Shown here one piece after another: positions 1 through 64,000 of a stretch of DNA of 64,000 bases (its first letter is position 1; the number at the start of each line of letters is the position of its first letter). The translations under genes were made by a program, and so were the position numbers. Origin of the DNA: Pseudohongiella sp. O18 (GTDB lineage Bacteria > Pseudomonadota > Gammaproteobacteria > Pseudomonadales > Pseudohongiellaceae); contig NZ_JAJSAR010000001.1 in the NCBI RefSeq assembly GCF_021729085.1, forward strand, positions 1,302,001 to 1,366,000, read 5' to 3'. The notes under the pieces are model-generated. The model searched no databases, was not told the origin of the DNA, and saw only the letters and a list, made by a program, of their open reading frames with translations.

Positions 1-1455
<1,455 letters not shown>

Positions 1456-1500
1456 GCAGGCGCTGAGCTGCAGCTGGCCGCATACTGATCGGCCGGTCAG

Positions 1501-1537
1501 AAAAAAAGGCGACCCCACATAGCGAGGTCGCCTTTTT
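1501..1537. terminator. Bidirectional Rho-independent terminator
   Basis: Perfect 12-bp stem (AAAAAGGCGACC, 1503-1514, with GGTCGCCTTTTT, 1526-1537) and an 11-base loop, with an A-tract before and a T-tract after. It ends icd on the plus strand and can also serve the convergent secreted-protein gene on the minus strand. Confidence 0.9.
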
Positions 1538-1635
1538 CACATCCATGTGACACATCCGTGTCAATTCATCCGTGTTTCAGTCTTCCCCTTGAGAACTGCT
1601 TTTAAATGTTCCCGTCAGGTGCACAGCTTTGCCTG

Positions 1636-2277
1636 TCAGGCCGTGCCGTCATCTGACATGTCATCGTCAGAGTCGTCCGATGAATCATCGGTGTCATCAT
1701 CATCAACGAAACCGTCGTCATCCGTATCCTGTTCATCATCGATAAAGCCATCGTTGTCATCGTCAATTTCCAGTGCCGTATCGGAAACTGTCAGTCCGCG
1801 AACGGCGACCAGACCCAGCATGCCGTTGTACCAGTCGCTGATATCAAGCGGATTGCCTTCCGGGACAGTAAGTACTACGCCCAGCTGATAGAGCCCCTCC
1901 GGCAGAAACTCAACATCAACAACGTCGATCTGGAACAGGTTGGCGGGCTCTGTATCGGCCACGTCACTGATGGAAACCGCCTGAAGAACAGCATCCGGAC
2001 CAAATATCATCAGATAGGCGTCGACCTCGCCGCTGCTGATCAGCTCGGCGCCACGCGGGAAGCGAACATCGATGTCCAGCAGGTCGCCTGTGTAAAAAAT
2101 CTGTCGGTTGGCCTGAATGATGGCCTTCACACCGTTAGAGGCGTTGCCATGACCCAGGTTTTTATTCTTCCCTGGTGCATTATCCGAATTACCCTGTGCA
2201 AACGCTGGTTGCAGTCCGGCAATACTAAGTGCAAACGCACAGACAAGCAGACTCAATGTTTTGTTCAGGTTTTTCAT
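1636..2277 (-). CDS. Secreted protein with Asp-rich, calcium-binding-like C-terminus
   Basis: 213 residues. An N-terminal Sec signal peptide (KTLSLLVCAFALSIAGLQPAFAQ) indicates export. The middle (about 50-165) looks like a beta-sandwich region of unknown function. The tail (about 170-213) is extremely acidic with thrombospondin-type-3-like units (DDDNDGFIDDEQDTDDDGFVDDDD), the usual signature of calcium-binding linkers in secreted proteins. GAGGA lies 8 bases before the ATG. It is convergent with icd. No specific function is recognised; two other secreted proteins in the window (22.4 and 25.4 kb) share the style of Asp-rich segments. Confidence 0.75.
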   Translation of the reverse strand: MKNLNKTLSLLVCAFALSIAGLQPAFAQGNSDNAPGKNKNLGHGNASNGVKAIIQANRQIFYTGDLLDIDVRFPRGAELISSGEVDAYLMIFGPDAVLQAVSISDVADTEPANLFQIDVVDVEFLPEGLYQLGVVLTVPEGNPLDISDWYNGMLGLVAVRGLTVSDTALEIDDDNDGFIDDEQDTDDDGFVDDDDTDDSSDDSDDDMSDDGTA

Positions 2278-2523
2278 GAGACGTATCCTCGTGTATTGAC
2301 ATGTAACAACATTGACGACTCAATCAGGGGGTTTATTCCTGATTGCTAAAATTTCCTGATATCCAATCGCAAAGTCAGACGCCTGGATCACTCTCGATGG
2401 GTATCGCAATTACGCGAGCAAGTAAAATTGCTAACGATTTACATTTGGTAGCGAGCCAGTGCCATTAGCCGTCAGCCAACGCCTGTGTTACTGTTCAAGA
2501 CCAACATCGGAGGAGCAAAGTCA

Positions 2524-2982
2524 ATGGAAATCAAGACGTTTGGTAATCTGATAGAGTGGACTCGTATCAAGCACGCCGAGCTTGCGAAATGCCTGACACA
2601 TGCCGCTGACAAACACCCCGACCAGCGCACGGCCATGTTATTGCACTATCTTGCATCCCAGGAGGCACGTCTGGACAGCATGGTGACGGTATTTCAGGAC
2701 AAGGCAGATCCCAAGGCGCTGGATATGTACGCCTACGACATGAACATGCACAATCCGATTACGACGCACATGGACATCGACGATCATTATGTGCGGATGA
2801 ACGCAGATGAAATCCGGGAAGAGGTGTTTGGATTTCATGACCAGATCGCCGAGCTGTTCCGCGCCATGATCGCCAAGGCAGAGATCCCGGAAGCTTCAGA
2901 TCTGCTGCGCGAGTTCCTGGATATGGAGGTCAATGAGTCGAAACTGCTTGTCCGGCAGACCGAGCGGATGGATGATATGTAG
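2524..2982 (+). CDS. Small helical protein of unknown function
   Basis: 152 residues, no signal peptide and no membrane segment. The sequence is almost wholly helical and rich in His, Met, Asp and Glu (for example MYAYDMNMHNPITTHMDIDDHYVRMN), which suggests a four-helix, ferritin- or hemerythrin-like bundle; that is inference from composition, not a family match. The start at 2524 is chosen over an upstream ATG at 2485 because GGAGGA lies at the right distance before it. It stands alone between the divergent secreted protein and a lectin-like gene. Confidence 0.7.
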   Translation: MEIKTFGNLIEWTRIKHAELAKCLTHAADKHPDQRTAMLLHYLASQEARLDSMVTVFQDKADPKALDMYAYDMNMHNPITTHMDIDDHYVRMNADEIREEVFGFHDQIAELFRAMIAKAEIPEASDLLREFLDMEVNESKLLVRQTERMDDM

Positions 2983-3036
2983 GCCCTGTTTTGAATCCCC
3001 TTACCACCACGCCACACTAATGAAAGGAGTTCCAAA

Positions 3037-3669
3037 ATGAAAAGAATCGCACCACTCCTGGCCGCCATCGCACTGACTGGCTTTTCTACAACTGCATTGC
3101 CGCAGGACAACAGTCTCAGCTTTTTTATTACCAGCGTCGGCAGTGGCGATGGGGCAAATCTGGGAGGACTGGAAGGCGCTGACGCACATTGTGCGGTGCT
3201 GGCCGAAGAGGCTGGCGTTACCGGCAAAACCTGGCGAGCCTATCTCAGTGCCCATGCCGCCAACGGTAATCCGGCTGTCAACGCACGTGACCGTATCGGT
3301 GATGGTCCCTGGTATAACGCCAATGGCGTTCAGGTAGCCTCCAGTGTTGATGACCTGCACAGCGAGAACAATCAGCTGAGCAAAGAAAACTCTGTCGACG
3401 AAAACGGCAATGTTGTAAACGGTCGCGGTGACACGCCCAACCGTCACGATATCCTCACGGGCAGCACCGAAGACGGCTACGCCACGGATGCAACCTGCAA
3501 TAACTGGACGTCTAACGGTGAAGGCAGTGCCCAGGTTGGCCATCATGATCGCACCGGTGGCGGCGCCAATCCGACATCCTGGAACAGTGCCCACGGCTCC
3601 CGCGGCTGCAGCCAGGAGAACCTGGTCGGCACCGGCGGCGATGGGCTGTTTTACTGTTTTGCGCTGTAA
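3037..3669 (+). CDS. Secreted lectin-like protein
   Basis: 210 residues with a Sec signal peptide (MKRIAPLLAAIALTGFSTTALPQ). The mature part begins SFFITSVGSGDGANLGGLEGADAHC, a pattern seen in a family of small secreted bacterial proteins often annotated as lectins with an endostatin/C-type-lectin-like fold; paired cysteines (ADAHC, ATCNNW, RGCSQ, FYCFAL) fit disulfides. AAAGGAG precedes the ATG. It is followed after 52 bases by a secreted serine hydrolase in the same direction and may be co-transcribed. The carbohydrate target, if any, cannot be told. Confidence 0.7.
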   Translation: MKRIAPLLAAIALTGFSTTALPQDNSLSFFITSVGSGDGANLGGLEGADAHCAVLAEEAGVTGKTWRAYLSAHAANGNPAVNARDRIGDGPWYNANGVQVASSVDDLHSENNQLSKENSVDENGNVVNGRGDTPNRHDILTGSTEDGYATDATCNNWTSNGEGSAQVGHHDRTGGGANPTSWNSAHGSRGCSQENLVGTGGDGLFYCFAL

Positions 3670-3721
3670 GGCTGTCCATTAACCGTCGCGGCCCCGGCAG
3701 GCGGCCAACAGGAGCAGGCTC

Positions 3722-5167
3722 ATGAAAACCTTGCATGGTACCGGCATGGCACTTTCCGCTGTGTTGATGTCCTTGTTGCTGCTGCCGCATGCTGTGGCCC
3801 AACAAAGCGAACAGTACGACTACTGGGCGCACCAGCGGGCCATGATCCAGCGTGGCCAGCAGGCCATCTTCATGTGCAATGGCCTGTTCACCAGCGAACG
3901 TACGCTGGAGCAGGTTTTTGCTGATGAGCTGGCATTTTTGCGCGAACCAATCGGGACCGCGTCCGGCGGCGATTACCAGATCGACTGGGAGCGTCGTGCT
4001 GTAGAAGTGGGCGCCGCTGATGGTGTGCCTGTCATGCGGGCGGCATTTCGGGACGGTATCGGCTGCATCATCCTTGCACCTGATCAGACGCTGGCCGATA
4101 TCGACACCCTGCCGCAATTGACGCTGCCGGCTCCGCCCGGTGATGCGGCTCAGATACCCTGGCCGGACGGTGACCTGATCGAATCAGAGGAGCTGCCCGA
4201 TAATATAAATGCCACTGCACTGCAGGCGGCTTCGGACTGGGCGTTCGACCGACCCACTGCCGAGCAGAACACCATCAGTCTGTTGGTCGTCTATGAGGGC
4301 CAGATAATACTCGAGCGTTATGCACCAGGTTTTGACATGAGCACTCGCACCAGAACCTGGTCCACTGCCAAGAGTATCGCCTCGACACTTATAGGCATGA
4401 CGGTTGATGAGGGACTGCTGGCGCTGGATGAGCTACTGGACCTGGAATGGTTACCAACAGTTGGTTCCGCCGACTCTGATCCTCGACAAAAAATTACACT
4501 GCGCCATGTTCTGAATATGAGCAGCGGTCTGGAAAGCGTTGACAACAACGGCATGGAATACGCTACCGGATCGGGCCTTTCCTACTGGGCCGGCGCCAGT
4601 TCAGTCCATGGCGCCCTGCAACGCGCCATGATCCGGGCGCCAGGCACTCACTGGGATTACGAAAACTACGACACATTGCTGGCTGTTTATGCCATGAAGC
4701 GGGCACTTGGCGATGAGCAGGTCTACGCGGAATTCCCACGACGGGCGCTGCTCGACCGGATCGGCATGCGCAATACACTGATCAGCACCGACCGCTTTGG
4801 CGACTTTGTGCTGAGCAGTCAGGTTTACACCAATGCCAGAGACCTGGCGCGCTTTGGCTTGCTCTACCTCAATGGCGGAATGTGGAATGATCAGCGGCTG
4901 ATTTCCGAGGAGTGGATTGCGTTTTCACGCACTCCTGCGCCGGCAACCCTGGGTCGTGGCAGTCAATACGGAGGTCAATGGTGGCTGGTGCCAGAAGGGC
5001 GCAATGATGTGCCAGCGGACGCTTACACCACCAATGGCAACCGTGGGCAGTATACGGTCGTGGTCCCATCACACGACCTGGTCATTGTGAGACGGGGCCT
5101 GGATTACGGCCGTCAGGGTTTCAATCCCTGGGATTTGACGCGCGAAGTCATAAAAGCCATCCAATAG
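3722..5167 (+). CDS. Secreted serine hydrolase, beta-lactamase/PBP-like family
   Basis: 481 residues with a signal peptide ending near AVAQQ. The C-terminal 300 residues are a class C beta-lactamase-like (PF00144) domain: the nucleophile motif STAK lies near residue 214, followed by LRHVLNMSSGL and a YEN motif (YxN) in HWDYENYDTL. An N-terminal 150-residue extension precedes it. Members include esterases, D-aminopeptidases and carboxypeptidases, so the substrate is open. AGGAG precedes the start. A second, unrelated-in-detail member of the same superfamily is at 13.6 kb. Confidence 0.88.
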   Translation: MKTLHGTGMALSAVLMSLLLLPHAVAQQSEQYDYWAHQRAMIQRGQQAIFMCNGLFTSERTLEQVFADELAFLREPIGTASGGDYQIDWERRAVEVGAADGVPVMRAAFRDGIGCIILAPDQTLADIDTLPQLTLPAPPGDAAQIPWPDGDLIESEELPDNINATALQAASDWAFDRPTAEQNTISLLVVYEGQIILERYAPGFDMSTRTRTWSTAKSIASTLIGMTVDEGLLALDELLDLEWLPTVGSADSDPRQKITLRHVLNMSSGLESVDNNGMEYATGSGLSYWAGASSVHGALQRAMIRAPGTHWDYENYDTLLAVYAMKRALGDEQVYAEFPRRALLDRIGMRNTLISTDRFGDFVLSSQVYTNARDLARFGLLYLNGGMWNDQRLISEEWIAFSRTPAPATLGRGSQYGGQWWLVPEGRNDVPADAYTTNGNRGQYTVVVPSHDLVIVRRGLDYGRQGFNPWDLTREVIKAIQ

Positions 5168-5257
5168 CTGACAGTCTGAACGAAAAGCATGGTCCAGGAC
5201 TGAGCTGTGCTGTCAGGCACTCAATCACAGGGCTAACTGCCCGGGAGGAGCTGAACC

Positions 5258-6052
5258 ATGTCCAAACGTCTTGCCGCCATTACCGGCGCCACTAGTGGTA
5301 TCGGCGCAGCTTATGCAGAGGCATTTGCACAAAAAGGATACGATCTGCTGCTTACCGGGCGACGTGAGCCGGAACTGCAGGGCCTGGCTGAGCGATTGCG
5401 TCACGACCATGGTGTGGAGGTGACCCTGCAGCTGGGTGATCTTTCAGACCCGCAGGACCGGCATGAGCTAGTGCAAACGATTGAGGCACTGCCTGACCTG
5501 GACGCTCTGGTCAATAACGCCGGTTACGCCGAAGACGGCAGGCTGGGAGAGGTGGCCTGGGATAAACACCAGGCACTGATTGATGTACACGTAGTGGCAA
5601 CCACTCAGCTGTCCCACGCAGCGCTACCTAATTTGCTCAAATCCAAAGGCATGCTTATCAATGTCGCTTCGGTGGCCAGCTGGATACCAACCGGGCAGAG
5701 CGTGCTTTACGGTCCCACCAAGGCTTATGTGCGCAGCTTTACCGAAAGCGTCGGTCTGGCCTATCGCCGTGATGGTCTGAAAGCCCTGGCGATATGTCCG
5801 GGGTTCACCATCACCGACTTTCACTCGCGAATGGGCATTGATCCCGACCGTTTCTACAAGAAGAAAGGATTCACCCGAGCGTGGACGGCCGACCAGGTGG
5901 TGGCACGATCATTCCAGGATATTGAACAAGGTAAACTGATCTCAATACAGGGCTGGAACTACCGGCTGCTCGTGTTTCTGATGCGGCATCTGCCAATGAG
6001 CTGGATGCTGGCTGCCCTTGGGCGTTCCGAGTCGGCCCGGTTCAGTAAATAA
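5258..6052 (+). CDS. Short-chain dehydrogenase/reductase (SDR)
   Basis: 264 residues, cytoplasmic NAD(P)-dependent oxidoreductase. Rossmann glycine motif TGATSGIG at the N-terminus, NNAG around residue 87, catalytic Ser in INVASVAS and YGPTK (YxxxK) near residue 150. The basic TGRRE after strand 2 favours NADP(H). A hydrophobic C-terminal stretch (RLLVFLMRHLPMSWMLAAL) could touch the membrane, as in some acyl or sterol reductases. GGAGGAG sits just before the ATG. It lies 90 bases after the serine hydrolase; substrate unknown. Confidence 0.92.
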   Translation: MSKRLAAITGATSGIGAAYAEAFAQKGYDLLLTGRREPELQGLAERLRHDHGVEVTLQLGDLSDPQDRHELVQTIEALPDLDALVNNAGYAEDGRLGEVAWDKHQALIDVHVVATTQLSHAALPNLLKSKGMLINVASVASWIPTGQSVLYGPTKAYVRSFTESVGLAYRRDGLKALAICPGFTITDFHSRMGIDPDRFYKKKGFTRAWTADQVVARSFQDIEQGKLISIQGWNYRLLVFLMRHLPMSWMLAALGRSESARFSK

Positions 6053-6474
6053 CGATATCACAGAGACGGGCAGAGAGCCTTCTGCCCTTCAGGTTGTGCA
6101 CATTGTTGTAGCATCTTGTGACAAAACCTGAGCTCAGGCGATTCGACTTGGTGCGCCGGCTGCAAATTTTTCCCTTGAAATGCATATAAGTTCATCATTC
6201 CGTCATAATGCGTAGTTTGCACTTTTGGTGCATACGTAGCTCGATAACGGTGCCAATTCTTGTCCCTTCAGCGCCGGGTATCACAACACTTTGCCGGTTT
6301 ATGCACTGAATTAGTGATTCGTAAAATTCATCGCGCCCCGTTTTGGATGCGCCAAATACCACCCTGCAAAACGTGCATGATTTTCGTGGTGGCACGAAAG
6401 ATGCTCCTATCCCTCTGACTGTTTCAACTACCCCAGATTTCGCTGGACTTGACCTAGTGTATGAGGATTCCGCT
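6053..6474. other. Intergenic leader of the TonB receptor operon
   Basis: About 420 bases without a convincing gene. An open frame runs into the receptor from 6343 but lacks a ribosome site there. The stretch presumably holds the receptor operon promoter; TTGAAA at 6175-6180 is a possible -35 but no well-spaced -10 is convincing. No terminator or riboswitch structure was recognised. Confidence 0.4.
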
Positions 6475-9400
6475 ATGCCCACCAAGAATGACAAAGCATC
6501 CGCAAGAGCCGCTACACCCTTTAAGGTAAAAATGCTGTCTGCAGCCATATCCGTATCCATGTTTCCCGTTGCGGCGCCCGTTGCGTTCGCCCAGGATGAG
6601 CCGCAGCTGGAAGAGGTTGTAGTAACGGGGTCGCGTATCACTCGATTTGAAGGCGATTATGTTGCACCAGTATTATCGCTGGGGGCCGAGCAAATGGAAC
6701 GCTCAGGCAAAGTCAACGTAGAAGATTTTGTCAGCGAAGTGGCTGCACTGGTAGGTTCTGAAGGCTCCTATGAAGGAGCTGACGAGGGTGGCGCGATGAC
6801 CGGTGTCAACGCCCTGAATATGCGAAACCTGGGTACCAACCGTACGCTTGTGCTGGTCAATGGCCGGCGCCATGTCAGTGCCATCGCCACAGGTGAGCCT
6901 CTGGTGGATACCAATACCATTCCGACAGCGCTGATTGAGCGCGTGGACGTGCTGACTGGCGGTGCCTCGGCGGTATACGGTGCTGATGCGGTCTCGGGTG
7001 CGGTCAACTTTGTCCTCAAGGATGACTTTGAAGGTTTTGACATGCGCACCCAGGGCAGCATGTCAGATCGTGGTGACTCAGAGGACTACTACGCATCATT
7101 TGTCTGGGGCAGTAACTTTCATGAGGGGCGTGGCAATATAACTGGCAGCTACGAGTTCCGCAGGCAGGAGAAGCTGGAAATATTCGAGCGCGACTTTGGT
7201 CTGGAGAACCGCCAGTACCTGGTAAATAACCCGGCAGAATTCCGCAAAACCGACGATCCCAATGTGCCGGACCGCATTGTAGCCGGACAGCGCCATTACA
7301 TCTTTACATCACCCGCTGGTCGTTATGACATCATGGGAACCGACGCGACTACGGGAGAGGAGATTGGCTTTGGCGACCTGACCCTTAACTCGCAGGGCAA
7401 CCCCTATCGACTGGGTACTCCTGTTTCCGGCGCACACTATATCGGTGAAGGCGGTGATGGTACGCCCACAGCATATTTCACCAACCAGTTTCTGCCGGAA
7501 ACGGAAGTGCATTCGGTCAACGCGCTTGGTCGCTATGATCTGACGCAGGAGATGACAGCGTTTACCGAACTCAAGTACGTAAAAACAGATGCTGTCAGTC
7601 CCAGAAACTCTTCGTTTACCTCGGCGCTTGAGCTGACACTGGATAACCCATTCCTGTCAGACAGCTTCCGTGAGGTGCTGGCTGGCGTCAACGACCCAAC
7701 CATCAGCCTTGCGCGTGACGACCTGGAGATGCGTTCCGTCGATGACAATACGCGCGAAACATTCCGTGCGGTCGTAGGCCTGCGCGGGGATCTGACTGAC
7801 TGGCTGAACTATGAAGTATCTGCTAATTACGGACGAACAGACGTCCGGGCAAGCATTTCCAACATGCGCCGTGAGGACCGTTACTTCGCTGCTATTGATG
7901 CCGTTGTCGATCCGGCCACCGGCCAACCGACCTGCCGATCGAATCTGGATCCAGGCGCCGTGCCCCCGAATGACGATGTGGTGTCTTCGTGGAAGCCCAC
8001 TGCCTGGGGTGTTCCCGCCAATATGACGTTCACCCCAGGGGCCAACAGCGGCTGTGTTCCATTCAATCCATTCATAGATGGTACACCTGGGTATTTTGCG
8101 TCGGGCAATCTACCTGACTCTGCGCCCAACGCCGCGGCAATTGATTTCATCACTGGTAATGGTGTTCCACTTGTGAACCGCGGCAAGATTACACAGACAG
8201 TAATGAATGGTTTTGTCGCGGGCAACACTGGTGGTCTTGGACTTGAGTTGCCAGCTGGGCCGGTCGATTTTGTGTTTGGTGGTGAATACCGCGAAGAGAA
8301 GATCGTCAATGACATTAACGACATCAGCAGTAACATCAACGCCCTGACACAGCTAAATTTTGAGCTGGACAGCAAGTCGTCTTACGACGTCAGTGAATTG
8401 TTTACGGAAGTATCGGTACCTGTGTTCGACGATCTTGGACCGTTACTGCAGGCGCTGCGACTGGATGGCGCCTATCGTTTCTCGGATTATTCAACCATCG
8501 GCCAGACCAGCGCGTTCAGTGTGGGTATGAACTGGACGTTAAATGACAATTTCATTGTTCGCGGCTCTCACGGTCAGTCGGTGCGCTCGCCCAACCTTGA
8601 GGAGCTGTTCTCACCGGACAACGAAGCCTCATTCCGTCCGGATGACGTGTGCGAACAGACCAACCTTGGCATTCAGACACCCACCACTGTTGCCAACTGC
8701 GCGGCGGTCCTGAGTGCGCTTGGTGTTGACCCGGCGACCTTCATCAACGCCTACCCGGTTGGCCGGCCAGGCGTAATCGGTGGTAACCCAGACCTGATGG
8801 AGGAGACCGCTGATACTGATACCATAGGTCTGGTATTTACGCCGACCTTCCTGCCTGACTTTGTTGCGACGCTGGATTACTGGAAGATATCCCTGGATCA
8901 GGGCATCCTTTATCCCAGCGATGACGAGATTGTTGAGCAGTGCTACAGCGCCGCAACACTGGATAACCCTTTCTGCTCTCTGTTCACCCGGGTCTCACAG
9001 GGTATCGAGGGTGTCGTCGGTGTGGTTGACGCACTGGAACAGCGCCCCGTCAACGTGAGTCAGATTCAAACCTCAGGTTATGACTTCAGTCTCTCGTATC
9101 GCACTGAACTCGGCTTTGACGCCGGATCGCTTTCGCTTTCCTTTGCGGGCACCAAGCTTGAAGAACTGTTGACGCAGCCGACTGTTGCGCCACGACTGGT
9201 CGACGAAGTTGGGCAGGTGTCGACACTGCTGGGTGGCCAGGCCCCGGAATGGGTATTCAACCTGGATGCCGTCTGGGAGCGTGGGCCAATCTCACTGGCC
9301 TACGGTGCTCACTACCAGAGTGGTCTGGATCGCTACACGGCTGAAGAAATCCAGCGCTCACCGGATATCTCTGAACTGCTGGGTACCAAGAACCTGTTTG

Positions 9401-9585
9401 TCCACGATATCCAGGCGGACTACCGCTTCAGCGAAGGGCTGCGCGCCTACGCTGGTGTCAATAACCTAAGCGATCGCATGCCCGATGTCACATACCTGAA
9501 TGTGCCAGTTGGTGCCCGTGGTCGTGTTGTATATTTAGGCCTGAACGTCAGCTTTGAAAGTCTGTCGGGATTCGGCTTCCTGTAA
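6475..9585 (+). CDS. TonB-dependent outer-membrane receptor
   Basis: 1036 residues from the ATG at 6475, chosen because GAGGA (6463-6467) lies 7 bases upstream and a signal peptide follows (AAISVSMFPVAAPVAFAQ). The mature N-terminus carries a TonB-box-like PQLEEVVVTGSRI, then a plug domain (TLVLVNGRRHV, ERVDVLTGGASAVYGADAVSGAVNFVLK) and a 22-strand barrel region with typical VRGSHGQSVRSPNLEELF. It imports a scarce substrate across the outer membrane using TonB energy. The stop overlaps the start of the next gene by one base (TAATG), so it is coupled to a TPR-sulfotransferase. Substrate unknown. Confidence 0.95.
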   Translation: MPTKNDKASARAATPFKVKMLSAAISVSMFPVAAPVAFAQDEPQLEEVVVTGSRITRFEGDYVAPVLSLGAEQMERSGKVNVEDFVSEVAALVGSEGSYEGADEGGAMTGVNALNMRNLGTNRTLVLVNGRRHVSAIATGEPLVDTNTIPTALIERVDVLTGGASAVYGADAVSGAVNFVLKDDFEGFDMRTQGSMSDRGDSEDYYASFVWGSNFHEGRGNITGSYEFRRQEKLEIFERDFGLENRQYLVNNPAEFRKTDDPNVPDRIVAGQRHYIFTSPAGRYDIMGTDATTGEEIGFGDLTLNSQGNPYRLGTPVSGAHYIGEGGDGTPTAYFTNQFLPETEVHSVNALGRYDLTQEMTAFTELKYVKTDAVSPRNSSFTSALELTLDNPFLSDSFREVLAGVNDPTISLARDDLEMRSVDDNTRETFRAVVGLRGDLTDWLNYEVSANYGRTDVRASISNMRREDRYFAAIDAVVDPATGQPTCRSNLDPGAVPPNDDVVSSWKPTAWGVPANMTFTPGANSGCVPFNPFIDGTPGYFASGNLPDSAPNAAAIDFITGNGVPLVNRGKITQTVMNGFVAGNTGGLGLELPAGPVDFVFGGEYREEKIVNDINDISSNINALTQLNFELDSKSSYDVSELFTEVSVPVFDDLGPLLQALRLDGAYRFSDYSTIGQTSAFSVGMNWTLNDNFIVRGSHGQSVRSPNLEELFSPDNEASFRPDDVCEQTNLGIQTPTTVANCAAVLSALGVDPATFINAYPVGRPGVIGGNPDLMEETADTDTIGLVFTPTFLPDFVATLDYWKISLDQGILYPSDDEIVEQCYSAATLDNPFCSLFTRVSQGIEGVVGVVDALEQRPVNVSQIQTSGYDFSLSYRTELGFDAGSLSLSFAGTKLEELLTQPTVAPRLVDEVGQVSTLLGGQAPEWVFNLDAVWERGPISLAYGAHYQSGLDRYTAEEIQRSPDISELLGTKNLFVHDIQADYRFSEGLRAYAGVNNLSDRMPDVTYLNVPVGARGRVVYLGLNVSFESLSGFGFL

Positions 9586-11096
9586 TGGAGTTGGCGCAGT
9601 TGCCTCAGCAAGGCGCCTCACAGGCATGGACGCCTGCCTGCTCCCGGGCTGCACGCTCGCGGAACTGGCCACTCATGCAACAGATTGCGAGTGCCTGGAC
9701 ACGCGCCGAACCTGATTCGGTGCAGGCCTGGCAGTCGCTTTCGCATGCCTGCTTTGAACAGAAATTTTTTACCGAGTCGCTGGATGCATTCGATGTGGTT
9801 TTATCGCTGGACCCGGACAACTTCCGGCATCACGTCAGCGCGGCGCGGATTGCTACAGCTGCAGAGCGTTATGAGCGGGCCCAGCGTCACCTGACCCTGG
9901 CTGGCCGCATGCAGCCTAGCGCCAGTGAAGTACTGCTGGCATCGTGCCGACTTAACTACCTGACCGGTAATCTGCAACAGGCAGAACAGGATTGCCGACA
10001 GGCGCTGGCTGCCAGTCCGACGCTGGTGCCTGCCTACATCACGCTTGGACAACTGTGTCAGGGGCGTCTGCGACGGGAAGAAGTCGCGGCCATTCAGCGG
10101 CTGCTTGCGCAGACCTGGCTGCATCCGGAGTATCGCGCCGCGCTGCTGTTTACGCTGGGCGAGGCATTGGATCATGTTGGTGAATACGGTGCCGCGTTCT
10201 CTGCCTGGCAACAGGCAAATCGCGTCAACATGCAGTTGAGCCAGCAGGAAGGGATTGCCTATCAGCGCGACGAACAGGAGCAGGAGCTGGACATACTAAT
10301 ATCCCTGTTCCCGCCTGGCACTGGCAGTTCAGTCAGTCATAAAAAGGCTGCAGGCACGGAGTCACCGCAACCGATATTTGTGCTGGGTATGCCGCGCTCA
10401 GGCACCACGCTGGTTGAATCCATACTGGCCTCGCATTCGACGGTGCATGGTGGCGGTGAACTGCCGATGCTGCCAGAGATTCACGATGAATTGATTGCCA
10501 TGGCGCGCCGCATCGGCATCGAGGAGACCCGCAATGTGATGCAGCGCAAACTGGCGCGCTGGCGCGAGGCATATCTGGCTGCATTGCCAACACCAGCTGA
10601 AGGTGACGCGGGTGAGAAGCCCGGGTGGATCGTCGACAAGCAACCGTTGAACTTCCGCTCAATTGGTCTGATACGCCTGCTGTTTCCCGACTCCCCTGTC
10701 ATCGCTACTGAGCGTGATGCGCTGGAGATCGGCTTGTCGATATACCGCCACGATTTCTCCAAGAACTGGCCCTGCGCCCATCGACTGGAGGATATCGGCC
10801 ATTACCTGGGGCTTCACCGGCGACTGATGGCGCACTGGTATGCCCTGGCACCCAATCACATTCATCGACTTGAACATGCCGACATGATAAAAGATTCATC
10901 AGCGGAGATTCGAAACCTGCTGGCATTTGCTGGATTGTCCGAAGAGCCGGCCTGTTATGAGCCACATAAAACACAGCGTGCGGTGAGTACCTTCAGCGCC
11001 GTTCAAGTGAGACAGCCAGTCTCGGCCGCCTTCAGCGGACGTGCCAGGCATTATGTATCGTACCTGGAACCTTTGAAGAAGAATCTTCCTGCATGA
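9585..11096 (+). CDS. TPR-repeat sulfotransferase family protein
   Basis: 503 residues. The first half holds tetratricopeptide-like helical repeats (for example AWQSLSHACFEQKFFTESLDAFDVVLSLDPDN). The second half starts with the PAPS-binding loop FVLGMPRSGTTLVESILASH near residue 263 and the later 3-prime-phosphate region (IATERDALEIGLSIYRHDF), typical of sulfotransferase family 3 proteins. It should transfer sulfate from PAPS, though many TPR members have no known acceptor. It begins inside the stop codon of the TonB receptor (TAATG) and is followed by a 2OG-Fe(II)-oxygenase-like gene, a recurrent trio in marine proteobacteria (family knowledge). Confidence 0.9.
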   Translation: MELAQLPQQGASQAWTPACSRAARSRNWPLMQQIASAWTRAEPDSVQAWQSLSHACFEQKFFTESLDAFDVVLSLDPDNFRHHVSAARIATAAERYERAQRHLTLAGRMQPSASEVLLASCRLNYLTGNLQQAEQDCRQALAASPTLVPAYITLGQLCQGRLRREEVAAIQRLLAQTWLHPEYRAALLFTLGEALDHVGEYGAAFSAWQQANRVNMQLSQQEGIAYQRDEQEQELDILISLFPPGTGSSVSHKKAAGTESPQPIFVLGMPRSGTTLVESILASHSTVHGGGELPMLPEIHDELIAMARRIGIEETRNVMQRKLARWREAYLAALPTPAEGDAGEKPGWIVDKQPLNFRSIGLIRLLFPDSPVIATERDALEIGLSIYRHDFSKNWPCAHRLEDIGHYLGLHRRLMAHWYALAPNHIHRLEHADMIKDSSAEIRNLLAFAGLSEEPACYEPHKTQRAVSTFSAVQVRQPVSAAFSGRARHYVSYLEPLKKNLPA

Positions 11097-11142
11097 TCGT
11101 TTCGATGTAATTTGCTGGTCTGTTACACCCGCCAGGAGCACC

Positions 11143-11811
11143 ATGGGTCAACTCATTCAAATGTTCAGCCACCCGGTCATCACCATTGATGACTTCCCGG
11201 AGCTGGACGCAATTGCTGACAAATTCTACGACAAGGCCATGCAGCTGAAGGCAGAGTACCCGGATGCCGGCCTGATCAGTGACGCCTGGCACAGTGGCCA
11301 GCGTGCAAAAAGCCCGCAGGATATCGAACAGCACGGTTTTACATCCTTCTACAACGTCAATCTGGTGAAACGGCCCGACTTTGAGTTCATGAACCGTGCC
11401 GCCATGGCCGTGTTTGGTGAATACATGCGAGTGGTCGGCAAGCCCGAAGTGGGCATGCACCTGGGCAGTGCCTGGGCATCAATATACGGCAGGGGACATT
11501 ACATCCCGCAACATACTCATCCGATGGCGCATCTTAGTATGGTGTTTTATGCAGCAGCGACCGAGGGCACCGGACAGCTGATATTTGAAAATCCGGCTCG
11601 CGGACATTTTCAGCATTTTTACCCGCCGGAAATCTGCTGGATGCCCTACCGTTACAGTGTGCAGCCCAAAAAGGGACTGTTTGTGGTGTTCCCCAGTTAT
11701 CTGACCCACAACACCGAGCCTCACCAGAGTGACGAGTATCGCGTTATTTACTCGGCCAACGTGCAGCTGGCTTTCAGTAAACCTACCGATGCTGACAAAA
11801 ATCCCTATTAA
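11143..11811 (+). CDS. Putative 2-oxoglutarate/Fe(II) oxygenase
   Basis: 222 residues, cytoplasmic. The double-stranded beta-helix core shows a His-rich metal region (HYIPQHTHPMAHLSMVFY), a central LIFENPARG, and the distal His plus 2OG-binding Arg in FPSYLTHNTEPH...YRVIYSANV. This matches the TIGR02466-type putative 2OG-Fe(II) oxygenases. AGGAG lies 4 bases before the ATG and only 46 bases separate it from the sulfotransferase, so it is the third gene of the receptor operon. Likely hydroxylates a peptide or small molecule; acceptor unknown. Confidence 0.82.
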   Translation: MGQLIQMFSHPVITIDDFPELDAIADKFYDKAMQLKAEYPDAGLISDAWHSGQRAKSPQDIEQHGFTSFYNVNLVKRPDFEFMNRAAMAVFGEYMRVVGKPEVGMHLGSAWASIYGRGHYIPQHTHPMAHLSMVFYAAATEGTGQLIFENPARGHFQHFYPPEICWMPYRYSVQPKKGLFVVFPSYLTHNTEPHQSDEYRVIYSANVQLAFSKPTDADKNPY

Positions 11812-11841
11812 GCCTGTCTGCTTCTTAGACTATGTGACGGT

Positions 11842-12318
11842 TCACGGCGCCAGACTGGAGCGCGCCTGAGTTCCCCACTTGCCCTGAGCGTCACGCGTCA
11901 CAATGTAAAGCGACTCGTAAGTGCCAATCGGTTCATTGCTGCTGTTGTAGCGCTGAAACACCGTGTTGATGTGAACCTTGCCTGACGAGACCAACACCGG
12001 TTCACGGCTCAGCCAGGCGGAATGATCCCAGCCCGTCGCGGTCAGTCGCTCAAAGGTGGGCTGCTGCGCAAACTCCTCGGCGCTCTGCCAGACAGTCACG
12101 GTACCGCTGGCGAATCTCACATGCGGATAATTCAGTGTTGCCGCCCAGGCTTCCATATCCCGGTCATTAAAGGTCCGCATAAAATCATCCAGTGCTGCCA
12201 TGGCGCCTGCAACGGCTTCGGCATTTTCGTCAGTGCTGGTGGTCTGGGCCGATACCAATCCCGCAGAAAACATCAGACAGCAAAGCAGGGCAAACGTTTT
12301 TATTGTCAGCTTATTCAT
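11842..12318 (-). CDS. Secreted SnoaL/NTF2-like protein
   Basis: 158 residues from the ATG at 12318, chosen because a signal peptide (KTFALLCCLMFSAGLVSAQ) starts right there; an upstream in-frame ATG at 12372 would place it internally. The mature domain (AMAALDDFMRTFNDRDMEAWAATLNYPHVRFASG) is the alpha+beta cone of the SnoaL/DUF4440 superfamily, which includes steroid isomerases and many binding proteins without known ligand. It is divergent from the AraC-type regulator across 147 bases, which makes it a possible regulatory target. Confidence 0.78.
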   Translation of the reverse strand: MNKLTIKTFALLCCLMFSAGLVSAQTTSTDENAEAVAGAMAALDDFMRTFNDRDMEAWAATLNYPHVRFASGTVTVWQSAEEFAQQPTFERLTATGWDHSAWLSREPVLVSSGKVHINTVFQRYNSSNEPIGTYESLYIVTRDAQGKWGTQARSSLAP

Positions 12319-12465
12319 GATTATGTATTGGCTCCCGTTGAGTGGTCCTTTGGCGATACAAACCGATGGCAATGTCCGCGCCGCAGAAATTTAGCTATTA
12401 TCCTGCCCCATGCCAAATATAGCTGAGAACAGCCTGGAAACGCGAACCTCTGGTGCCGAGGCAGC

Positions 12466-13533
12466 ATGATCACTATTAGCTTTGTCAGCCTTCTCGACCT
12501 GCTCATACGCACTATGGTGCTGGGGCAGTTGTTGCTGTTAGGTGGTTTGTTGTGGCGTTCGTCGCCCTCTACCGTGAGACATCTTGTGTTTGCCGCGGGT
12601 GTCAGTGTGGCCGGGCTGCTTATGCTGACAGCGCCCATACCGGATGAACAGTACGGATTATTCCGTAATGTCCTGCTGATACTGACCGACGCTTTCGCCT
12701 TCATTTTCTGGTTACTGATTCGTTATTTGTTCGATGACGATTTTGCCCCCCGGCAATGGCCGCGTCCCATCAAACTGCTTCTCGGTCTGTTTGTCCTGAC
12801 GTACTTCTACGCCCTGGGAGTGCGCGCTGGCGTCAGCCCCCTGCACGACCTGATTCATGCTGTTGGCCTGATGCTGATTCTTCATTCGGCTTACGTTGCC
12901 TACCGGGGATTTGCCGACGACCTGCTGGATGAGCGCCGTCGCGCCAGAATCTCGGTGGTACTCGTCATCAGTCTTTACAGTACCGTGCTGGTGGGTTTTG
13001 AATTTGCTGATGAGCGTTATCGTAATGCTGCCTGGTTTGGACTTATGAACGCCAGCGTTTTGCTGCTGGCCATTTCGGTAGTAATTGGCCGGTTATTTCG
13101 TCTGCAATACGAGCCCGCCAGCAGAAAAACTCCTGCTGCGCCCGCGACCATAGCAGGCTCACCCATAGCGACACTGTCAGCCGCTGACCGACAACTGTCG
13201 GCGGCCCTGGATGACTTTATTGCCCGCAAGGGCTATCACCAGAATGCCCTGACAATTGGGGCACTGGCCCGTCAGCTTGACTGTCAGGAGCATCGGCTGC
13301 GACGACTGATCAATCAAACGCGCGGCTACCGGAATTTCAACAGCCTGTTAAACGATCTGCGGGTAGCGGATGCCACAGACCGTCTGTCTGACCCGGACTG
13401 CGACCATCTGCCCATCCTGAGCATTGCTTTGGATCTGGGTTATGACTCGGTCGGACCGTTCAATCGTGCATTCAAGGCAAAAACTGATCAGACACCGGGT
13501 GAATTCAGGCGCTCTGTTCAGAATCGGCGCTAG
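12466..13533 (+). CDS. Membrane-anchored AraC-family transcriptional regulator
   Basis: 355 residues. Residues 1-215 form about seven hydrophobic segments (for example LLDLLIRTMVLGQLLLLGGLLW, LLLGLFVLTYFYALGV, ASVLLLAISVVIGRLF). Residues about 240-350 are an AraC/XylS double helix-turn-helix: IGALARQLDCQEHRLRRLIN and ILSIALDLGYDSVGPFNRAFKAKTDQTPGEFR. The architecture implies a sensor in the membrane with DNA binding on the cytoplasmic side. Neighbours are the divergent secreted NTF2-like protein and the downstream serine hydrolase, both candidate targets (inference). Confidence 0.87.
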   Translation: MITISFVSLLDLLIRTMVLGQLLLLGGLLWRSSPSTVRHLVFAAGVSVAGLLMLTAPIPDEQYGLFRNVLLILTDAFAFIFWLLIRYLFDDDFAPRQWPRPIKLLLGLFVLTYFYALGVRAGVSPLHDLIHAVGLMLILHSAYVAYRGFADDLLDERRRARISVVLVISLYSTVLVGFEFADERYRNAAWFGLMNASVLLLAISVVIGRLFRLQYEPASRKTPAAPATIAGSPIATLSAADRQLSAALDDFIARKGYHQNALTIGALARQLDCQEHRLRRLINQTRGYRNFNSLLNDLRVADATDRLSDPDCDHLPILSIALDLGYDSVGPFNRAFKAKTDQTPGEFRRSVQNRR

Positions 13534-13614
13534 ATTTTTGAAATCGGCGAGCCAGTATCCCGTGTGATACCTAAACTCCGGGGCATTAATTCTGATCTTC
13601 GGAGTCTGACTGTC

Positions 13615-14868
13615 ATGTTTGTTCGGAAAGTGCTTGCCTGTATTACTGCCATCGTTTTTGCCATCGTGGTGCTGGTTTTCGCGCCGCTGGCTGGGTTCTT
13701 TGGCGAAACTACGCCCTGGATGCGGAATCCCCTGGCGTGGCAAGCGGTGCCGGCCAGCACCACCTGTCAGTCGACACCCGTTGCACCGCAGTGGCAGCAA
13801 GCGGCTGATCAGGCCTGCGCGATGCTGCTTGCCCACCAGGCACAACTTCACGCACCGTCTTTTTCGGCTGCCATCGCCATCGAGGGTGAGGTGGTCTGGC
13901 GAGCAGCCGTGGGCTGGGCAAACCTGGCCGACGGGCAAGCGGCCACTCCGGCCACACTGTATCGCATTGGATCAACGTCGAAACCTGTGACAGGTACTTT
14001 GCTGGCGCGCCTGGTCGACGCTGGCGTCGTAGACCTTGATGAACCCATCGCATCCTACGACTCCGCGCTGCCCAATTCTGAATGGGATGCCCTGACGCTG
14101 CGGCAACTGGCCTCACACATGGCTGGCCTGCCCGAGTACGGCACCAACAGGGACTTGCGCGGGCTCCACCACTCCATGGCCTTGCAACAGCATCATACCG
14201 ATGTCCGGGAAGGGTTGGCGCTGTTCGATGGCAGCCCGCTGAGATTCGCGCCGGGCAGTGACTTTGAATACTCCTCATTTGGTACGCATTTGATGGCAGC
14301 TGTTTTACAAAGCGCTGGTGGGCAAACGTTTCATGAATTGATCCGGCAACAGGTACTGCAAGCTCTGGAGCTTTCATCTCCCGTGCCAGACCTGGCATCA
14401 CCGCTACGCGCCCGTTTTTATCAACAGGATGGACAGCGTGTACAACTGTGGCGAGACGTTGACCTGAGCAGCAAACTGCCGGGTGGAGGGTTCATGTCAA
14501 CGCCGTCGGATCTGGCGCTGCTTGGTTCAGCCTGGCTGGATCCGACCTTCATCAGTGAGGCGACACGCAATGTATTCTGGAGGCCGCAGGTATTGAACTC
14601 GGGTGAGGTCAACCCGCAGTCCTACGCGCTCACCTGGCGCTGGAACAGTCGCGACCGCTATGCGCACCATGGTGGCGTGTCCAAGGGTTCAATGGCCTGG
14701 CTTGCCGTCTATCCGGATCAGGCGCTGACGATCGCGTTGACGATGAATACAACGATCCCGGACTTTGCAGACTTCTCTTCGGTGCAGGGCGATTTGGTCG
14801 ACCTGTTTGAGAAAGCTGCGATGAGTGGGGCGGCGTCGGGCCGCCAGTCTGAGTCTGCAGAGAGTTAA
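13615..14868 (+). CDS. Membrane-anchored or secreted serine hydrolase (beta-lactamase-like)
   Basis: 417 residues from the ATG at 13615; the upstream ATG at 13564 would put 17 polar residues before the export signal. An N-terminal hydrophobic helix (VLACITAIVFAIVVLVFAPLAGFF) acts as signal or anchor. The PF00144 fold is shown by STSK near residue 120, LRQLASHMAGLPEYG, YSSFGTHLMA at the YxN position and HHGGVSKGS (HxG). Role could be esterase, peptidase or carboxypeptidase in the periplasm. It follows the AraC-type regulator by 81 bases in the same direction. Confidence 0.88.
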   Translation: MFVRKVLACITAIVFAIVVLVFAPLAGFFGETTPWMRNPLAWQAVPASTTCQSTPVAPQWQQAADQACAMLLAHQAQLHAPSFSAAIAIEGEVVWRAAVGWANLADGQAATPATLYRIGSTSKPVTGTLLARLVDAGVVDLDEPIASYDSALPNSEWDALTLRQLASHMAGLPEYGTNRDLRGLHHSMALQQHHTDVREGLALFDGSPLRFAPGSDFEYSSFGTHLMAAVLQSAGGQTFHELIRQQVLQALELSSPVPDLASPLRARFYQQDGQRVQLWRDVDLSSKLPGGGFMSTPSDLALLGSAWLDPTFISEATRNVFWRPQVLNSGEVNPQSYALTWRWNSRDRYAHHGGVSKGSMAWLAVYPDQALTIALTMNTTIPDFADFSSVQGDLVDLFEKAAMSGAASGRQSESAES

Positions 14869-15012
14869 GTGAGGTCACATCCCTGCGCAAAACCCCTTGT
14901 GCTGAGGTAAAGTGTAGATCTCACCCTCAGAACCTCTGGCCAGCGGGATGTCCAGAACGTTCACAAGAGTGAGCTGACAATAACAACAGGCAGGGAAATT
15001 TCGGGGGAGCTC

Positions 15013-15849
15013 ATGCAGAAATCCAGGTCCACGCAGCCATTAATCTCACGCCGCAAATTGCTCGGCTTGACGGCCTCCGCGGTGATGATCTCTGCCACGG
15101 GTTTTTCCATTTCAAAACGAGCGTTGGCGCAGGTCCCTGAGCTGGCCGACGTCCAGGCACTGGTCTTCGACGTGTTTGGCACGGTGGCAGACTGGCGGGG
15201 CACCATCATCCAGGAAGGCAATCAACTCAATGCGCGCAAAGGCTATGAGGTCGACTGGGGCGAGTTTGCCGATCGCTGGCGCAGTGGCTACGGCCCGGCG
15301 ATGAATCAGGTGCGCAGCGGTGAACTGCCGTGGACCAAGCTGGATGATCTTCACCGCATGGTGCTGGATGAGCTGATCGTGGAGTTTGAATTAACCAACC
15401 TAAGCGAGGCCGAGATTCAGCACCTGAATGAAGTGTGGCACAGGCTCGCCCCCTGGCCTGATGCGATTGCAGGACTGGCTCGGCTGCGAGAGCATTACAC
15501 CACCGCCACGCTGTCCAACGGCAATGTATCCCTGCTGCTGAACATGGCAAAAAATGCCGGATTGCCCTTTGATACCATTCTGTCGGCTGAGTTGTCCCGT
15601 CATTACAAACCCGACCCGGAAGCCTATCTCAAGGCGGCCGAGCTGTTCAGCCTGCGGCCGGATCAGGTCATGCTGGTGGCCGCCCATCCCAGTGACCTGC
15701 GCGGTGCAGCCAGGGCCGGACTGCGGACTGCTTACGTCCATCGCCCCATGGAGCGTGGGCCGGAACGACCCACAGTTGCGCCGGCGCGGGATGAGTTTGA
15801 TCTGTTTGCAGACGACTTTATCGATCTGGCCGAACAGCTGGGTGCCTAG
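15013..15849 (+). CDS. Tat-exported haloacid dehalogenase, type II
   Basis: 278 residues. The N-terminus has a twin-arginine signal (ISRRKLLGLTASA) ending near RALAQ, so the folded enzyme is exported. The HAD core keeps the nucleophile Asp53 in FDVFGTVADW, the second-motif Ser in TLSNGN, the Lys in HYKPDPEAY and the acidic motif in AAHPSDLRGA, matching L-2-haloacid dehalogenases, which hydrolyse 2-haloacids to hydroxy acids. GGGGGAG precedes the ATG. It is convergent with an epoxide-hydrolase-like gene with only 11 bases between the stops. The periplasmic location is unusual for this family. Confidence 0.88.
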   Translation: MQKSRSTQPLISRRKLLGLTASAVMISATGFSISKRALAQVPELADVQALVFDVFGTVADWRGTIIQEGNQLNARKGYEVDWGEFADRWRSGYGPAMNQVRSGELPWTKLDDLHRMVLDELIVEFELTNLSEAEIQHLNEVWHRLAPWPDAIAGLARLREHYTTATLSNGNVSLLLNMAKNAGLPFDTILSAELSRHYKPDPEAYLKAAELFSLRPDQVMLVAAHPSDLRGAARAGLRTAYVHRPMERGPERPTVAPARDEFDLFADDFIDLAEQLGA

Positions 15850-15860
15850 CGAGGACCGCC

Positions 15861-16811
15861 TTATTGTTGTCGCGCGCCCAGCCACCAGCGCAGCGTTTCG
15901 GTCACCATCTCTGCAGCGTCCTGCTGTACAAAATGCCCGGCATCGGGCACTGCCACAATCGTGGTGTCGGCATCGTTCCAGTCCCAGGTATTGTTCAGCC
16001 CGTCAGAATGCAGTGCGGTGTCATCCAGGCCGTGCATGACCAGTAGGGGGACGTTCAGCTGCGGTACCTCGGGTGAGGGTGGTGGTGCGGTTTCCGCTAT
16101 TGGCGGAAGGGGCGGATAGTTGCGCTTGTAATAGGCCAGCATGGCGTCAAAGTCGGACTGGCCAAAGGCCTCGATATAGCGCTCGCGCGCGCTGGTATCC
16201 CGCACCCAGCCGGCCAGTGTCTGTGGCATCATCGGCATGCCAAAAAAGATGTCGGGATCCGACGGGCTGCCAGCCTGAAAGCGCTGCGCGTAGTTGCTAT
16301 TGGCACGTTGTTCTTCGTTGATGGTCAACTCACGCTGCATGCCGTTGGGGTGTGGCAGATTTATCACTACCAACCGGTCCACCATCTGCGGATAGGCAAA
16401 GGCAAAATTCCAGGCCACCATGCCGCCCCAGTCATGCCCCACAATGACAGCGCTGTCTTCACCAAAGCTGCGAATCACGGCAGCGACGTCAGAGGTCAGC
16501 AGAGTCATGTCGTAGTTTTCGTCGCCGTCGGGTGAGTCACTGAGGTTGTATCCGCGCTGGTCAATTGCAACGACCTGATAATCATCCTGCAGACCTTCCA
16601 TCTGATGTCGCCAGCTGTACCAGAAATCTGGGAAGCCATGGATCATCACCATCAGGGGGCCTTCACCGACAGTGGCGTAATGGATACGCACGCCATCGTT
16701 GTCAGCATAGCCGTGAGTGGCGGTGTCCCAGACGTCGGCGTGCAATGTAGATGTAATTGACAGAGCAGCGGCCATCAAGGTGGCGGAAAAAAGGCGGGTG
16801 AGCTGTTTCAT
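15861..16811 (-). CDS. Secreted alpha/beta hydrolase, epoxide hydrolase-like
   Basis: 316 residues with a signal peptide (MKQLTRLFSATLMAAALSITSTLHA). The oxyanion motif HGFPDFWYSWR and nucleophile elbow GHDWGGMVAW (Asp127) are those of soluble epoxide hydrolases and haloalkane dehalogenases; the catalytic His is in DAGHFVQQDAAEMV near residue 296. The Asp nucleophile with HGFP points to epoxide hydrolase more than dehalogenase. GGAG lies 7 bases before the ATG. A strong terminator stands just upstream, so it is transcribed separately from the copper monooxygenase-like gene. Confidence 0.87.
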   Translation of the reverse strand: MKQLTRLFSATLMAAALSITSTLHADVWDTATHGYADNDGVRIHYATVGEGPLMVMIHGFPDFWYSWRHQMEGLQDDYQVVAIDQRGYNLSDSPDGDENYDMTLLTSDVAAVIRSFGEDSAVIVGHDWGGMVAWNFAFAYPQMVDRLVVINLPHPNGMQRELTINEEQRANSNYAQRFQAGSPSDPDIFFGMPMMPQTLAGWVRDTSARERYIEAFGQSDFDAMLAYYKRNYPPLPPIAETAPPPSPEVPQLNVPLLVMHGLDDTALHSDGLNNTWDWNDADTTIVAVPDAGHFVQQDAAEMVTETLRWWLGARQQ

Positions 16812-16828
16812 GGCAGGTCTCCGTAGCG

Positions 16829-16861
16829 AAAAAAGGCGCAGCCCTTGAATCAGGCTGCGCC
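16829..16861 (-). terminator. Rho-independent terminator of the redoxin/cytochrome c gene
   Basis: 9-bp GC-rich stem GGCGCAGCC (16835-16843) with GGCTGCGCC (16853-16861), followed on the minus strand by six T (plus-strand A-tract at 16829-16834). It ends the gene at 16895-18661 before the next minus-strand gene. Confidence 0.88.
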
Positions 16862-16894
16862 TCTCATTTTTGAAAATCAGTTGGCACTGATCTT

Positions 16895-18661
16895 TCAGTT
16901 AGAACTTACTTCCGGGTTGCTTTTCACTTCCTTCCAGTAAACCTGACCGAAGAACATCTCGTCCCAGCTCTGCTGGCCCCATGGCACCACGCGTGATGGG
17001 TCGGGGTTGGCCTTGTTCTGTTCCGAGTTGTCAAACGCGCCGGTGACTACGACACGGGTGCCGGCTGGTACAAACTTCGGCTCAACCAACTGGTATTCCA
17101 TCTGCCAGTTGTAGTTGTACTGGGCGATGTTCAGCAGGCGCTCCACACTGCCATCCGGGTAATGAGCATCAAACACCATGCGCTTGCCACGGAAATGCAT
17201 ATGCGGCGTAAAGGCCATGATCTCGGCATCGGTGGTAATCAGCACCTCAGCAGTCTGCTCGAAGTCCGGATCGTAGGCCGGGATGTCAGTCCAGGTTGGG
17301 GTGAAGATACAGGCACAGTCGCCCAGACGGCGCTCAGTGGGGATCTGATCATCCGGGTAGAACCAGATGCCGATTTCACTGGCATCCACGGTTTCTTTAC
17401 CGGTTGTTGTGTAGTGCAGGTTCAGCGCCAGTTGCGTGCCAGCACGCAGCAGACCGCCGGTGTTGGGCTCTTCCACGTGCGGATCCGCACCCGGGATGTA
17501 AGGCGTGATATAGGCCTGGTCGGGATTGCTGAAGCGGGTGATCAGGCCCTGTGACGGACGCTCACCCGGCACAATAAAGGCATTCAGCGTGTGGTGCAGC
17601 ACAGTTCTGTCACCGGGCACATACTGGCTGGCACGGACCCAGCGATCGCGTGTGTGACCTTCCAGTGGCACAACCACATCGATGTAGTCCAGCACGCCGG
17701 TGGCGGGGATCTGTTGTGGCGGCACCTTGACGATCAGGTCTGGCTCACCAAAGGCCCACTTCTCCTGTGACCAGGTCAGTTCTGCCAGCGGATCTGAATT
17801 GCCATCCTTGACGGAACCAGCGGCGATCCACTGGATCACTTTCTGCTGCTCTTCCGGCGTCAGCGTGTAGTGGTTGCGGAAGTTGCCGATGTGCGGATCA
17901 ATCTGGCCTGGTGGCATACGCTTGGTCATCAGCACTTCGCGGATCATCGGTGACCAGCCCTGTGCCATGGTGTGGCTGTTCAGCGCGAAGGGCGCGATAC
18001 CGCCTTCACGGTGGCAGCTGGCGCAGTTTTCAGCCAGGATAGGTGCAACATCCTCACTGTAAGACACACCAGACTGTGCCAGCTGGTCAAGCGAACGGTA
18101 ACTGACCGGTGTGCCCTGGGTCGCAACCATCGCATTGGGAACAGCTTCATCCGCTACCACGGCAGCCAGTGCATCGGCCAGTGGTGCATCGGCCGGGCCA
18201 CGGTAAATTACCTGGAAAGTCTTGGGATCGTAAACAAAGGCCTCGCCGGTTTTATCAACGCCCATGGCTTTGGCGATGATCTGTGCGTCATCAATCAGCA
18301 CGGGAATATCGATGCCAAGGCGCTCTGCATCTGCCTTGACGGTCGCGCGCGCCTCACCCAGCGGGTTGATCATCATGAAGACGATGCCCTGGTCGGCGTA
18401 CTGCGTTTTGAGGGCATTAAATGAGGCAAGCGATGCTTCGGTAGCAGCGTCACCACTGGCCTGAACCAGAAACGCAATGGCTTTGTTGTTGTCGTACCAG
18501 GCCATGTGATGGAACAGACCATCCTGGTCCAGCAGGGCGAAGTCACCGACGCGTTCCTGAGCCATGGCGGAACCGGCGCTCAGTGAAAACGCCAATGCGG
18601 CAGCGCCGACAAACACGGCCTTTCTGCCCCCGGATATCATACCCTTCAGTAAATTATTCAT
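16895..18661 (-). CDS. Secreted fusion: Cys-less redoxin, cytochrome c, copper type II monooxygenase-like
   Basis: 588 residues from the ATG at 18661, supported by GGAGAA just upstream (TTG/ATG codons further up are less well placed). Signal peptide ends near GSAMAQ. Domains: thioredoxin-like 36-175, in which no cysteine occurs; cytochrome c 200-290 with heme motif CASCH (213-217) and a possible axial Met in KRMPPGQ; then a PHM/DBH-like copper monooxygenase unit 300-580 with HH356-357, H416 (NLHYT) and H487/H489 (HMHFRG), matching the two copper sites. Likely a periplasmic oxidase or monooxygenase receiving electrons through its own heme; substrate unknown. Ends at a strong terminator. Confidence 0.85.
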   Translation of the reverse strand: MNNLLKGMISGGRKAVFVGAAALAFSLSAGSAMAQERVGDFALLDQDGLFHHMAWYDNNKAIAFLVQASGDAATEASLASFNALKTQYADQGIVFMMINPLGEARATVKADAERLGIDIPVLIDDAQIIAKAMGVDKTGEAFVYDPKTFQVIYRGPADAPLADALAAVVADEAVPNAMVATQGTPVSYRSLDQLAQSGVSYSEDVAPILAENCASCHREGGIAPFALNSHTMAQGWSPMIREVLMTKRMPPGQIDPHIGNFRNHYTLTPEEQQKVIQWIAAGSVKDGNSDPLAELTWSQEKWAFGEPDLIVKVPPQQIPATGVLDYIDVVVPLEGHTRDRWVRASQYVPGDRTVLHHTLNAFIVPGERPSQGLITRFSNPDQAYITPYIPGADPHVEEPNTGGLLRAGTQLALNLHYTTTGKETVDASEIGIWFYPDDQIPTERRLGDCACIFTPTWTDIPAYDPDFEQTAEVLITTDAEIMAFTPHMHFRGKRMVFDAHYPDGSVERLLNIAQYNYNWQMEYQLVEPKFVPAGTRVVVTGAFDNSEQNKANPDPSRVVPWGQQSWDEMFFGQVYWKEVKSNPEVSSN

Positions 18662-18860
18662 ATTGTTCTCCGGCATCAAAGCCAGTGTTGACCGTAAAGG
18701 TCAGCACAGATGTAATTGATAGGTTCGGGGCACGATCGATGATGGACTGCATCAGCGTTAATGAACTCATTCATGTTTGAGCCCGTCAACGCCGACTTTA
18801 GCATTAAATTCAGGAACAAAAAGTAGTTATCTGCAAAAAGTGACTTTTGGCTGGTGCCTG

Positions 18861-20048
18861 TTAACCTTTCTGGAAGCCTGTAGTCGACAGCCCGGGGAAC
18901 ACAACCTCACGCAACAGCTGAGCGTCATAACCCATATGTGCCTGCAGCACTTCAGCCAATAGCTGCCGCAGATCATTGGTCGGCTGAAGATCCCTGCCAT
19001 CGCGCAGACTGCTATCGCCAAGTCCAGGCCAGGGCCCGGTAACAGCGCTGCCCGAGGTGAATTTACCGACACCGCCGCCGGCCATAAACGCAACACTGGC
19101 GGTGCCGTGATCGGTGCCCAGCGAACCGTTTACACGCACAGTGCGACCGAACTCTGTCATCACCACCACAACCGTGTCCTGCCAGGTCGTGCCCAGGCCC
19201 TGTTTCAGTTGCACCAGGCTGTCATTCAACTCCGTGAATTTGCGCGGCAGCGTGCCCTGTTCGGCGCCCTGGTTGGCGTGCGTATCCCAGCCGTCATTTT
19301 CCAGCACGACAATATTCGGGCCGTTGGCGGCTTTCAGAAAACTGGCGGCGGCATCGACCAGCGCTGCAAAGCCTGTCTCGCTGCTTCCGCCATCCATGTC
19401 AGCGCCAACAATCTCACGTGCGTTCAGCGCCTCCAACAGTCGTGGCCCGAGAAAACTGTCGGCGTTGTACAGGCTCTGCAGACGGCTCAGAGTGTCGTCG
19501 TTAATGGCGGGCAGGGTCGGCGGTGACCAGGAGCCAACACTGGCTTCGCCGCGCAGAATTAACGGCACTGCCTGGCCCAGGGCCATGGCCTGTTGCTGGG
19601 TCTGTAACTGCAGGGCCCGGTTCAGCCAGCCTGACGGGTTGGGCATGGCCACATCCAGTCCGCTTTCCAGCACGTTCTGGCCGTCAAAGTGCGAGCGATC
19701 CCGATAGGCACTGGAGACCGCATGCACGATGCCCAGCTCGCCTGATTTGTGCATAGTAAACAGGCCTTCAAAGGCCGGATGCAGGGCAAAATAATTATCC
19801 AGTTTCAGCAGGCTGCTGTCCTCCGGGATCAGCGCCCCCCGGTAACTGGCCAGCAGCGGATCGCCGTAGGGAATGACGGCAGAAAGCCCGTCCATGGCGC
19901 CGCGCAGAATGATCACGGCCAGCTTGTTGTTGCCGGAGATCGTGCTGTTGGCCCAGCTCAGGCCGGGAATGCTGCCAGCGCCGGTGAGCACGGCAGCAGA
20001 TTTGAGAAACTGACGACGATTCATGGCGAATTTTTGTTGGCTGGACAT
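18861..20048 (-). CDS. DUF1501 family protein, Tat-exported
   Basis: 395 residues from the ATG at 20048, which has GGAGAG upstream and begins one base after the stop of the preceding DUF1800 gene (TGATATG). A twin-arginine signal MNRRQFLKSAAVLTGAG directs export. The body shows DUF1501 features of a sulfatase/alkaline-phosphatase-like fold: AVIILRGAMDGLSAVIPYGDP, HFDGQNVLESG, WDTHANQG and VVVMTEFGRTVRVNGSLGTDHG. DUF1501 and DUF1800 genes are nearly always paired; their joint role is unknown. Confidence 0.92.
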   Translation of the reverse strand: MSSQQKFAMNRRQFLKSAAVLTGAGSIPGLSWANSTISGNNKLAVIILRGAMDGLSAVIPYGDPLLASYRGALIPEDSSLLKLDNYFALHPAFEGLFTMHKSGELGIVHAVSSAYRDRSHFDGQNVLESGLDVAMPNPSGWLNRALQLQTQQQAMALGQAVPLILRGEASVGSWSPPTLPAINDDTLSRLQSLYNADSFLGPRLLEALNAREIVGADMDGGSSETGFAALVDAAASFLKAANGPNIVVLENDGWDTHANQGAEQGTLPRKFTELNDSLVQLKQGLGTTWQDTVVVVMTEFGRTVRVNGSLGTDHGTASVAFMAGGGVGKFTSGSAVTGPWPGLGDSSLRDGRDLQPTNDLRQLLAEVLQAHMGYDAQLLREVVFPGLSTTGFQKG

Positions 20049-20049
20049 A

Positions 20050-21456
20050 TCAGGCTCTCCACTGGAATTGTGGGCTGGCAAGCAACAGCGTCAATGCCTG
20101 CGTTCTACTTTCGGAGCGTCGCACGGCGGTTTGCAGTGCCGAGTCGGCGGGCAGGATCAGGGGGGCAATTTCCCGGGCATCAAAGTCCGTGCCCACGGCG
20201 CCGCCGACCATGTTGATAAACTCGACGCGCTTCAGCAGGGCGTCTGGTCCTCCCCAGTGCTCAGCCTGTTCCGGCCAGCCGGCCGGGGAGGGCGCGGTAA
20301 ACGCACGCTGGTTAAAACTGGCCAGAGTGTCACTGAGGATTTTCAGGACCTCGTCACTCAATGGAACGCCGGGCAGCGCGCGTGTTGTGGAGACAATAAA
20401 GTCCTCGGCCGTTTTTAGTTTTTTCATGCTCGGATCCCAGGCTTCGTCCAGTTCCACCAGTGCCTGGTGTACGCTAGGCAGAGCGCCCTGCGTGTCGGCA
20501 AACACTTTGGCCAGTTTGTCGATAGCCGAGGCCGGCGGCTGATCCGCAATAAAGTGCCGTGCCAGCTTGCTGGCAATAAACCTGGCCGTGGACGGGTGAC
20601 GCGCAAGATCACGCAGCGCGCTGATACCCTGCTGCTGTCCGGTACCAAGATACGATTTGCCCAGCAGCTGCTGTGTGCCCGGTTCATGCAGCACCGGATA
20701 AAACACAAAGGCGCCGATCGTCGACTGCGGATTGGGCAGGTTGCCATTGCGCGTAGGCAGGTTCACCGTCCACCCGGTCAGAATCCGCGCCAGTGCGATG
20801 ACATCGTCCTGCGTATAACCGCCATCCACACCCAGGGTATGCAGCTCCAGTGTTTCGCGTGCATAGTTTTCATTCAGTCCCAGATTGTCGCGCTGCCGGG
20901 CGGCCGGAGAGTTGGGGCCGATGGAGCTGATATTATCCAGGTAGGTCAGCATCACCGGATGGCTGGCGACGCTGATCAGCATGTCCTCAAAGCGGCCATT
21001 GATATTGGCGCGAATGGCTTCGTTCTCGTAAGCCAGCCCCGCGTACAGAGTCGTCGGTTTGTTGGTCGCCAGCGAGATACTGAAATGATTGGACCAGAAA
21101 CGCACCAGACGTTCGGCAAACGGCGTGTCCGACTCGATGGCCACGGCCAGCCGCTGGTTGGACTGGTCCGCAAACATCCTTGCATTGCGCTCGCGAATCT
21201 CGCGCAGCGGTCGCACCTCATTGGCGCTGATCTGGCCATCCTGCTGAATCATCTGTCGGGTACGGTAGTCGTCGTTGGCCTGTTCGATCAGGCGGGCCGA
21301 ACTTTCCATGCCTTGATAGCGCGGCGGCTGGCGGTCGGCCAGGGGCAACTGAGCCAGCAGCCAGGCCCGTGGATCGGGTTCTATCTCGGTCAGTTCACCG
21401 GGTTGCAGTCCCAGCCCGAATTTGTTCGCAGCGATAAAGGGTGAGTAGGTCGCCAT
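20050..21456 (-). CDS. DUF1800 family protein
   Basis: 468 residues. Helical protein with family landmarks: WSNHFSIS, LTYLDN, NENYARETLELHTLGVDGGYTQDDVIALARILTGW, GTQQLLGKSYLG and RHFIADQPP. It opens the two-gene minus-strand operon and its TGA is one base from the DUF1501 start, so translation is coupled. No conventional signal peptide is seen at this start (MATYSPFIAANKFGLGLQPG), as is common in the family. Function unknown; presumed to act with the Tat-exported partner. Confidence 0.92.
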   Translation of the reverse strand: MATYSPFIAANKFGLGLQPGELTEIEPDPRAWLLAQLPLADRQPPRYQGMESSARLIEQANDDYRTRQMIQQDGQISANEVRPLREIRERNARMFADQSNQRLAVAIESDTPFAERLVRFWSNHFSISLATNKPTTLYAGLAYENEAIRANINGRFEDMLISVASHPVMLTYLDNISSIGPNSPAARQRDNLGLNENYARETLELHTLGVDGGYTQDDVIALARILTGWTVNLPTRNGNLPNPQSTIGAFVFYPVLHEPGTQQLLGKSYLGTGQQQGISALRDLARHPSTARFIASKLARHFIADQPPASAIDKLAKVFADTQGALPSVHQALVELDEAWDPSMKKLKTAEDFIVSTTRALPGVPLSDEVLKILSDTLASFNQRAFTAPSPAGWPEQAEHWGGPDALLKRVEFINMVGGAVGTDFDAREIAPLILPADSALQTAVRRSESRTQALTLLLASPQFQWRA

Positions 21457-21607
21457 GATGCTCTTCAGTTCTCATTATTGGGGAACACATCAGAGTATAC
21501 GGCGGCCTTGTTGTTTTCCGTCGCGGGGTATTGAAAAAAATATTTTCGGCTGGGTCATGCAGGCTGCTGGATTGTGGGTCGAGGCTCAAGGGCTTGTGCC
21601 GGGCGCT

Positions 21608-22225
21608 CTAATTCTGGTGTAAGGATCTGGTTCTGTGTTCATGCTGCCCCGGCATATGCCAGGCGTAAACCAGCAGCCATAGACTGTTCACCAGGATCTC
21701 CGCTTTCTGCGCCAGAGAGGTGGTGCCAATGTCGTAATCTGTCTCGCCGTTCCAGACCAGGATCACAAAGGTGCTGGTAGTCAGCGTGGCGATGATGGCG
21801 GTAAATTTGAACAGCGGATCATCGCGGTGCAAAAACACTCGCAGCCAGAGAAACAGCGGGAACAGACCGAGCTGCATGGCGGCCCCCAGATTGTGCGGAA
21901 ACCGAATGTGATAGGGAAAGTATGCAACCAGCATCACACCCAGGGCTGCCTGGGTCAGCAGGAAAACGGACAGCAGGTCACCGGCCGAGCGGCGCCACTG
22001 GTAAAGCCGGAATGCAATCAACAGCTGGGCCAGGCCAATGGCGTAGAAGCCGGTGACCAGCAGCCAGCCAGCGGGGCCGACCGCGTAGATGCTCAGGTTG
22101 CGTTCCCACAGGACCAGGTCATCGCGCACGATGTGAACAATCACGGCCGTGATGCCAAACCACAGCACCAGCGCAAAGCTGAGCTGGCGGTAAAGCGCGT
22201 CCGAAGATAATTTTAATTCCGACAT
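21608..22225 (-). CDS. Six-helix membrane protein, DUF998-like
   Basis: 205 residues with six hydrophobic segments (about 14-34, 47-75, 84-106, 113-132, 140-160, 170-190), typical length and layout of DUF998 inner-membrane proteins, which have no known function. The pattern GPAGWLLVTGFYAIGLAQLLIAF and AYFPYH...HNLGA fits that family. The ribosome site is weak. It is a separate unit 151 bases upstream of the DUF1800/DUF1501 operon in the same direction. Confidence 0.72.
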   Translation of the reverse strand: MSELKLSSDALYRQLSFALVLWFGITAVIVHIVRDDLVLWERNLSIYAVGPAGWLLVTGFYAIGLAQLLIAFRLYQWRRSAGDLLSVFLLTQAALGVMLVAYFPYHIRFPHNLGAAMQLGLFPLFLWLRVFLHRDDPLFKFTAIIATLTTSTFVILVWNGETDYDIGTTSLAQKAEILVNSLWLLVYAWHMPGQHEHRTRSLHQN

Positions 22226-22355
22226 ACTGAGGGTGGTGCTTTTTAGTCAATATACCGGCTGATTAAACATGAATAAGGGCAGGCCCGCTATAGCGTGATG
22301 CCGGCAGTCTCTGGTGGGGGCTGAAAGTGATGTACCCGGACAAGACTGAATAGAG

Positions 22356-22380
22356 GCAAGGGCCGGTAGCCGGCCCTTGC
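22356..22380. terminator. Perfect 11-bp hairpin near the end of the TSP3-type gene
   Basis: GCAAGGGCCGG (22356-22366), three-base loop TAG, and CCGGCCCTTGC (22370-22380). Lies 36 bases past the stop of the minus-strand gene ending at 22417. The stem is very stable but neither side has a clear T-tract, so termination is likely Rho-assisted or the hairpin protects the 3-prime end. Confidence 0.55.
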
Positions 22381-22416
22381 TGGACACAGTGGAACGACTG
22401 GCGTTCTCTGTTCGGG

Positions 22417-23385
22417 CTACTTGCCTTTGCCGTTGCCTTTTTCCTTGGATTTGGCGATGGCACTTTGTATCTTGCCCTTTTCCCTGCCTGTGATCGTACC
22501 GTCACTGACAATAGCATTCAAAAAGTGCGCCACGCCGCTCACCAGGCTACCGTGGCGCTCCGCTACCAGTTGAATCTCGACAATCATATCGGTGATGGTG
22601 CAGCCGTTTTCCAGCAGAGTATTTTTAACGCCTGTGTTGCTATTGCCGATGACCACCGTAGCCGCCAGGTCCGAACCGACACAGGCATCTTCGCTGTCGG
22701 AAATACCGTCGCCGTCGGTATCGCCGCCGCCAAATGTGTCAAACGCGCCATACATGTAGTTGTAAATGCCACCCGAGTAGAACTCCATATACGCAGTGTT
22801 GTCAGTCCAGTCCAGGCTGTCGCTCAGGTCCGGGTAGGATAATGCATCTTCGGACAGATCCAGAGTGGTGTTGTCATCGAACTGTTGCCAGCTGCCCACA
22901 TACGCGTACTCGTATTGATAGACGGGAGAGTAGGTCGTGCTGTTTCGGTAGAAATACTCAGTCATGTGGCTGTTGTACCCATAATAGGGGCCATAATTCA
23001 GCGCCTCAGACAGGGCATAGTTGGTGCCGTAATCAGGCGTTTGAATTCCGTGTTGGTACTCGTTGACCAGATTTCCGCTGGCGTCGAACACCTGAAATTC
23101 GATAGACACCACCGCGTTTTCCCAGATTTTATGGGAGTGGCTGTAGTAGGGCTGATTGCTGTAAGTGTAGAACTGAAAGGGAACCGATGGCGTGTGTGTC
23201 ACAGTTGCTGTGAAGCTACCATCATAGAGATAATTATATTCTCCCGTCTGCGAATCGGAATAGTACGCGTAATACAGCGGGCCACTGACCGTGAAGGTTT
23301 CCTGGGCAATTGCAAAGCTGGAGCAGCCGAGCGCCACAGCAGTGGCCAGTGCTACTAAGGGGCTTGTTTTTATTGGAGTTTTCAT
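22417..23385 (-). CDS. Secreted Tyr-rich protein with thrombospondin type 3-like calcium motif
   Basis: 322 residues from the ATG at 23385, chosen because AAGGAC lies upstream and a signal peptide (LVALATAVALGCSSFAIAQ) follows; the frame stays open 81 codons further up without a ribosome site. The mature N-terminal half is rich in Tyr/Ser/Asn and beta-strand-like (GPLYYAYYSDSQTGEYNYLYDG). Around residue 215 comes DTDGDGISDSEDACVGSD, a thrombospondin type 3-like calcium-binding unit with a Cys pair, then a helical basic tail (KGKIQSAIAKSKEKGNGKGK). Function unknown; probably extracellular or surface-bound. Confidence 0.75.
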   Translation of the reverse strand: MKTPIKTSPLVALATAVALGCSSFAIAQETFTVSGPLYYAYYSDSQTGEYNYLYDGSFTATVTHTPSVPFQFYTYSNQPYYSHSHKIWENAVVSIEFQVFDASGNLVNEYQHGIQTPDYGTNYALSEALNYGPYYGYNSHMTEYFYRNSTTYSPVYQYEYAYVGSWQQFDDNTTLDLSEDALSYPDLSDSLDWTDNTAYMEFYSGGIYNYMYGAFDTFGGGDTDGDGISDSEDACVGSDLAATVVIGNSNTGVKNTLLENGCTITDMIVEIQLVAERHGSLVSGVAHFLNAIVSDGTITGREKGKIQSAIAKSKEKGNGKGK

Positions 23386-23739
23386 TGAGCGTAGTCCTTT
23401 AATAATATTGGATTTTTTGTAGATGTTGAATATCCATTTCCTAACGACTACTCCCACAGATCGATACTGCGTTGTGCAATCACTGCCGCCGCCTGGCATG
23501 TTAATTCGACTGTGTTGATCGTGTGTGCTGGAATACGTCACACAGATTTCGAGTCCGAAACATGCGTAAAACGTTGAGGAGACTGGGTGAGACTGAATCA
23601 TGGTACTGCCCGGCAGCCAGCACCTCAATACACCTTAAGGTTGAAATCCGGTGTGGTTGCGGGCTGCTTGACCGACCCTTAGGTGTCTGTGAATATTCCG
23701 GGTCGACCTGCTGCCGTCCAAATAATTAGGAGAGTCCTG
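23386..23739. other. Divergent intergenic region
   Basis: 354 bases between the divergent TSP3-type gene and the M20-like gene; must carry both promoters. Only short open frames without ribosome sites are present. No hairpin, repeat or RNA gene was recognised. Confidence 0.4.
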
Positions 23740-24981
23740 ATGCTCAAGATGTCTAATATCAGCCTTGTGTTTTTGCTATTGGTGCCTATGGCATTGCAGG
23801 CGCAGCCCCGACCTTTAGATCTGGCGCTGGCCGACCCGGCCGTGCAGCAGGGGCTGGTGCAGATAGAGCAGAGCGCCGACCTGTCTGCCCGGCAACTGGT
23901 GCAGATTGGTGGCATCATATCACCGTCTGGTCAGGAACACGAGCGCGCGGCGGCAGTGGCCGAGCTGATGCGCGAGATGGGCCTGAGCGATGTGTCTGTG
24001 TCAGACGCGCCAAATGTCACAGGCCGCATTCCGGGTCGCTCCGGCCAGGCGCTGGTTTTCGTTTCCACGCTGGATGATCTGGCCACCGTCGCCGAGCATC
24101 AGCGCGCTGCCGATGGTCCGCCGGTCATCGACGGCGATCGCGTTGTCGGTCCTGGCACCAACACCTCACTGACCACCATCGCCATGCTCTCCGCCGCCCG
24201 TGCCCTGCTGGACCAGCAACTGGTGCCGGAGCACGATCTGGTATTTGCCGCGGTGGCGCAGGAAGAAACCGGCCTGCTGGGTATGAAGTCGCTATACGCC
24301 GACTACCGTGACCAGGCGATTGCTTTTGTGGACATCCTGGGCGAGGGCAGCAGCATCAGCTATGGCGCACTGGGTATTCACTGGTGGCGCGTACATGCTG
24401 AAGGCCCGGCCGGGCACACGCTCAACGGCGGGCTGCCTAACGTCAATCAGGGCATTGGCCGCGCCGTGGATCGCATTCTGCAGATCCAGGATCCACAGCT
24501 TCACGATCATCGCCGCACGCGCCTGAATGTCGCCATGCTCAACAGCGGTGCGGTGTTTAACCACAAGCCCGAAACGGGCTGGTTCTCACTGGATGTGCGG
24601 TCGCTGGACCCGGAGCACATCGAGTCAATGGAGAGCCAGGTGCGCCAGATACTCAGCGATGTTACTGAGGAGCTGGGTATCACTTTTCGCATGGAACCGT
24701 TTTCCATGATGCCACCCGGCCAGATCGACGGGGCCCGCGACAGTGATCTGGTGCAGACCTCGCTGGACATCTCCGACTATCTGGGCTCCACACCCAGTCT
24801 GTCCAATGCGGGTTCTGCCAACCTTAACGTCGCCATTGCCGGCGGCACCCTGGCCATTGGCATTGCCAGCGAGCGCGGTGGTCAGCGCGGCTTTGCCGAT
24901 GAATGGGCCAGCATTGAGGTCATGCAGCGCACGGCCAAAAACGTGTTTTTGACTGCAGTGATCATGGGCGGGGTGGATTAG
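23740..24981 (+). CDS. M20-family peptidase-like protein lacking metal-ligand histidines
   Basis: 413 residues from the ATG at 23740 (AGGAGAG upstream; signal peptide LVFLLLVPMALQAQ). The fold is M20: the acidic EE pair (E175-E176 in AVAQEETGLLG), DILGEG, the dimer-interface AEGPAGHTLNGGLPNVN and the final GGTLAIG. However the usual HxD motif reads STLDD (Thr110 in place of His), the bridging-Asp motif reads GPGTNTSLT instead of GxGxxDxK, and the C-terminal HxxxE reads GFADEW with no His. Metal binding is therefore probably lost: an inactive or divergent relative, exported to the periplasm. Confidence 0.82.
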   Translation: MLKMSNISLVFLLLVPMALQAQPRPLDLALADPAVQQGLVQIEQSADLSARQLVQIGGIISPSGQEHERAAAVAELMREMGLSDVSVSDAPNVTGRIPGRSGQALVFVSTLDDLATVAEHQRAADGPPVIDGDRVVGPGTNTSLTTIAMLSAARALLDQQLVPEHDLVFAAVAQEETGLLGMKSLYADYRDQAIAFVDILGEGSSISYGALGIHWWRVHAEGPAGHTLNGGLPNVNQGIGRAVDRILQIQDPQLHDHRRTRLNVAMLNSGAVFNHKPETGWFSLDVRSLDPEHIESMESQVRQILSDVTEELGITFRMEPFSMMPPGQIDGARDSDLVQTSLDISDYLGSTPSLSNAGSANLNVAIAGGTLAIGIASERGGQRGFADEWASIEVMQRTAKNVFLTAVIMGGVD

Positions 24982-25005
24982 CAGCGGGACGATGAAGGCG
25001 GCCGG

Positions 25006-25179
25006 TCAGGAGGACTTGTTCAGCTCTTCCAGCTGCGCGTAGATCGCTTCCGCCTCTTCCTGCAGGGCGGAATAAGCGCGGATGTCGCCGTTGCGCTGTG
25101 CCTTCATGGCCTCGGACAACTTGTCTTCGTAGGCTTTTTGCAATTTTTTCTGGGGGTCGGCTTTAAACAGATTAAACAT
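25006..25179 (-). CDS. DUF6435 family small protein
   Basis: 57 residues, MFNLFKADPQKKL at the start, then QKAYEDKLSEAMKAQRNGD and ALQEEAEAIYAQLEEL. This is the complete length and pattern of the small, highly charged, helical DUF6435 family (MFxLFKxDPxKKLxKxYxxKLxEAMxAQRNGDIR), common in gammaproteobacteria. AGGAC lies upstream of the ATG at 25179. It is convergent with the M20-like gene, 24 bases from its stop. Function unknown. Confidence 0.88.
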   Translation of the reverse strand: MFNLFKADPQKKLQKAYEDKLSEAMKAQRNGDIRAYSALQEEAEAIYAQLEELNKSS

Positions 25180-25443
25180 AGTGGCGTCCTGAAAGTTATC
25201 ACCATTGAGCGATGGTCTCGAGAATGGTACGGCTAAAGTGCCGATGCAGATTGTGGGAGACCCGCGAACTGACAGGTATAAAAACGTAAAACCACTTGAA
25301 AAATTTTCTCAGCGGCGAGAAACTCTAGCAGTTACAGTATGTTGATGGCGAAGCCTGCAAAGCGTCCAAGCTTGATGTCCCCGTCAGATAATTGCTCACA
25401 TAAAATGCCAGCTATATCGTCTAATAAAAATAGGACAACAAAA

Positions 25444-27777
25444 ATGCGTCACTATCTAAACAGCGTGTTTCGGCTCGGTGTCGGAATTTCCCTACTCTTT
25501 ACAGGCAGCGCCCTGGCCCAGGACCTCAGTGGTGATGGTCTGGTGGATGCGGTGTTCGCTCAGGATGTCTATAACGATCAGGTCTGCGCCGGCGACGGGG
25601 CGGGTAATTTCGCCTGCGAAGCGATAGACAAGTTTTATGAGGGCACCAATGTCGAGCCCGAGACGATTCCTGGCGTGACCACGATGGCCGTGGCACTGGG
25701 TGACGTGGATGGTAACGGGGCTACTGACGCGGTATTCGCGGTGCTTGCCAAGTCGTATGCTCAGGAAAACTTTCAAAACTACATCTGTTATGACGTTGGT
25801 CAGGACGATCAGCTGTGTCTGCCTATGGCCTACAGCTTCCTGTCGGACACCTTTGACAGCAATGGGGCGCGCATCCTGTACCGCAGTGCCGATGTCGCGT
25901 TGGGTGATTTTAACGGTGACGGCCTGCTGGAGCCGATTTTCGCCAATAACAGCGCCACCCAGGCAAACAGCATTTGCCCTAACATCCCGGCCACAGGCGG
26001 GGTCAACTGCCTCCCAATTCAGGGTGAAAACTATGTCTCCACCGGTGTTGCGGTCGGCGACCTGAATGGTAATGGCAGACTGGATGCGGTATTCGCCAAT
26101 AGCAACGGCCCGGTTCGCAAATGCATGAATAACGGCGCCATGAGCTCAAGCAATACCGGCCTGGTGTGCAGTGATGTGCTTAACTTCGGTAGCAGCGCCT
26201 ACATTTACAAAGTTGAGGCTGGTGATCTGGACGGCGACGGTGATGTTGACCTGGTGATGGCCGGCTGGCCAGACAATCAGGTCTGTCTTAACGACGGTAG
26301 CGGCAACTTCAGTTGCAGTACAGTTGCGACCTCTGCCAATAACCTGGCCATTGGCGACGTGAACAATGATGGTATTCCAGACCTGGCGTTTGCTGCCTCT
26401 GGTGCTGACCCGATCTGTCTGGGTAATGGCGACGGTACCTTCAATTGTGCAGGTAGTCTGAACGATACCCGCAACTCCGAAGCAGTCGCGCTGGGTGACG
26501 TCAACGGCGACGGATATCTGGATGCGGTGCTGGCGAACTTTTTTGCGCGGGCCAGTGTCTGTCTGGGAGATGGCACAGGCAGCTTTAGCTGTTCAGCATC
26601 CGTAGCAAGCTCCGTAATCATTGCGAAGGACGTGGCGCTTAGCGGCCGCTCCGCTTCCCTGAACATCAGCACGGATTTCAGTGGCGCATTCCCTGCGGAT
26701 CTGGAAGATAGTGCCAGCGCTTACGCCGTAGAAGGTGGTGTACTTATCAAAACGTCGCCGTCCGCCAATAAGGACGACCGGCAGTATGTCCGCAGCCAAC
26801 GCTCGGACTACAACACAGTCGATTTCCTGGCCGAAGTGTCGTTCACAACGGCCGACCCTGCCAACCCGATGCATTTTATCGGCATGGGCCCGGGTCAGCG
26901 CGTTGGCTTCTTCAATGAACCCACAGGCATCCTGTTCCGCATTCATCCGCCCGGACTGGCCGGAGGTGGCGTGGATGTGGGTTACCGCACGAGTTCTGAT
27001 GCCCAGTTCACATATGGCATTGGCAACATCACTGGAGCTGGCCCGCATCGTGCGCAGATTCTCAAGCGTGGTAATAACCTGAGCCTGTCCATAGACGTGG
27101 GTTACGACGAGAGCGCTGGTTTTGTAGCAGACATGACGCAGACCGTGTCACTGACTGCTCTGGGCAGCTACCTGGTTGCCAGCAACAGCCACATCTACTT
27201 TGGTACCTCGTCCACGTTTGATTACTATGATGACCTGAGTGTGACGGTACTGGAGTCTCTTGACCAGCCGCCAGTGATCACAGTGCCCGGCGATCTGACT
27301 TTTGAAGCAGAGTCGCTGTTGTTTAACAAGGTCGTTTCCGAGTCCGCGCTGATCGAGTACGAAGTCAGCGCTGTGGATCCAGAAGACGGCCCCCTGACCG
27401 CAGTCTGCACACCACGTTCCGGTGTGTCGGTAGCCCCTGGCGAAACCACGGTTCGCTGCACGGCAACCGACAGCGCAGGTAATGTGACCGAGACAAGTTT
27501 CAAGATCACGGTGCTGAGTGCCGCCGATCAGGTGACCGCGCTGAGCACATCAATCGCCGGACTGGATGCCAAACTGGTCAACCAGTTCTCTGGCAAGATC
27601 AACGACGCACTGGCGCAGTTGAACAGTGGCAATCTGCAGTCTGCCAAGGGCAACCTGGGCGCACTGAACAATCAGATCAATGCAGCAGTGAAGTCCAAGA
27701 AGCTGTCCAGCACCGAAGGTCAGGCGCTGACAGATGCCGTCAATAAATTGATCGGTAAGCTACAGATCGCCAAGTGA
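25444..27777 (+). CDS. Secreted FG-GAP/VCBS repeat protein with HYR domain
   Basis: 777 residues from the ATG at 25444 (AGGAC upstream; signal peptide ending GSALAQ). Residues about 20-400 consist of repeated FG-GAP/VCBS units with DxDGDG-type calcium loops (ALGDVDGNGATDAVFA, GDLDGDGDVDLVMAG, ALGDVNGDGYLDAVLA), folding as a beta-propeller. About 410-625 is a lectin/concanavalin-like region, about 630-715 a HYR domain (VPGDLTFEAES, CTATDSAGNVTETSF), and the last 75 residues a helical FIMAH-like tail. Probably an extracellular adhesin or matrix protein. A strong terminator follows. Confidence 0.85.
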   Translation: MRHYLNSVFRLGVGISLLFTGSALAQDLSGDGLVDAVFAQDVYNDQVCAGDGAGNFACEAIDKFYEGTNVEPETIPGVTTMAVALGDVDGNGATDAVFAVLAKSYAQENFQNYICYDVGQDDQLCLPMAYSFLSDTFDSNGARILYRSADVALGDFNGDGLLEPIFANNSATQANSICPNIPATGGVNCLPIQGENYVSTGVAVGDLNGNGRLDAVFANSNGPVRKCMNNGAMSSSNTGLVCSDVLNFGSSAYIYKVEAGDLDGDGDVDLVMAGWPDNQVCLNDGSGNFSCSTVATSANNLAIGDVNNDGIPDLAFAASGADPICLGNGDGTFNCAGSLNDTRNSEAVALGDVNGDGYLDAVLANFFARASVCLGDGTGSFSCSASVASSVIIAKDVALSGRSASLNISTDFSGAFPADLEDSASAYAVEGGVLIKTSPSANKDDRQYVRSQRSDYNTVDFLAEVSFTTADPANPMHFIGMGPGQRVGFFNEPTGILFRIHPPGLAGGGVDVGYRTSSDAQFTYGIGNITGAGPHRAQILKRGNNLSLSIDVGYDESAGFVADMTQTVSLTALGSYLVASNSHIYFGTSSTFDYYDDLSVTVLESLDQPPVITVPGDLTFEAESLLFNKVVSESALIEYEVSAVDPEDGPLTAVCTPRSGVSVAPGETTVRCTATDSAGNVTETSFKITVLSAADQVTALSTSIAGLDAKLVNQFSGKINDALAQLNSGNLQSAKGNLGALNNQINAAVKSKKLSSTEGQALTDAVNKLIGKLQIAK

Positions 27778-27799
27778 TCTAAGCCTTAGCCAAAACGAA

Positions 27800-27842
27800 G
27801 CCCCTGCCGTATGATTGCAAAATACGGCGGGGGTTTTCTTTT
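27800..27842 (+). terminator. Rho-independent terminator after the FG-GAP gene
   Basis: Stem CCCCTGCCGTAT (27801-27812) with ATACGGCGGGG (from 27822), one bulge, followed by a T-rich run (27834-27842). Confidence 0.88.
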
Positions 27843-27895
27843 GGGCCCTTCCCAGGGTTTCGTAACCTTTTCCGATTCTGCTCAATGGTAACTGC

Positions 27896-28837
27896 ATGGC
27901 GGTCACAGCTTTTACTCAACTCGCCTGCCCACTGGATGGCGAGCCATTACAGCGCGAAGATAACACCTGGCGCTGTTCAAAAGGCCACAGCTTTGATGTT
28001 GCCAGGCAGGGCTACGTCAATCTGCTGCCGGTGCAAAACAAACGTTCACGCGATCCGGGTGACAGCAAGGCCATGGTGGTCGCACGTCAGGAATTTCTGG
28101 CAGCGGGTTTTTATCAACCAATTGCCCAAGCGGTTGCTGGCGCAATACTGAACGGTGTGACGTCATCGGCCACGCTGAATTGTCTGGATGCCGGATGTGG
28201 TGAGGGCTATTACCTGCGTCAGCTGGCTGCGCAGTGTCAGCCCGATCAATCCCTGACGGTGTTAGGTCTGGATATCTCCAAGTGGGCCGTGCAGGCAGCC
28301 GCCCGCCAGGACAGGCATGTGCAACATTCAGAGGCAGCGTCGGTGTCCGGGCAGGGGGCCGCACCAGTATCCGATGCCGGGACCAAAAACGTATCATGGG
28401 TGGTAGGCAACAACGCCAACCTTCCAGTCTTGCCTGCCACGCTGGATCGCATACTCTGCATGTTTGGTTTTCCTGGGTACCCGGAGTTTCTGCGGGTGTT
28501 AAAACCGGGTGGCAAACTGCTGATGGTCGACGCTGGTGCGGATCATCTGCGGGAGCTGCGTGAGATCATTTACCCGACGCTCAAACCGGCCCGGCCGCCA
28601 CAGAACCAGGCACCCGCCGGTTTTGTGATGGGAGACATACAACAGCTGAGATTTTCGGTACGCTTGCCTGACGCAAAGCAGATCGGCAATCTGCTGGTCA
28701 TGACACCCCACCTGTACCGGGCCAGCGCAGAAGGGCGAGCCCGCGCCGAGCAGCTGACCGAGCTGCAGCTGACCGTGGATGTCCGACTGACGACCCTGAT
28801 AAAAGACCCGGTGGCAGCCGACCCTGATCAACAATGA
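27896..28837 (+). CDS. rlmA: 23S rRNA (guanine-N1)-methyltransferase, RlmA type
   Basis: 313 residues. The N-terminal zinc-ribbon (CPLDGEPL...WRCSKGHSFDVARQGYVNLLP) and the following HxxDSKxMVxARxxFLxxGxY-like stretch (PGDSKAMVVARQEFLAAGFY) are diagnostic of RlmA, which methylates G745 of 23S rRNA helix 35 using S-adenosylmethionine. The SAM motif is LDAGCGEGYYLRQLA. A short low-complexity insertion (about 140-165) follows KWAVQAAARQ. Seven bases separate it from the next small gene. Gammaproteobacteria carry the G745 (type I) version. Confidence 0.93.
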   Translation: MAVTAFTQLACPLDGEPLQREDNTWRCSKGHSFDVARQGYVNLLPVQNKRSRDPGDSKAMVVARQEFLAAGFYQPIAQAVAGAILNGVTSSATLNCLDAGCGEGYYLRQLAAQCQPDQSLTVLGLDISKWAVQAAARQDRHVQHSEAASVSGQGAAPVSDAGTKNVSWVVGNNANLPVLPATLDRILCMFGFPGYPEFLRVLKPGGKLLMVDAGADHLRELREIIYPTLKPARPPQNQAPAGFVMGDIQQLRFSVRLPDAKQIGNLLVMTPHLYRASAEGRARAEQLTELQLTVDVRLTTLIKDPVAADPDQQ

Positions 28838-28844
28838 GGACTGT

Positions 28845-29123
28845 ATGAAAGAGCAATTGAGATCCATTTTTGCGCCGGTGCTGGCCTATTTCGAGAAAGG
28901 TGAACCGGCCGCCAGCTACCGACCCTCGCATCGCAAAGTGCTGCTGGCGCTGGGACTACTGTTTTTGCCATTGTGCGCGGTGTCCACGTATCTGGCGTTC
29001 ACGTCTGGGCAGCTGGCATCGCTGATTCCTGCCGTGATCTTTGGCCTGGTGAGTCTGGTCAGTCTGGTGGTGGCCACGCTGGGCAATGATACCGCGGTGG
29101 CGCGGATCTGGGGCTTGAAGTAA
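28845..29123 (+). CDS. Small two-helix membrane protein
   Basis: 92 residues, GAGGA before the ATG. Two hydrophobic segments (about 32-50 and 55-80: VLLALGLLFLPLCAVSTYLAF, LASLIPAVIFGLVSLVSLVVATL) with the short positive N-terminal part facing the cytoplasm. It starts 7 bases after rlmA and is presumably co-transcribed. No family recognised. Confidence 0.75.
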   Translation: MKEQLRSIFAPVLAYFEKGEPAASYRPSHRKVLLALGLLFLPLCAVSTYLAFTSGQLASLIPAVIFGLVSLVSLVVATLGNDTAVARIWGLK

Positions 29124-29236
29124 GTCGCCCAGACTCGTTAAGCGCCGCTTGATTGCACGCTTGACCGCCTCCGCGAGCTCTGTGAATATCCAAGGCCAGC
29201 CCGACTAAAAAGAATTATCCATCGGAGAATCCACGC

Positions 29237-30631
29237 ATGTCCCGATTGCCGCTTAGCCGCCATTTCTTTCCTGCCTGCCTTGCTGCCTCAGCCGCCCTGG
29301 TAGCGTCACTGTCACTGCACGCCCAACCACCCATTAATGTGCCTGCTTCGGCACCGGCGCATGTGCACCCCTTGCCGACCCTGCGCGAGCAGGCCGCCGA
29401 GCAGCAGGCCTGGCTGGAGGCGCGGATGGATCGTGTGCTGCCGGCACTGATGCAGGAATACGGCGTGGATATGTGGATTCTGTCGATGCGCGAATACGCC
29501 GAGGATCCCGTATTCTGGTCCATTACTTCTCCGACAACATTCGCCGCGCGTCGTCGCTCCATTTATGTGATGAGCCTGCAGCCTGATGGCAGTGTCGAGC
29601 GCCTGGCACTGGGTGGCTCCAGCCAGGGCGGTGTGTTCGAAGCCTTCCGCTCCACCCGTCCCGCGCCGACCCAGGATACCGGTGAGCTGGTAGGTGATGA
29701 ACAGTGGCGCCTGCTGCGCGAACTGATCGAAGATCGCGATCCCGACAACATTGCGCTGAACATCGACTCTGAATGGGCTTTTTCGGACGGCCTGCATGCC
29801 GGTGAGCGCGAAGTACTGGAAGAGGCACTTGGCCCGTATCTGGAGCGTGTCGTGCGCGAGCCACGCCTGGCCATGAACTACATTGCGCTGCGCATCCCCG
29901 AGATGATGCCGCGCTACCGCAAGGTCATGGAGACGGTACACTCCGTCATTTCCGAGGCCTTCTCCAACGCCGTGATCACCCCCGGCGAAACCACCACCGA
30001 AGATGTTATCTGGTGGATGCGCCAGCGTGTGCAGGACCTCGGTTACCAGGTCTGGTTCCAGCCCTCGGTAGATGTGTCCCGCGAGGGCGACGGTCGCATC
30101 AGCGGCAACACCGTCATCCAGCCAGGTGACTTACTTTGGACCGACTTCGGCGTGGTCGCCATGAACCTGCACACCGACACCCAGCACCTGGGCTACGTGC
30201 TCAAACCCGGCGAAACCGACGCCCCCGACGGTCTGAAAGCCTGCCTGGCCGACTCCAACCGCATGCAGGAACTGCTGCTGGAAGAAATGGAACCCGGCCG
30301 CACCGGCAATGACATCCTCGCCCTAACGCTGGCGCGCATGGCAGCCGAAGGCATCACTGGCACCGTCTACACCCATCCCATCGGCGACCATGGCCACGGC
30401 GCCGGTCCGCTGATTGGACGATGGGATGCGCAGGAGGGTGTGCCTATCCGCGGCGATGCCGTGCTACTGCCGTCCACCTGGCACTCAATCGAACTGCAGG
30501 CAACCAAGGCGATACCGGAGTGGGGTGGCCAGGAAGCCAACTGCCGCCAGGAGGAAGAAGCGTATCTGGATGAGAATGGGGAGCGGCATTGGGTGTTTAG
30601 AAGGCAGGAGGCGTTTCATTTGGTTTGGTGA
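29237..30631 (+). CDS. Secreted M24 family metallopeptidase (Xaa-Pro aminopeptidase-like)
   Basis: 464 residues with a signal peptide (SLSLHAQPP). N-terminal creatinase-like domain, then the pita-bread M24 fold: metal ligands Asp in WTDFGV, Asp/His in NLHTDTQHLGYV, His in PIGDHGHGAGP and Glu in WHSIELQA plus the last acidic EEEAYLDENG. This is the five-ligand set of M24 enzymes that release N-terminal residues next to proline. GGAGAA lies upstream. Codon use becomes strongly C-rich in its second half. It is the last gene before an AT-richer accessory stretch. Confidence 0.9.
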   Translation: MSRLPLSRHFFPACLAASAALVASLSLHAQPPINVPASAPAHVHPLPTLREQAAEQQAWLEARMDRVLPALMQEYGVDMWILSMREYAEDPVFWSITSPTTFAARRRSIYVMSLQPDGSVERLALGGSSQGGVFEAFRSTRPAPTQDTGELVGDEQWRLLRELIEDRDPDNIALNIDSEWAFSDGLHAGEREVLEEALGPYLERVVREPRLAMNYIALRIPEMMPRYRKVMETVHSVISEAFSNAVITPGETTTEDVIWWMRQRVQDLGYQVWFQPSVDVSREGDGRISGNTVIQPGDLLWTDFGVVAMNLHTDTQHLGYVLKPGETDAPDGLKACLADSNRMQELLLEEMEPGRTGNDILALTLARMAAEGITGTVYTHPIGDHGHGAGPLIGRWDAQEGVPIRGDAVLLPSTWHSIELQATKAIPEWGGQEANCRQEEEAYLDENGERHWVFRRQEAFHLVW

Positions 30632-30997
30632 GACGCTGCCTGGGACCTAGGGCTACAGGTGCTCAATAGTCGAATCCAATAGATCTGGCATGAGGTGAGT
30701 TTCGCGTGGGTACGGCATCACTGGAGTCTAAGTGTCGATGGTCGCGAAGAGAGATTTGGCTTTTTTTACCAGATTGGCTTGGTGATCAACCATATTCTTG
30801 ATAATCGTCGCCCTCGTGTTGTCGTCTATCATGGCGAGCACAGGTTCATCAAATTTCTGAAAGTTTGTGCTGGATCGGTGGTTAAAGGGATTCGGTAAGG
30901 ACGTTTGGAATGTAGAGAAAACAGAACAATGAAGATTGCCGGCCGCAGGCAAGATAAATTCGTTTATGGGAACTTTGCGTGAAACTCATACTTAAGA
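30632..30997. other. Intergenic stretch at the left edge of the accessory cluster
   Basis: 366 bases of visibly lower GC than the M24 gene. Two overlapping short frames on opposite strands (67 and 74 codons) are both poor candidates: neither has a ribosome site or a recognisable family. No terminator or repeat was recognised. Confidence 0.35.
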
Positions 30998-31951
30998 TTG
31001 GTTGTTAGGGTGGCCAGTTTGACCGACCATAAAATGCAGAACCTTCCCATTCTTCTAGCCGCATTCGAGCAAGTAAGGCTGCTTGAGCGTACTTTCGGCG
31101 ATGACATTCCATGGTCAGCCATTATTCAAGGGTTCGAATTTAACGGTCGCAAAGTACTGATGGCGAACAGAGCACGAGGAATATTTAAGCCCAAAGAAAT
31201 GCAAGACGGGCTGCTAAGTATCAAAACTACAGAGCCCAGGGCAGGCAGAACGAATATTTATGATGACCAAGAAATGTCGGAGGGGTTTTTCCGTTACTCC
31301 CTTCAGAGAGGTGATTCACGAAGTGGTGGAAATAAGTGCTTATGGGAAGCCAAGCAGCAGCGACAGCCATTCATCTATTTTCATGCTGTGGCGCCCGGAA
31401 GATACAAAGCGATATGGCCATGTTATATCTCTAATATTCACGAATCAGAACGCTATTGCGAAGTAGTAGTTGGGGAGCCTCTAGATATTTCGCGCGATCA
31501 ATCGAGGGGCGTGGTATATCCTGACTTAAGCGCACCTGCCAGGTCATACGCAATAAGAGAAACGCGGGTCCGACTGCATCAAGCCACGTTTAGAGTAAAT
31601 GTATTAACTGCCTACAATAATAAGTGTTCATTGTCAGGGCTCCCAATCCGAGAGTTACTCGAAGCGGCGCATATTACACCAGATTCTGAGACGCACAGCT
31701 CTACAGAAGTATCAAATGGTATTGCGATGTCGCGCCTTCATCACAAGGCGTATGATGCTAATTTGATTGGCATATCGCCCGATATGGAAATCACTGTAAG
31801 CGACATACTGTTGAGCCAGCAGGACGGAGCAATACTCACCGCACTTCAAGAATTGAACGGCAAACAGCTAGTGCCGCCTGGCAATAAACATCATTTGCCT
31901 GATAGAGATCGTCTTGCTCAAAGATACGAACAGTTCATAAAGACTAATTAG
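30998..31951 (+). CDS. HNH endonuclease, restriction-like
   Basis: 317 residues at most. The C-terminal HNH_2 domain (about 205-265) reads RVNVLTAYNNKCSLSGLP, LLEAAHITP and NGIAMSRLHHKAYDANLIGI, with the AAH and N..LHxxxD metal/catalytic pattern of solitary HNH restriction endonucleases. The N-terminal 190 residues (YFHAVAPGRYKAIWPCYI) resemble the target-recognition part of such proteins. The start is uncertain: TTG 30998, GTG 31010, TTG 31019 (AGGG at 8 bases) or ATG 31034 are possible. No partner methylase adjoins. Base composition is poorer in GC than the neighbours, suggesting transfer. Confidence 0.82.
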   Translation: MVVRVASLTDHKMQNLPILLAAFEQVRLLERTFGDDIPWSAIIQGFEFNGRKVLMANRARGIFKPKEMQDGLLSIKTTEPRAGRTNIYDDQEMSEGFFRYSLQRGDSRSGGNKCLWEAKQQRQPFIYFHAVAPGRYKAIWPCYISNIHESERYCEVVVGEPLDISRDQSRGVVYPDLSAPARSYAIRETRVRLHQATFRVNVLTAYNNKCSLSGLPIRELLEAAHITPDSETHSSTEVSNGIAMSRLHHKAYDANLIGISPDMEITVSDILLSQQDGAILTALQELNGKQLVPPGNKHHLPDRDRLAQRYEQFIKTN

Positions 31952-32080
31952 ACTGCATGCTTCATTGAAGCCTGTTGCCTCATTCGTTTCTGGTGGACAT
32001 CGTCTTGGCAGCGCGAGCGGCAGAACAAGTGCATTGAATTCAACGGTGGTGCCAAATCTAAAGGTGTTTTTTTAAGGGGT

Positions 32081-32527
32081 GTGCGACCGATTGACGAACA
32101 TCCACGTACAAAGCAATATGAATTGATGAATAATAAACTAGACACTAATCTGTGCCCCTTTTGCGACCATAGTAGCCGCAAGCCTCTAGTCGCTAACAGC
32201 ACAGGGGGCGCGATTCTAGACAATTACCCGATTTCACCGGGGCATACATTGATCATTCCCGTACGACATGTCGCCTCATACTTCGATCTGTCTCAAGACG
32301 AACGCGATGACCTGTGGGACCTTGTCGAACAGGCCAAGGCAATACTAGACAAGACGTTTTCGCCGGATAGCTACAATGTCGGCTTCAATGACGGGCCTGC
32401 CGCCGGCCAAACCATTGGGCACTGCCACATTCACCTGATCCCACGTTATGTTGGCGACGTGGCTGATCCGAGAGGTGGTTTGCGCTGGATTATGCCGCAC
32501 AAAGCTGACTATTGGTCTGATAAATGA
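32081..32527 (+). CDS. HIT family nucleotide hydrolase/transferase
   Basis: 148 residues from the GTG at 32081, or 133 from the ATG at 32126; no ribosome site decides. The histidine-triad motif is intact: GHCHIHLIPR (HxHxHxx), preceded by the purine-binding PISPGHTLIIPVRHVASYFDL and an N-terminal CPFC pair. HIT enzymes split or transfer nucleoside phosphates (Fhit, HINT-like). Its TGA overlaps the ATG of the HNH gene (ATGA), so the two are translated together, linking a nucleotide-acting enzyme to a nuclease. This suggests a defence or stress role (inference). Confidence 0.85.
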   Translation: MRPIDEHPRTKQYELMNNKLDTNLCPFCDHSSRKPLVANSTGGAILDNYPISPGHTLIIPVRHVASYFDLSQDERDDLWDLVEQAKAILDKTFSPDSYNVGFNDGPAAGQTIGHCHIHLIPRYVGDVADPRGGLRWIMPHKADYWSDK

Positions 32528-33624
32528 GCACTTTATCTGCACGCGCGCAGCTGGCGTTTCTTGAGAAGATCCAACGCCTATTTGACGAGGGCGAGTTTTC
32601 GGCCACATACAAATTCGCCCTGATGCTGACGCTGACAGAGCTGGCAATTGAGTATGGTGCGGATGATGACACCGAGTTGGCATTGCCACTCGATCTGGTG
32701 GCGGAGCGTTTTGCGCTTTGGTACTGGCGGCAGGCAAGCGCTTATGGCCCGGCGTCTGCTGACTCTGAAGACGGTATTCTTGTTCAGAATCTCGGCAAAC
32801 AGGCGGCTGTGATAAATCGAATACGCGGTGTTTACAATGATGTACAAGGCAATCCTGCCCGCGCCCCCGGCCATCCACATTGGAAGCGTGTAATTTCAGA
32901 CATCCGGGCTATCGTCCACAACATGCCGTTACGCCATCTACAGGTAATTGGTGGCGAGACAGATCGATTTCTCTATGATTATCCGTGTGTGAACAAAATA
33001 TTGGTTCTCAAGCGGGGTATCAGTCATAACCTTCGACGTTTCAGTCCTCTTATTCAGCAACTGGCAAAGGCAGGTTGGCTTGAACACATTCGCAGTAATC
33101 GCCGCAATTCTGAGCTACTTGGGAAAAAGGACGATCTCGAGTCATTTATGTTCGGGACGCCAAGAGCTCAGCTGGCAAAGGTTTCGCCAATTCTGGCCGA
33201 CATGCAGGACAGACGTTGCTTCTACTGTCAGGGAAAGTTGCACAGCCAGGTTGAGGTTGACCACTTCATCCCGTGGTCTCGCTACCCAAGGGATACTGCC
33301 CACAACTTCGTTGTGGCGCATCGAAGCTGTAATAACGACAAACGCGATATGTTGGCGGCCAAATCGCACCTGGAACGCTGGCTGGATAGGAACGAACGCA
33401 TCGGCCGAGAGCTGGGGGAACAAATGCAAGACCAGGGCTTCGTCTCGAATTTGGCCAGCACGACTGAAGTGGCGAAATGGGCATATGGTGAAACACTCAG
33501 GATGCAGGGTTATGCCTGGATCGCAACACGTCGTCAGACTGAAATGATAAATGAGCAGTACACTGCGCTTTTTTCAATAAATCAGTCTGTTAGCAGCCGA
33601 ACAAACACCCCAACCACCCGATAG
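32524..33624 (+). CDS. HNH endonuclease coupled to HIT protein
   Basis: 366 residues. A long helical N-terminal part (1-225; ALMLTLTELAIEYGADDD, LRHLQVIGGETDRFLYDYP) precedes a canonical HNH (about 235-280): RRCFYCQGKL, EVDHFIPWSRYPRDTAHNFVVAHRSCNNDKRD, with two CxxC-like zinc pairs and the His-Asn-His core. It begins in an ATGA overlap with the HIT gene. Its last 14 codons overlap the 3-prime end of the convergent helicase fusion by 43 bases, and the tail (SSRTNTPTTR) looks like read-through into that gene, so the C-terminus may have been replaced by a recombination joint. Confidence 0.85.
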   Translation: MSTLSARAQLAFLEKIQRLFDEGEFSATYKFALMLTLTELAIEYGADDDTELALPLDLVAERFALWYWRQASAYGPASADSEDGILVQNLGKQAAVINRIRGVYNDVQGNPARAPGHPHWKRVISDIRAIVHNMPLRHLQVIGGETDRFLYDYPCVNKILVLKRGISHNLRRFSPLIQQLAKAGWLEHIRSNRRNSELLGKKDDLESFMFGTPRAQLAKVSPILADMQDRRCFYCQGKLHSQVEVDHFIPWSRYPRDTAHNFVVAHRSCNNDKRDMLAAKSHLERWLDRNERIGRELGEQMQDQGFVSNLASTTEVAKWAYGETLRMQGYAWIATRRQTEMINEQYTALFSINQSVSSRTNTPTTR

Positions 33625-35777
33625 CTCTCAACCTCATCCGCACCCAAAACAATCGGCTCATACCCAGTATTACTGGATCGCGGTTTCAACATGATCTGCT
33701 CATGCGCCCAGCCATCGTCGCTTTCACTTTTCACGCTGGCGTATTCTTTAATCGTATAGTGTGAACCGCTTTCTTCATCAATACTGTTCAGCATTTCGAC
33801 CAGCACGATCTTGCCATTGCGGCTGCCGCCGGGGTCGGTGCGGAACAGGCACATGGCGCCGTTGGGGATGATGTTGTTCATCGACTCGCCCTGGACCTTG
33901 CAGGCAAAGTAACTTTCGTTGATGCGCTCGCCTTCGGGAACCAGAGTCCAGTCTTTGTGCTCTCCACGCTGCTGTTCGCTGAAGTCTCCGGCGGCTGCTA
34001 TCAGGTCATATACTGGCACGGCATTGATAAACGGTTTGACAGGTATCGGAACGATATCTGCTGTGCCATCAAATGACTGCGATTCCGTCGCGATGTGCTG
34101 AGCGAGATAGTCCCGGAGGTCGGGATCGCATGCATAGATGAACGTACCGCGTATGCCACGCAGCAGAATGGTCTGGTAGATGTTTAATATATATATTTTA
34201 AGTTCTTCGGGATTCTTGATCGACTGTTTTCCGTTCCTGTCGAAGTAAAGCTCGGGCCGTATGATGATTTCATTGCTGACTTTGTCGTAGCCAATTTCGC
34301 GGCCGAAAATGACTCCAGCAATGTTGAGGTCGTAGCCCTGTGTTGTGTGGATGCAGCCAACTTCATTTACTGAGTTAGGTGCGTTGATCCAGTCTTTGCT
34401 GGTGCTGTTCCATCTCAGCTGAACGCCCTCAATCTGAATATCGAAAAGTTCACTGTTTTTATTGGAGACCCATGGCCATGCGTATCCTGCAATCATCCGC
34501 GACAGCCCATGCTGATCGTCGCGTTCTCTGACGGCGTTAACGAATTCGGCGAAGGAGTCGAACAATCTGAGTTCGTAGTTTTTTGACTGGTAGGGCGGTG
34601 CATTTCCCAGTCGACCATGCAGCAGTCTATTGATGAACTGAACGTAGGGGTTGCCGCCTCTGACACGGAACTGGGACACCAGTTGCTGAGTCTGGGTCGT
34701 TGGCGATAGTTTGAGTTTTTCAAAAACGCCGGTCGGTGTGTCAGAGGGCTTGATGGTCTGGTTCAGGTCGTAGAAAAACACGGCCTTGTTCGACTGCTTG
34801 GTTACCCAGTCCACCTCGCTGCAGTTCGCTGGATCCAGGCCAAGCGTGTTTGCGGTTTTGTCGAACGAGCCGTAATAGGCGCCCAGGTTTTGTCTGCGGC
34901 GCAGACGGTGTGCTTCATCGACAAGGACAATGTCGTATTGCTGTTCCGCAAGTTGTGAGGGGCTGATCACCATTTTCCGCGACAGGCCCGCAACATTGGC
35001 GAAGGCTTTTTCAACGGTGGCGCGAAACGAGGCCATCGGCACTACCAGGGCCATTTTGGGTCTGGGGCCAAACCTGTCTCGCAACTGCGACAGCAGATTC
35101 CTGAATTCATCCTCATCGGAGGAAAGACTGCTGAACCGGAAGTCGTCCAGATCGCTTTGCAGCAACTTGAACAGAAATATCGCCAGCACGGATTTGCCGG
35201 TGCCGGCGCCACCCTCGACGATCAGGGATTTCACCTGATCATCCAGAAGGGCGTACATGATGCCCAGCAATCCCTGGCGCTGGTCTGCTGACAGCGTTTT
35301 GTACGGTGAGTATTTGAACAGGTCGGAGTTGTCGAGATGCTCAATGGAATGTTGAGCCAGGCCTTCTGCTCTCAACTTGTCCCAGAGGTGTCTGAACATT
35401 CCCGAATAAAGCTGTTCTTTCTGGTAGTAATTGTGATCGACCAGCCCAAGGTTGCCATTGAGCAGTGCGAACTTGCCATCGGCTGCCATGTACTTGATGA
35501 GATTCGATTCGATATCCAGTGTGGCAGACTTGTTAAACTTGTCGCTCTGAATCAGGTGAACGATGGTCAGTCTGCTTTTTTCGTTGTGCTTGAGGTGGGC
35601 CTCCATCCGGGTGACAGTGTCGGCAGTCTCGCCGACGTAGGCACGTCCTTTAATGGCATTGCTCAGCACATAAACAAGTGGCCAGTGACCCTGAGTGAGC
35701 CCGTTCGCTCGAATCTGCTCCAGTGAACTCCTCTGGAAAGCAAAGCGCCTGATCTCAAGATCGTGAGCTCCGCTCAT
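33582..35777 (-). CDS. GIY-YIG nuclease / SF1 helicase (DUF2075) / LexA-like S24 autoprotease fusion
   Basis: 731 residues. GIY-YIG domain 32-110 with Tyr36, AYVGE (47-50), Arg57 and Glu90. SF1 helicase of the DUF2075/Schlafen-like group 150-555: Walker A GGAGTGKS (189-196), DEAH (287-290), FFYDLNQT, SQFRVRGGN, HTTQGYDLN and LLRGIRGTFIY. C-terminal S24 domain 585-731: cleavage-site-like IAAAGDF (Ala596-Gly597), Ser632 in GESMNN and Lys677 in YTIKEY, with LexA-like spacing. It starts in an ATGA overlap with the MazG-like gene. Predicted DNA-acting enzyme whose activity or stability may be switched by RecA-stimulated self-cleavage (inference). Confidence 0.9.
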   Translation of the reverse strand: MSGAHDLEIRRFAFQRSSLEQIRANGLTQGHWPLVYVLSNAIKGRAYVGETADTVTRMEAHLKHNEKSRLTIVHLIQSDKFNKSATLDIESNLIKYMAADGKFALLNGNLGLVDHNYYQKEQLYSGMFRHLWDKLRAEGLAQHSIEHLDNSDLFKYSPYKTLSADQRQGLLGIMYALLDDQVKSLIVEGGAGTGKSVLAIFLFKLLQSDLDDFRFSSLSSDEDEFRNLLSQLRDRFGPRPKMALVVPMASFRATVEKAFANVAGLSRKMVISPSQLAEQQYDIVLVDEAHRLRRRQNLGAYYGSFDKTANTLGLDPANCSEVDWVTKQSNKAVFFYDLNQTIKPSDTPTGVFEKLKLSPTTQTQQLVSQFRVRGGNPYVQFINRLLHGRLGNAPPYQSKNYELRLFDSFAEFVNAVRERDDQHGLSRMIAGYAWPWVSNKNSELFDIQIEGVQLRWNSTSKDWINAPNSVNEVGCIHTTQGYDLNIAGVIFGREIGYDKVSNEIIIRPELYFDRNGKQSIKNPEELKIYILNIYQTILLRGIRGTFIYACDPDLRDYLAQHIATESQSFDGTADIVPIPVKPFINAVPVYDLIAAAGDFSEQQRGEHKDWTLVPEGERINESYFACKVQGESMNNIIPNGAMCLFRTDPGGSRNGKIVLVEMLNSIDEESGSHYTIKEYASVKSESDDGWAHEQIMLKPRSSNTGYEPIVLGADEVESYRVVGVFVRLLTD

Positions 35778-36094
35778 AGCTCATTGTATTTCCTGGCGGT
35801 GCCCCTGGCCTTGTCGGCGGGGTACTTTTCTTCATTCTGTTTGATTTTCGCCAGCACGATGTCTTTGACATCCAGGTCACAGGCATCGGCCAGCAGGAAG
35901 GCGAACGAGAACACATCGGCCAGCTCTTCCTTGATCTTTTCAGGATCGGCATCTTCCGGCTGTTTCCACAGGAAGGCTTCCAGCAGCTCGGCGGCTTCAA
36001 TGCTCAGCGCCAGTGACAGGTCTTTGGGGTTGTGAAACTGCTGCCAGTCGCGCTCGTCGCGGAATTTCTTCAGGGCGTCGATGATTTCGTTCAT
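35774..36094 (-). CDS. MazG-like nucleotide pyrophosphohydrolase
   Basis: 106 residues from the ATG at 36094 (an upstream ATG at 36160 lacks support). All-alpha NTP pyrophosphatase: SIEAAELLEAFLW carries the ExxxE motif and KEELADVFSFAFLLAD the ExxD motif that bind Mg ions. Hydrolyses non-canonical or dNTPs to NMP and PPi; relatives sit in housecleaning and phage-defence loci. It heads the minus-strand operon and overlaps the helicase fusion start by four bases (ATGA). A remnant of a second copy lies at 40905-40988. Confidence 0.92.
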   Translation of the reverse strand: MNEIIDALKKFRDERDWQQFHNPKDLSLALSIEAAELLEAFLWKQPEDADPEKIKEELADVFSFAFLLADACDLDVKDIVLAKIKQNEEKYPADKARGTARKYNEL

Positions 36095-36320
36095 GGTTAT
36101 GGTCTGTCGATGGCCAGGGTTATTGAGTCGTATGATTCCATGTACCGATGCAACAGGCAATAGATACCCTTGGCAGGTGACTTTATCAACGACTCCGAAG
36201 ATGCGCGATGGTAAAACATCGGTGTACTTAGCTTAGGGTAGCCTTAGTTCAGATCCACTTTCGAATAAATTGTGTATCCAGTGAAAATCGAATATGTTCT
36301 GAAAGCGTGTGGGGTCAGGA

Positions 36321-36337
36321 ACTGTCTCACCCACAGT
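36321..36337. promoter_or_regulatory. Inverted repeat ACTGT-N7-ACAGT upstream of GNAT-nitrilase gene
   Basis: ACTGT (36321-36325) and ACAGT (36333-36337) with a 7-base spacer, 17 bases before the start at 36354. It resembles a LexA box but the spacer is one base short, so it is only a possible operator. Confidence 0.3.
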
Positions 36338-36353
36338 CTATTCTGGAGGAGTT

Positions 36354-37892
36354 ATGGAAGCCAATCATGTCGAGATTCGCCATCTGACTATTGATGATAT
36401 GAGGGCGCTGCGAGAAGCGTCCGAGCAAGTCTATGACGTTGGCCCGCTGCTGACCTGGACTGAAGAGGTTGTCAATGCCTTGTTGACGCGATTTCCCGAG
36501 GGGCAAATTTGTGTCTGTGTTGACGACAAAGTGGTAGGTTGTGCCTTTTCATTGATAATTGACTACGCGAAGTTTGGCGATGATCATACTTACGATGAGA
36601 TCGTAACTGACTTTACTTTTCGCAATCATAACCCTGATGGCGATGTGCTGTATGGAATCGAGGTCTTCATCCATCCAGACTTTAGGGGTTTGAGGCTGGC
36701 AAGACGACTTTACGATGCCCGTAAGGAGTTGTGTGAAAATCTGAATTTGCGAGCCATTATGGCCGGTGGCAGGATGCCAAACTATGGCAAGTATGCTGAT
36801 AAGCTGAGTGCGAAACAATATATTGAAAAAGTAACAAGCAAAGAACTGTACGACCCGGTACTGAGCTTTCAGCTGGCCAATGGATTTCATGTTCGCAAAT
36901 TGCTTAAAGGGTATATTCCGGGCGATGTCGAGTCTCAGGATTATGCCACCTTGCTTGAATGGTCCAATATTTTTTATAGCAAATCGGTTAAGTTGATCAA
37001 TGCCCCAAAATCCCAGGTTCGTCTGGGTCTTGTGCAGTGGCAAATGCGCAGTATGGCAGGCATTGATGAACTTTTTGACCAGATGGAGTTTTTTGTTGAT
37101 GCGGTTTCGGACTACGGCAGTGATTTTGTCCTGTTCCCAGAGCTGTTTGCAGCTCCACTCATGGCACAATACAACCACTTGAGCGTCACCCAGAGCATTC
37201 GCGAGCTGGCCAAGTACACCGAAAGTATCCGCGATAAATTTATCGATTTCGCGATCAGCTACAACATCAATATTATCACCGGCAGTATGCCATACCTCAT
37301 AAAAGGAAAACTGTATAACAGTGGTTTTCTGTGCCGACGTGATGGAAGCTGGGAGAAATATGACAAAGTGCATGTGACGCCGGCAGAGCGAAGGAACTGG
37401 GCAATGTCGGGCGGCAATCAGGTCAAAGTGTTTGATACCGATTGCGGTAAAATAGGCATTATGATCTGTTACGATGTTGAGTTTCCGGAATATGCCCGAT
37501 TGCTCTCCGATCAGGGAATGAATATTTTGTTTGTGCCATTTTTGACCGACACTCAAAATGGTTATACACGCGTGCGGCACTGTGCCATGGCGCGCGCTAT
37601 CGAAAATGAATGTTATGTCGCTATTGCGGGGGCCGTTGGCAATCTGGCGCGAGTTAATAATATGGATATTCAGTATGCCCAGTCTGCCTTGTTCACGCCG
37701 TCAGATTTCGCCTTTCCAACCACAGGTATCAAGGCAGAAGCGACCCCAAACTCTGAAATGTTGCTGGTCGTTGATGTTAACCTGGATGCGTTAAAAGAAC
37801 TGCATACGCATGGCAGTGTTCACACCATGAAAGACCGGCGGCATGATGTTTACCGGCTGTCGCTGGTGATGTCGGACAAGGACGGGCAATGA
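36354..37892 (+). CDS. GNAT acetyltransferase / carbon-nitrogen hydrolase fusion
   Basis: 512 residues from the ATG at 36354, which has GGAGGAG upstream. Residues about 1-215 are a GNAT N-acetyltransferase (IEVFIHPDFRGLRLARRLYDAR binds acetyl-CoA). Residues about 220-500 are a nitrilase-superfamily domain with Glu in LFPELFA (near 260), Lys in YDKVHVTPAE (near 338) and nucleophile Cys in GIMICYDVEFPE (near 372). The two activities may acetylate and hydrolyse one amide or amine metabolite. Such bifunctional proteins recur in proteobacteria, substrate unknown. The gene is less GC-rich than the next one. Confidence 0.92.
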   Translation: MEANHVEIRHLTIDDMRALREASEQVYDVGPLLTWTEEVVNALLTRFPEGQICVCVDDKVVGCAFSLIIDYAKFGDDHTYDEIVTDFTFRNHNPDGDVLYGIEVFIHPDFRGLRLARRLYDARKELCENLNLRAIMAGGRMPNYGKYADKLSAKQYIEKVTSKELYDPVLSFQLANGFHVRKLLKGYIPGDVESQDYATLLEWSNIFYSKSVKLINAPKSQVRLGLVQWQMRSMAGIDELFDQMEFFVDAVSDYGSDFVLFPELFAAPLMAQYNHLSVTQSIRELAKYTESIRDKFIDFAISYNINIITGSMPYLIKGKLYNSGFLCRRDGSWEKYDKVHVTPAERRNWAMSGGNQVKVFDTDCGKIGIMICYDVEFPEYARLLSDQGMNILFVPFLTDTQNGYTRVRHCAMARAIENECYVAIAGAVGNLARVNNMDIQYAQSALFTPSDFAFPTTGIKAEATPNSEMLLVVDVNLDALKELHTHGSVHTMKDRRHDVYRLSLVMSDKDGQ

Positions 37893-37953
37893 GGCCATGG
37901 CAGGGATGTAGATGCCCCTGCTAAATCTAACAGACTGATACACCGAGGTTTTC

Positions 37954-40188
37954 ATGCGTGGTGCGTTGATTGTTGTCCTGCCCTTGATGCTTGTCGCCTG
38001 CGAGCGGGCAGCAACACCGATTACTGACGGGTCCAGTGAACAACTGACGATCGAGCGACTCTACGGCTCGCCAGATCTGACCGGCCCGACTGCCCGCAAT
38101 GTGCGGTTCTCACCCGACGGCAGTCGCATCAGCTTCCTGCGCGCCAAAGACGATGACCGCACCGTGCAGGATCTGTGGGCAATGGATGTTGCTACCGGCG
38201 AGGCTTATGTGCTGGTCGATGCGCGCCAGCTGGCACCAGAAGAGAGCGAGCTGACGGAGGCTGAAATCCAGTTCCGCGAGCGATCACGCATTACGTCCTC
38301 CGGGGTGGTGACCTATCAATGGGACGAAACCGGCGCAGCTGTCCTGGTGCCTCTTGACGGCGATGTGTTCTACGTTGATGTGGAAAGCGGACAAACCCGC
38401 CGCCTGACCGAAACACAGGCGTTTGAAACCGACGCCAAGGTCAGTCCAGACGGCGGCTTCGTCTCCTTTATCCGCGACCAGAATCTATGGATACATGATC
38501 TCGCTACTGGGGAGGAGTGTGCCCTGACGACCGAAGGCGGCGGTGTCATCAGCTGGGGCATGGCCGAGTTTGTTGCCCAGGAGGAAATGCAACGCTACAC
38601 CGGTTACTGGTGGTCGCCCGATGACAGCCGCATCGCGGTTGCACGCGTTGATGAAAGCCCGGTGATGGTGGTGGATCGCTTCGGCATTTCTGCCGACGCC
38701 GTTTCGGTGTCAGAACAGCGGTATCCGCGGGCCGGCACGCCTAACGCCCTGGTGACACTGCACGTCATCGACCTTGCCTCTGGTGAGATTGCCGAGATGG
38801 ATCTGGGCAGCGATACCGACATCTACCTCAGCCGCGTCAACTGGAGCGGGTCAGGTGAAACCTTATGGGTGCAGCGACAGAATCGGGCGCAGACGCAATG
38901 GGACCTGCTGGCGCTTGATCCGCGCACGGGTGCTGAAGACACAACACGGCGTATCACAGAACAGGCAGATACCTGGATCAATCTGTCGCATGATCTGCGA
39001 ACACTGGCCGGGGGCAGTCTGCTTTATCTCAGCGAACAATCCGGCTTTCGCCATATTCGTTATGTGAGCACAGATGGCGTAGCCCGCGATATCACATCGG
39101 GAGACTGGGTGGTTGATAGCCTGGAAGCCGTCGACCAGGACGCGGGTATTGTCTGGTTCTCCGGCTGGACGGACACACCACTGGAGCGCCACCTGTACTC
39201 AGTGAACCTGGATGGCGGCGAACCGCAGCGTATTACCTCTGGCGAAGGACGCTGGAACGTAACGGTCGGTTCTGGCGGGTCAGGCTTTATCGGCACCTAC
39301 TCCGATATCGACACTCCGCCCAACACCGGGCTGTATTCCATTGCAGGTGAACGCATTGCCTGGGTGGAGGAAAACCCGCTGAACCAGGATCATCCTTACG
39401 CGCCTTATCTAGCGGCTCATGTCCGGCCCGAGTATGGCACGCTGACGGCCGCAGACGGGCAGACCGAATTGCATTGGCAGATGTACCGGCCAGACCACTG
39501 CACCGCAGCGACGCCCTGTCCGGCCATTGTTCAGGTGTATGGCGGGCCAGGCGTACAGTCTGTCACCAGGGGATGGCAGTCACTGCGCGATCAGATTCTT
39601 GCCCAGTCCGGCTACGTGCTTTTTAAGGTCGATAACCGGGGCAGTTCAAACCGCGGCCATGCCTTTGAAGCGCCGCTGCATCTGCGCATGGGTATTCTAG
39701 AAGTTGAGGACCAGCTGGCCGGACTGGACTGGTTGCAGGAACGCGATTTTGTGGACGCCGACAGCGTGGGTCTGTGGGGCTGGTCCTATGGCGGCTACAT
39801 GACATTGATGACCACGCTGCAGGCGCCGGGCAGGTTTGCCGCCGGCATTGCCGGAGCGCCGGTTACAGACTGGGCGCTATACGACACACACTACACCGAA
39901 CGCTATATGTCGACCCCGCAGGACAATGCCGACGGGTATGACGCCGGTTCGGTCTTTGCCCATCTTGATGGTTACCAGACCCCGCTGCTGATTATTCACG
40001 GCATGGCGGATGACAATGTGACCTTTGATCACTCCACCCGATTGTTCGCAGAGCTGCAGGAGCGCGGCCAGGTGTTCGAGATGATGACCTACCCAGGCCA
40101 GCGCCACGGCATCCGTCCGCCGCCGCTGCAGACTCACTTGCTCAGAACGCAAATGACGTTTTTCAACCGGCACTTGCGCGGCGAATGA
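37954..40188 (+). CDS. Lipoprotein dipeptidyl peptidase IV, S9 family
   Basis: 744 residues. Signal peptide with lipobox LVAC (Cys16) anchors it to a membrane in the periplasm. N-terminal beta-propeller (NVRFSPDGSRISFLRA, WSPDDSRIAVARVDE) with the DPP-IV Glu motif in EFVAQEEMQRYTGYWWSPD, then alpha/beta hydrolase with Ser in GWSYGGYMT (near 610), Asp in GMADDNV and His in PGQRHGIRP. It removes X-Pro/X-Ala dipeptides from peptides. The start has GAGG upstream. It complements the M24 Xaa-Pro-type peptidase in proline-peptide use. Confidence 0.95.
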   Translation: MRGALIVVLPLMLVACERAATPITDGSSEQLTIERLYGSPDLTGPTARNVRFSPDGSRISFLRAKDDDRTVQDLWAMDVATGEAYVLVDARQLAPEESELTEAEIQFRERSRITSSGVVTYQWDETGAAVLVPLDGDVFYVDVESGQTRRLTETQAFETDAKVSPDGGFVSFIRDQNLWIHDLATGEECALTTEGGGVISWGMAEFVAQEEMQRYTGYWWSPDDSRIAVARVDESPVMVVDRFGISADAVSVSEQRYPRAGTPNALVTLHVIDLASGEIAEMDLGSDTDIYLSRVNWSGSGETLWVQRQNRAQTQWDLLALDPRTGAEDTTRRITEQADTWINLSHDLRTLAGGSLLYLSEQSGFRHIRYVSTDGVARDITSGDWVVDSLEAVDQDAGIVWFSGWTDTPLERHLYSVNLDGGEPQRITSGEGRWNVTVGSGGSGFIGTYSDIDTPPNTGLYSIAGERIAWVEENPLNQDHPYAPYLAAHVRPEYGTLTAADGQTELHWQMYRPDHCTAATPCPAIVQVYGGPGVQSVTRGWQSLRDQILAQSGYVLFKVDNRGSSNRGHAFEAPLHLRMGILEVEDQLAGLDWLQERDFVDADSVGLWGWSYGGYMTLMTTLQAPGRFAAGIAGAPVTDWALYDTHYTERYMSTPQDNADGYDAGSVFAHLDGYQTPLLIIHGMADDNVTFDHSTRLFAELQERGQVFEMMTYPGQRHGIRPPPLQTHLLRTQMTFFNRHLRGE

Positions 40189-40269
40189 AACTATCGCGCT
40201 GACGGCTGGGTTCAACAAAGTTCTGCAGATTTGCGTGCAGCTTTTGCGGATTAAGCCAGGCGCCGCCGC

Positions 40270-40908
40270 TCAGGCGACATAAAAGTACACCGCCACAAAG
40301 TGGCAGCAACTGCCGAGCAATACAAACAGGTGAAAAATGGCGTGGTTAAGCGGCAGGCGCCGGATACTGTAAAGTATGGCGCCCAGGGTGTAGGAAACAC
40401 CACCAGCGATCAGCCAGCTGAGGCCTGGACCGTCGAAAGCGGCCAGCAGGGGTTTGATCGCGAACAGGATAATCCAGCCCATGAAGACGTAGAGCAATGT
40501 TGACAGCAGACTGAACCTGCCGGTGTAAAACAGCTTCAGAACAATACCTGCCAGCGCCATAGACCAGGAGGCCGCAAAAATACTCCAGCCGATACTGCCT
40601 TGCAGCACAATAAGTGCAAAAGGCGAGTAGGTGCCGGCAATCAGCACATAGATGCTGGCGTGGTCGGCCACGCGCAGGCGAGTGCGCCGTCGCGGATTCT
40701 GCGTACTGTGGTAAAGGGTGGATATGCTGTAGAGGAGCACCAGGCTGACACCGAACAGGCCAAAACTCACCAGCACCAGAATAGAATCCAGGGCACTGGC
40801 GCGCAGCAGCAGCGCAACCAGTGCCACCACACTCAGCAGCAAACCGAGTGCGTGCAAACTGACGTTAAGTCGTTCTTCTGTCTGTGAGTATTGCGGATAG
40901 CCGGTCAT
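40270..40908 (-). CDS. trhA: PAQR family membrane protein TrhA (hemolysin III type)
   Basis: 212 residues, seven membrane segments. Family motifs: SISTLYHSTQNP...LRVADHASIYVLIAGTYSPFALI and NHAIFHLFVLLGSCCHFVAVYFYV, whose Asp/His residues bind zinc in PAQR proteins. Role in membrane energetics or lipid homeostasis (TrhA in E. coli). Its ATG lies in an ATGA overlap with the end of a mazG remnant, and the remnant supplies the Shine-Dalgarno-like AAAGGAT. Upstream is the minus-strand amidohydrolase gene. Confidence 0.93.
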   Translation of the reverse strand: MTGYPQYSQTEERLNVSLHALGLLLSVVALVALLLRASALDSILVLVSFGLFGVSLVLLYSISTLYHSTQNPRRRTRLRVADHASIYVLIAGTYSPFALIVLQGSIGWSIFAASWSMALAGIVLKLFYTGRFSLLSTLLYVFMGWIILFAIKPLLAAFDGPGLSWLIAGGVSYTLGAILYSIRRLPLNHAIFHLFVLLGSCCHFVAVYFYVA

Positions 40909-40988
40909 GACAGATCCTTTGGGTTGTGGAACTGCTGCCAGTCGCGCTCGTCACGGAATTTCTTCAGGGCGTCGATGATTTTATCAAT
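40905..40988 (-). pseudogene. 5-prime remnant of a second mazG-like gene
   Basis: On the minus strand this reads IDKIIDALKKFRDERDWQQF then HNPKDLS and a stop. From IIDALKK on, 24 residues are identical to residues 4-27 of the MazG-like protein at 35774-36094. At DNA level 40908-40980 matches 36014-36086 without gaps, 5 differences in 73 bases, all in synonymous positions. No start codon remains and the frame stops in an ATGA overlap with trhA. It is therefore a truncated homologue, not a short gene; its end now acts as the trhA ribosome site. Confidence 0.88.
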
Positions 40989-40990
40989 GC

Positions 40991-43099
40991 TTATTCCACC
41001 CCCTCTGCACCGGACACAATCATCGGTGCAGGCGTAAACGGGCGAATGCCAAACTCAGGATAGATATCGCTGGGGAAATAGACATTGCCATCTTTTACCA
41101 CCATTGAAATTGTCTTGATGGCTTTGAGATCTGACGTCGGATCCCCTGGAATCAGGAAAAAGTCAGCCAGTTTGCCGGGTTCAATTGAACCCAGTCGGTC
41201 GCCTTCACCCAGGTACGTTGCCATGTCGAGCGTCGCCATTTTTAACACTTCGGCGGCTGTCATGCCAACCTCCTGGTAAAGCTCCAGCTCGCGGTGATAG
41301 CTGAACGAACCGCCCAGGTCAGTCCCCGGAATAATGATCACACCCTGATCCCGCATTTCGCGCACCGTCTCCAGAATTTTGGCAAAACCCAGCCGATAGG
41401 CGATGTCATCCTCGGGTGTGGCGATTTCGGAACGCGCGGTTCTTGCATTGCGCTGAATACCCACGGGCATATGATCGATGTAGTCCACCATGCCAGGTGC
41501 TACCTCGCCGTTGCGGGACAGCATCAGATTCTCGTGGATGGCCAGCGTCGGGTCGATACCCATACTGCGCTCGGCCATGCTCGAAATCGTCTGCTGCACA
41601 GCGGGGGAGTTGATATCAATGCCGGGGAATCGCTTCATGGCGGTCAGCCGCAACAGGGTGCGGGTATCTTCGTCTGGCGCCAGTACCCAGCCCAGCATGA
41701 CCTGGTTGATGTGTGTCAGTTCATCGTAGCCGGCAGCAATCATGGCGTCCGCATTCGAGAAGGCGGGCACATGTCCTGCCACACGCATGCCGCGCGCGTG
41801 TGCCTCGGTCACCATGGCCGGTACCCATTCCGGGTTCATGCTGTTGTAGATTTTGATCTGATGAAAGTCGCCCTGATCGGCATACCATCGGACGGCGTCA
41901 AGCGCCTCTTCCTGAGTCGACACCAGGATGCCACTGTTGGAGTTGAACGGGCTTCTGCCTTCGATAAAGCCGCTGCGATGAATGCGCGGCCCGACCAGTC
42001 TGCCCGACTCGATTTTGCTAATCAGGTCGTCCAGTACCGCATTATTGTTGCCCATGTCGCGAAAGCTGGTGACCCCTGCCGCAATATTCAGCAGCGCACT
42101 GCCCTGGCCTGCGTGCGCGTGCATTTCATACATGCCGGCAACCAGGGTACCGCCCGCGCCGTCAATCAGAATCTCATTGGTGTCAGCCGTCTCTACCACC
42201 TCATCCACTGACGCGATCTGGTTGTCGGTAACCAGCACGGAGACTGGATCAGTTAGGCTCAGGCTGGATGGATCAAACACCCTGACGTTATTGATGCGCA
42301 CCGGTTTATCAAAAACACGGGTGACCTGTTCCTGTATAGACTCAAAGCGGCGGGTTGCGTATTCGGCCGCCAGATCACGCAAGCGCTGCTCTTCCTGCTC
42401 GAAGCCCGTTCGCACCAGCGCAAAGCGCTCATTCATGGACGCAAACAGCATGCCGTCCTCATCCAGGGCAAAATAGCTCGGATTCAGGTCAATGCCCGAC
42501 AGCGCATAGGTTGTGATGGCAGTGGACGCACCATCGCTGCCCGTGACATCCAGGGTGTCGATGGCCTCCAGTTTCAGCTCGCCGGCAGGCAGTACCGCCA
42601 GGGTATTTTCCTCAGCCGCCAGCAACAGCCGTGCATAAACCCATAAGGCATAGGGGCTGGATTCCTGGGCCACATACAGATTGGCTTCTGCCAGATCGGA
42701 TGCGCTGCTGCCGGTGGTGTCGGTCCAGCTGGCTTGGCCGCCCTGCACCTCAAACTGCTCTTCGATGATATTGCCAAAAGTGGTGGCGCCGGTAATGCGC
42801 CAGCTGCGCGGTACACCCTCATCGGTAAACTCAATGACCTCTTCAACGGAAGGGCCACGACCGTTGTTACGGTACTCATAACCCACTTCGGTCACGTCAC
42901 CGTGCTGCACTTCCATCTGCCCGACCCGTGTGCCCGAGATGAGTGCGGTAAACGCTTCTGTTCCGGCAGGCCGTGCAAACGCAGCTTCCTCCGGTACGGC
43001 CACGACAGGGGATGAGGGTTCAGGCTGGCCGCAGGCGGCCAGTGACAGGACGGCAAAAATCAGCACCAGGGCTGTGCTGCGGCGGGCTTGAGAATTCAT
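40991..43099 (-). CDS. Lipoprotein amidohydrolase with N-terminal extension
   Basis: 702 residues from the ATG at 43099 (GGAG 6 bases upstream); a frame open further up has no ribosome site. Lipobox LAAC near residue 22. About 30-300 is an extra domain of unknown function (EAFTALISGTRVGQMEVQHGD). About 320-690 is an amidohydrolase TIM barrel: HxH-like EMHAHAG, GMRVAGHVPAF, DELTHINQV and the final Asp in IPGTDLGGSFSYHREL. It probably hydrolyses amide, cyclic imide or peptide-like compounds in the periplasm; relatives are annotated as imidazolonepropionase-like. Ends two bases before the mazG remnant. Confidence 0.88.
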   Translation of the reverse strand: MNSQARRSTALVLIFAVLSLAACGQPEPSSPVVAVPEEAAFARPAGTEAFTALISGTRVGQMEVQHGDVTEVGYEYRNNGRGPSVEEVIEFTDEGVPRSWRITGATTFGNIIEEQFEVQGGQASWTDTTGSSASDLAEANLYVAQESSPYALWVYARLLLAAEENTLAVLPAGELKLEAIDTLDVTGSDGASTAITTYALSGIDLNPSYFALDEDGMLFASMNERFALVRTGFEQEEQRLRDLAAEYATRRFESIQEQVTRVFDKPVRINNVRVFDPSSLSLTDPVSVLVTDNQIASVDEVVETADTNEILIDGAGGTLVAGMYEMHAHAGQGSALLNIAAGVTSFRDMGNNNAVLDDLISKIESGRLVGPRIHRSGFIEGRSPFNSNSGILVSTQEEALDAVRWYADQGDFHQIKIYNSMNPEWVPAMVTEAHARGMRVAGHVPAFSNADAMIAAGYDELTHINQVMLGWVLAPDEDTRTLLRLTAMKRFPGIDINSPAVQQTISSMAERSMGIDPTLAIHENLMLSRNGEVAPGMVDYIDHMPVGIQRNARTARSEIATPEDDIAYRLGFAKILETVREMRDQGVIIIPGTDLGGSFSYHRELELYQEVGMTAAEVLKMATLDMATYLGEGDRLGSIEPGKLADFFLIPGDPTSDLKAIKTISMVVKDGNVYFPSDIYPEFGIRPFTPAPMIVSGAEGVE

Positions 43100-43410
43100 T
43101 AGGGGCTCCGTGATCTGGCGGCCCAGGTTTCTGGGGCGCCGCTCTGTAAAAGGGCAGGATACCTTAAATATGCGTGCGCCTGCCACGAGGGCAATTACGC
43201 CGTACCTGGCATACTGGCGTGGCCAGGCAGACCGCGGCTGCTCGTCTATCTTTAAGATAGTGTCAGGTATGATTCCACATAGTTCGAACTGCATCCCAAA
43301 TAAAAGACTCCGTACCCTATTGATACAATCTTGTATTAGACAACCTCGGCCTAATCTGATAATTATCAAAGCCTTAATCAAAAATAATCAGATACGCAGG
43401 GGTTTACTCT
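43100..43410. promoter_or_regulatory. Divergent promoter region of amidohydrolase and autotransporter
   Basis: 311 bases; the right third is AT-rich, unlike both genes. It has two perfect palindromes: ATACAA-TC-TTGTAT (43323-43336) and TGATAATTATCA (43357-43368), candidate operator half-sites near the autotransporter promoter. AGGGG lies about 9 bases before the autotransporter ATG. No gene is supported here. Confidence 0.45.
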
Positions 43411-46400
43411 ATGTCGGTCACGTTCCGCAGCCTGATTCTGCTCTCCACCGTTGGTACCATCACTGCACACGCCGGTGACCTTCCCCCAGTCACTACAGAT
43501 GCCAGCACTTTTGGCACGCCGCAAGACCGATCAAATCTGAACGTGAATCTGAATGGCATTTCGGTGCCACCTTACCAGATCAAGTCTGAAACCCTTGATA
43601 TCCAGACCATGACGGTGGGCAAGGATGGTGATCAGGGTGCCTCTGGCACCTGGTACCAGTTTCTGGGCGGTCAGCCCTTTGTACTGATTCAGGCGCAGGG
43701 CCACAGCACGGCCATTCCGGGTGACGTGGATGCGCTTGCCAACGGCACGGCGGGATCGGGACCTGCCACCAGCCTGACCAACTACAACAATCTGGCCAGT
43801 TGGCTAGACTCCGGTGTCCCAGTCAATGCCATGAACAATCCGGGTCTGGTGGCAGCCAGTATTGGTGGCAACCGGGGCGGTGCGCCGGGCGGACTGGCCG
43901 GTGATGTGACTATCACCAACAAGGGCCGGCTGTTCACCAGTACCAGCAACTCCATGGGTATCCTGGCACATTCAATCGGGGGTTCTGCCTCCGGCGGTCA
44001 GAATGGCGGTAACGCGGGCGCGGTGAGAGTCAACAATGACGGCAGCATCACCACCGGCGGCGAGTTTACCAGCCCCACTCAGTTCCAGATTTTCAAGACG
44101 CCGCATTCTCCTGGCATCGTGGCCCGCAGTATTGGCGCCTTTGGTGGCAGCGGCGGCAGTGAGTGTGGCTTCCTGTGTTTTTATGGCTATGGCACCAATG
44201 GCGGTAATGGCGGAAATGCAGGCCAGGTGAATGTCACCAACACCGGCACCATCATGACGGCATCAGAAGCCTCGCAGGGCATCCTGGCCATCAGTATTGG
44301 TGGCGGCGGTGGTAATGCGGGCCCCGGTGACGGCCTGATTGCCTCGGTCGGTGGTGGCGGCGGTGAAGGCGGGCAGGGCAGCCTGGCCTATGCGCGCAAC
44401 CTGGGTCAGATTGTGGCGCAGGCCTCGCGCGGTATTCAGGTACAGAGCATCTCCGGTGGTGGCGGTGATGGTGGTCACGCCAGCGGTGTGGTGATGTCGC
44501 TGGGTGGCTCGGGCGGCGATGCTGAATCATCAGGGTCGGCCACCATTGATAACTGCATTGATTCGTTTGCGCAGACTCTGTGCAGCGGCTGGCAACAGGG
44601 ACAGATCTCAAGTTTTGGTAGCGCACTGTTTGCGCAGAGTGTGGCGGGTGGTGGTGGCGCCGGAGGTTCAACCAAGGGCATTTCTGCCGTGGGGGGCAGT
44701 GGCGCCTCGGGTGCTAATGCCGGTAAGGTAAGTGTTTACAACGCTGGCACTCTGTTAAGCACGGGTGCGCATCACAGCACCATTCATGCCCAGAGCGTTG
44801 GCGGCGGCGGTGGCCACGGCGGCGCGGCCGTCACTGGCGGCCTCAATGCCTCTGTGGCAATCGGCGGCAGCGGTGGCTCAGGCGGCACCGGTGACGACGT
44901 CGGTGTTTACAACATTGGCAATATTTCTGCTGGCTCCAGCACCGATCTGGCCAATTTCTCGCATGGCATCTTTGCACAGAGCGTGGGAGGTGGCGGTGGC
45001 AGCGCCGGTAGTGCGACATCCGGGTCCATTGGCCTCGGAGCGGCTATCGCGTTATCCATCGGTGGGCAAGGTGGTGCGGGCGCCAGTGCAGGCGCCGTGA
45101 CAGTTAACAATTGCGGGTTTACCGATAGCGGTGCCTGCACATCAGGCGCTGGCGGCGGCACCATCCAGACCTTCGGTTCGCACTCGTCAGGTATCCACGC
45201 GCAGAGCGTGGGTGGCGGTGGTGGTGCGGGCGGCCTGGCTGCGTCTGGCGCCATGTCCAATGGAGCGGCCATAGCTGCCTCGCTGGGTGGCTCTGGCGGG
45301 CAGGGCGGCGCTGGGGGGCAGGTCACGGTTAATTCGCAGTCGCAATTCTCGACACTCGACGAGGCAGTGAGTGGCGCTGCAGACATCACCACTGGCGGTG
45401 TTTTTTCTTCAGGCATTTTTGCGCAGAGCGTCGGCGGTGGTGGTGGGTCTGCGGGCACTGCAATTACTGCGACAGCGGGTTCGGTAACGCTGAGCGCGGC
45501 CGGCGGTTCCGGACCGTTTTTCAAGATCGGCGGACGCAGCAACGATGGTGGCCTGGGTAACGACGGTGGTACGGTCAATGTCAACAGCTCCAGCCTGATC
45601 AATACCACTGGTAACCATGCGACCGCTATCGTCGCGCAGAGCGTGGGCGGCGGTGGTGGCCATGGCGGTTCTGATTTCAGTGGTTCAGCGTCACTCAATG
45701 GCAGCCTTTCCCTTGGGCTGGGTGGTGCTGGTGGTCCTGGCGGCATTGGGGGGCAGGTAAACCTGACAACCAGTGCCCTGTCTGGCAACAGCACGGCGGG
45801 CACCTTTGCTTCTTCCGGGCGTTATGCCATTCAGACGACAGGTCATCACGCGGATGGCATTCTGGCTCAGAGCGTGGGCGGTGGCGGCGGTACCGGGGGG
45901 ACTTCGATCGATGGCACATTGTCGGCCAGGATTGCGGCATCATTGTCGCTGGGTGGCTCCGGCGGGCAAGGCGGTGTTTCGGACAAGGTGTCGCTGACCA
46001 ATAATCTGAGTGTGCTGACCAGTGGCGATCATTCCAAAGGGCTGGTGGCGCAAAGTATTGGCGGTGGCGGCGGTAACGCCGGTGCCAGTATGTCAGCGTC
46101 GGTCGGGGGCACGGGAGCGTTTTCGGCAGCCGGCCTGACCATGGGCAACGCCGGAGGCATCCCGGCAGGTGGCAATGGTTCATTTGGCAATGCTGTCAGC
46201 TTGACCAACAATGCTCAGGTGACCACGCAGGGCGATTCCTTTGCATCGGCGGTTGTGGCGCAAAGCATCGGGGGTGGTGGTGGCCACGGCGGTGTCAGCG
46301 GCGCATTATCACTGGCGACCAAAGCGGCCATATCGGCAGCGATAGGCGGCAATGGTGGCACGGGCAACACGGCGGGTGCTGTCACGCTGACACAAAATGG

Positions 46401-49400
46401 TGGCAGTGTACTGACCAGTGGCAGCCATTCGCACGGTCTGCTGGCGCAAAGTATTGGTGGTGGTGGCGGTGCCGGCGGCTTTACATTGGCCGGTAGCGGT
46501 GGCGCCCAGGGTGTGGGCATCAGTGCCACGATCGGCGGCAATGGCGGTACCGGTGGCAATGGTTCCAGTGTCACGGTCAACACCACCTCCAGCAGCAATG
46601 GCGGTGGCGGCCAGCCGACATCCATCAAGGTGACCGGTGAGCATTCCAACGCCATTCTGGCACAGAGTATTGGCGGTGGCGGTGGCAACGGCGCTGTCAG
46701 TGTCAGTGTCTCTCTGGCGAGCAAACTGGCATTTGCGCAGGCAGATGTCCCATCGCTGAATCTGGGTAACAAGGCTGGCAGCGGTGGTACCGGCGGTGAT
46801 GTGGCCGTTCATACGCAGGCCAGTCTGTCCTCCAGTGATTCTGCGGCACTGGTGGCGCAGAGCATCGGTGGCGGCGGTGGTCTCGGTGGGACCAAGGTCA
46901 CCGGCGATTTTACTTTTGATCCGACGAGGGGCGAAGCAGATCTGTCGCTGGGCGCCAGTGGTGTAAATGGTGCAACTGGCGCTGAGGCTGGTAATGTTCT
47001 GGTTGACGCGGGCACTGGCGCCTCAAAACAGGGTGATATCAGCTCTTCCGGCAATCATGCACCAGGCATACTGGCGCAGAGTGTGGGTGGCGGCGGTGGT
47101 GCCGGTGGCTGGAGTTTTGCGGCCCGCTTTAAAGGCGGCGGCGAGGAGCCGGGCGTCGCGCCAGCATCGGCCATCGCCATGGGCGGCAAAGGCGGTATCG
47201 GTGGTAATTCAGGACAGGTTGTTGTTAATGACGTGGGTAATGTCAGCACCAGTGGCATCAACGCCCAGGGTGTTGTGGCGCAATCAATAGGTGGTGGCGG
47301 CGGCCATGGCGGTCTGGCTATCAGCGCCAGTGGCGCCTTGGGTGGCTCCAAAGTTGGTGTTGGCGGCATAGGCTTCGCGATGGGTGGCAGCGGTGGCAGT
47401 GGTGCCAACTCCGGTGCTGTGCAGGTGACAACTGCGACGGGCAGCCAGATTTCTACCAGTGGCCATTCCGCTGGCGGCATTCTGGCGCAAAGCATTGGCG
47501 GTGGCGGCGGCCAGGGTGGCGGTGCCCTGTCCATCGCGGCAGCGATTAACGCCAACTCTTTCAGCATTGCGCACGGTGGCTCGGGTGGCAGCGGTGGTGC
47601 GCCACAAACGGCGCAAATCAATGACATCACGGTGGGCGTTTCCGTGACCAATAACGGTCAGATCACTACAGGCGGGACGGCCAAATCGGATGATGCGTCT
47701 GCCATCCAGGCCCAGAGTGTCGGTGGTGGCGGTGGTAGCGCTGGCTTTACTGTCTCACTGGAAGGCAGTGGCGGCGTCGAGCCGCTGGACAACATCGGAG
47801 CCAGTATTTCCCTGGGCGCCAGCGGCGGTAATGGTAATTCCGGCAATCTGGTTTATGTCAGCAGCACGGGTAGTCTGACCACCACAGGTGATCGATCCAG
47901 CGGCATTCTGGCGCAGAGTGTGGGGGCGGGTGGTGGTCATGCCGGTTTCACATTCTCAGCTGATGCCAAGCTGGATTTGCCGCAGCACTCGCTGGGTGGC
48001 ACGAACGGCAGCAATGGCAATGGCGGCCTGGTGAGAGTTCAAAATACCGGTAATGTCACAACCACTGGTGCTCAGGCCCATGGCATCGTCGCACAGAGCG
48101 TGGGTGCGGGCGGTGGTCATAGTGGTCTCAGTGTCAGCGGAACATTGAGCACCTCGGCAGATCTGTTCATGAACCTGGGCGGAGCAGGTAATGCGACAGG
48201 CCAGGGTGGCGAGATCGATTTACAGTCAAGTGGCACCTTTAATCTGAACGGCGCCCATTCGGTGGGTCTGCTGGCGCAAAGCATTGGCGGAGGCGGTGGC
48301 GTGGCAGGCGTCAGCCTTGGCAAATTGAACCTGACTGCAACGCCCAGGCTGAACATGACAGCCGGTGGCATGCAGGGCATCGGCGGCAAGGTAACGGTGT
48401 CAAATGCCAGCAGTGGCATTCTGCGTATGACATCCACAGGCAGTGATTCGCCCGGCATTCTGGCGCAATCCATTGCTGGTGGTGGCGGGTATAACTTTTT
48501 CTCGGCAGGCAGCAACACCAGTAACGCGGCGCTGGATGGAACCGTGCAGCTGGGTGCCACATCGGCCGGTGCAGCGGTATCAGGCACAGTCAGTGTGACT
48601 GACGGCACTATTAACACGCAGGGCGCGCGCTCTGCCGCTATTATCGCACAGAGTATCACTGGTGGTGGTGGCGTCATTAACGTTGCCAGCAAGGGCGCAT
48701 TTGGTGTCAGCAGTATCCTGGGTATGCTCGGCGGTTCGGCGCTGTCTACCGCTGGCGATGTGACGGTGACCAGTCTCAGCCAATTGACCACGCAGGGCGA
48801 TGACTCCCAGGCCATTGTGGCGCAGAGCATCAGTGGTGGCGGTGGGGTGCTGAATGCGGATTCGGTCGCCAGTCTGCGGCTGGGTGCGGCTGGCGCTCAG
48901 GGTACGGGCAATGCCGGCGCGGTCACGGTGAAGACAACTGGCCCCTCACTGACGACCAATGGCCAGCGTGCCAGTGTGCTGGTGGCACAGAGTATCGGCG
49001 GTGGCGGTGGTCTGTTGTCTGCTGGTGGCTCAGTCTCCGGTGGGCTGGATTCCAGCAAAATCGGTCTGGGCGGCGGCACCAGCAGCGCATTGACCTCAAG
49101 CGGCGGAGCAGTTTCTGTTAACAACTCGGCCACTGTTACGGCTAGCGGCGCGCGTGCTCACGGGCTGGTGGCACAAAGTATCGGCGGTGGCGGCGGTATG
49201 GTCTCTGCCAATGAGATTGTCAGCGGCAATACACTGACACCCTTCGCGTCGGCCAACGCCCAGGGCAGCGGTAATGGCGGTGTAGTGAATCTGACCAACA
49301 CGGGCGCTATTTCGCTGTCAGATTCGGCAGCCATCGGCATTGTCGCGCAGAGTATTGGTGGCGGTGGTGGTCTGTTTGACGATGGCAGAATCGGTACCTC

Positions 49401-51720
49401 AGGTCCACAAATGGATATCGCCTGGGGCGGTGGTTCTGCATCTAATGTCAGCGGCAATGGCGGGAATGTCACGGTAACCAACTCCGCGTCCATCAAGGCG
49501 GGCGTTGGCATCCTGGCACAAAGTGCTGGTGGCGGTGGCGGCGCGATTGTCAGCTCTGTCTATGGAGCGGTGGCGGGTGGCTACGGTAAGGGCTCGGCTG
49601 GCAGTGTGTCGGTGACCAACCAGGGCACGATCAATGCGACGTCGATTGGCATCAGCGCGGCTGCCATGAGTGGTGACCAGCCACAGACGCAATCGCTGAC
49701 CGTGGCCACCAACGGCTCAATCACGGCTGGCAATTACGGCATCATGGCGCAGGTTGCCGGCACGGCACCGGCGACAGCCTCGCAAAATCTGACCGTTAAT
49801 GTGGGGCAAGCTGGGCTGACCTCGCAGCCGGTCATCAAGGCGAACACCAGTGTGCTGATGCAGACACAAGGTGCGGGTGTGCTCAACAACTATGGCACCA
49901 TTGGAGACGGTATTCATGACTATGGAGCCGTGTTCAACAACGGCAGTCACACGTTTAACAATTACGGCACGTATATCGGTGCGTTTGGTGGCAATGGTCG
50001 CTTGACTGTCAACAACCAGGCGGGTGGTATTCTGAATATCGGTCAGTACTTTATCAACAATCAGGGAACCGTGCCCGCGCCTGCCACTGTGCCAGGCGAC
50101 CTGAACAATCTGGGAGGTACCGTTTATCCGACGCCCGGTCGCCCAGCCATGCTCCATGTGAACGGCGCGTTTACACAGTCGTCAACTGGTACTTTGAAGA
50201 TCGACTTTGATCCGAAGGTCTGGTACGAAACAAAGAATTATCCCTTTGATCAAATTAATCTTTTTGGAGGGGGACAGCTGTCACTGAAAGGAAACCTGGA
50301 CTTCAATGTCATGAACCCCAGGTATCTGGGAGGAACCGGGTCGCTTTTTGTTAGGCTGGATAACGGCGAAGTCCTAGGTTGGGAAGAAGGTACTCAGCCT
50401 GACATCGACCTGAACATCAATTTCAGATCGCTGGTGTTGACCTTTAAGGGCGAGCTGGACACGCGAAATCGTGTTTACAATGTCACGTACAACACGGACT
50501 TTAACGTTCCGGGTCTGGACGATGACACGGCGGCTGTCGGTAAGCACATTAACGAACTGCTGATCAAAAACCGCTTCAACAGCTCGGACGATGACGCGGT
50601 GTTGATGGATGTGATCACTCAGACGGATTCTTACGGCATTTATCAGCTGTATAGCGACATGATCCCCAGCGGGCAAAGTAATTCCCTGTCCGCTGCGCTG
50701 GGTTACACCGCCGATCAGATGAATTCGTCCATGTATCACATGCAGTATGTGCTTCAAAATGGCTACGATTATGACGATTCGGAAATGTCCGACAACGGCG
50801 CGTATTTTAATCCCGCCAACCCGCGCATCCTGATCGCATATCAGGGTGATGATATTACTAGCGTCGTGGGTAACATGCCGGTACGTGACTCGCGGAAGGC
50901 AAGTGTGTGGTTTGCGCCAGTACGGATGGATGTCAGCAAGCAGGACAAACACGGCGTCAGCAATACCAAGCATACCGGTGGCACAATTGGTTTTGATTAC
51001 CGTTTCTCGGATGCCTGGCTGGGTGGTTTTAGCCTGGGTTATGCGCAGTCGCAAACTGGCTACAGCACGCAGATGGGCCACAGCGACATCGATAACCTGT
51101 CTGTGTCCGCGCACACTGTGCGACAGTTCGGTGACCACTATGTCGCGGGCGCGCTGACTGTTGTGGATCACGACATCTACCACCAGCGGCAACACGCACT
51201 GGGAGGTACACCGGCGACCAACTACAGTAATTCCAGTAATCTCTCACTGGGCGCCAGCATAGAAGCGGGCACCAGCATTCGCCTGTCAACGTTCCGTGTG
51301 CAGCCTTACCTGCGGCTCAATGCTTACAGCATGAAGCAGGATGAGGCAAGCGAAGTGAGCAATTCTAACTTTGCGCTGTCGCTGAAAGAGCACACACTCG
51401 AGTCCTATGTATCAGAGCTGGGTGTGCATGTCTCAGGCCGCTGGAACCTGGACAACGGTCAGTTGATGCCGAGCTTTTCACTTGGCTGGCGGCATGAGCT
51501 GAGCGATGGCGAAACTGCACTTCCCACGCGCTTTAACGTGGCGGGCGATGAAGAGTTCCATTACAAGTTCGCGCACACACCCAGCGATCATGGCACGGCC
51601 TCTGTGGGGCTAAGCTACAACTCTCAGCGTGGCAATACTTTCGGCCTGTCAGCTTTCTATGAGGAAGGTGGACGTCACCGCGCGTCTGGTATCGAAGGGA
51701 AGGTGGTGATTCGCTTCTGA
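43411..51720 (+). CDS. Giant glycine-rich autotransporter adhesin-like protein
   Basis: 2769 residues, type Va secretion. Signal peptide ends at TITAHA. Passenger residues about 180-2040 hold about 30 copies of a GILAQSxGGGGGxGG-like motif (HSIGG, ARSIG, AQSVGGGGGHGG, AQSIAGGGG and so on) at roughly 64-residue intervals, each followed by Gly/Ala/Ser-rich strands: a long beta-helix. About 2060-2330 is a linker with NNYGTI repeats. The last 280 residues (from about 2490) are an autotransporter beta-barrel (GGTIGFDYRFSDAWLGGFSLGYAQSQTGY) ending in the canonical aromatic VVIRF. Likely a surface adhesin or matrix protein. Confidence 0.92.
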   Translation: MSVTFRSLILLSTVGTITAHAGDLPPVTTDASTFGTPQDRSNLNVNLNGISVPPYQIKSETLDIQTMTVGKDGDQGASGTWYQFLGGQPFVLIQAQGHSTAIPGDVDALANGTAGSGPATSLTNYNNLASWLDSGVPVNAMNNPGLVAASIGGNRGGAPGGLAGDVTITNKGRLFTSTSNSMGILAHSIGGSASGGQNGGNAGAVRVNNDGSITTGGEFTSPTQFQIFKTPHSPGIVARSIGAFGGSGGSECGFLCFYGYGTNGGNGGNAGQVNVTNTGTIMTASEASQGILAISIGGGGGNAGPGDGLIASVGGGGGEGGQGSLAYARNLGQIVAQASRGIQVQSISGGGGDGGHASGVVMSLGGSGGDAESSGSATIDNCIDSFAQTLCSGWQQGQISSFGSALFAQSVAGGGGAGGSTKGISAVGGSGASGANAGKVSVYNAGTLLSTGAHHSTIHAQSVGGGGGHGGAAVTGGLNASVAIGGSGGSGGTGDDVGVYNIGNISAGSSTDLANFSHGIFAQSVGGGGGSAGSATSGSIGLGAAIALSIGGQGGAGASAGAVTVNNCGFTDSGACTSGAGGGTIQTFGSHSSGIHAQSVGGGGGAGGLAASGAMSNGAAIAASLGGSGGQGGAGGQVTVNSQSQFSTLDEAVSGAADITTGGVFSSGIFAQSVGGGGGSAGTAITATAGSVTLSAAGGSGPFFKIGGRSNDGGLGNDGGTVNVNSSSLINTTGNHATAIVAQSVGGGGGHGGSDFSGSASLNGSLSLGLGGAGGPGGIGGQVNLTTSALSGNSTAGTFASSGRYAIQTTGHHADGILAQSVGGGGGTGGTSIDGTLSARIAASLSLGGSGGQGGVSDKVSLTNNLSVLTSGDHSKGLVAQSIGGGGGNAGASMSASVGGTGAFSAAGLTMGNAGGIPAGGNGSFGNAVSLTNNAQVTTQGDSFASAVVAQSIGGGGGHGGVSGALSLATKAAISAAIGGNGGTGNTAGAVTLTQNGGSVLTSGSHSHGLLAQSIGGGGGAGGFTLAGSGGAQGVGISATIGGNGGTGGNGSSVTVNTTSSSNGGGGQPTSIKVTGEHSNAILAQSIGGGGGNGAVSVSVSLASKLAFAQADVPSLNLGNKAGSGGTGGDVAVHTQASLSSSDSAALVAQSIGGGGGLGGTKVTGDFTFDPTRGEADLSLGASGVNGATGAEAGNVLVDAGTGASKQGDISSSGNHAPGILAQSVGGGGGAGGWSFAARFKGGGEEPGVAPASAIAMGGKGGIGGNSGQVVVNDVGNVSTSGINAQGVVAQSIGGGGGHGGLAISASGALGGSKVGVGGIGFAMGGSGGSGANSGAVQVTTATGSQISTSGHSAGGILAQSIGGGGGQGGGALSIAAAINANSFSIAHGGSGGSGGAPQTAQINDITVGVSVTNNGQITTGGTAKSDDASAIQAQSVGGGGGSAGFTVSLEGSGGVEPLDNIGASISLGASGGNGNSGNLVYVSSTGSLTTTGDRSSGILAQSVGAGGGHAGFTFSADAKLDLPQHSLGGTNGSNGNGGLVRVQNTGNVTTTGAQAHGIVAQSVGAGGGHSGLSVSGTLSTSADLFMNLGGAGNATGQGGEIDLQSSGTFNLNGAHSVGLLAQSIGGGGGVAGVSLGKLNLTATPRLNMTAGGMQGIGGKVTVSNASSGILRMTSTGSDSPGILAQSIAGGGGYNFFSAGSNTSNAALDGTVQLGATSAGAAVSGTVSVTDGTINTQGARSAAIIAQSITGGGGVINVASKGAFGVSSILGMLGGSALSTAGDVTVTSLSQLTTQGDDSQAIVAQSISGGGGVLNADSVASLRLGAAGAQGTGNAGAVTVKTTGPSLTTNGQRASVLVAQSIGGGGGLLSAGGSVSGGLDSSKIGLGGGTSSALTSSGGAVSVNNSATVTASGARAHGLVAQSIGGGGGMVSANEIVSGNTLTPFASANAQGSGNGGVVNLTNTGAISLSDSAAIGIVAQSIGGGGGLFDDGRIGTSGPQMDIAWGGGSASNVSGNGGNVTVTNSASIKAGVGILAQSAGGGGGAIVSSVYGAVAGGYGKGSAGSVSVTNQGTINATSIGISAAAMSGDQPQTQSLTVATNGSITAGNYGIMAQVAGTAPATASQNLTVNVGQAGLTSQPVIKANTSVLMQTQGAGVLNNYGTIGDGIHDYGAVFNNGSHTFNNYGTYIGAFGGNGRLTVNNQAGGILNIGQYFINNQGTVPAPATVPGDLNNLGGTVYPTPGRPAMLHVNGAFTQSSTGTLKIDFDPKVWYETKNYPFDQINLFGGGQLSLKGNLDFNVMNPRYLGGTGSLFVRLDNGEVLGWEEGTQPDIDLNINFRSLVLTFKGELDTRNRVYNVTYNTDFNVPGLDDDTAAVGKHINELLIKNRFNSSDDDAVLMDVITQTDSYGIYQLYSDMIPSGQSNSLSAALGYTADQMNSSMYHMQYVLQNGYDYDDSEMSDNGAYFNPANPRILIAYQGDDITSVVGNMPVRDSRKASVWFAPVRMDVSKQDKHGVSNTKHTGGTIGFDYRFSDAWLGGFSLGYAQSQTGYSTQMGHSDIDNLSVSAHTVRQFGDHYVAGALTVVDHDIYHQRQHALGGTPATNYSNSSNLSLGASIEAGTSIRLSTFRVQPYLRLNAYSMKQDEASEVSNSNFALSLKEHTLESYVSELGVHVSGRWNLDNGQLMPSFSLGWRHELSDGETALPTRFNVAGDEEFHYKFAHTPSDHGTASVGLSYNSQRGNTFGLSAFYEEGGRHRASGIEGKVVIRF

Positions 51721-51731
51721 GGTAAAAAGGC

Positions 51732-51771
51732 TGCGGGTCAGGCGTGCGATTAACGCGACGTTTGACCCGCA
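51732..51771 (+). terminator. Stem-loop after the autotransporter gene
   Basis: TGCGGGTCA (51732-51740) pairs with TGACCCGCA (51763-51771), 22-base loop. No T-tract follows, so termination may need Rho or the structure may serve RNA stability. Confidence 0.5.
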
Positions 51772-51802
51772 ATCACTTACAGGCTATCAGTACGTCTGCA
51801 CT

Positions 51803-51850
51803 TTTCAATAACAACAAATTTCAATAACAACAATTTCCGATAACAACAAC
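51803..51850 (+). repeat. Triple tandem repeat upstream of the symporter start
   Basis: Three copies of TTTCAATAACAACAA-like units at 51803, 51819 and 51834 (the third reads TTTCCGATAACAACAA), period 15-16, ending 10 bases before the GTG start. The unit contains stacked AACAA; the region is unstructured and A-rich, as in translation-enhancing or RNA-binding-protein target leaders. Confidence 0.75.
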
Positions 51851-51860
51851 GGCGTCATAA

Positions 51861-53558
51861 GTGGAAAACGGTGATCTTTTAGCAACCTTGCTCAGTTGCG
51901 CATTTTTCATGGCTCTGGTTGCCTGGATCTCCTATCGCCAGACGCGGGGAGAGGTCAGTACGCAGGATGGCTATTTCCTGGCTGGCCGCGGGCTCAGTGC
52001 GGTGTTTATCGCGGGCTCCCTGTTGCTGACCAACCTGTCGGCCGAACAGCTGATCGGGCTTAATGGGTCTGCCTACGGTTTTAATCTCAGTAGCATGGCC
52101 TGGGAAGTCACGGCGGCATTTGCCACCATCTGCATGGCGTTTATCTTTCTGCCGCGCTATCTCGCCGGCGCATTCAGTACCCTGCCAGAGTTTCTCAATA
52201 ATCGCTTTGACGATGGTGTACGGCGCCTGTCCGTCATCCTGTTCATGCTCGGGTATGGCCTGGTCACCATTCCTTCTGTGTTATATGCGGGCTCTATCGC
52301 GGTTATGCAGCTGTTTGATGTGCCGGGCCTGCTCGGCATCAGTTACAGCCAGGCGCTGCTGCTGACCATTGTTTCCATTGGTTTCACGGGCAGCCTGTAT
52401 GCCGTCTTCGGGGGGCTGAAAGCAGTGGCTGTGTCGGACACGCTCAATGGGGTGGGGCTGTTGATCATCGGTTTCGCAGTCCCGCTTCTGGGGTTGTCCA
52501 TGCTGGGCGAGGGCAGCATCAGCGCAGGTCTGTCGATTATTGTCAGTACCGACACAGACAAGCTTAATGCCATTGGCGGGCCGACTGACCCGACGCCGTT
52601 TGGCACCCTGTTTACCGGCATGGTCCTGGCCAACCTGTTTTATTGGTGTACCAATCAGTATGTGATTCAGCGCACCCTGGGGGCCCGAAATCTGGCTGAG
52701 GGTCAGAAAGGCGTGCTGTTTACCGGCTTCTTCAAGGTGATGGTGCCTTTCCTGATGATGATCCCTGGCGTCATTGCCTTTCATCTTTATGGCCCGGGTC
52801 TGGCCACCATCGATCTGGCCTATCCGCAGCTGGTTCGCGATGTATTGCCGGTTTACGCCTCGGGCTTTTTTCTGGCGGTGTTACTGGGTGCAGTCTTCAG
52901 TTCCTTCAATTCTTTGCTGAACAGTGCCGCCACTTTGTTCTGTCTGGATGTGTATGCGCCGCTGAAAAAGCAGCCGGTTGATGATAAAACCATGCTGCGT
53001 GTGGCGCGTGTCGCCAGTATTGTCATCGCACTGCTTTCCTTTTCGATTGCGCCTTTGCTTCAGTACGCGCCGGAAGGACTATGGCAGCTGATCCGCATGT
53101 TTACCGGGTTTTACAATATCCCAGTGATTGCGGTGGTCATGGTGGGTCTGTTCACTACCCGCGTGCCTGCGCTTGGCGCCAAGGTAGCCATCATTTTTCA
53201 CGTGATTGCCTACGGTTTGCTGCGCTTTGTGTTTGACGAGGATGTGACTATCCATTTCCTGCACGTCTACGCGATACTGTTTGTTATTGAGGTAGCCATC
53301 ATGCTGCTGTTCGGCCGACTGCAGCCGCGCCAGGAAGACTGGTCGTACCAGCCGCGCCGCCTGCTGGATCTGACCCCCTGGCGCTTCGCCGTGCCCTGTG
53401 CCGTGACGCTGATGTCCTGTGTGGTGGCGCTGTATCTGTTGTTCTCGCCGATCGGCCTGGTGGGCGGTTTGAGCAGCGCTTTCTGGCCATTGATGTTGCT
53501 GCTGATTCTGGTCAACATAGGCGTCTGGTGGCGCAGCGCTCGGATGCTTCAGAGCTGA
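51861..53558 (+). CDS. Sodium:solute symporter (SSS/SLC5 family)
   Basis: 565 residues starting at GTG 51861, about 13-14 membrane helices. SSS signatures: DGYFLAGRGLSAVFIAGSLLLTNLSAEQLIGLNGSAYG at the N-terminus and the helix-5/8 region (GGLKAVAVSDTLNGVGLLIIG, ASGFFLAVLLGAVFSSFNSLLNSAATLF) that holds the second sodium site Ser residues. It imports a sugar, polyol or organic acid with Na+. No clear ribosome site; an A-rich tandem repeat precedes it. It heads an operon with a Gfo/Idh/MocA dehydrogenase, aldo-keto reductase, TauD-like oxygenase and a secreted protein, suggesting a sugar or polyol substrate. Confidence 0.93.
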   Translation: MENGDLLATLLSCAFFMALVAWISYRQTRGEVSTQDGYFLAGRGLSAVFIAGSLLLTNLSAEQLIGLNGSAYGFNLSSMAWEVTAAFATICMAFIFLPRYLAGAFSTLPEFLNNRFDDGVRRLSVILFMLGYGLVTIPSVLYAGSIAVMQLFDVPGLLGISYSQALLLTIVSIGFTGSLYAVFGGLKAVAVSDTLNGVGLLIIGFAVPLLGLSMLGEGSISAGLSIIVSTDTDKLNAIGGPTDPTPFGTLFTGMVLANLFYWCTNQYVIQRTLGARNLAEGQKGVLFTGFFKVMVPFLMMIPGVIAFHLYGPGLATIDLAYPQLVRDVLPVYASGFFLAVLLGAVFSSFNSLLNSAATLFCLDVYAPLKKQPVDDKTMLRVARVASIVIALLSFSIAPLLQYAPEGLWQLIRMFTGFYNIPVIAVVMVGLFTTRVPALGAKVAIIFHVIAYGLLRFVFDEDVTIHFLHVYAILFVIEVAIMLLFGRLQPRQEDWSYQPRRLLDLTPWRFAVPCAVTLMSCVVALYLLFSPIGLVGGLSSAFWPLMLLLILVNIGVWWRSARMLQS

Positions 53559-53574
53559 AGTTTTGCCTGTACCT

Positions 53575-53625
53575 TAGTCATAATGAAACGGTAGTTATAG
53601 TGAGACAGTAGTCATAATGAGCAAA
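53575..53625 (+). repeat. Three 17-base tandem repeats spanning the oxidoreductase start codon
   Basis: Units at 53575, 53592 and 53609 begin TAGTCATAATGA, TAGTTATAGTGA and TAGTCATAATGA. The start codon ATG at 53617 belongs to the third unit, and the first unit carries an equivalent out-of-use ATG at 53583. Confidence 0.8.
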
Positions 53626-54840
53626 GCCCGTTTACGTTTTTTTGAAAACTCTGTGAATCAGCGGCACATCACGGATGCTGATCGCTACCTATACCGGCAG
53701 GACCCGCCCCGGTACAAACTGGTTGTCATCGGCACCGGCACCATGGGGCAGGAGCATATGCGGGTGGCGGCGCTGCTGGGTCGGGCCAGTGTGCTGGGTA
53801 TCTATGATGCGCATACGCACAGCATGGACGCGGCAGAACAGGCCTACCGGTTGATCAGCAGCGAGCCATTGCGGCGCTATGACAGTCTGGAATCTGCCTG
53901 CAATGATCCTGAGGCTGATGTGCTGATGATCTGCACGCCCAACCATACGCACCTCGACGTACTGAAAACCGTGCTGGCAAGTGGCAAACCCATCTTTTTG
54001 GAAAAGCCCATGGCAACCACCCTGGCCGATGCCGCTGCTCTGATGGAAGCAGCGCAGTCTCACAGCGCCTTTGTGCAGATTGGTCTGCAGTACCGATACA
54101 AGGCGCAGTATCGGGAAGCTTTTCATGAGGTGCAGGCGCGCCACAGCCTGGGGCGGGTTCACACCATCAGCATGAGTGAGTACCGCCCACCGTTTCTGGA
54201 TAAAGTAGGGCAGTGGAACAAGTTCAACCGCAACACCGGCGGCACACTGGTGGAGAAATGCTGCCATTACTTTGATCTGATTAACCTGATGGCTGACTCG
54301 ACGGCGGTTCGGGTGTATGCCAGTGGCGGCCAGGCCGTTAATTTTCTGGATTTCAAAAAAGCGGGTGAATCAGCCGACATCGACGATCATGCCTTTGTCT
54401 GTATCGACTACGCCAATGGTGTGCGGGCCAGTTTTACACTCAATATGTTCTGTCCGGATTTTACCGAAGAGATGATTGTGGTGGGTGAGCAGGGACGATT
54501 GATCACCAGTGAGCGTTTTGATTTTCATGCACAGGTCCCGACACAGACTTCGATCAATGTCGAGCTGGGGGAGAACGGGGCGTCGCGGCGCACCGAACTG
54601 TCTTACCCCAAACTGATTGAACAAAGTGGGCATCATGGCGCTACCTACTATGAGCATATCGCGCTGATGGATCAGCTGGATGGCAAGGCGGCCGATTGTG
54701 CCACCGTAGAGCAGGGTCTCTGGTCAATGATTGTTGCCAGCGCCGCGCAGGCTTCCATGGCCAGTGGGCTGGCCATCAATATCGAACATTTTCTGCAGGA
54801 GCAGCACCTGCAACATTTTATGACAGGCAATTCGAAATGA
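53617..54840 (+). CDS. Gfo/Idh/MocA family oxidoreductase
   Basis: 407 residues. Rossmann domain YKLVVIGTGTMGQEHMRVAALLG, then the family EKP motif FLEKPMATTLADAAAL, the second domain with TGGTLVEKCCHYFDLINLM (the catalytic His region) and VRASFTLNMFC. NAD(P)-dependent oxidation or reduction of a sugar, inositol or amino-sugar derivative. A 30-residue N-terminal extension precedes the Rossmann fold. It lies 58 bases after the symporter and its TGA overlaps the next start (ATGA), so it is the second gene of the operon. Confidence 0.92.
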   Translation: MSKARLRFFENSVNQRHITDADRYLYRQDPPRYKLVVIGTGTMGQEHMRVAALLGRASVLGIYDAHTHSMDAAEQAYRLISSEPLRRYDSLESACNDPEADVLMICTPNHTHLDVLKTVLASGKPIFLEKPMATTLADAAALMEAAQSHSAFVQIGLQYRYKAQYREAFHEVQARHSLGRVHTISMSEYRPPFLDKVGQWNKFNRNTGGTLVEKCCHYFDLINLMADSTAVRVYASGGQAVNFLDFKKAGESADIDDHAFVCIDYANGVRASFTLNMFCPDFTEEMIVVGEQGRLITSERFDFHAQVPTQTSINVELGENGASRRTELSYPKLIEQSGHHGATYYEHIALMDQLDGKAADCATVEQGLWSMIVASAAQASMASGLAINIEHFLQEQHLQHFMTGNSK

Positions 54841-55814
54841 GTGAGTGTATTAAGGTAAAACAGGACCAGATGCCGGCAGTGGGATTCGGTCTTTGGAAAA
54901 TAGCCAAACAGGATACAGCAGAGATGGTGCGTCAGGCCATTTTGGCCGGTTATCGACATCTGGATAGCGCAGCCGACTACGGTAACGAGGCCGAGGCCGG
55001 TGACGGCATCCGTCAAGCGATTGAGCAGGGCCTGTGTACGCGCGATGAGCTGTGGGTGACCTCCAAGTTGTGGAACACCTTCCATCGACCTGAGCATGTG
55101 CGCGAGGCCTGCGAGAAATCGCTGTCCGATCTGGGCCTTGATTATCTGGATCTGTACCTGGTGCATTTTCCGATTTCCCTGAAGTATGTGCCGATTGATC
55201 AACGCTATCCGCCGGAGTGGCTGTTTGACCCGGAAGCGGATAATCCCACCATGGAGATTGACCCGGTAGCACTGTCAGATACCTGGCAGGCCATGGAGGA
55301 GCTGGTGGATGCTGGCCTGGTGCGTCAGATTGGAGTGTGCAATTACAATAGTGCACTGCTGCATGACTTGATGGCCTACGCCAGGATAAAGCCGGCCATG
55401 CTGCAGATCGAGTCACACCCCTACCTGACGCAGGAAAGACTGATACGCCTGGCCAGCCACTACGAGTTGGCGGTGACAGCTTTCTCGCCCCTGGGCGCGG
55501 GCTCCTACATTGAACTGGATATGGCCAGCGAGCAGGAATCCGTGTTAAACCAGCCGGTGGTCCGCAGGATTGCAGACCGCCTGCAACGCTCGCCGGCGCA
55601 GGTTGTCTTGCGCTGGGGTGTGCAGCGAGGTACTGCGGTTATTCCCAAAACCTCGCGCGTGGAGCGTCTGTCAGAGAACATTAATGTATTTGATTTTGAG
55701 CTAGGCGACGATGATATGGCGGCCATCTCGGCGCTAAACCAGAACCGGCGTTTTAACGATCCCGGCGCATTTTGTGAACAGGCCTTTGGCTGTTTTTACC
55801 CCATTTATGACTGA
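54837..55814 (+). CDS. Aldo/keto reductase
   Basis: 325 residues from the ATG at 54837 in an ATGA overlap. The (alpha/beta)8 AKR fold has the tetrad Asp and Tyr in HLDSAADYGNE, Lys in VTSKLWNT and His in YLVHFPISL; NADPH is bound by IPKTSRVERLSEN. The extended VHFPISLKYVPIDQRYPPEW resembles xylose/aldose reductases (AKR2). It reduces a sugar or carbonyl, in keeping with the sugar-type symporter and dehydrogenase upstream. Its stop overlaps the next start by 8 bases. Confidence 0.93.
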   Translation: MSECIKVKQDQMPAVGFGLWKIAKQDTAEMVRQAILAGYRHLDSAADYGNEAEAGDGIRQAIEQGLCTRDELWVTSKLWNTFHRPEHVREACEKSLSDLGLDYLDLYLVHFPISLKYVPIDQRYPPEWLFDPEADNPTMEIDPVALSDTWQAMEELVDAGLVRQIGVCNYNSALLHDLMAYARIKPAMLQIESHPYLTQERLIRLASHYELAVTAFSPLGAGSYIELDMASEQESVLNQPVVRRIADRLQRSPAQVVLRWGVQRGTAVIPKTSRVERLSENINVFDFELGDDDMAAISALNQNRRFNDPGAFCEQAFGCFYPIYD

Positions 55815-56820
55815 GGTGGATGTGCGTACAGATGGCATGAGCCCGGCGATAAACGTCGAGACAATCAAGGTTCCAGAGCAGCAGCATCATCCTGAAGCGT
55901 TTCCACTGGTATATGCCATGGAAGCGGGAAGCCACGCTGATTCCGATTCAGTGTCGGCGTGGATACACACGAACCTGACCCGGATAAAACAGGCACTGTC
56001 GCAGCACGGTGCCATTTTGTTTCGTGGCTTTCCCGTGGCGACCGATCAGGACTTTGATGCTTTCATTCAGTCTTTTGGCATGAAGAACTTTACCTATACT
56101 GACTCGCTTTCCAATGCCGTCAGGCGCAACCGCACGGAACGGGTTTTTACTGCCAACGAGGCGCCTGCCGATGTGGCAATCTACCTGCATCATGAGATGG
56201 CGCAGACGCCCGTGTTCCCGTCGGCGCTGTTCTTCTTTTGTGAAAAGGCGGCGGCGGTAGGTGGTGCGACGCCGCTGTGTCGATCGGACGTTTTGCTGGA
56301 GCAGATGCAGTCGCGGATGCCAGACTTTGTTCAGGCCTGCGAGACGAAAGGCGTGAAGTACACCAATACCATGCCCTTCGAAGAAGACCTGAAGTCGGGT
56401 CAGGGGCGCAGCTGGCGCAGTACGCTGAACGCAGCTGACAAGGCAGGCGCTGAGGCCAAACTCAAAACGCTGGGGTATCAGTGGCAATGGTTGCCCGGTG
56501 ATGACCTGCGCGTCACGACGCCGGTGCTGCCGGCCGTCAGAGAGCTGGACAGTGGACGGCGTGTGTTCTTTAATCAGTTAATTGCGGCCTTCCGGGGCTG
56601 GCAGGACGCACGGAATGTCGCGCAAAAATCCATCAGTTTTGGTGATGGAAGTGTTATCGATCCGGCGGCCATGGCGACGGTGATAGAGATGGCCGACGAC
56701 CTAACCTATGACATGAGATGGCAGACGGGCGACGTCGCGCTGGTCGATAATTTTCTGGTGATGCATGGCCGCAGACCTTTTGAAGGAGAACGAAAGGTTC
56801 TGGCCTCACTACTGGCATAA
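55807..56820 (+). CDS. TauD/TfdA-like Fe(II)/2-oxoglutarate dioxygenase
   Basis: 337 residues from the ATG at 55807 (8-base overlap with the aldo/keto reductase); an ATG at 55774 would lie deeper in the upstream gene. Clavaminate synthase/TauD fold: GAILFRGFPV, FFCEKAAAVGGATPL, the HxE metal pair in YLHHEMAQTP and distal His plus 2OG Arg in DNFLVMHGRRPFEGERKVL. Many relatives hydroxylate small acids or amino-acid-like compounds. It is the fourth gene of the operon; substrate unknown. Confidence 0.9.
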   Translation: MTEVDVRTDGMSPAINVETIKVPEQQHHPEAFPLVYAMEAGSHADSDSVSAWIHTNLTRIKQALSQHGAILFRGFPVATDQDFDAFIQSFGMKNFTYTDSLSNAVRRNRTERVFTANEAPADVAIYLHHEMAQTPVFPSALFFFCEKAAAVGGATPLCRSDVLLEQMQSRMPDFVQACETKGVKYTNTMPFEEDLKSGQGRSWRSTLNAADKAGAEAKLKTLGYQWQWLPGDDLRVTTPVLPAVRELDSGRRVFFNQLIAAFRGWQDARNVAQKSISFGDGSVIDPAAMATVIEMADDLTYDMRWQTGDVALVDNFLVMHGRRPFEGERKVLASLLA

Positions 56821-56825
56821 TCAAT

Positions 56826-57863
56826 ATGCGATCATTGGCACGCTTTAGAATCATCCTGATGCTTGGTGTGCTAATGGCGCTAAGTCCGATCGGTGCGCGG
56901 CTGCTGGCACAGCAAGAGCACTCCCCTCCGCTTAATGAGTTCGGTCAGCCTGATCTGCAGGGTTACTGGAGTTTTGGAACCTTGACGCCGTTGCAGCGCC
57001 CCGAGCATCTGGCCGACAAAGTATTCATGACCGAGCAGGAAGCCGAGGCGTTTGAGCAGGGCGTGCTGGATAACCGGCAGGCCGTTTTTGAACGCGAGCC
57101 TTCCGGCCTGGATATCAGCTACAACGACTTCTGGGATGAGTGGGGTGATGGCGTTGGCGACAATCTGCGCACCTCAATTATTGTCAGTCCCGCTAACGGT
57201 CGCATTCCCGAACTAATCCCCGGCGCCGTTTTGCAGCGCAGTTCCTCTCGCGATGATGTGATGAGCGAGCGCCCCGCGCGTTTTTTGCTGGGCGGCATCA
57301 GCAAAGATGGCCCGGAAGACCGGGGTTTGTCTGAGCGCTGCCTGACCGGCTTTAACACGGGACCGCCGATGCTGCCCAGCAAATACAATAACAATATGCA
57401 GCTGTTGCAGTTCAAGGATCATGTGGTGATTGTGACCGAGATGATTCACGACGCGCGTATTATCCCCTTGGACGGACGTCCTCACCTGCCACCGGAAATC
57501 ACACAATGGGGCGGCAATTCGCGTGGGCATTGGGAGGGCAATACCCTGGTGGTCAATACGCGAAACTTCACCGACAAAATGGCCAGCCTGTCGCAGCCCT
57601 ATGCCGCCTGGGGCTCTGCAAAGGACATGCATCTGGAGGAGCGCTTCAGACTGAATGACAACGGCTCTCTGGTTTACGAGTTCACCATCAACGACCCCGC
57701 CACATTCGTCGAACCCATCAAGGGTATCCTGCACATGCGCCGATCACCGGACCGCATCTACGAGTATGCATGCCATGAGGGAAATTATGCCTTGCCGGGC
57801 ATACTGGCCGGAGCGAGACAGGCAGAGGCTGCTGGTCTTTCAGCAGAACAGTTTCGGGAATGA
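56826..57863 (+). CDS. Secreted protein of unknown function
   Basis: 345 residues, signal peptide (FRIILMLGVLMALSPIGARLLAQ). Recurrent features of a widespread uncharacterised secreted family: DLQGYWSF near the mature N-terminus, then ARIIPLDGRPHLPPEITQWGGNSRGHWEGNTLVVNTRNF and EYACHEGNYAL at the end. These suggest a beta-rich, possibly lipocalin-like fold; no catalytic residues are certain. It starts 5 bases after the TauD-like gene and closes the five-gene operon. Members often accompany catabolic clusters for organic compounds in other bacteria. Confidence 0.78.
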   Translation: MRSLARFRIILMLGVLMALSPIGARLLAQQEHSPPLNEFGQPDLQGYWSFGTLTPLQRPEHLADKVFMTEQEAEAFEQGVLDNRQAVFEREPSGLDISYNDFWDEWGDGVGDNLRTSIIVSPANGRIPELIPGAVLQRSSSRDDVMSERPARFLLGGISKDGPEDRGLSERCLTGFNTGPPMLPSKYNNNMQLLQFKDHVVIVTEMIHDARIIPLDGRPHLPPEITQWGGNSRGHWEGNTLVVNTRNFTDKMASLSQPYAAWGSAKDMHLEERFRLNDNGSLVYEFTINDPATFVEPIKGILHMRRSPDRIYEYACHEGNYALPGILAGARQAEAAGLSAEQFRE

Positions 57864-57962
57864 TTTCGGGTAAATTGGCTGCTGGCAATTGCGTCTAAAA
57901 CACAGATGCAAATAAGGCTGGCGTTTGGGCCTGAAAAGTCTTAAATGAGTGGTTTTGCGGTC

Positions 57963-57978
57963 TGATACGGATGTATCA
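57963..57978. other. Short hairpin next to the tRNA remnant
   Basis: TGATAC-GGAT-GTATCA, a perfect 6-bp stem with 4-base loop, directly downstream (minus strand) of the CCA end of the tRNA fragment. Possibly the old tRNA terminator or a recombinase arm site. Confidence 0.4.
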
Positions 57979-57980
57979 AA

Positions 57981-58007
57981 TGGTGCCCAGGAGAGGACTT
58001 GAACCTC
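57981..58007 (-). other. Orphan 3-prime tRNA end, probable island attachment site
   Basis: On the minus strand the 27 bases read as a T-arm (GAGG, loop TTCAAGT, CCTC) followed by a 7-base acceptor strand CCTGGGC, A73 and CCA. No matching 5-prime half (GCCCAGG) exists to the right within tRNA distance; AT-rich non-tRNA sequence follows. The acceptor and A73 fit tRNA-Leu. This is the residue left on the chromosome side when an element integrates at a tRNA 3-prime end, so the island should extend rightwards from here. Confidence 0.75.
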
Positions 58008-58381
58008 GACGTTACTTCTTATCTATTTGATTTATAAGGTTTATATTTTTACGTTTGTGTCGTGGAGGGCCAATGTGAATACCCTTTGTGACATCTCCTT
58101 TACGTCTACATAATAGCTCTGAGGTGAGTTGGGAGCAAGCTGTTGGCTGAATTCTCATATAATTGAGGATAATAACGATCCGTAGTTAGCGTCCGGTTCG
58201 TTTCCATGTAATCAAGAAACTCAGACGTCGAGTCTTAGAAGCAATAAGGAGTCTTTCTATGGCTCTGGAGGAGGTGTGTTTCAAGCAATGCTTGGATTTG
58301 TGGGGGCGACGAGCATTGGTGTGGGCTAGGAGGAAACTTAGCCCCGTTCAACTGTTCAGTGCTGATGGGGGCTAAGCTGTC
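58008..58381. other. AT-rich non-coding stretch at island edge
   Basis: About 370 bases with no supported gene, lower in GC than everything to the left. No repeat of the tRNA end and no recombinase gene were recognised in it. Confidence 0.4.
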
Positions 58382-58672
58382 TTAGGCTGCGACAGAGGTT
58401 CGATTTCTAATATTAGAAGCAATAACCCTAGTGAGATGCTTGCTGCATCCGATAATCTTTACCTTTGATAGGAACGGTTCAAGCCCTATTTCGGCCGATA
58501 GAACGCCAAACAACTCATCCGCATAAGAGTCGGAAATTGATTTTACCGCCGACAAGTCGATTCTTATGCAAGGATCGCTAGTCAATTTTTGTCGAATGGT
58601 CCGGCGTAATTCGCGCGCGGAGGTTCTTGAAGCGAGGTCGCTTTCTTCGATTCTAATGTCTCTGTTATCCAT
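58382..58672 (-). CDS. STAS-like DUF4325 protein
   Basis: 96 residues from the ATG at 58672, which has GAGGA upstream and overlaps the ATPase stop by 8 bases; an ATG at 58681 is an alternative. The core IRIDLSAVKSISDSYADELFGVL is the DUF4325/STAS-like signature (SxADELFG), with the Ser at the position phosphorylated in anti-anti-sigma factors such as SpoIIAA. Paired with a Bergerat-fold ATPase it suggests a kinase/STAS partner switch; no sigma factor adjoins. Confidence 0.82.
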   Translation of the reverse strand: MDNRDIRIEESDLASRTSARELRRTIRQKLTSDPCIRIDLSAVKSISDSYADELFGVLSAEIGLEPFLSKVKIIGCSKHLTRVIASNIRNRTSVAA

Positions 58673-59630
58673 GGTTGTCATCCTCTAGCCGCTTAATAAT
58701 ATAGGACAATTCCGGGCTATCTTGGGACTCTTCGGATCCTTTGCTTAAGGCTGAAGCTCTCAATCTACAGGAGATGGCTACACCCTTCCATTGGATCGGT
58801 AGACGCTTATATATGGTATCCTTGTTTTCATCAATAGTAAATAATGCGTCTCCAGATGCTATTTGCAGAGAACCGGAATAAGCATTGACAAGACGAACTA
58901 GTTTCGCCAGGCCAAGCCCTTGGTGATTATTTTCACTGTCTCGAACTGGCACAGACGAGCCAAAAGGGGATCTAAGACAGTCCTCTGGAATTCTCTGAGT
59001 CCAAGGGTCGTCATGCAATTTCGTTGAATTCCCTTCTTGGATACACCATTCGATAGCCTCTTGGTGGCTTGAGCATTCCTTTTTCGATCGATGCATTTCA
59101 CCCATAAATCCGAGCCCGAGATCAGCTAAGGCAAATTCAACATAAGTATCGTCCTCACGTGGGACTTTGTACTTTTGAGCCATAGAGAAGCCAGTAGCTT
59201 TTCCGTGTGCCCACACATTATCGTGTAGCTCCCCTACCACCTCCATGAGTGCCCTCAGTCCTGGCGCATCAGGTGCGGCTGAGGCGCGCAAGCAACTGTT
59301 TATGGTTCGCGTTGCGTCGTTTGTCTGCCCCGCAGAATTTAGTGCTGTTATTGGAGAGTACCTGAAACCTTGATTACATCTTTGGTGGGGATAACTATCG
59401 GTGCCGTCCAAGCTGAGAATTTGTTCAAGCTTAATAGCTTGAGCGTATCTCTCTTGTGACTCACCATTAAACTCAAGTTCTGCAAAGGTCCGATTATAAC
59501 TATTAGCCAAAGCAGCTATGGTAACCCAGCAGCCGGGGGTGCAGTATCCGTCGGGTACACGAAAAGGTTCGGTAGGGTCGAATGATGATCTCGAAAGATA
59601 AGTTAGTGTGTTTTCTAAATTATAAGTCAT
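58665..59630 (-). CDS. Bergerat-fold (histidine kinase-like) ATPase, partner of DUF4325 protein
   Basis: 321 residues. GHKL ATPase motifs: N-box ELHDNVWAHG (Glu134, Asn138), G1 box ADLGLGFMG (Asp170) and G2 box NNHQGLGLAKL (234-244). There is no dimerisation/phosphoacceptor domain or membrane segment, so it is not a classical sensor kinase but more like anti-sigma-type kinases. A Cys-containing N-terminal part (1-125; GYCTPGCWVTIAAL) is of unknown fold. It overlaps and precedes the STAS-like gene in one operon. Poor ribosome site at the ATG. Low-GC island gene; role in signalling or defence is inference. Confidence 0.82.
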   Translation of the reverse strand: MTYNLENTLTYLSRSSFDPTEPFRVPDGYCTPGCWVTIAALANSYNRTFAELEFNGESQERYAQAIKLEQILSLDGTDSYPHQRCNQGFRYSPITALNSAGQTNDATRTINSCLRASAAPDAPGLRALMEVVGELHDNVWAHGKATGFSMAQKYKVPREDDTYVEFALADLGLGFMGEMHRSKKECSSHQEAIEWCIQEGNSTKLHDDPWTQRIPEDCLRSPFGSSVPVRDSENNHQGLGLAKLVRLVNAYSGSLQIASGDALFTIDENKDTIYKRLPIQWKGVAISCRLRASALSKGSEESQDSPELSYIIKRLEDDNHG

Positions 59631-60190
59631 ACAGGCTACGGTGCTCGACGAAAGCTCGTCTTTTCGCGGGTCCTAAGTTGTGTGAGGAATTAAGCCTGAT
59701 CGAGATGGTCGGATTTGCGACTTTGGCAACCAAGAGAAAGCTTTAACCATTCGAAGATGCTTATCTGTTTGATTGATAATATTTTTTATACTCTCGCGTC
59801 CCTCGTGGGGTGGGTAGGCTGGATACCTATTTCCCCCCCCCAGTGGCGCAGATTGTAGCGCTTACCTTTCAAGTGCGGCAAGCTAAGTGATGGAGACTCG
59901 TGGGTTCTGCTTTTATCTCGATAGAACTCATCCACTGCCCTGATACAGCTCCCACTCAAGCTCGCCCAAATCATCTTCAGTGGAAAGCCGCGGTGTTCTG
60001 GGTGCCGAAAGGGCCCGCCGCGGATGTGGGGCAGCGCCGAACAAGACTCACAAGATTAGCGTGATTGCCCCGCTAAGCCGGGATCACTATATAACAACAA
60101 GCGAAGTGTCCGGTTCAAATTGAGACCAACTCACCAATAGGCTTAGAGTGTTAATATACCCGTCAATTTTTCAATGTTCTGGATCCGTCC
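59631..60190. other. Intergenic region before the serine recombinase
   Basis: 560 bases with no supported gene. It contains a run of nine C (59833-59841) and GC-rich patches near 59990-60030, and likely the recombinase promoter and perhaps its site. A 62-codon minus-strand frame over 59786-59974 has no recognised family or ribosome site. Possibly debris of an earlier insertion. Confidence 0.4.
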
Positions 60191-60763
60191 ATGAGTCAAC
60201 GAGTAGGGTATGCTCGCGTATCGAGTGATGATCAGCATCTGGATTTGCAGCGTGATGCGCTTAGGCAAGCAGGATGCGGCTTGATTTACGAGGAAGCATT
60301 AAGTGGAAAGAGTGCCTCTCGTCCAGAAATTGAGCAGTGCCGCAAGTCGTTGCGAGTGGGTGACACTCTGGTGGTATGGAGGCTGGAACGTCTAGGGCGC
60401 AGTTTGCCCGATTTGGTGCAGATAATCGCTGACCTTGAACATAGAGGCATAGGCTTCGAAAGTTTAGCAGATAAGATCGAGACCGGCGGTGCAGAGGGCA
60501 AGTTGGTTTTTCATATATTTGCGGCGCTGGCTGAGTTCGAGAGGAGTTTGATTCGGGAGCGAACTCAAGCCGGGCTGGCCGCTGCGCGTGCTAGAGGCCG
60601 GGTGGGCGGACGCAAGCCGAAATTGGACGACAAACAGATACGCCAAATCAAGACCCTGCTGCGCGCTCCTAACACACGCGTTGCCGAAGAGGCCCGAGAC
60701 TATGGTGTGTCGAGGACAACCATTTATAAGCATTGCGGCATAGTGCAGCCGCGTCATCAATAG
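60191..60763 (+). CDS. Serine recombinase, resolvase/invertase family
   Basis: 190 residues. N-terminal catalytic domain with the nucleophile Ser in GYARVSSDDQHLDLQRDAL, Arg-rich active site (VVWRLERLGRSLPDL) and the long E-helix (FHIFAALAEFERSLIRERTQAGLAAARARGR), followed by a C-terminal Hin-like helix-turn-helix (RVAEEARDYGVSRTTIYKHC). Typical length for Tn3 resolvases and DNA invertases. It sits on the island just before the type III restriction-modification genes in the same direction, 28 bases away from mod; no transposase is nearby. Confidence 0.93.
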   Translation: MSQRVGYARVSSDDQHLDLQRDALRQAGCGLIYEEALSGKSASRPEIEQCRKSLRVGDTLVVWRLERLGRSLPDLVQIIADLEHRGIGFESLADKIETGGAEGKLVFHIFAALAEFERSLIRERTQAGLAAARARGRVGGRKPKLDDKQIRQIKTLLRAPNTRVAEEARDYGVSRTTIYKHCGIVQPRHQ

Positions 60764-60791
60764 CAAACTTACTAAGTGAGAAAGTGATTCC

Positions 60792-63236
60792 GTGTCCAGA
60801 CTGACTGATTTGATTGCCAAGACAAAAACCAAAGATGCGACGCTAGGGGCCGATCTCGAGCGAGAAGTCAAATTACTCTCGTCACGACTTCCCTTCGGGC
60901 TGAATTTCGAACGACATAGCCCTGAAGCGGTTGAGTTGCCCCTACGGCCGATTCGAAAAGGGGATAAGGTGCGCATACTCTCCCAACGTGGACCGGTAGA
61001 GGAAGAAGATCATCGACTATGGCAGGTCAAGAGCGTTAATCAAGCCAAGAGGCTGGCTGACTTGGAGTTACTGGGTGCGGCGGAGGTAGAAACACAGACC
61101 TTTGAGATAGATAACCTCGTGGTGGTGGCCGAATTCCGTGACACGATCTATCCCGGCCTGGTCAGTACCGGCAAGATGCAGCGCGGTGGTGACAAGCCGT
61201 TCCATACAGTCATTAATGGCGAAAATTACCACGTTTTGAAGGCGCTGACTTACACCCATCGCGGCAAGGTTGATGTCATCTACATTGATCCACCTTATAA
61301 CACTGGAGCAAAGGACTGGAAGTACAACAACGATTACGTTGGAGAGGAAGACCTTTATCGACACAGCAAGTGGTTGGCCATGATGGAGCGCCGATTAATT
61401 GTAGCGAAGGAGTTGTTGAATCCAGCAGATTCAGTGTTGATTGTCACGATTGATGAAAAAGAGTACTTGCGGCTGGGGTTGTTGTTGGAGCAGACGTTTC
61501 CAGAAGCCAAGGTCCAGATGATCTCGTCTGTTATTAATCCGAAAGGTACTGCGCGAACTACATATTTCTCGAGAACCGACGAGTTCATCTTTTTCGTTTT
61601 CTTTGGTGACTCAATGGTACCTGATCGCTCTGGCAGTGGTGAAGCAAAAGAGGTCAGATGGAGATACCTGAGAAGAACAGATGTGGAGTCCGCACGAGGT
61701 ACGAAGAAGGGCGGGCCAGCACAGTTCTATCCGATCTACGTGAATGACAACACGGGTAAAATTGAGCTAATTGGCGAACCGTTACTCCATGGTGAATCGC
61801 GTGCAAACGCTCCAACGCTTCCAGGATGCACCACTGTTTTTCCAATTCGTGAGGAAGATGGAATGGAGATGAACTGGGGGTTGATTAGCTCAAGTTTAAA
61901 AAAGTCTCTAGATGCAGGTTTTGTGCGAGTTTCTAAAAACCAATCTTCTGAATTGCAGCCTTATGTTTTTTCTTACTTGACAGCACCGAACATCAAGAAG
62001 ATTGACAGTGGAAGGCTCATTAAATCCGGGCAGCGGGCCGACGGATCTTGGATTGTCATAGATCCCTCTGGTAAATCCGCTCGGCCAACAACAACATGGA
62101 GGGATGCGACACATGAAGCTGGTGCTTATGGCACGTCTTTACTGCGTGCACTGTTGCCTGGACGAAAATTCCCCTTTCCTAAAAGTCTGTACGCGGTAGA
62201 GGATGCCCTTCGTTTGTTCGTTGAAGGTAAACCTGAGGCAATTGTGCTCGATTTCTTCTCTGGCTCAGGTACCACCGCTCATGCCCTGATGAGGCTGAAC
62301 AGCCTGGACGGTGGGCAACGCCAATGTATAAGCGTGACTAACAATGAAGTATCCGCGGATGAACAAAAGGAGTTGCGTGAATCGGGTTTGCGGCCTGGAG
62401 ATCCAGAGTGGGAAAAAAGAGGCATTTGCGATCACATTACCAAACCTCGCATTGCTGCTGCTATTTCAGGGATGACTCCTGAAAATAGCCCGATTGAAGA
62501 GACTTATATTACGGGTAAGACGATTCAGAAAGAGGTGTGTCGCTACTTCGCTCACGTTGGTTTTGTCGATCCAGCTCTGCTCAACTCTACGGTTAAGAAG
62601 CAGTTCTTAGCACTGGTTGGCGGGTTGCCACAAAATTTGGTTAAGGGGCCTTGTCCCTACATAGTTAGCGAAGACCACGTCTCTAGCGTATTATTCGAAC
62701 CCGAGGCCGCAGACGAATGGCTTGAGGCCCTGGATGGGCAAGAGCACATCACACGATTCTATATAATCACCAAGGCTAAAAAAGATTTTGAGCATCTCAA
62801 AGGTCGGGTGACGGAATTGCTTGGCCCGTTGACGGTGCGCGAAGAAGAAAGGTCTTCTATTGGGGAAGGTTTAGAGGAAAACGCCGAGTTTTTTACCCTG
62901 ACTTATGAAACACCCGTCGCAGTTAGTCACAATCTGGCTTATAAAAAAGTCGCCCCGTTGCTTTGGCTTCGCGCTGGGGCACGAGGGAACCGCATAGACA
63001 AGCTGCCTGACGATGGCTGGGCGGTGGTTGATACCTATGGGCTGTTAACTAATGTGGATGCAGCCACTCCCTTCATTCAGGCGATAAAGAAAGTTGATAG
63101 TATGCGCATCGCCTATATCGTGACTGACGATGACCGAAGATTCCAGGCCATTGCAAAGAGGTTGCCAGATGACGTTGAGCCTGTGCGACTGTACAAGTCT
63201 TACCTCACCAATTTCAGCTTCACCAACGGAGAGTAA
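60792..63236 (+). CDS. mod: Type III restriction-modification DNA methyltransferase (Mod)
   Basis: 814 residues starting at GTG 60792. Beta-class adenine methyltransferase order: motif IV DPPYNTG (Asp166) comes before motif I DFFSGSGTTAHALM (near 487). The segment between holds the probable target-recognition region (about 240-440). N-terminal 150 residues and C-terminal 250 residues are extensions common in Mod proteins that dimerise and bind Res. It methylates adenine in an asymmetric site on one strand, protecting from Res, which starts four bases after its stop. Confidence 0.92.
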   Translation: MSRLTDLIAKTKTKDATLGADLEREVKLLSSRLPFGLNFERHSPEAVELPLRPIRKGDKVRILSQRGPVEEEDHRLWQVKSVNQAKRLADLELLGAAEVETQTFEIDNLVVVAEFRDTIYPGLVSTGKMQRGGDKPFHTVINGENYHVLKALTYTHRGKVDVIYIDPPYNTGAKDWKYNNDYVGEEDLYRHSKWLAMMERRLIVAKELLNPADSVLIVTIDEKEYLRLGLLLEQTFPEAKVQMISSVINPKGTARTTYFSRTDEFIFFVFFGDSMVPDRSGSGEAKEVRWRYLRRTDVESARGTKKGGPAQFYPIYVNDNTGKIELIGEPLLHGESRANAPTLPGCTTVFPIREEDGMEMNWGLISSSLKKSLDAGFVRVSKNQSSELQPYVFSYLTAPNIKKIDSGRLIKSGQRADGSWIVIDPSGKSARPTTTWRDATHEAGAYGTSLLRALLPGRKFPFPKSLYAVEDALRLFVEGKPEAIVLDFFSGSGTTAHALMRLNSLDGGQRQCISVTNNEVSADEQKELRESGLRPGDPEWEKRGICDHITKPRIAAAISGMTPENSPIEETYITGKTIQKEVCRYFAHVGFVDPALLNSTVKKQFLALVGGLPQNLVKGPCPYIVSEDHVSSVLFEPEAADEWLEALDGQEHITRFYIITKAKKDFEHLKGRVTELLGPLTVREEERSSIGEGLEENAEFFTLTYETPVAVSHNLAYKKVAPLLWLRAGARGNRIDKLPDDGWAVVDTYGLLTNVDAATPFIQAIKKVDSMRIAYIVTDDDRRFQAIAKRLPDDVEPVRLYKSYLTNFSFTNGE

Positions 63237-63239
63237 AAG

Positions 63240-64000
63240 ATGAAGTTCACGCTTAAAGACTATCAGCGCGACGCCGTCCGCGACTCTTTGAATAACTTGG
63301 GTAAAGCACGCCGCCTTTGGCGCAACGAGGCCGATAGAACAGCGTTCTCACTGACGGCGGTAACTGGTGCTGGTAAGACCGTTATGGCTGCAGCTGCTTT
63401 TGAAGCACTGTTCCACGGGGACGATGAGTTCAGCTTTGACGCTGATCCGGGCGCAGTGGTGATTTGGTTCAGCGATGACCCCTCATTGAATGAACAAACA
63501 CGATTTAGATTCATCGAGGCCAGTGACCGTATCAATTATACTGACTTAGTAGTTGTTGAAAATACCTTTAACAGGCCCAAATTCCAGCCAGGAAAAATAT
63601 ATTTCCTCAACACCCAAAAGCTCAGTAAGAACAGCTTGTTGGTTCGAGGCTATGACCCCGAAGAAATGGTCGCCAAATTGGATGGGACTTTCCCCGACAT
63701 GCGACCGGATCTGCGGGCTTATACTATCTGGGACACCATTCAAAACACAATTGAGGATCCAGATTTAACGCTGTATCTGGTGCTCGATGAAGCCCATCGC
63801 GGTATGGGTACCCCGACAGCAGCCTCAATAAACGCCAAGGGCACGATCGTTCAGAGACTCATCAACGGCGTGGGTAGCGTGCCTGGCATACCGGTGGTGT
63901 GGGGCATTTCTGCCACAGTGGAAAGGTTCAATACTGCGATAGAGTCAGCGGGCAAGCACATCAAATTGCCTAACGTGGTTGTTGATGCATCTAAGGTGCA
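63240..64000 (+). CDS. res: Type III restriction enzyme subunit Res (5-prime part)
   Basis: First 253 residues, cut by the window end. SF2 helicase start: FTLKDYQRDAVRD (Q-motif-like), Walker A TAVTGAGKT (39-47), LYLVLDEAHRGMG (DEAH, Asp183) and GISATVERF (motif III). The nuclease end lies outside. With Mod it forms the ATP-dependent type III complex that cleaves after converging or sliding between sites. GGAGAG precedes the ATG at 63240, four bases after mod, so it is an operon. Confidence 0.92.
   Translation, partial: MKFTLKDYQRDAVRDSLNNLGKARRLWRNEADRTAFSLTAVTGAGKTVMAAAAFEALFHGDDEFSFDADPGAVVIWFSDDPSLNEQTRFRFIEASDRINYTDLVVVENTFNRPKFQPGKIYFLNTQKLSKNSLLVRGYDPEEMVAKLDGTFPDMRPDLRAYTIWDTIQNTIEDPDLTLYLVLDEAHRGMGTPTAASINAKGTIVQRLINGVGSVPGIPVVWGISATVERFNTAIESAGKHIKLPNVVVDASKV

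Follow-up and report, generated by a model that had tools for sequence, protein, structure and literature searches.

A GIY-YIG nuclease and Schlafen-type helicase with a LexA-like S24 tail in Pseudohongiella sp. O18: a candidate self-cleavage switch in a two-gene unit with MazG

The 64,000-nucleotide stretch of Pseudohongiella sp. O18 DNA analysed here (the window) carries at 33582..35777 an open reading frame with an ATG start, which encodes a 731-residue GIY-YIG / Schlafen-group-3 helicase / S24 protein. This gene and all features described below lie on the minus strand, which a previous sequence-only reading of the gene had not given. The GIY-YIG nuclease domain occupies residues about 30-115 (35433..35690) and is recognized by its invariant catalytic columns (Y36, Y47, G49, R57, H61 and E90); the Pfam model scores 19.3 bits at residues 34-70, below the cut-off of 22.6. 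The SF1 helicase domain of Schlafen group 3 follows at residues 185-551 (34125..35225), where PF09848 (SLFN-g3_helicase, formerly DUF2075) gives E 2.4e-59 and a score of 201.8 bits (cut-off 24). Structural matches to the model of the helicase region were RecD2, SLFN11 and Upf1. In the alignment of relatives, duplicates included, G49, R57 and E90 as well as K195, D287, E288 and H290 show no variation across all 89 rows, the Walker A and DEAH columns of the helicase being invariant; Y36 is identical in 88 of 89 rows with one gap, and Y47 is invariant except for one gapped row. A variable linker at residues 561-584 (34026..34097), with 0 of 24 columns invariant and pLDDT below 50 at 568-576, leads to the S24 (LexA-like) domain at residues 585-731 (33585..34025), identified by PF00717 and by fold. 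The three-domain layout proposed earlier is borne out by Pfam, conserved columns and fold, and the residue numbers given with it (Y36, G49, R57, E90, GGAGTGKS 189-196, DEAH 287-290, A596-G597, S632 and K677) are correct.

The nuclease-helicase is one half of a two-gene unit with an obligate-looking MazG partner. This MazG-like (DCTPP1-like) nucleotide pyrophosphohydrolase is encoded at 35774..36094 and overlaps the nuclease-helicase gene by 4 bp; its likely start, judged from relatives, is the ATG at 36094, and the open frame from a TTG extends to 36160. The partner is matched by PF12643 with 68 bits (cut-off 27) and matches dCTP pyrophosphatase 1 at E 2.3e-18, the general MazG family PF03819 remaining at 19.7 bits, below its cut-off of 22. 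The metal-binding ExxE...ExxD residues (E55, E58, E79 and D82) are kept throughout an alignment of 92 rows that still contains duplicates. The MazG gene lies directly upstream in 80 of the 80 distinct related loci with room for it, mostly with a 4-bp overlap. The sequence-only reading was silent on this partner, on the sharing of the tail and on the S24-less relatives.

Nuclease-helicases without S24 were found in the plasmid and phage collections at 27-36% identity. They stop shortly past the helicase (L126, 562 residues; L128, 580; L130, 616), and both L128, from a L. plantarum plasmid, and L130, from a faecal scaffold, show MazG followed by GIY-YIG and SLFN-g3 helicase domains, the GIY-YIG of L128 passing the Pfam cut-off (27.4 against 22.6). 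MazG also adjoins two of three S24-less Schlafen relatives (L036, L037 and L040) and five of seven loci with a PD-(D/E)XK-S24 protein, being missing at L032 and L033, a pair with 98.6% identity. Since MazG is present beside S24-less relatives and missing beside some S24 loci, it tracks the helicase and not the tail.

A chance fusion or a frameshift artefact was rejected as the origin of the layout, which is common to 80 genome-contig relatives and 8 relatives from the order survey. The genome-contig relatives are the best 80 of 321 by score; this choice favours full-length proteins, and genome surveys were therefore used as a check. The order survey revealed any match in 24 of 293 genomes and the three-domain form in 9, with S24 present in 9 of 9 matches that cover the GIY-YIG end. 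In the phylum survey four matches span the nuclease-helicase; three have S24, and the fourth, G518, stops 34 bases from its contig end, too close to show whether a tail follows. Two of the six genomes searched in the genus itself encode the three-domain protein. Exceptions to the layout are L090, which is split, and L083 and L099, where the called N-terminus is shorter. Phage or plasmid origin was likewise rejected: no relative came from a viral contig, and the phage (4) and plasmid (39) records all had below 80% query coverage.

The S24 tail has every sequence feature that self-cleavage requires, which supports its assignment as a putative self-cleaving domain. The predicted scissile bond is Ala596-Gly597 (33987..33992), the predicted nucleophile is Ser632 (33882..33884), 35 residues past Gly597, and the predicted general base is Lys677 (33747..33749), 45 residues past Ser632. 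All four residues are identical in 82 of the 82 distinct aligned rows extending into the tail (89 rows, from which 6 duplicate records and L090, the split one, were removed; the window protein is counted in). As just 18 of the 145 S24 columns are invariant in these rows, their conservation is beyond chance. Pfam places Peptidase_S24 at residues 589-713 with 30.1 bits (cut-off 23.3). A model of the S24 domain by itself reached pLDDT 84.5, and its 19 top-ranking PDB matches all belong to LexA, lambda repressor or UmuD, with E <= 0.001 for 13; S24 proteins on RecA filaments are among the matches, according to the titles of 8gmu, 8trg, 8s7g and 8gmt. The earlier reading named common loss of the site or dyad in homologues, or a C-terminus without an S24 fold, as grounds for refutation; neither appeared among the proteins examined, and the modelled tail resembles LexA, lambda CI and UmuD structures. 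In 79 of the 82 rows the cut would leave a chain that ends in AAA or VAA. The host genome encodes RecA as well as a LexA-type protein, which carries VAAG and GTSM, and the S24 tails form a distinct clade far from this host LexA.

This clade was found on five nuclease-helicase scaffolds, namely the GIY-YIG-Schlafen helicase, a PD-(D/E)XK-Schlafen helicase, a SauUSI-like enzyme, a DEAD/MZB helicase and a type I HsdR. The PD-(D/E)XK label denotes a motif pattern recognized by eye in seven of seven S24-bearing members, with no basis in Pfam. The SauUSI-like protein (L073) combines PLD, ResIII and DUF3427 with an S24 tail, its gene overlapping a NUDIX gene. In the HsdR (L038), whose locus also encodes HsdM and HsdS, the S24 domain sits inside the N-terminal nuclease domain, immediately before the catalytic ADYV...EAK, with cleavage site and dyad retained; this insertion is a single case. 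L098 carries a second S24 protein of 843 residues. Among 390 genomes of the order, 24 of 24 matches to the tail were fused to large proteins, in frames of at least 730 residues, in a scan limited to 9 candidates per genome (E <= 1e-8), which weak stand-alone relatives might escape. Judged by these sequence comparisons, the S24 tail is an independent module, common to unrelated nuclease-helicases. There is an even chance that this dedicated LexA-type clade is a portable RecA-sensed self-cleavage switch that has been grafted on no fewer than five unrelated scaffolds, in one case into the nuclease domain of a type I enzyme. Restriction and defence nuclease-helicases would in that event possess a form of restriction alleviation (or arming) that is triggered by DNA damage and needs no transcription under LexA control.

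LexA-controlled expression of the unit itself, as a member of the SOS regulon, was considered and rejected. None of the 33 gamma/beta loci scanned has the box CTGT-N8-ACAG between -250 and +120 relative to the MazG frame, and the box occurs nowhere within the 64-kb window. As for the defence setting, 134 neighbour proteins of 15 loci match 139 PADLOC families at E <= 1e-10 and 110 control-region proteins match 26; the control is rough, since families overlap and family totals are not protein counts. MADS, Hachiman, Wadjet and Thoeris models are among the matches listed for the neighbours. The window protein itself has partial, weak PADLOC matches and no full system match. No modification enzyme was found as a conserved neighbour in the neighbourhoods of related loci. 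Only two hints suggest Type IV (modification-dependent) restriction, namely a SauUSI-like protein among the relatives and the resemblance of the MazG partner to a dCTPase.

The reading preferred here, at a probability of roughly 45%, is a restriction-like defence unit of two genes, equipped with a safety switch that senses RecA, works by self-cleavage and turns the enzyme off. The conserved cleavage machinery, the reuse of the tail, the defence genes near related loci and the presence of RecA and LexA in the host speak for it; the absence of an SOS box at the scanned loci and of a modification enzyme among the conserved neighbours speaks against it. The inferred mechanism, presumably anti-phage, would run as follows. 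The GIY-YIG-helicase would travel along and cut DNA read as foreign or wrongly modified, while the MazG partner would hydrolyse non-canonical dNTPs, probably of the cytidine type. RecA filaments, building up also from the enzyme's own breaks in the host chromosome, would trigger the S24 tail as they do LexA, and the tail would sever its own chain at Ala596-Gly597. Inactivation could follow from the loss of tail-mediated dimers, from the newly exposed C-terminus ending in Ala, or from both. An AAA/VAA-type C-terminus resembles ssrA and LexA-fragment ClpXP signals; the -AA end may merely mirror the site preference of S24 domains, as the host LexA also has VAA|G.

The same cleavage could act in the opposite direction, as in UmuD, a known precedent whose structures are among the fold matches. 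The tail would then hold the nuclease-helicase in check until, upon infection or damage, cleavage stimulated by RecA released an active nuclease, which would halt phage replication or kill the cell. In the window protein the predicted cut would leave every catalytic domain whole, and since the natural S24-less relatives end soon past the helicase, the cut product would resemble these presumably complete enzymes, which also fits such arming. However, the cut in the L038 HsdR would split the nuclease domain, because S24 is inserted there, which is counted for the off direction, and a nuclease armed by its own DNA-damage signal would presumably run away unless otherwise limited. Arming is regarded as rather unlikely and the off switch, a built-in restriction alleviation, is favoured. 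Restriction alleviation has its classic example in type I enzymes, according to PMC4231737 and PMC11109961; PMC11109961 also states that restriction alleviation in E. coli is not an SOS function, which counts against the off reading.

It is improbable that the main task of the tail is to dimerise the enzyme or to hold it at RecA filaments for recruitment to single-stranded DNA, with cleavage secondary or setting turnover. S24 domains do dimerise, and the solved structures named above have them bound to RecA filaments, but pure binding would not demand the invariant Ala-Gly, Ser and Lys. Slightly less probable still is a role in DNA repair or nucleotide-pool hygiene and not in defence, with MazG cleaning the pool and a RecA-switched nuclease-helicase clearing damaged DNA. 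The DCTPP1-like partner and the RecA logic would suit this role, whereas the patchy presence in the order and the genus, the defence genes close by and the relationship to type I HsdR and a SauUSI-like enzyme argue against it.

If the safety-switch reading is true, an S24 clade on nuclease-helicases would couple DNA-damage sensing straight to restriction without a transcription step. It would answer the old problem of how a potent nuclease spares its host when repair or replication bares vulnerable DNA. The invariant MazG partner would add a second layer, either self-protection or nucleotide attack, and the L038 HsdR would bring the question of direction into a classical type I system. No account of such a nuclease-helicase with an S24 switch turned up in the literature searched.

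The known self-cleaving S24 domains belong to SOS repressors, phage repressors and UmuD. The window protein shares with LexA, UmuD and lambda CI the fold, the Ala-Gly bond, the Ser-Lys dyad and a spacing of some 35 residues between the site and Ser. Unlike in these proteins, its S24 domain belongs to a distinct clade, has a Ser-to-Lys spacing of 45 and is joined to a nuclease-helicase, not to a DNA-binding repressor or a polymerase subunit. SauUSI also has a nuclease and a helicase on a single chain, with no S24 as it is described in an excerpt of PMC3874153; where SauUSI has PLD and SF2, the window protein has GIY-YIG and an SF1 helicase of Schlafen type, and it lacks DUF3427. PADLOC Nhi, AbiO and PDC-S14 match parts of the helicase or GIY-YIG weakly (39.4, 36 and 26.1 bits), but the architecture of the window protein is absent in the matched span. 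The L128 and L130 units have the same gene order and both nuclease-helicase domains, but are distant in sequence and without the tail. The L038 type I HsdR has in common the S24 clade, site and dyad, and differs in the position of S24 within the nuclease domain and in its HsdM and HsdS companions.

The gene at 33582-35777 (minus strand) encodes a protein of 731 aa whose Pfam matches are a Schlafen group 3 (SF1) helicase at residues 185-551 (E 2.4e-59), Peptidase_S24 at residues 589-713 (E 4.3e-7, above the cut-off) and GIY-YIG at residues 34-70 (E 1.4e-3, below the cut-off). The full-length model, built with AlphaFold2 on 58 aligned sequences (pLDDT 83.9), has RecD2, SLFN11 and Upf1 as structural matches and contains a low-confidence linker at 568-576 joining helicase and tail. 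LexA, lambda repressor and UmuD make up the first 19 structural matches of the S24-only model (pLDDT 84.5), among them chains from RecA-filament complexes. The S24 fold that the sequence-only reading had proposed for the C-terminus is thereby borne out. In profile comparison the S24 profile reaches LexA weakly (E 0.022), and the tail is therefore a diverged S24 member.

Relatives of the protein were collected by a genome_contigs scan, and the best 80 of 321 belong to Gamma- and Betaproteobacteria, Bacteroidota and one Neomarinimicrobiota MAG. These 80 were aligned with eight from the survey of Pseudomonadales, the order of the host, and with the window protein; leaving out six duplicate records and one split locus (L090) gave 82 distinct rows reaching the tail. 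A596, G597, S632 and K677 are identical in all 82, the window protein included, a co-conservation of cleavage site and dyad that the sequence-only reading had proposed to check, and the catalytic columns of nuclease and helicase are fixed to the same degree. Invariant columns number 18 of 145 in the S24 domain; none of the 24 linker columns is invariant. Ala-Gly and Ser-Lys are named as the determinants of S24 self-cleavage in a portion of PMC8565304. All the requirements of LexA-type self-cleavage are under strict constraint in the window protein.

The MazG-like gene (35774-36160, likely start 36094) lies upstream of the nuclease-helicase gene with a 4-bp overlap. The top PDB match of its product is the archaeal-type "pyrophosphatase" 4qgp (E 3.7e-20); the PDB relatives that carry a name are dCTP pyrophosphatase 1 and RS21-C6, the mouse form of that enzyme (E 2.3e-18). 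Among the 80 distinct related loci that have 320 bp or more of upstream sequence, all 80 carry a MazG-like gene immediately before the nuclease-helicase gene and in the same orientation, overlapping by 4 bp in 64 and by 1 bp in 10; its metal-binding E55, E58, E79 and D82 are kept in all 92 rows, a number that counts duplicates. No second conserved neighbour was found, the next-commonest gene cluster occurring at 7 of 82 loci. The MazG-like and GIY-YIG-Schlafen-S24 genes are a two-gene unit.

Three relatives (L126, 562 aa; L128, 580 aa; L130, 616 aa) share 27-36% identity with the nuclease-helicase and have no S24 domain. A MazG gene precedes the nuclease-helicase gene in L128 and in L130 and was not found near L126. 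Pairing with MazG therefore extends beyond the S24-tailed proteins, and the tail looks to be either a regulatory domain added later or one lost in these lines. On the Lactiplantibacillus plasmid of L128 (324-5719), NUDIX and a SauUSI-like helicase are directly followed by MazG and the GIY-YIG-Schlafen helicase, making two parallel pairs of dNTP hydrolase and nuclease-helicase in a row.

The S24 tail is a module of its own. Of 390 genomes surveyed in the order, 24 matched the S24 profile, once per genome and always in open frames of at least 730 aa: 11 GIY-YIG-Schlafen, 11 PD-(D/E)XK-Schlafen, one HsdR and one DEAD/MZB helicase (1981 aa). Phylum-wide occurrence is sparse (5 of 398 genomes). The same tail is borne in L073 by a SauUSI-like protein (PLD, ResIII, DUF3427), whose gene overlaps a NUDIX gene 2.5 kb from the GIY-YIG unit, and L098 has an apparently similar second S24 protein of 843 aa. 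In both Bacteroidota loci (L073:6379-9747; L098:12016-14547) two different nuclease-helicases, each S24-tailed, stand side by side. In a tree of 33 S24 domains that included the host LexA, placed on a very long branch, six scaffold labels required five changes, the minimum possible; the HsdR and DEAD/MZB tails fell near the PD-(D/E)XK group. The tails of the second proteins in L073 and L098 formed a separate clade, so the tail probably moved from scaffold to scaffold and was not duplicated within each locus. On a Halomonas plasmid (L127:3137-5607), a PD-(D/E)XK-type helicase and an S24 tail occupy two overlapping frames, the switch between them being either a sequencing error or a real split.

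In L038, an HsdR (HSDR_N, ResIII, EcoEI_R_C) adjoined by HsdM and HsdS was aligned against three S24-less HsdR-type proteins: L182, which is short (378 aa, then a transposase), and the full-sized L183 and L184, both adjoined by methylase and specificity genes. Its S24 domain is a clean insertion: the nuclease domain's first helix-strand precedes it and the catalytic ADYV...EAK stretch follows. Cleavage would split the nuclease domain, since the Ala-Gly at 86-87 falls within it.

At 15 related loci, neighbouring proteins match defence models that include MADS, Hachiman, Wadjet and Thoeris; such matches are much rarer in control regions, a rough control. Within 3 kb in the window are a HIT-HNH gene pair and a phosphorothioate-restriction-like HNH gene. 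The pair (32081-33624, plus strand, 4-bp overlap) comprises HIT hydrolase and HNH endonuclease genes and is convergent with the nuclease-helicase gene, the 3' ends overlapping at 33582-33624. An HNH-HIT fusion is encoded at L070:1651-2634, close to another instance of the MazG/nuclease-helicase system, and a relative of the window HNH protein (34% identity) adjoins a PD-(D/E)XK-S24 gene in L032; HIT and HNH are a recurrent pair of nucleotide hydrolase and nuclease. The other HNH protein (30998-31951, plus strand) matches NF045808 with E 4.5e-16, below the cut-off, and is akin to restriction enzymes that depend on phosphorothioate.

No description of the GIY-YIG/Schlafen (DUF2075)/S24 or MazG combination was found in open-licence full texts, and the system is called undescribed within that scope only, since subscription papers and preprints lie largely outside it. 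Among the papers listed by broader searches, no title or opening of an abstract described it. The portions of PMC12839542 and PMC7159879 covered mention neither S24 nor GIY-YIG.

The MazG partner might remove modified dCTPs and so keep host DNA from being marked by them, as suggested by its dCTPase relatives and by comparison with SauUSI, an enzyme that cleaves 5mC and 5hmC DNA (PMC3874153, in part). Depletion of dNTPs is an equally plausible role.

The genome of the window protein also encodes RecA and LexA, and RecA filaments would trigger self-cleavage of the tail. Cleavage is favoured as a step that disables the enzyme, because the inserted S24 of the L038 HsdR would be cut inside the nuclease fold, because separation from the S24 dimer costs LexA and CI their function, and because in 79 of 82 rows the C-terminus predicted to be exposed reads AAA or VAA. 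Activation by cleavage, as in UmuD, is rather unlikely; it is retained because after the cut the protein would resemble S24-less enzymes that occur in nature, which counts against disabling, and because restriction alleviation in E. coli is not an SOS function according to a section heading of PMC11109961. The favoured disabling cut is further supported by known restriction systems, in which proteolysis of HsdR for restriction alleviation is an established need (parts of PMC4231737 and PMC11109961).
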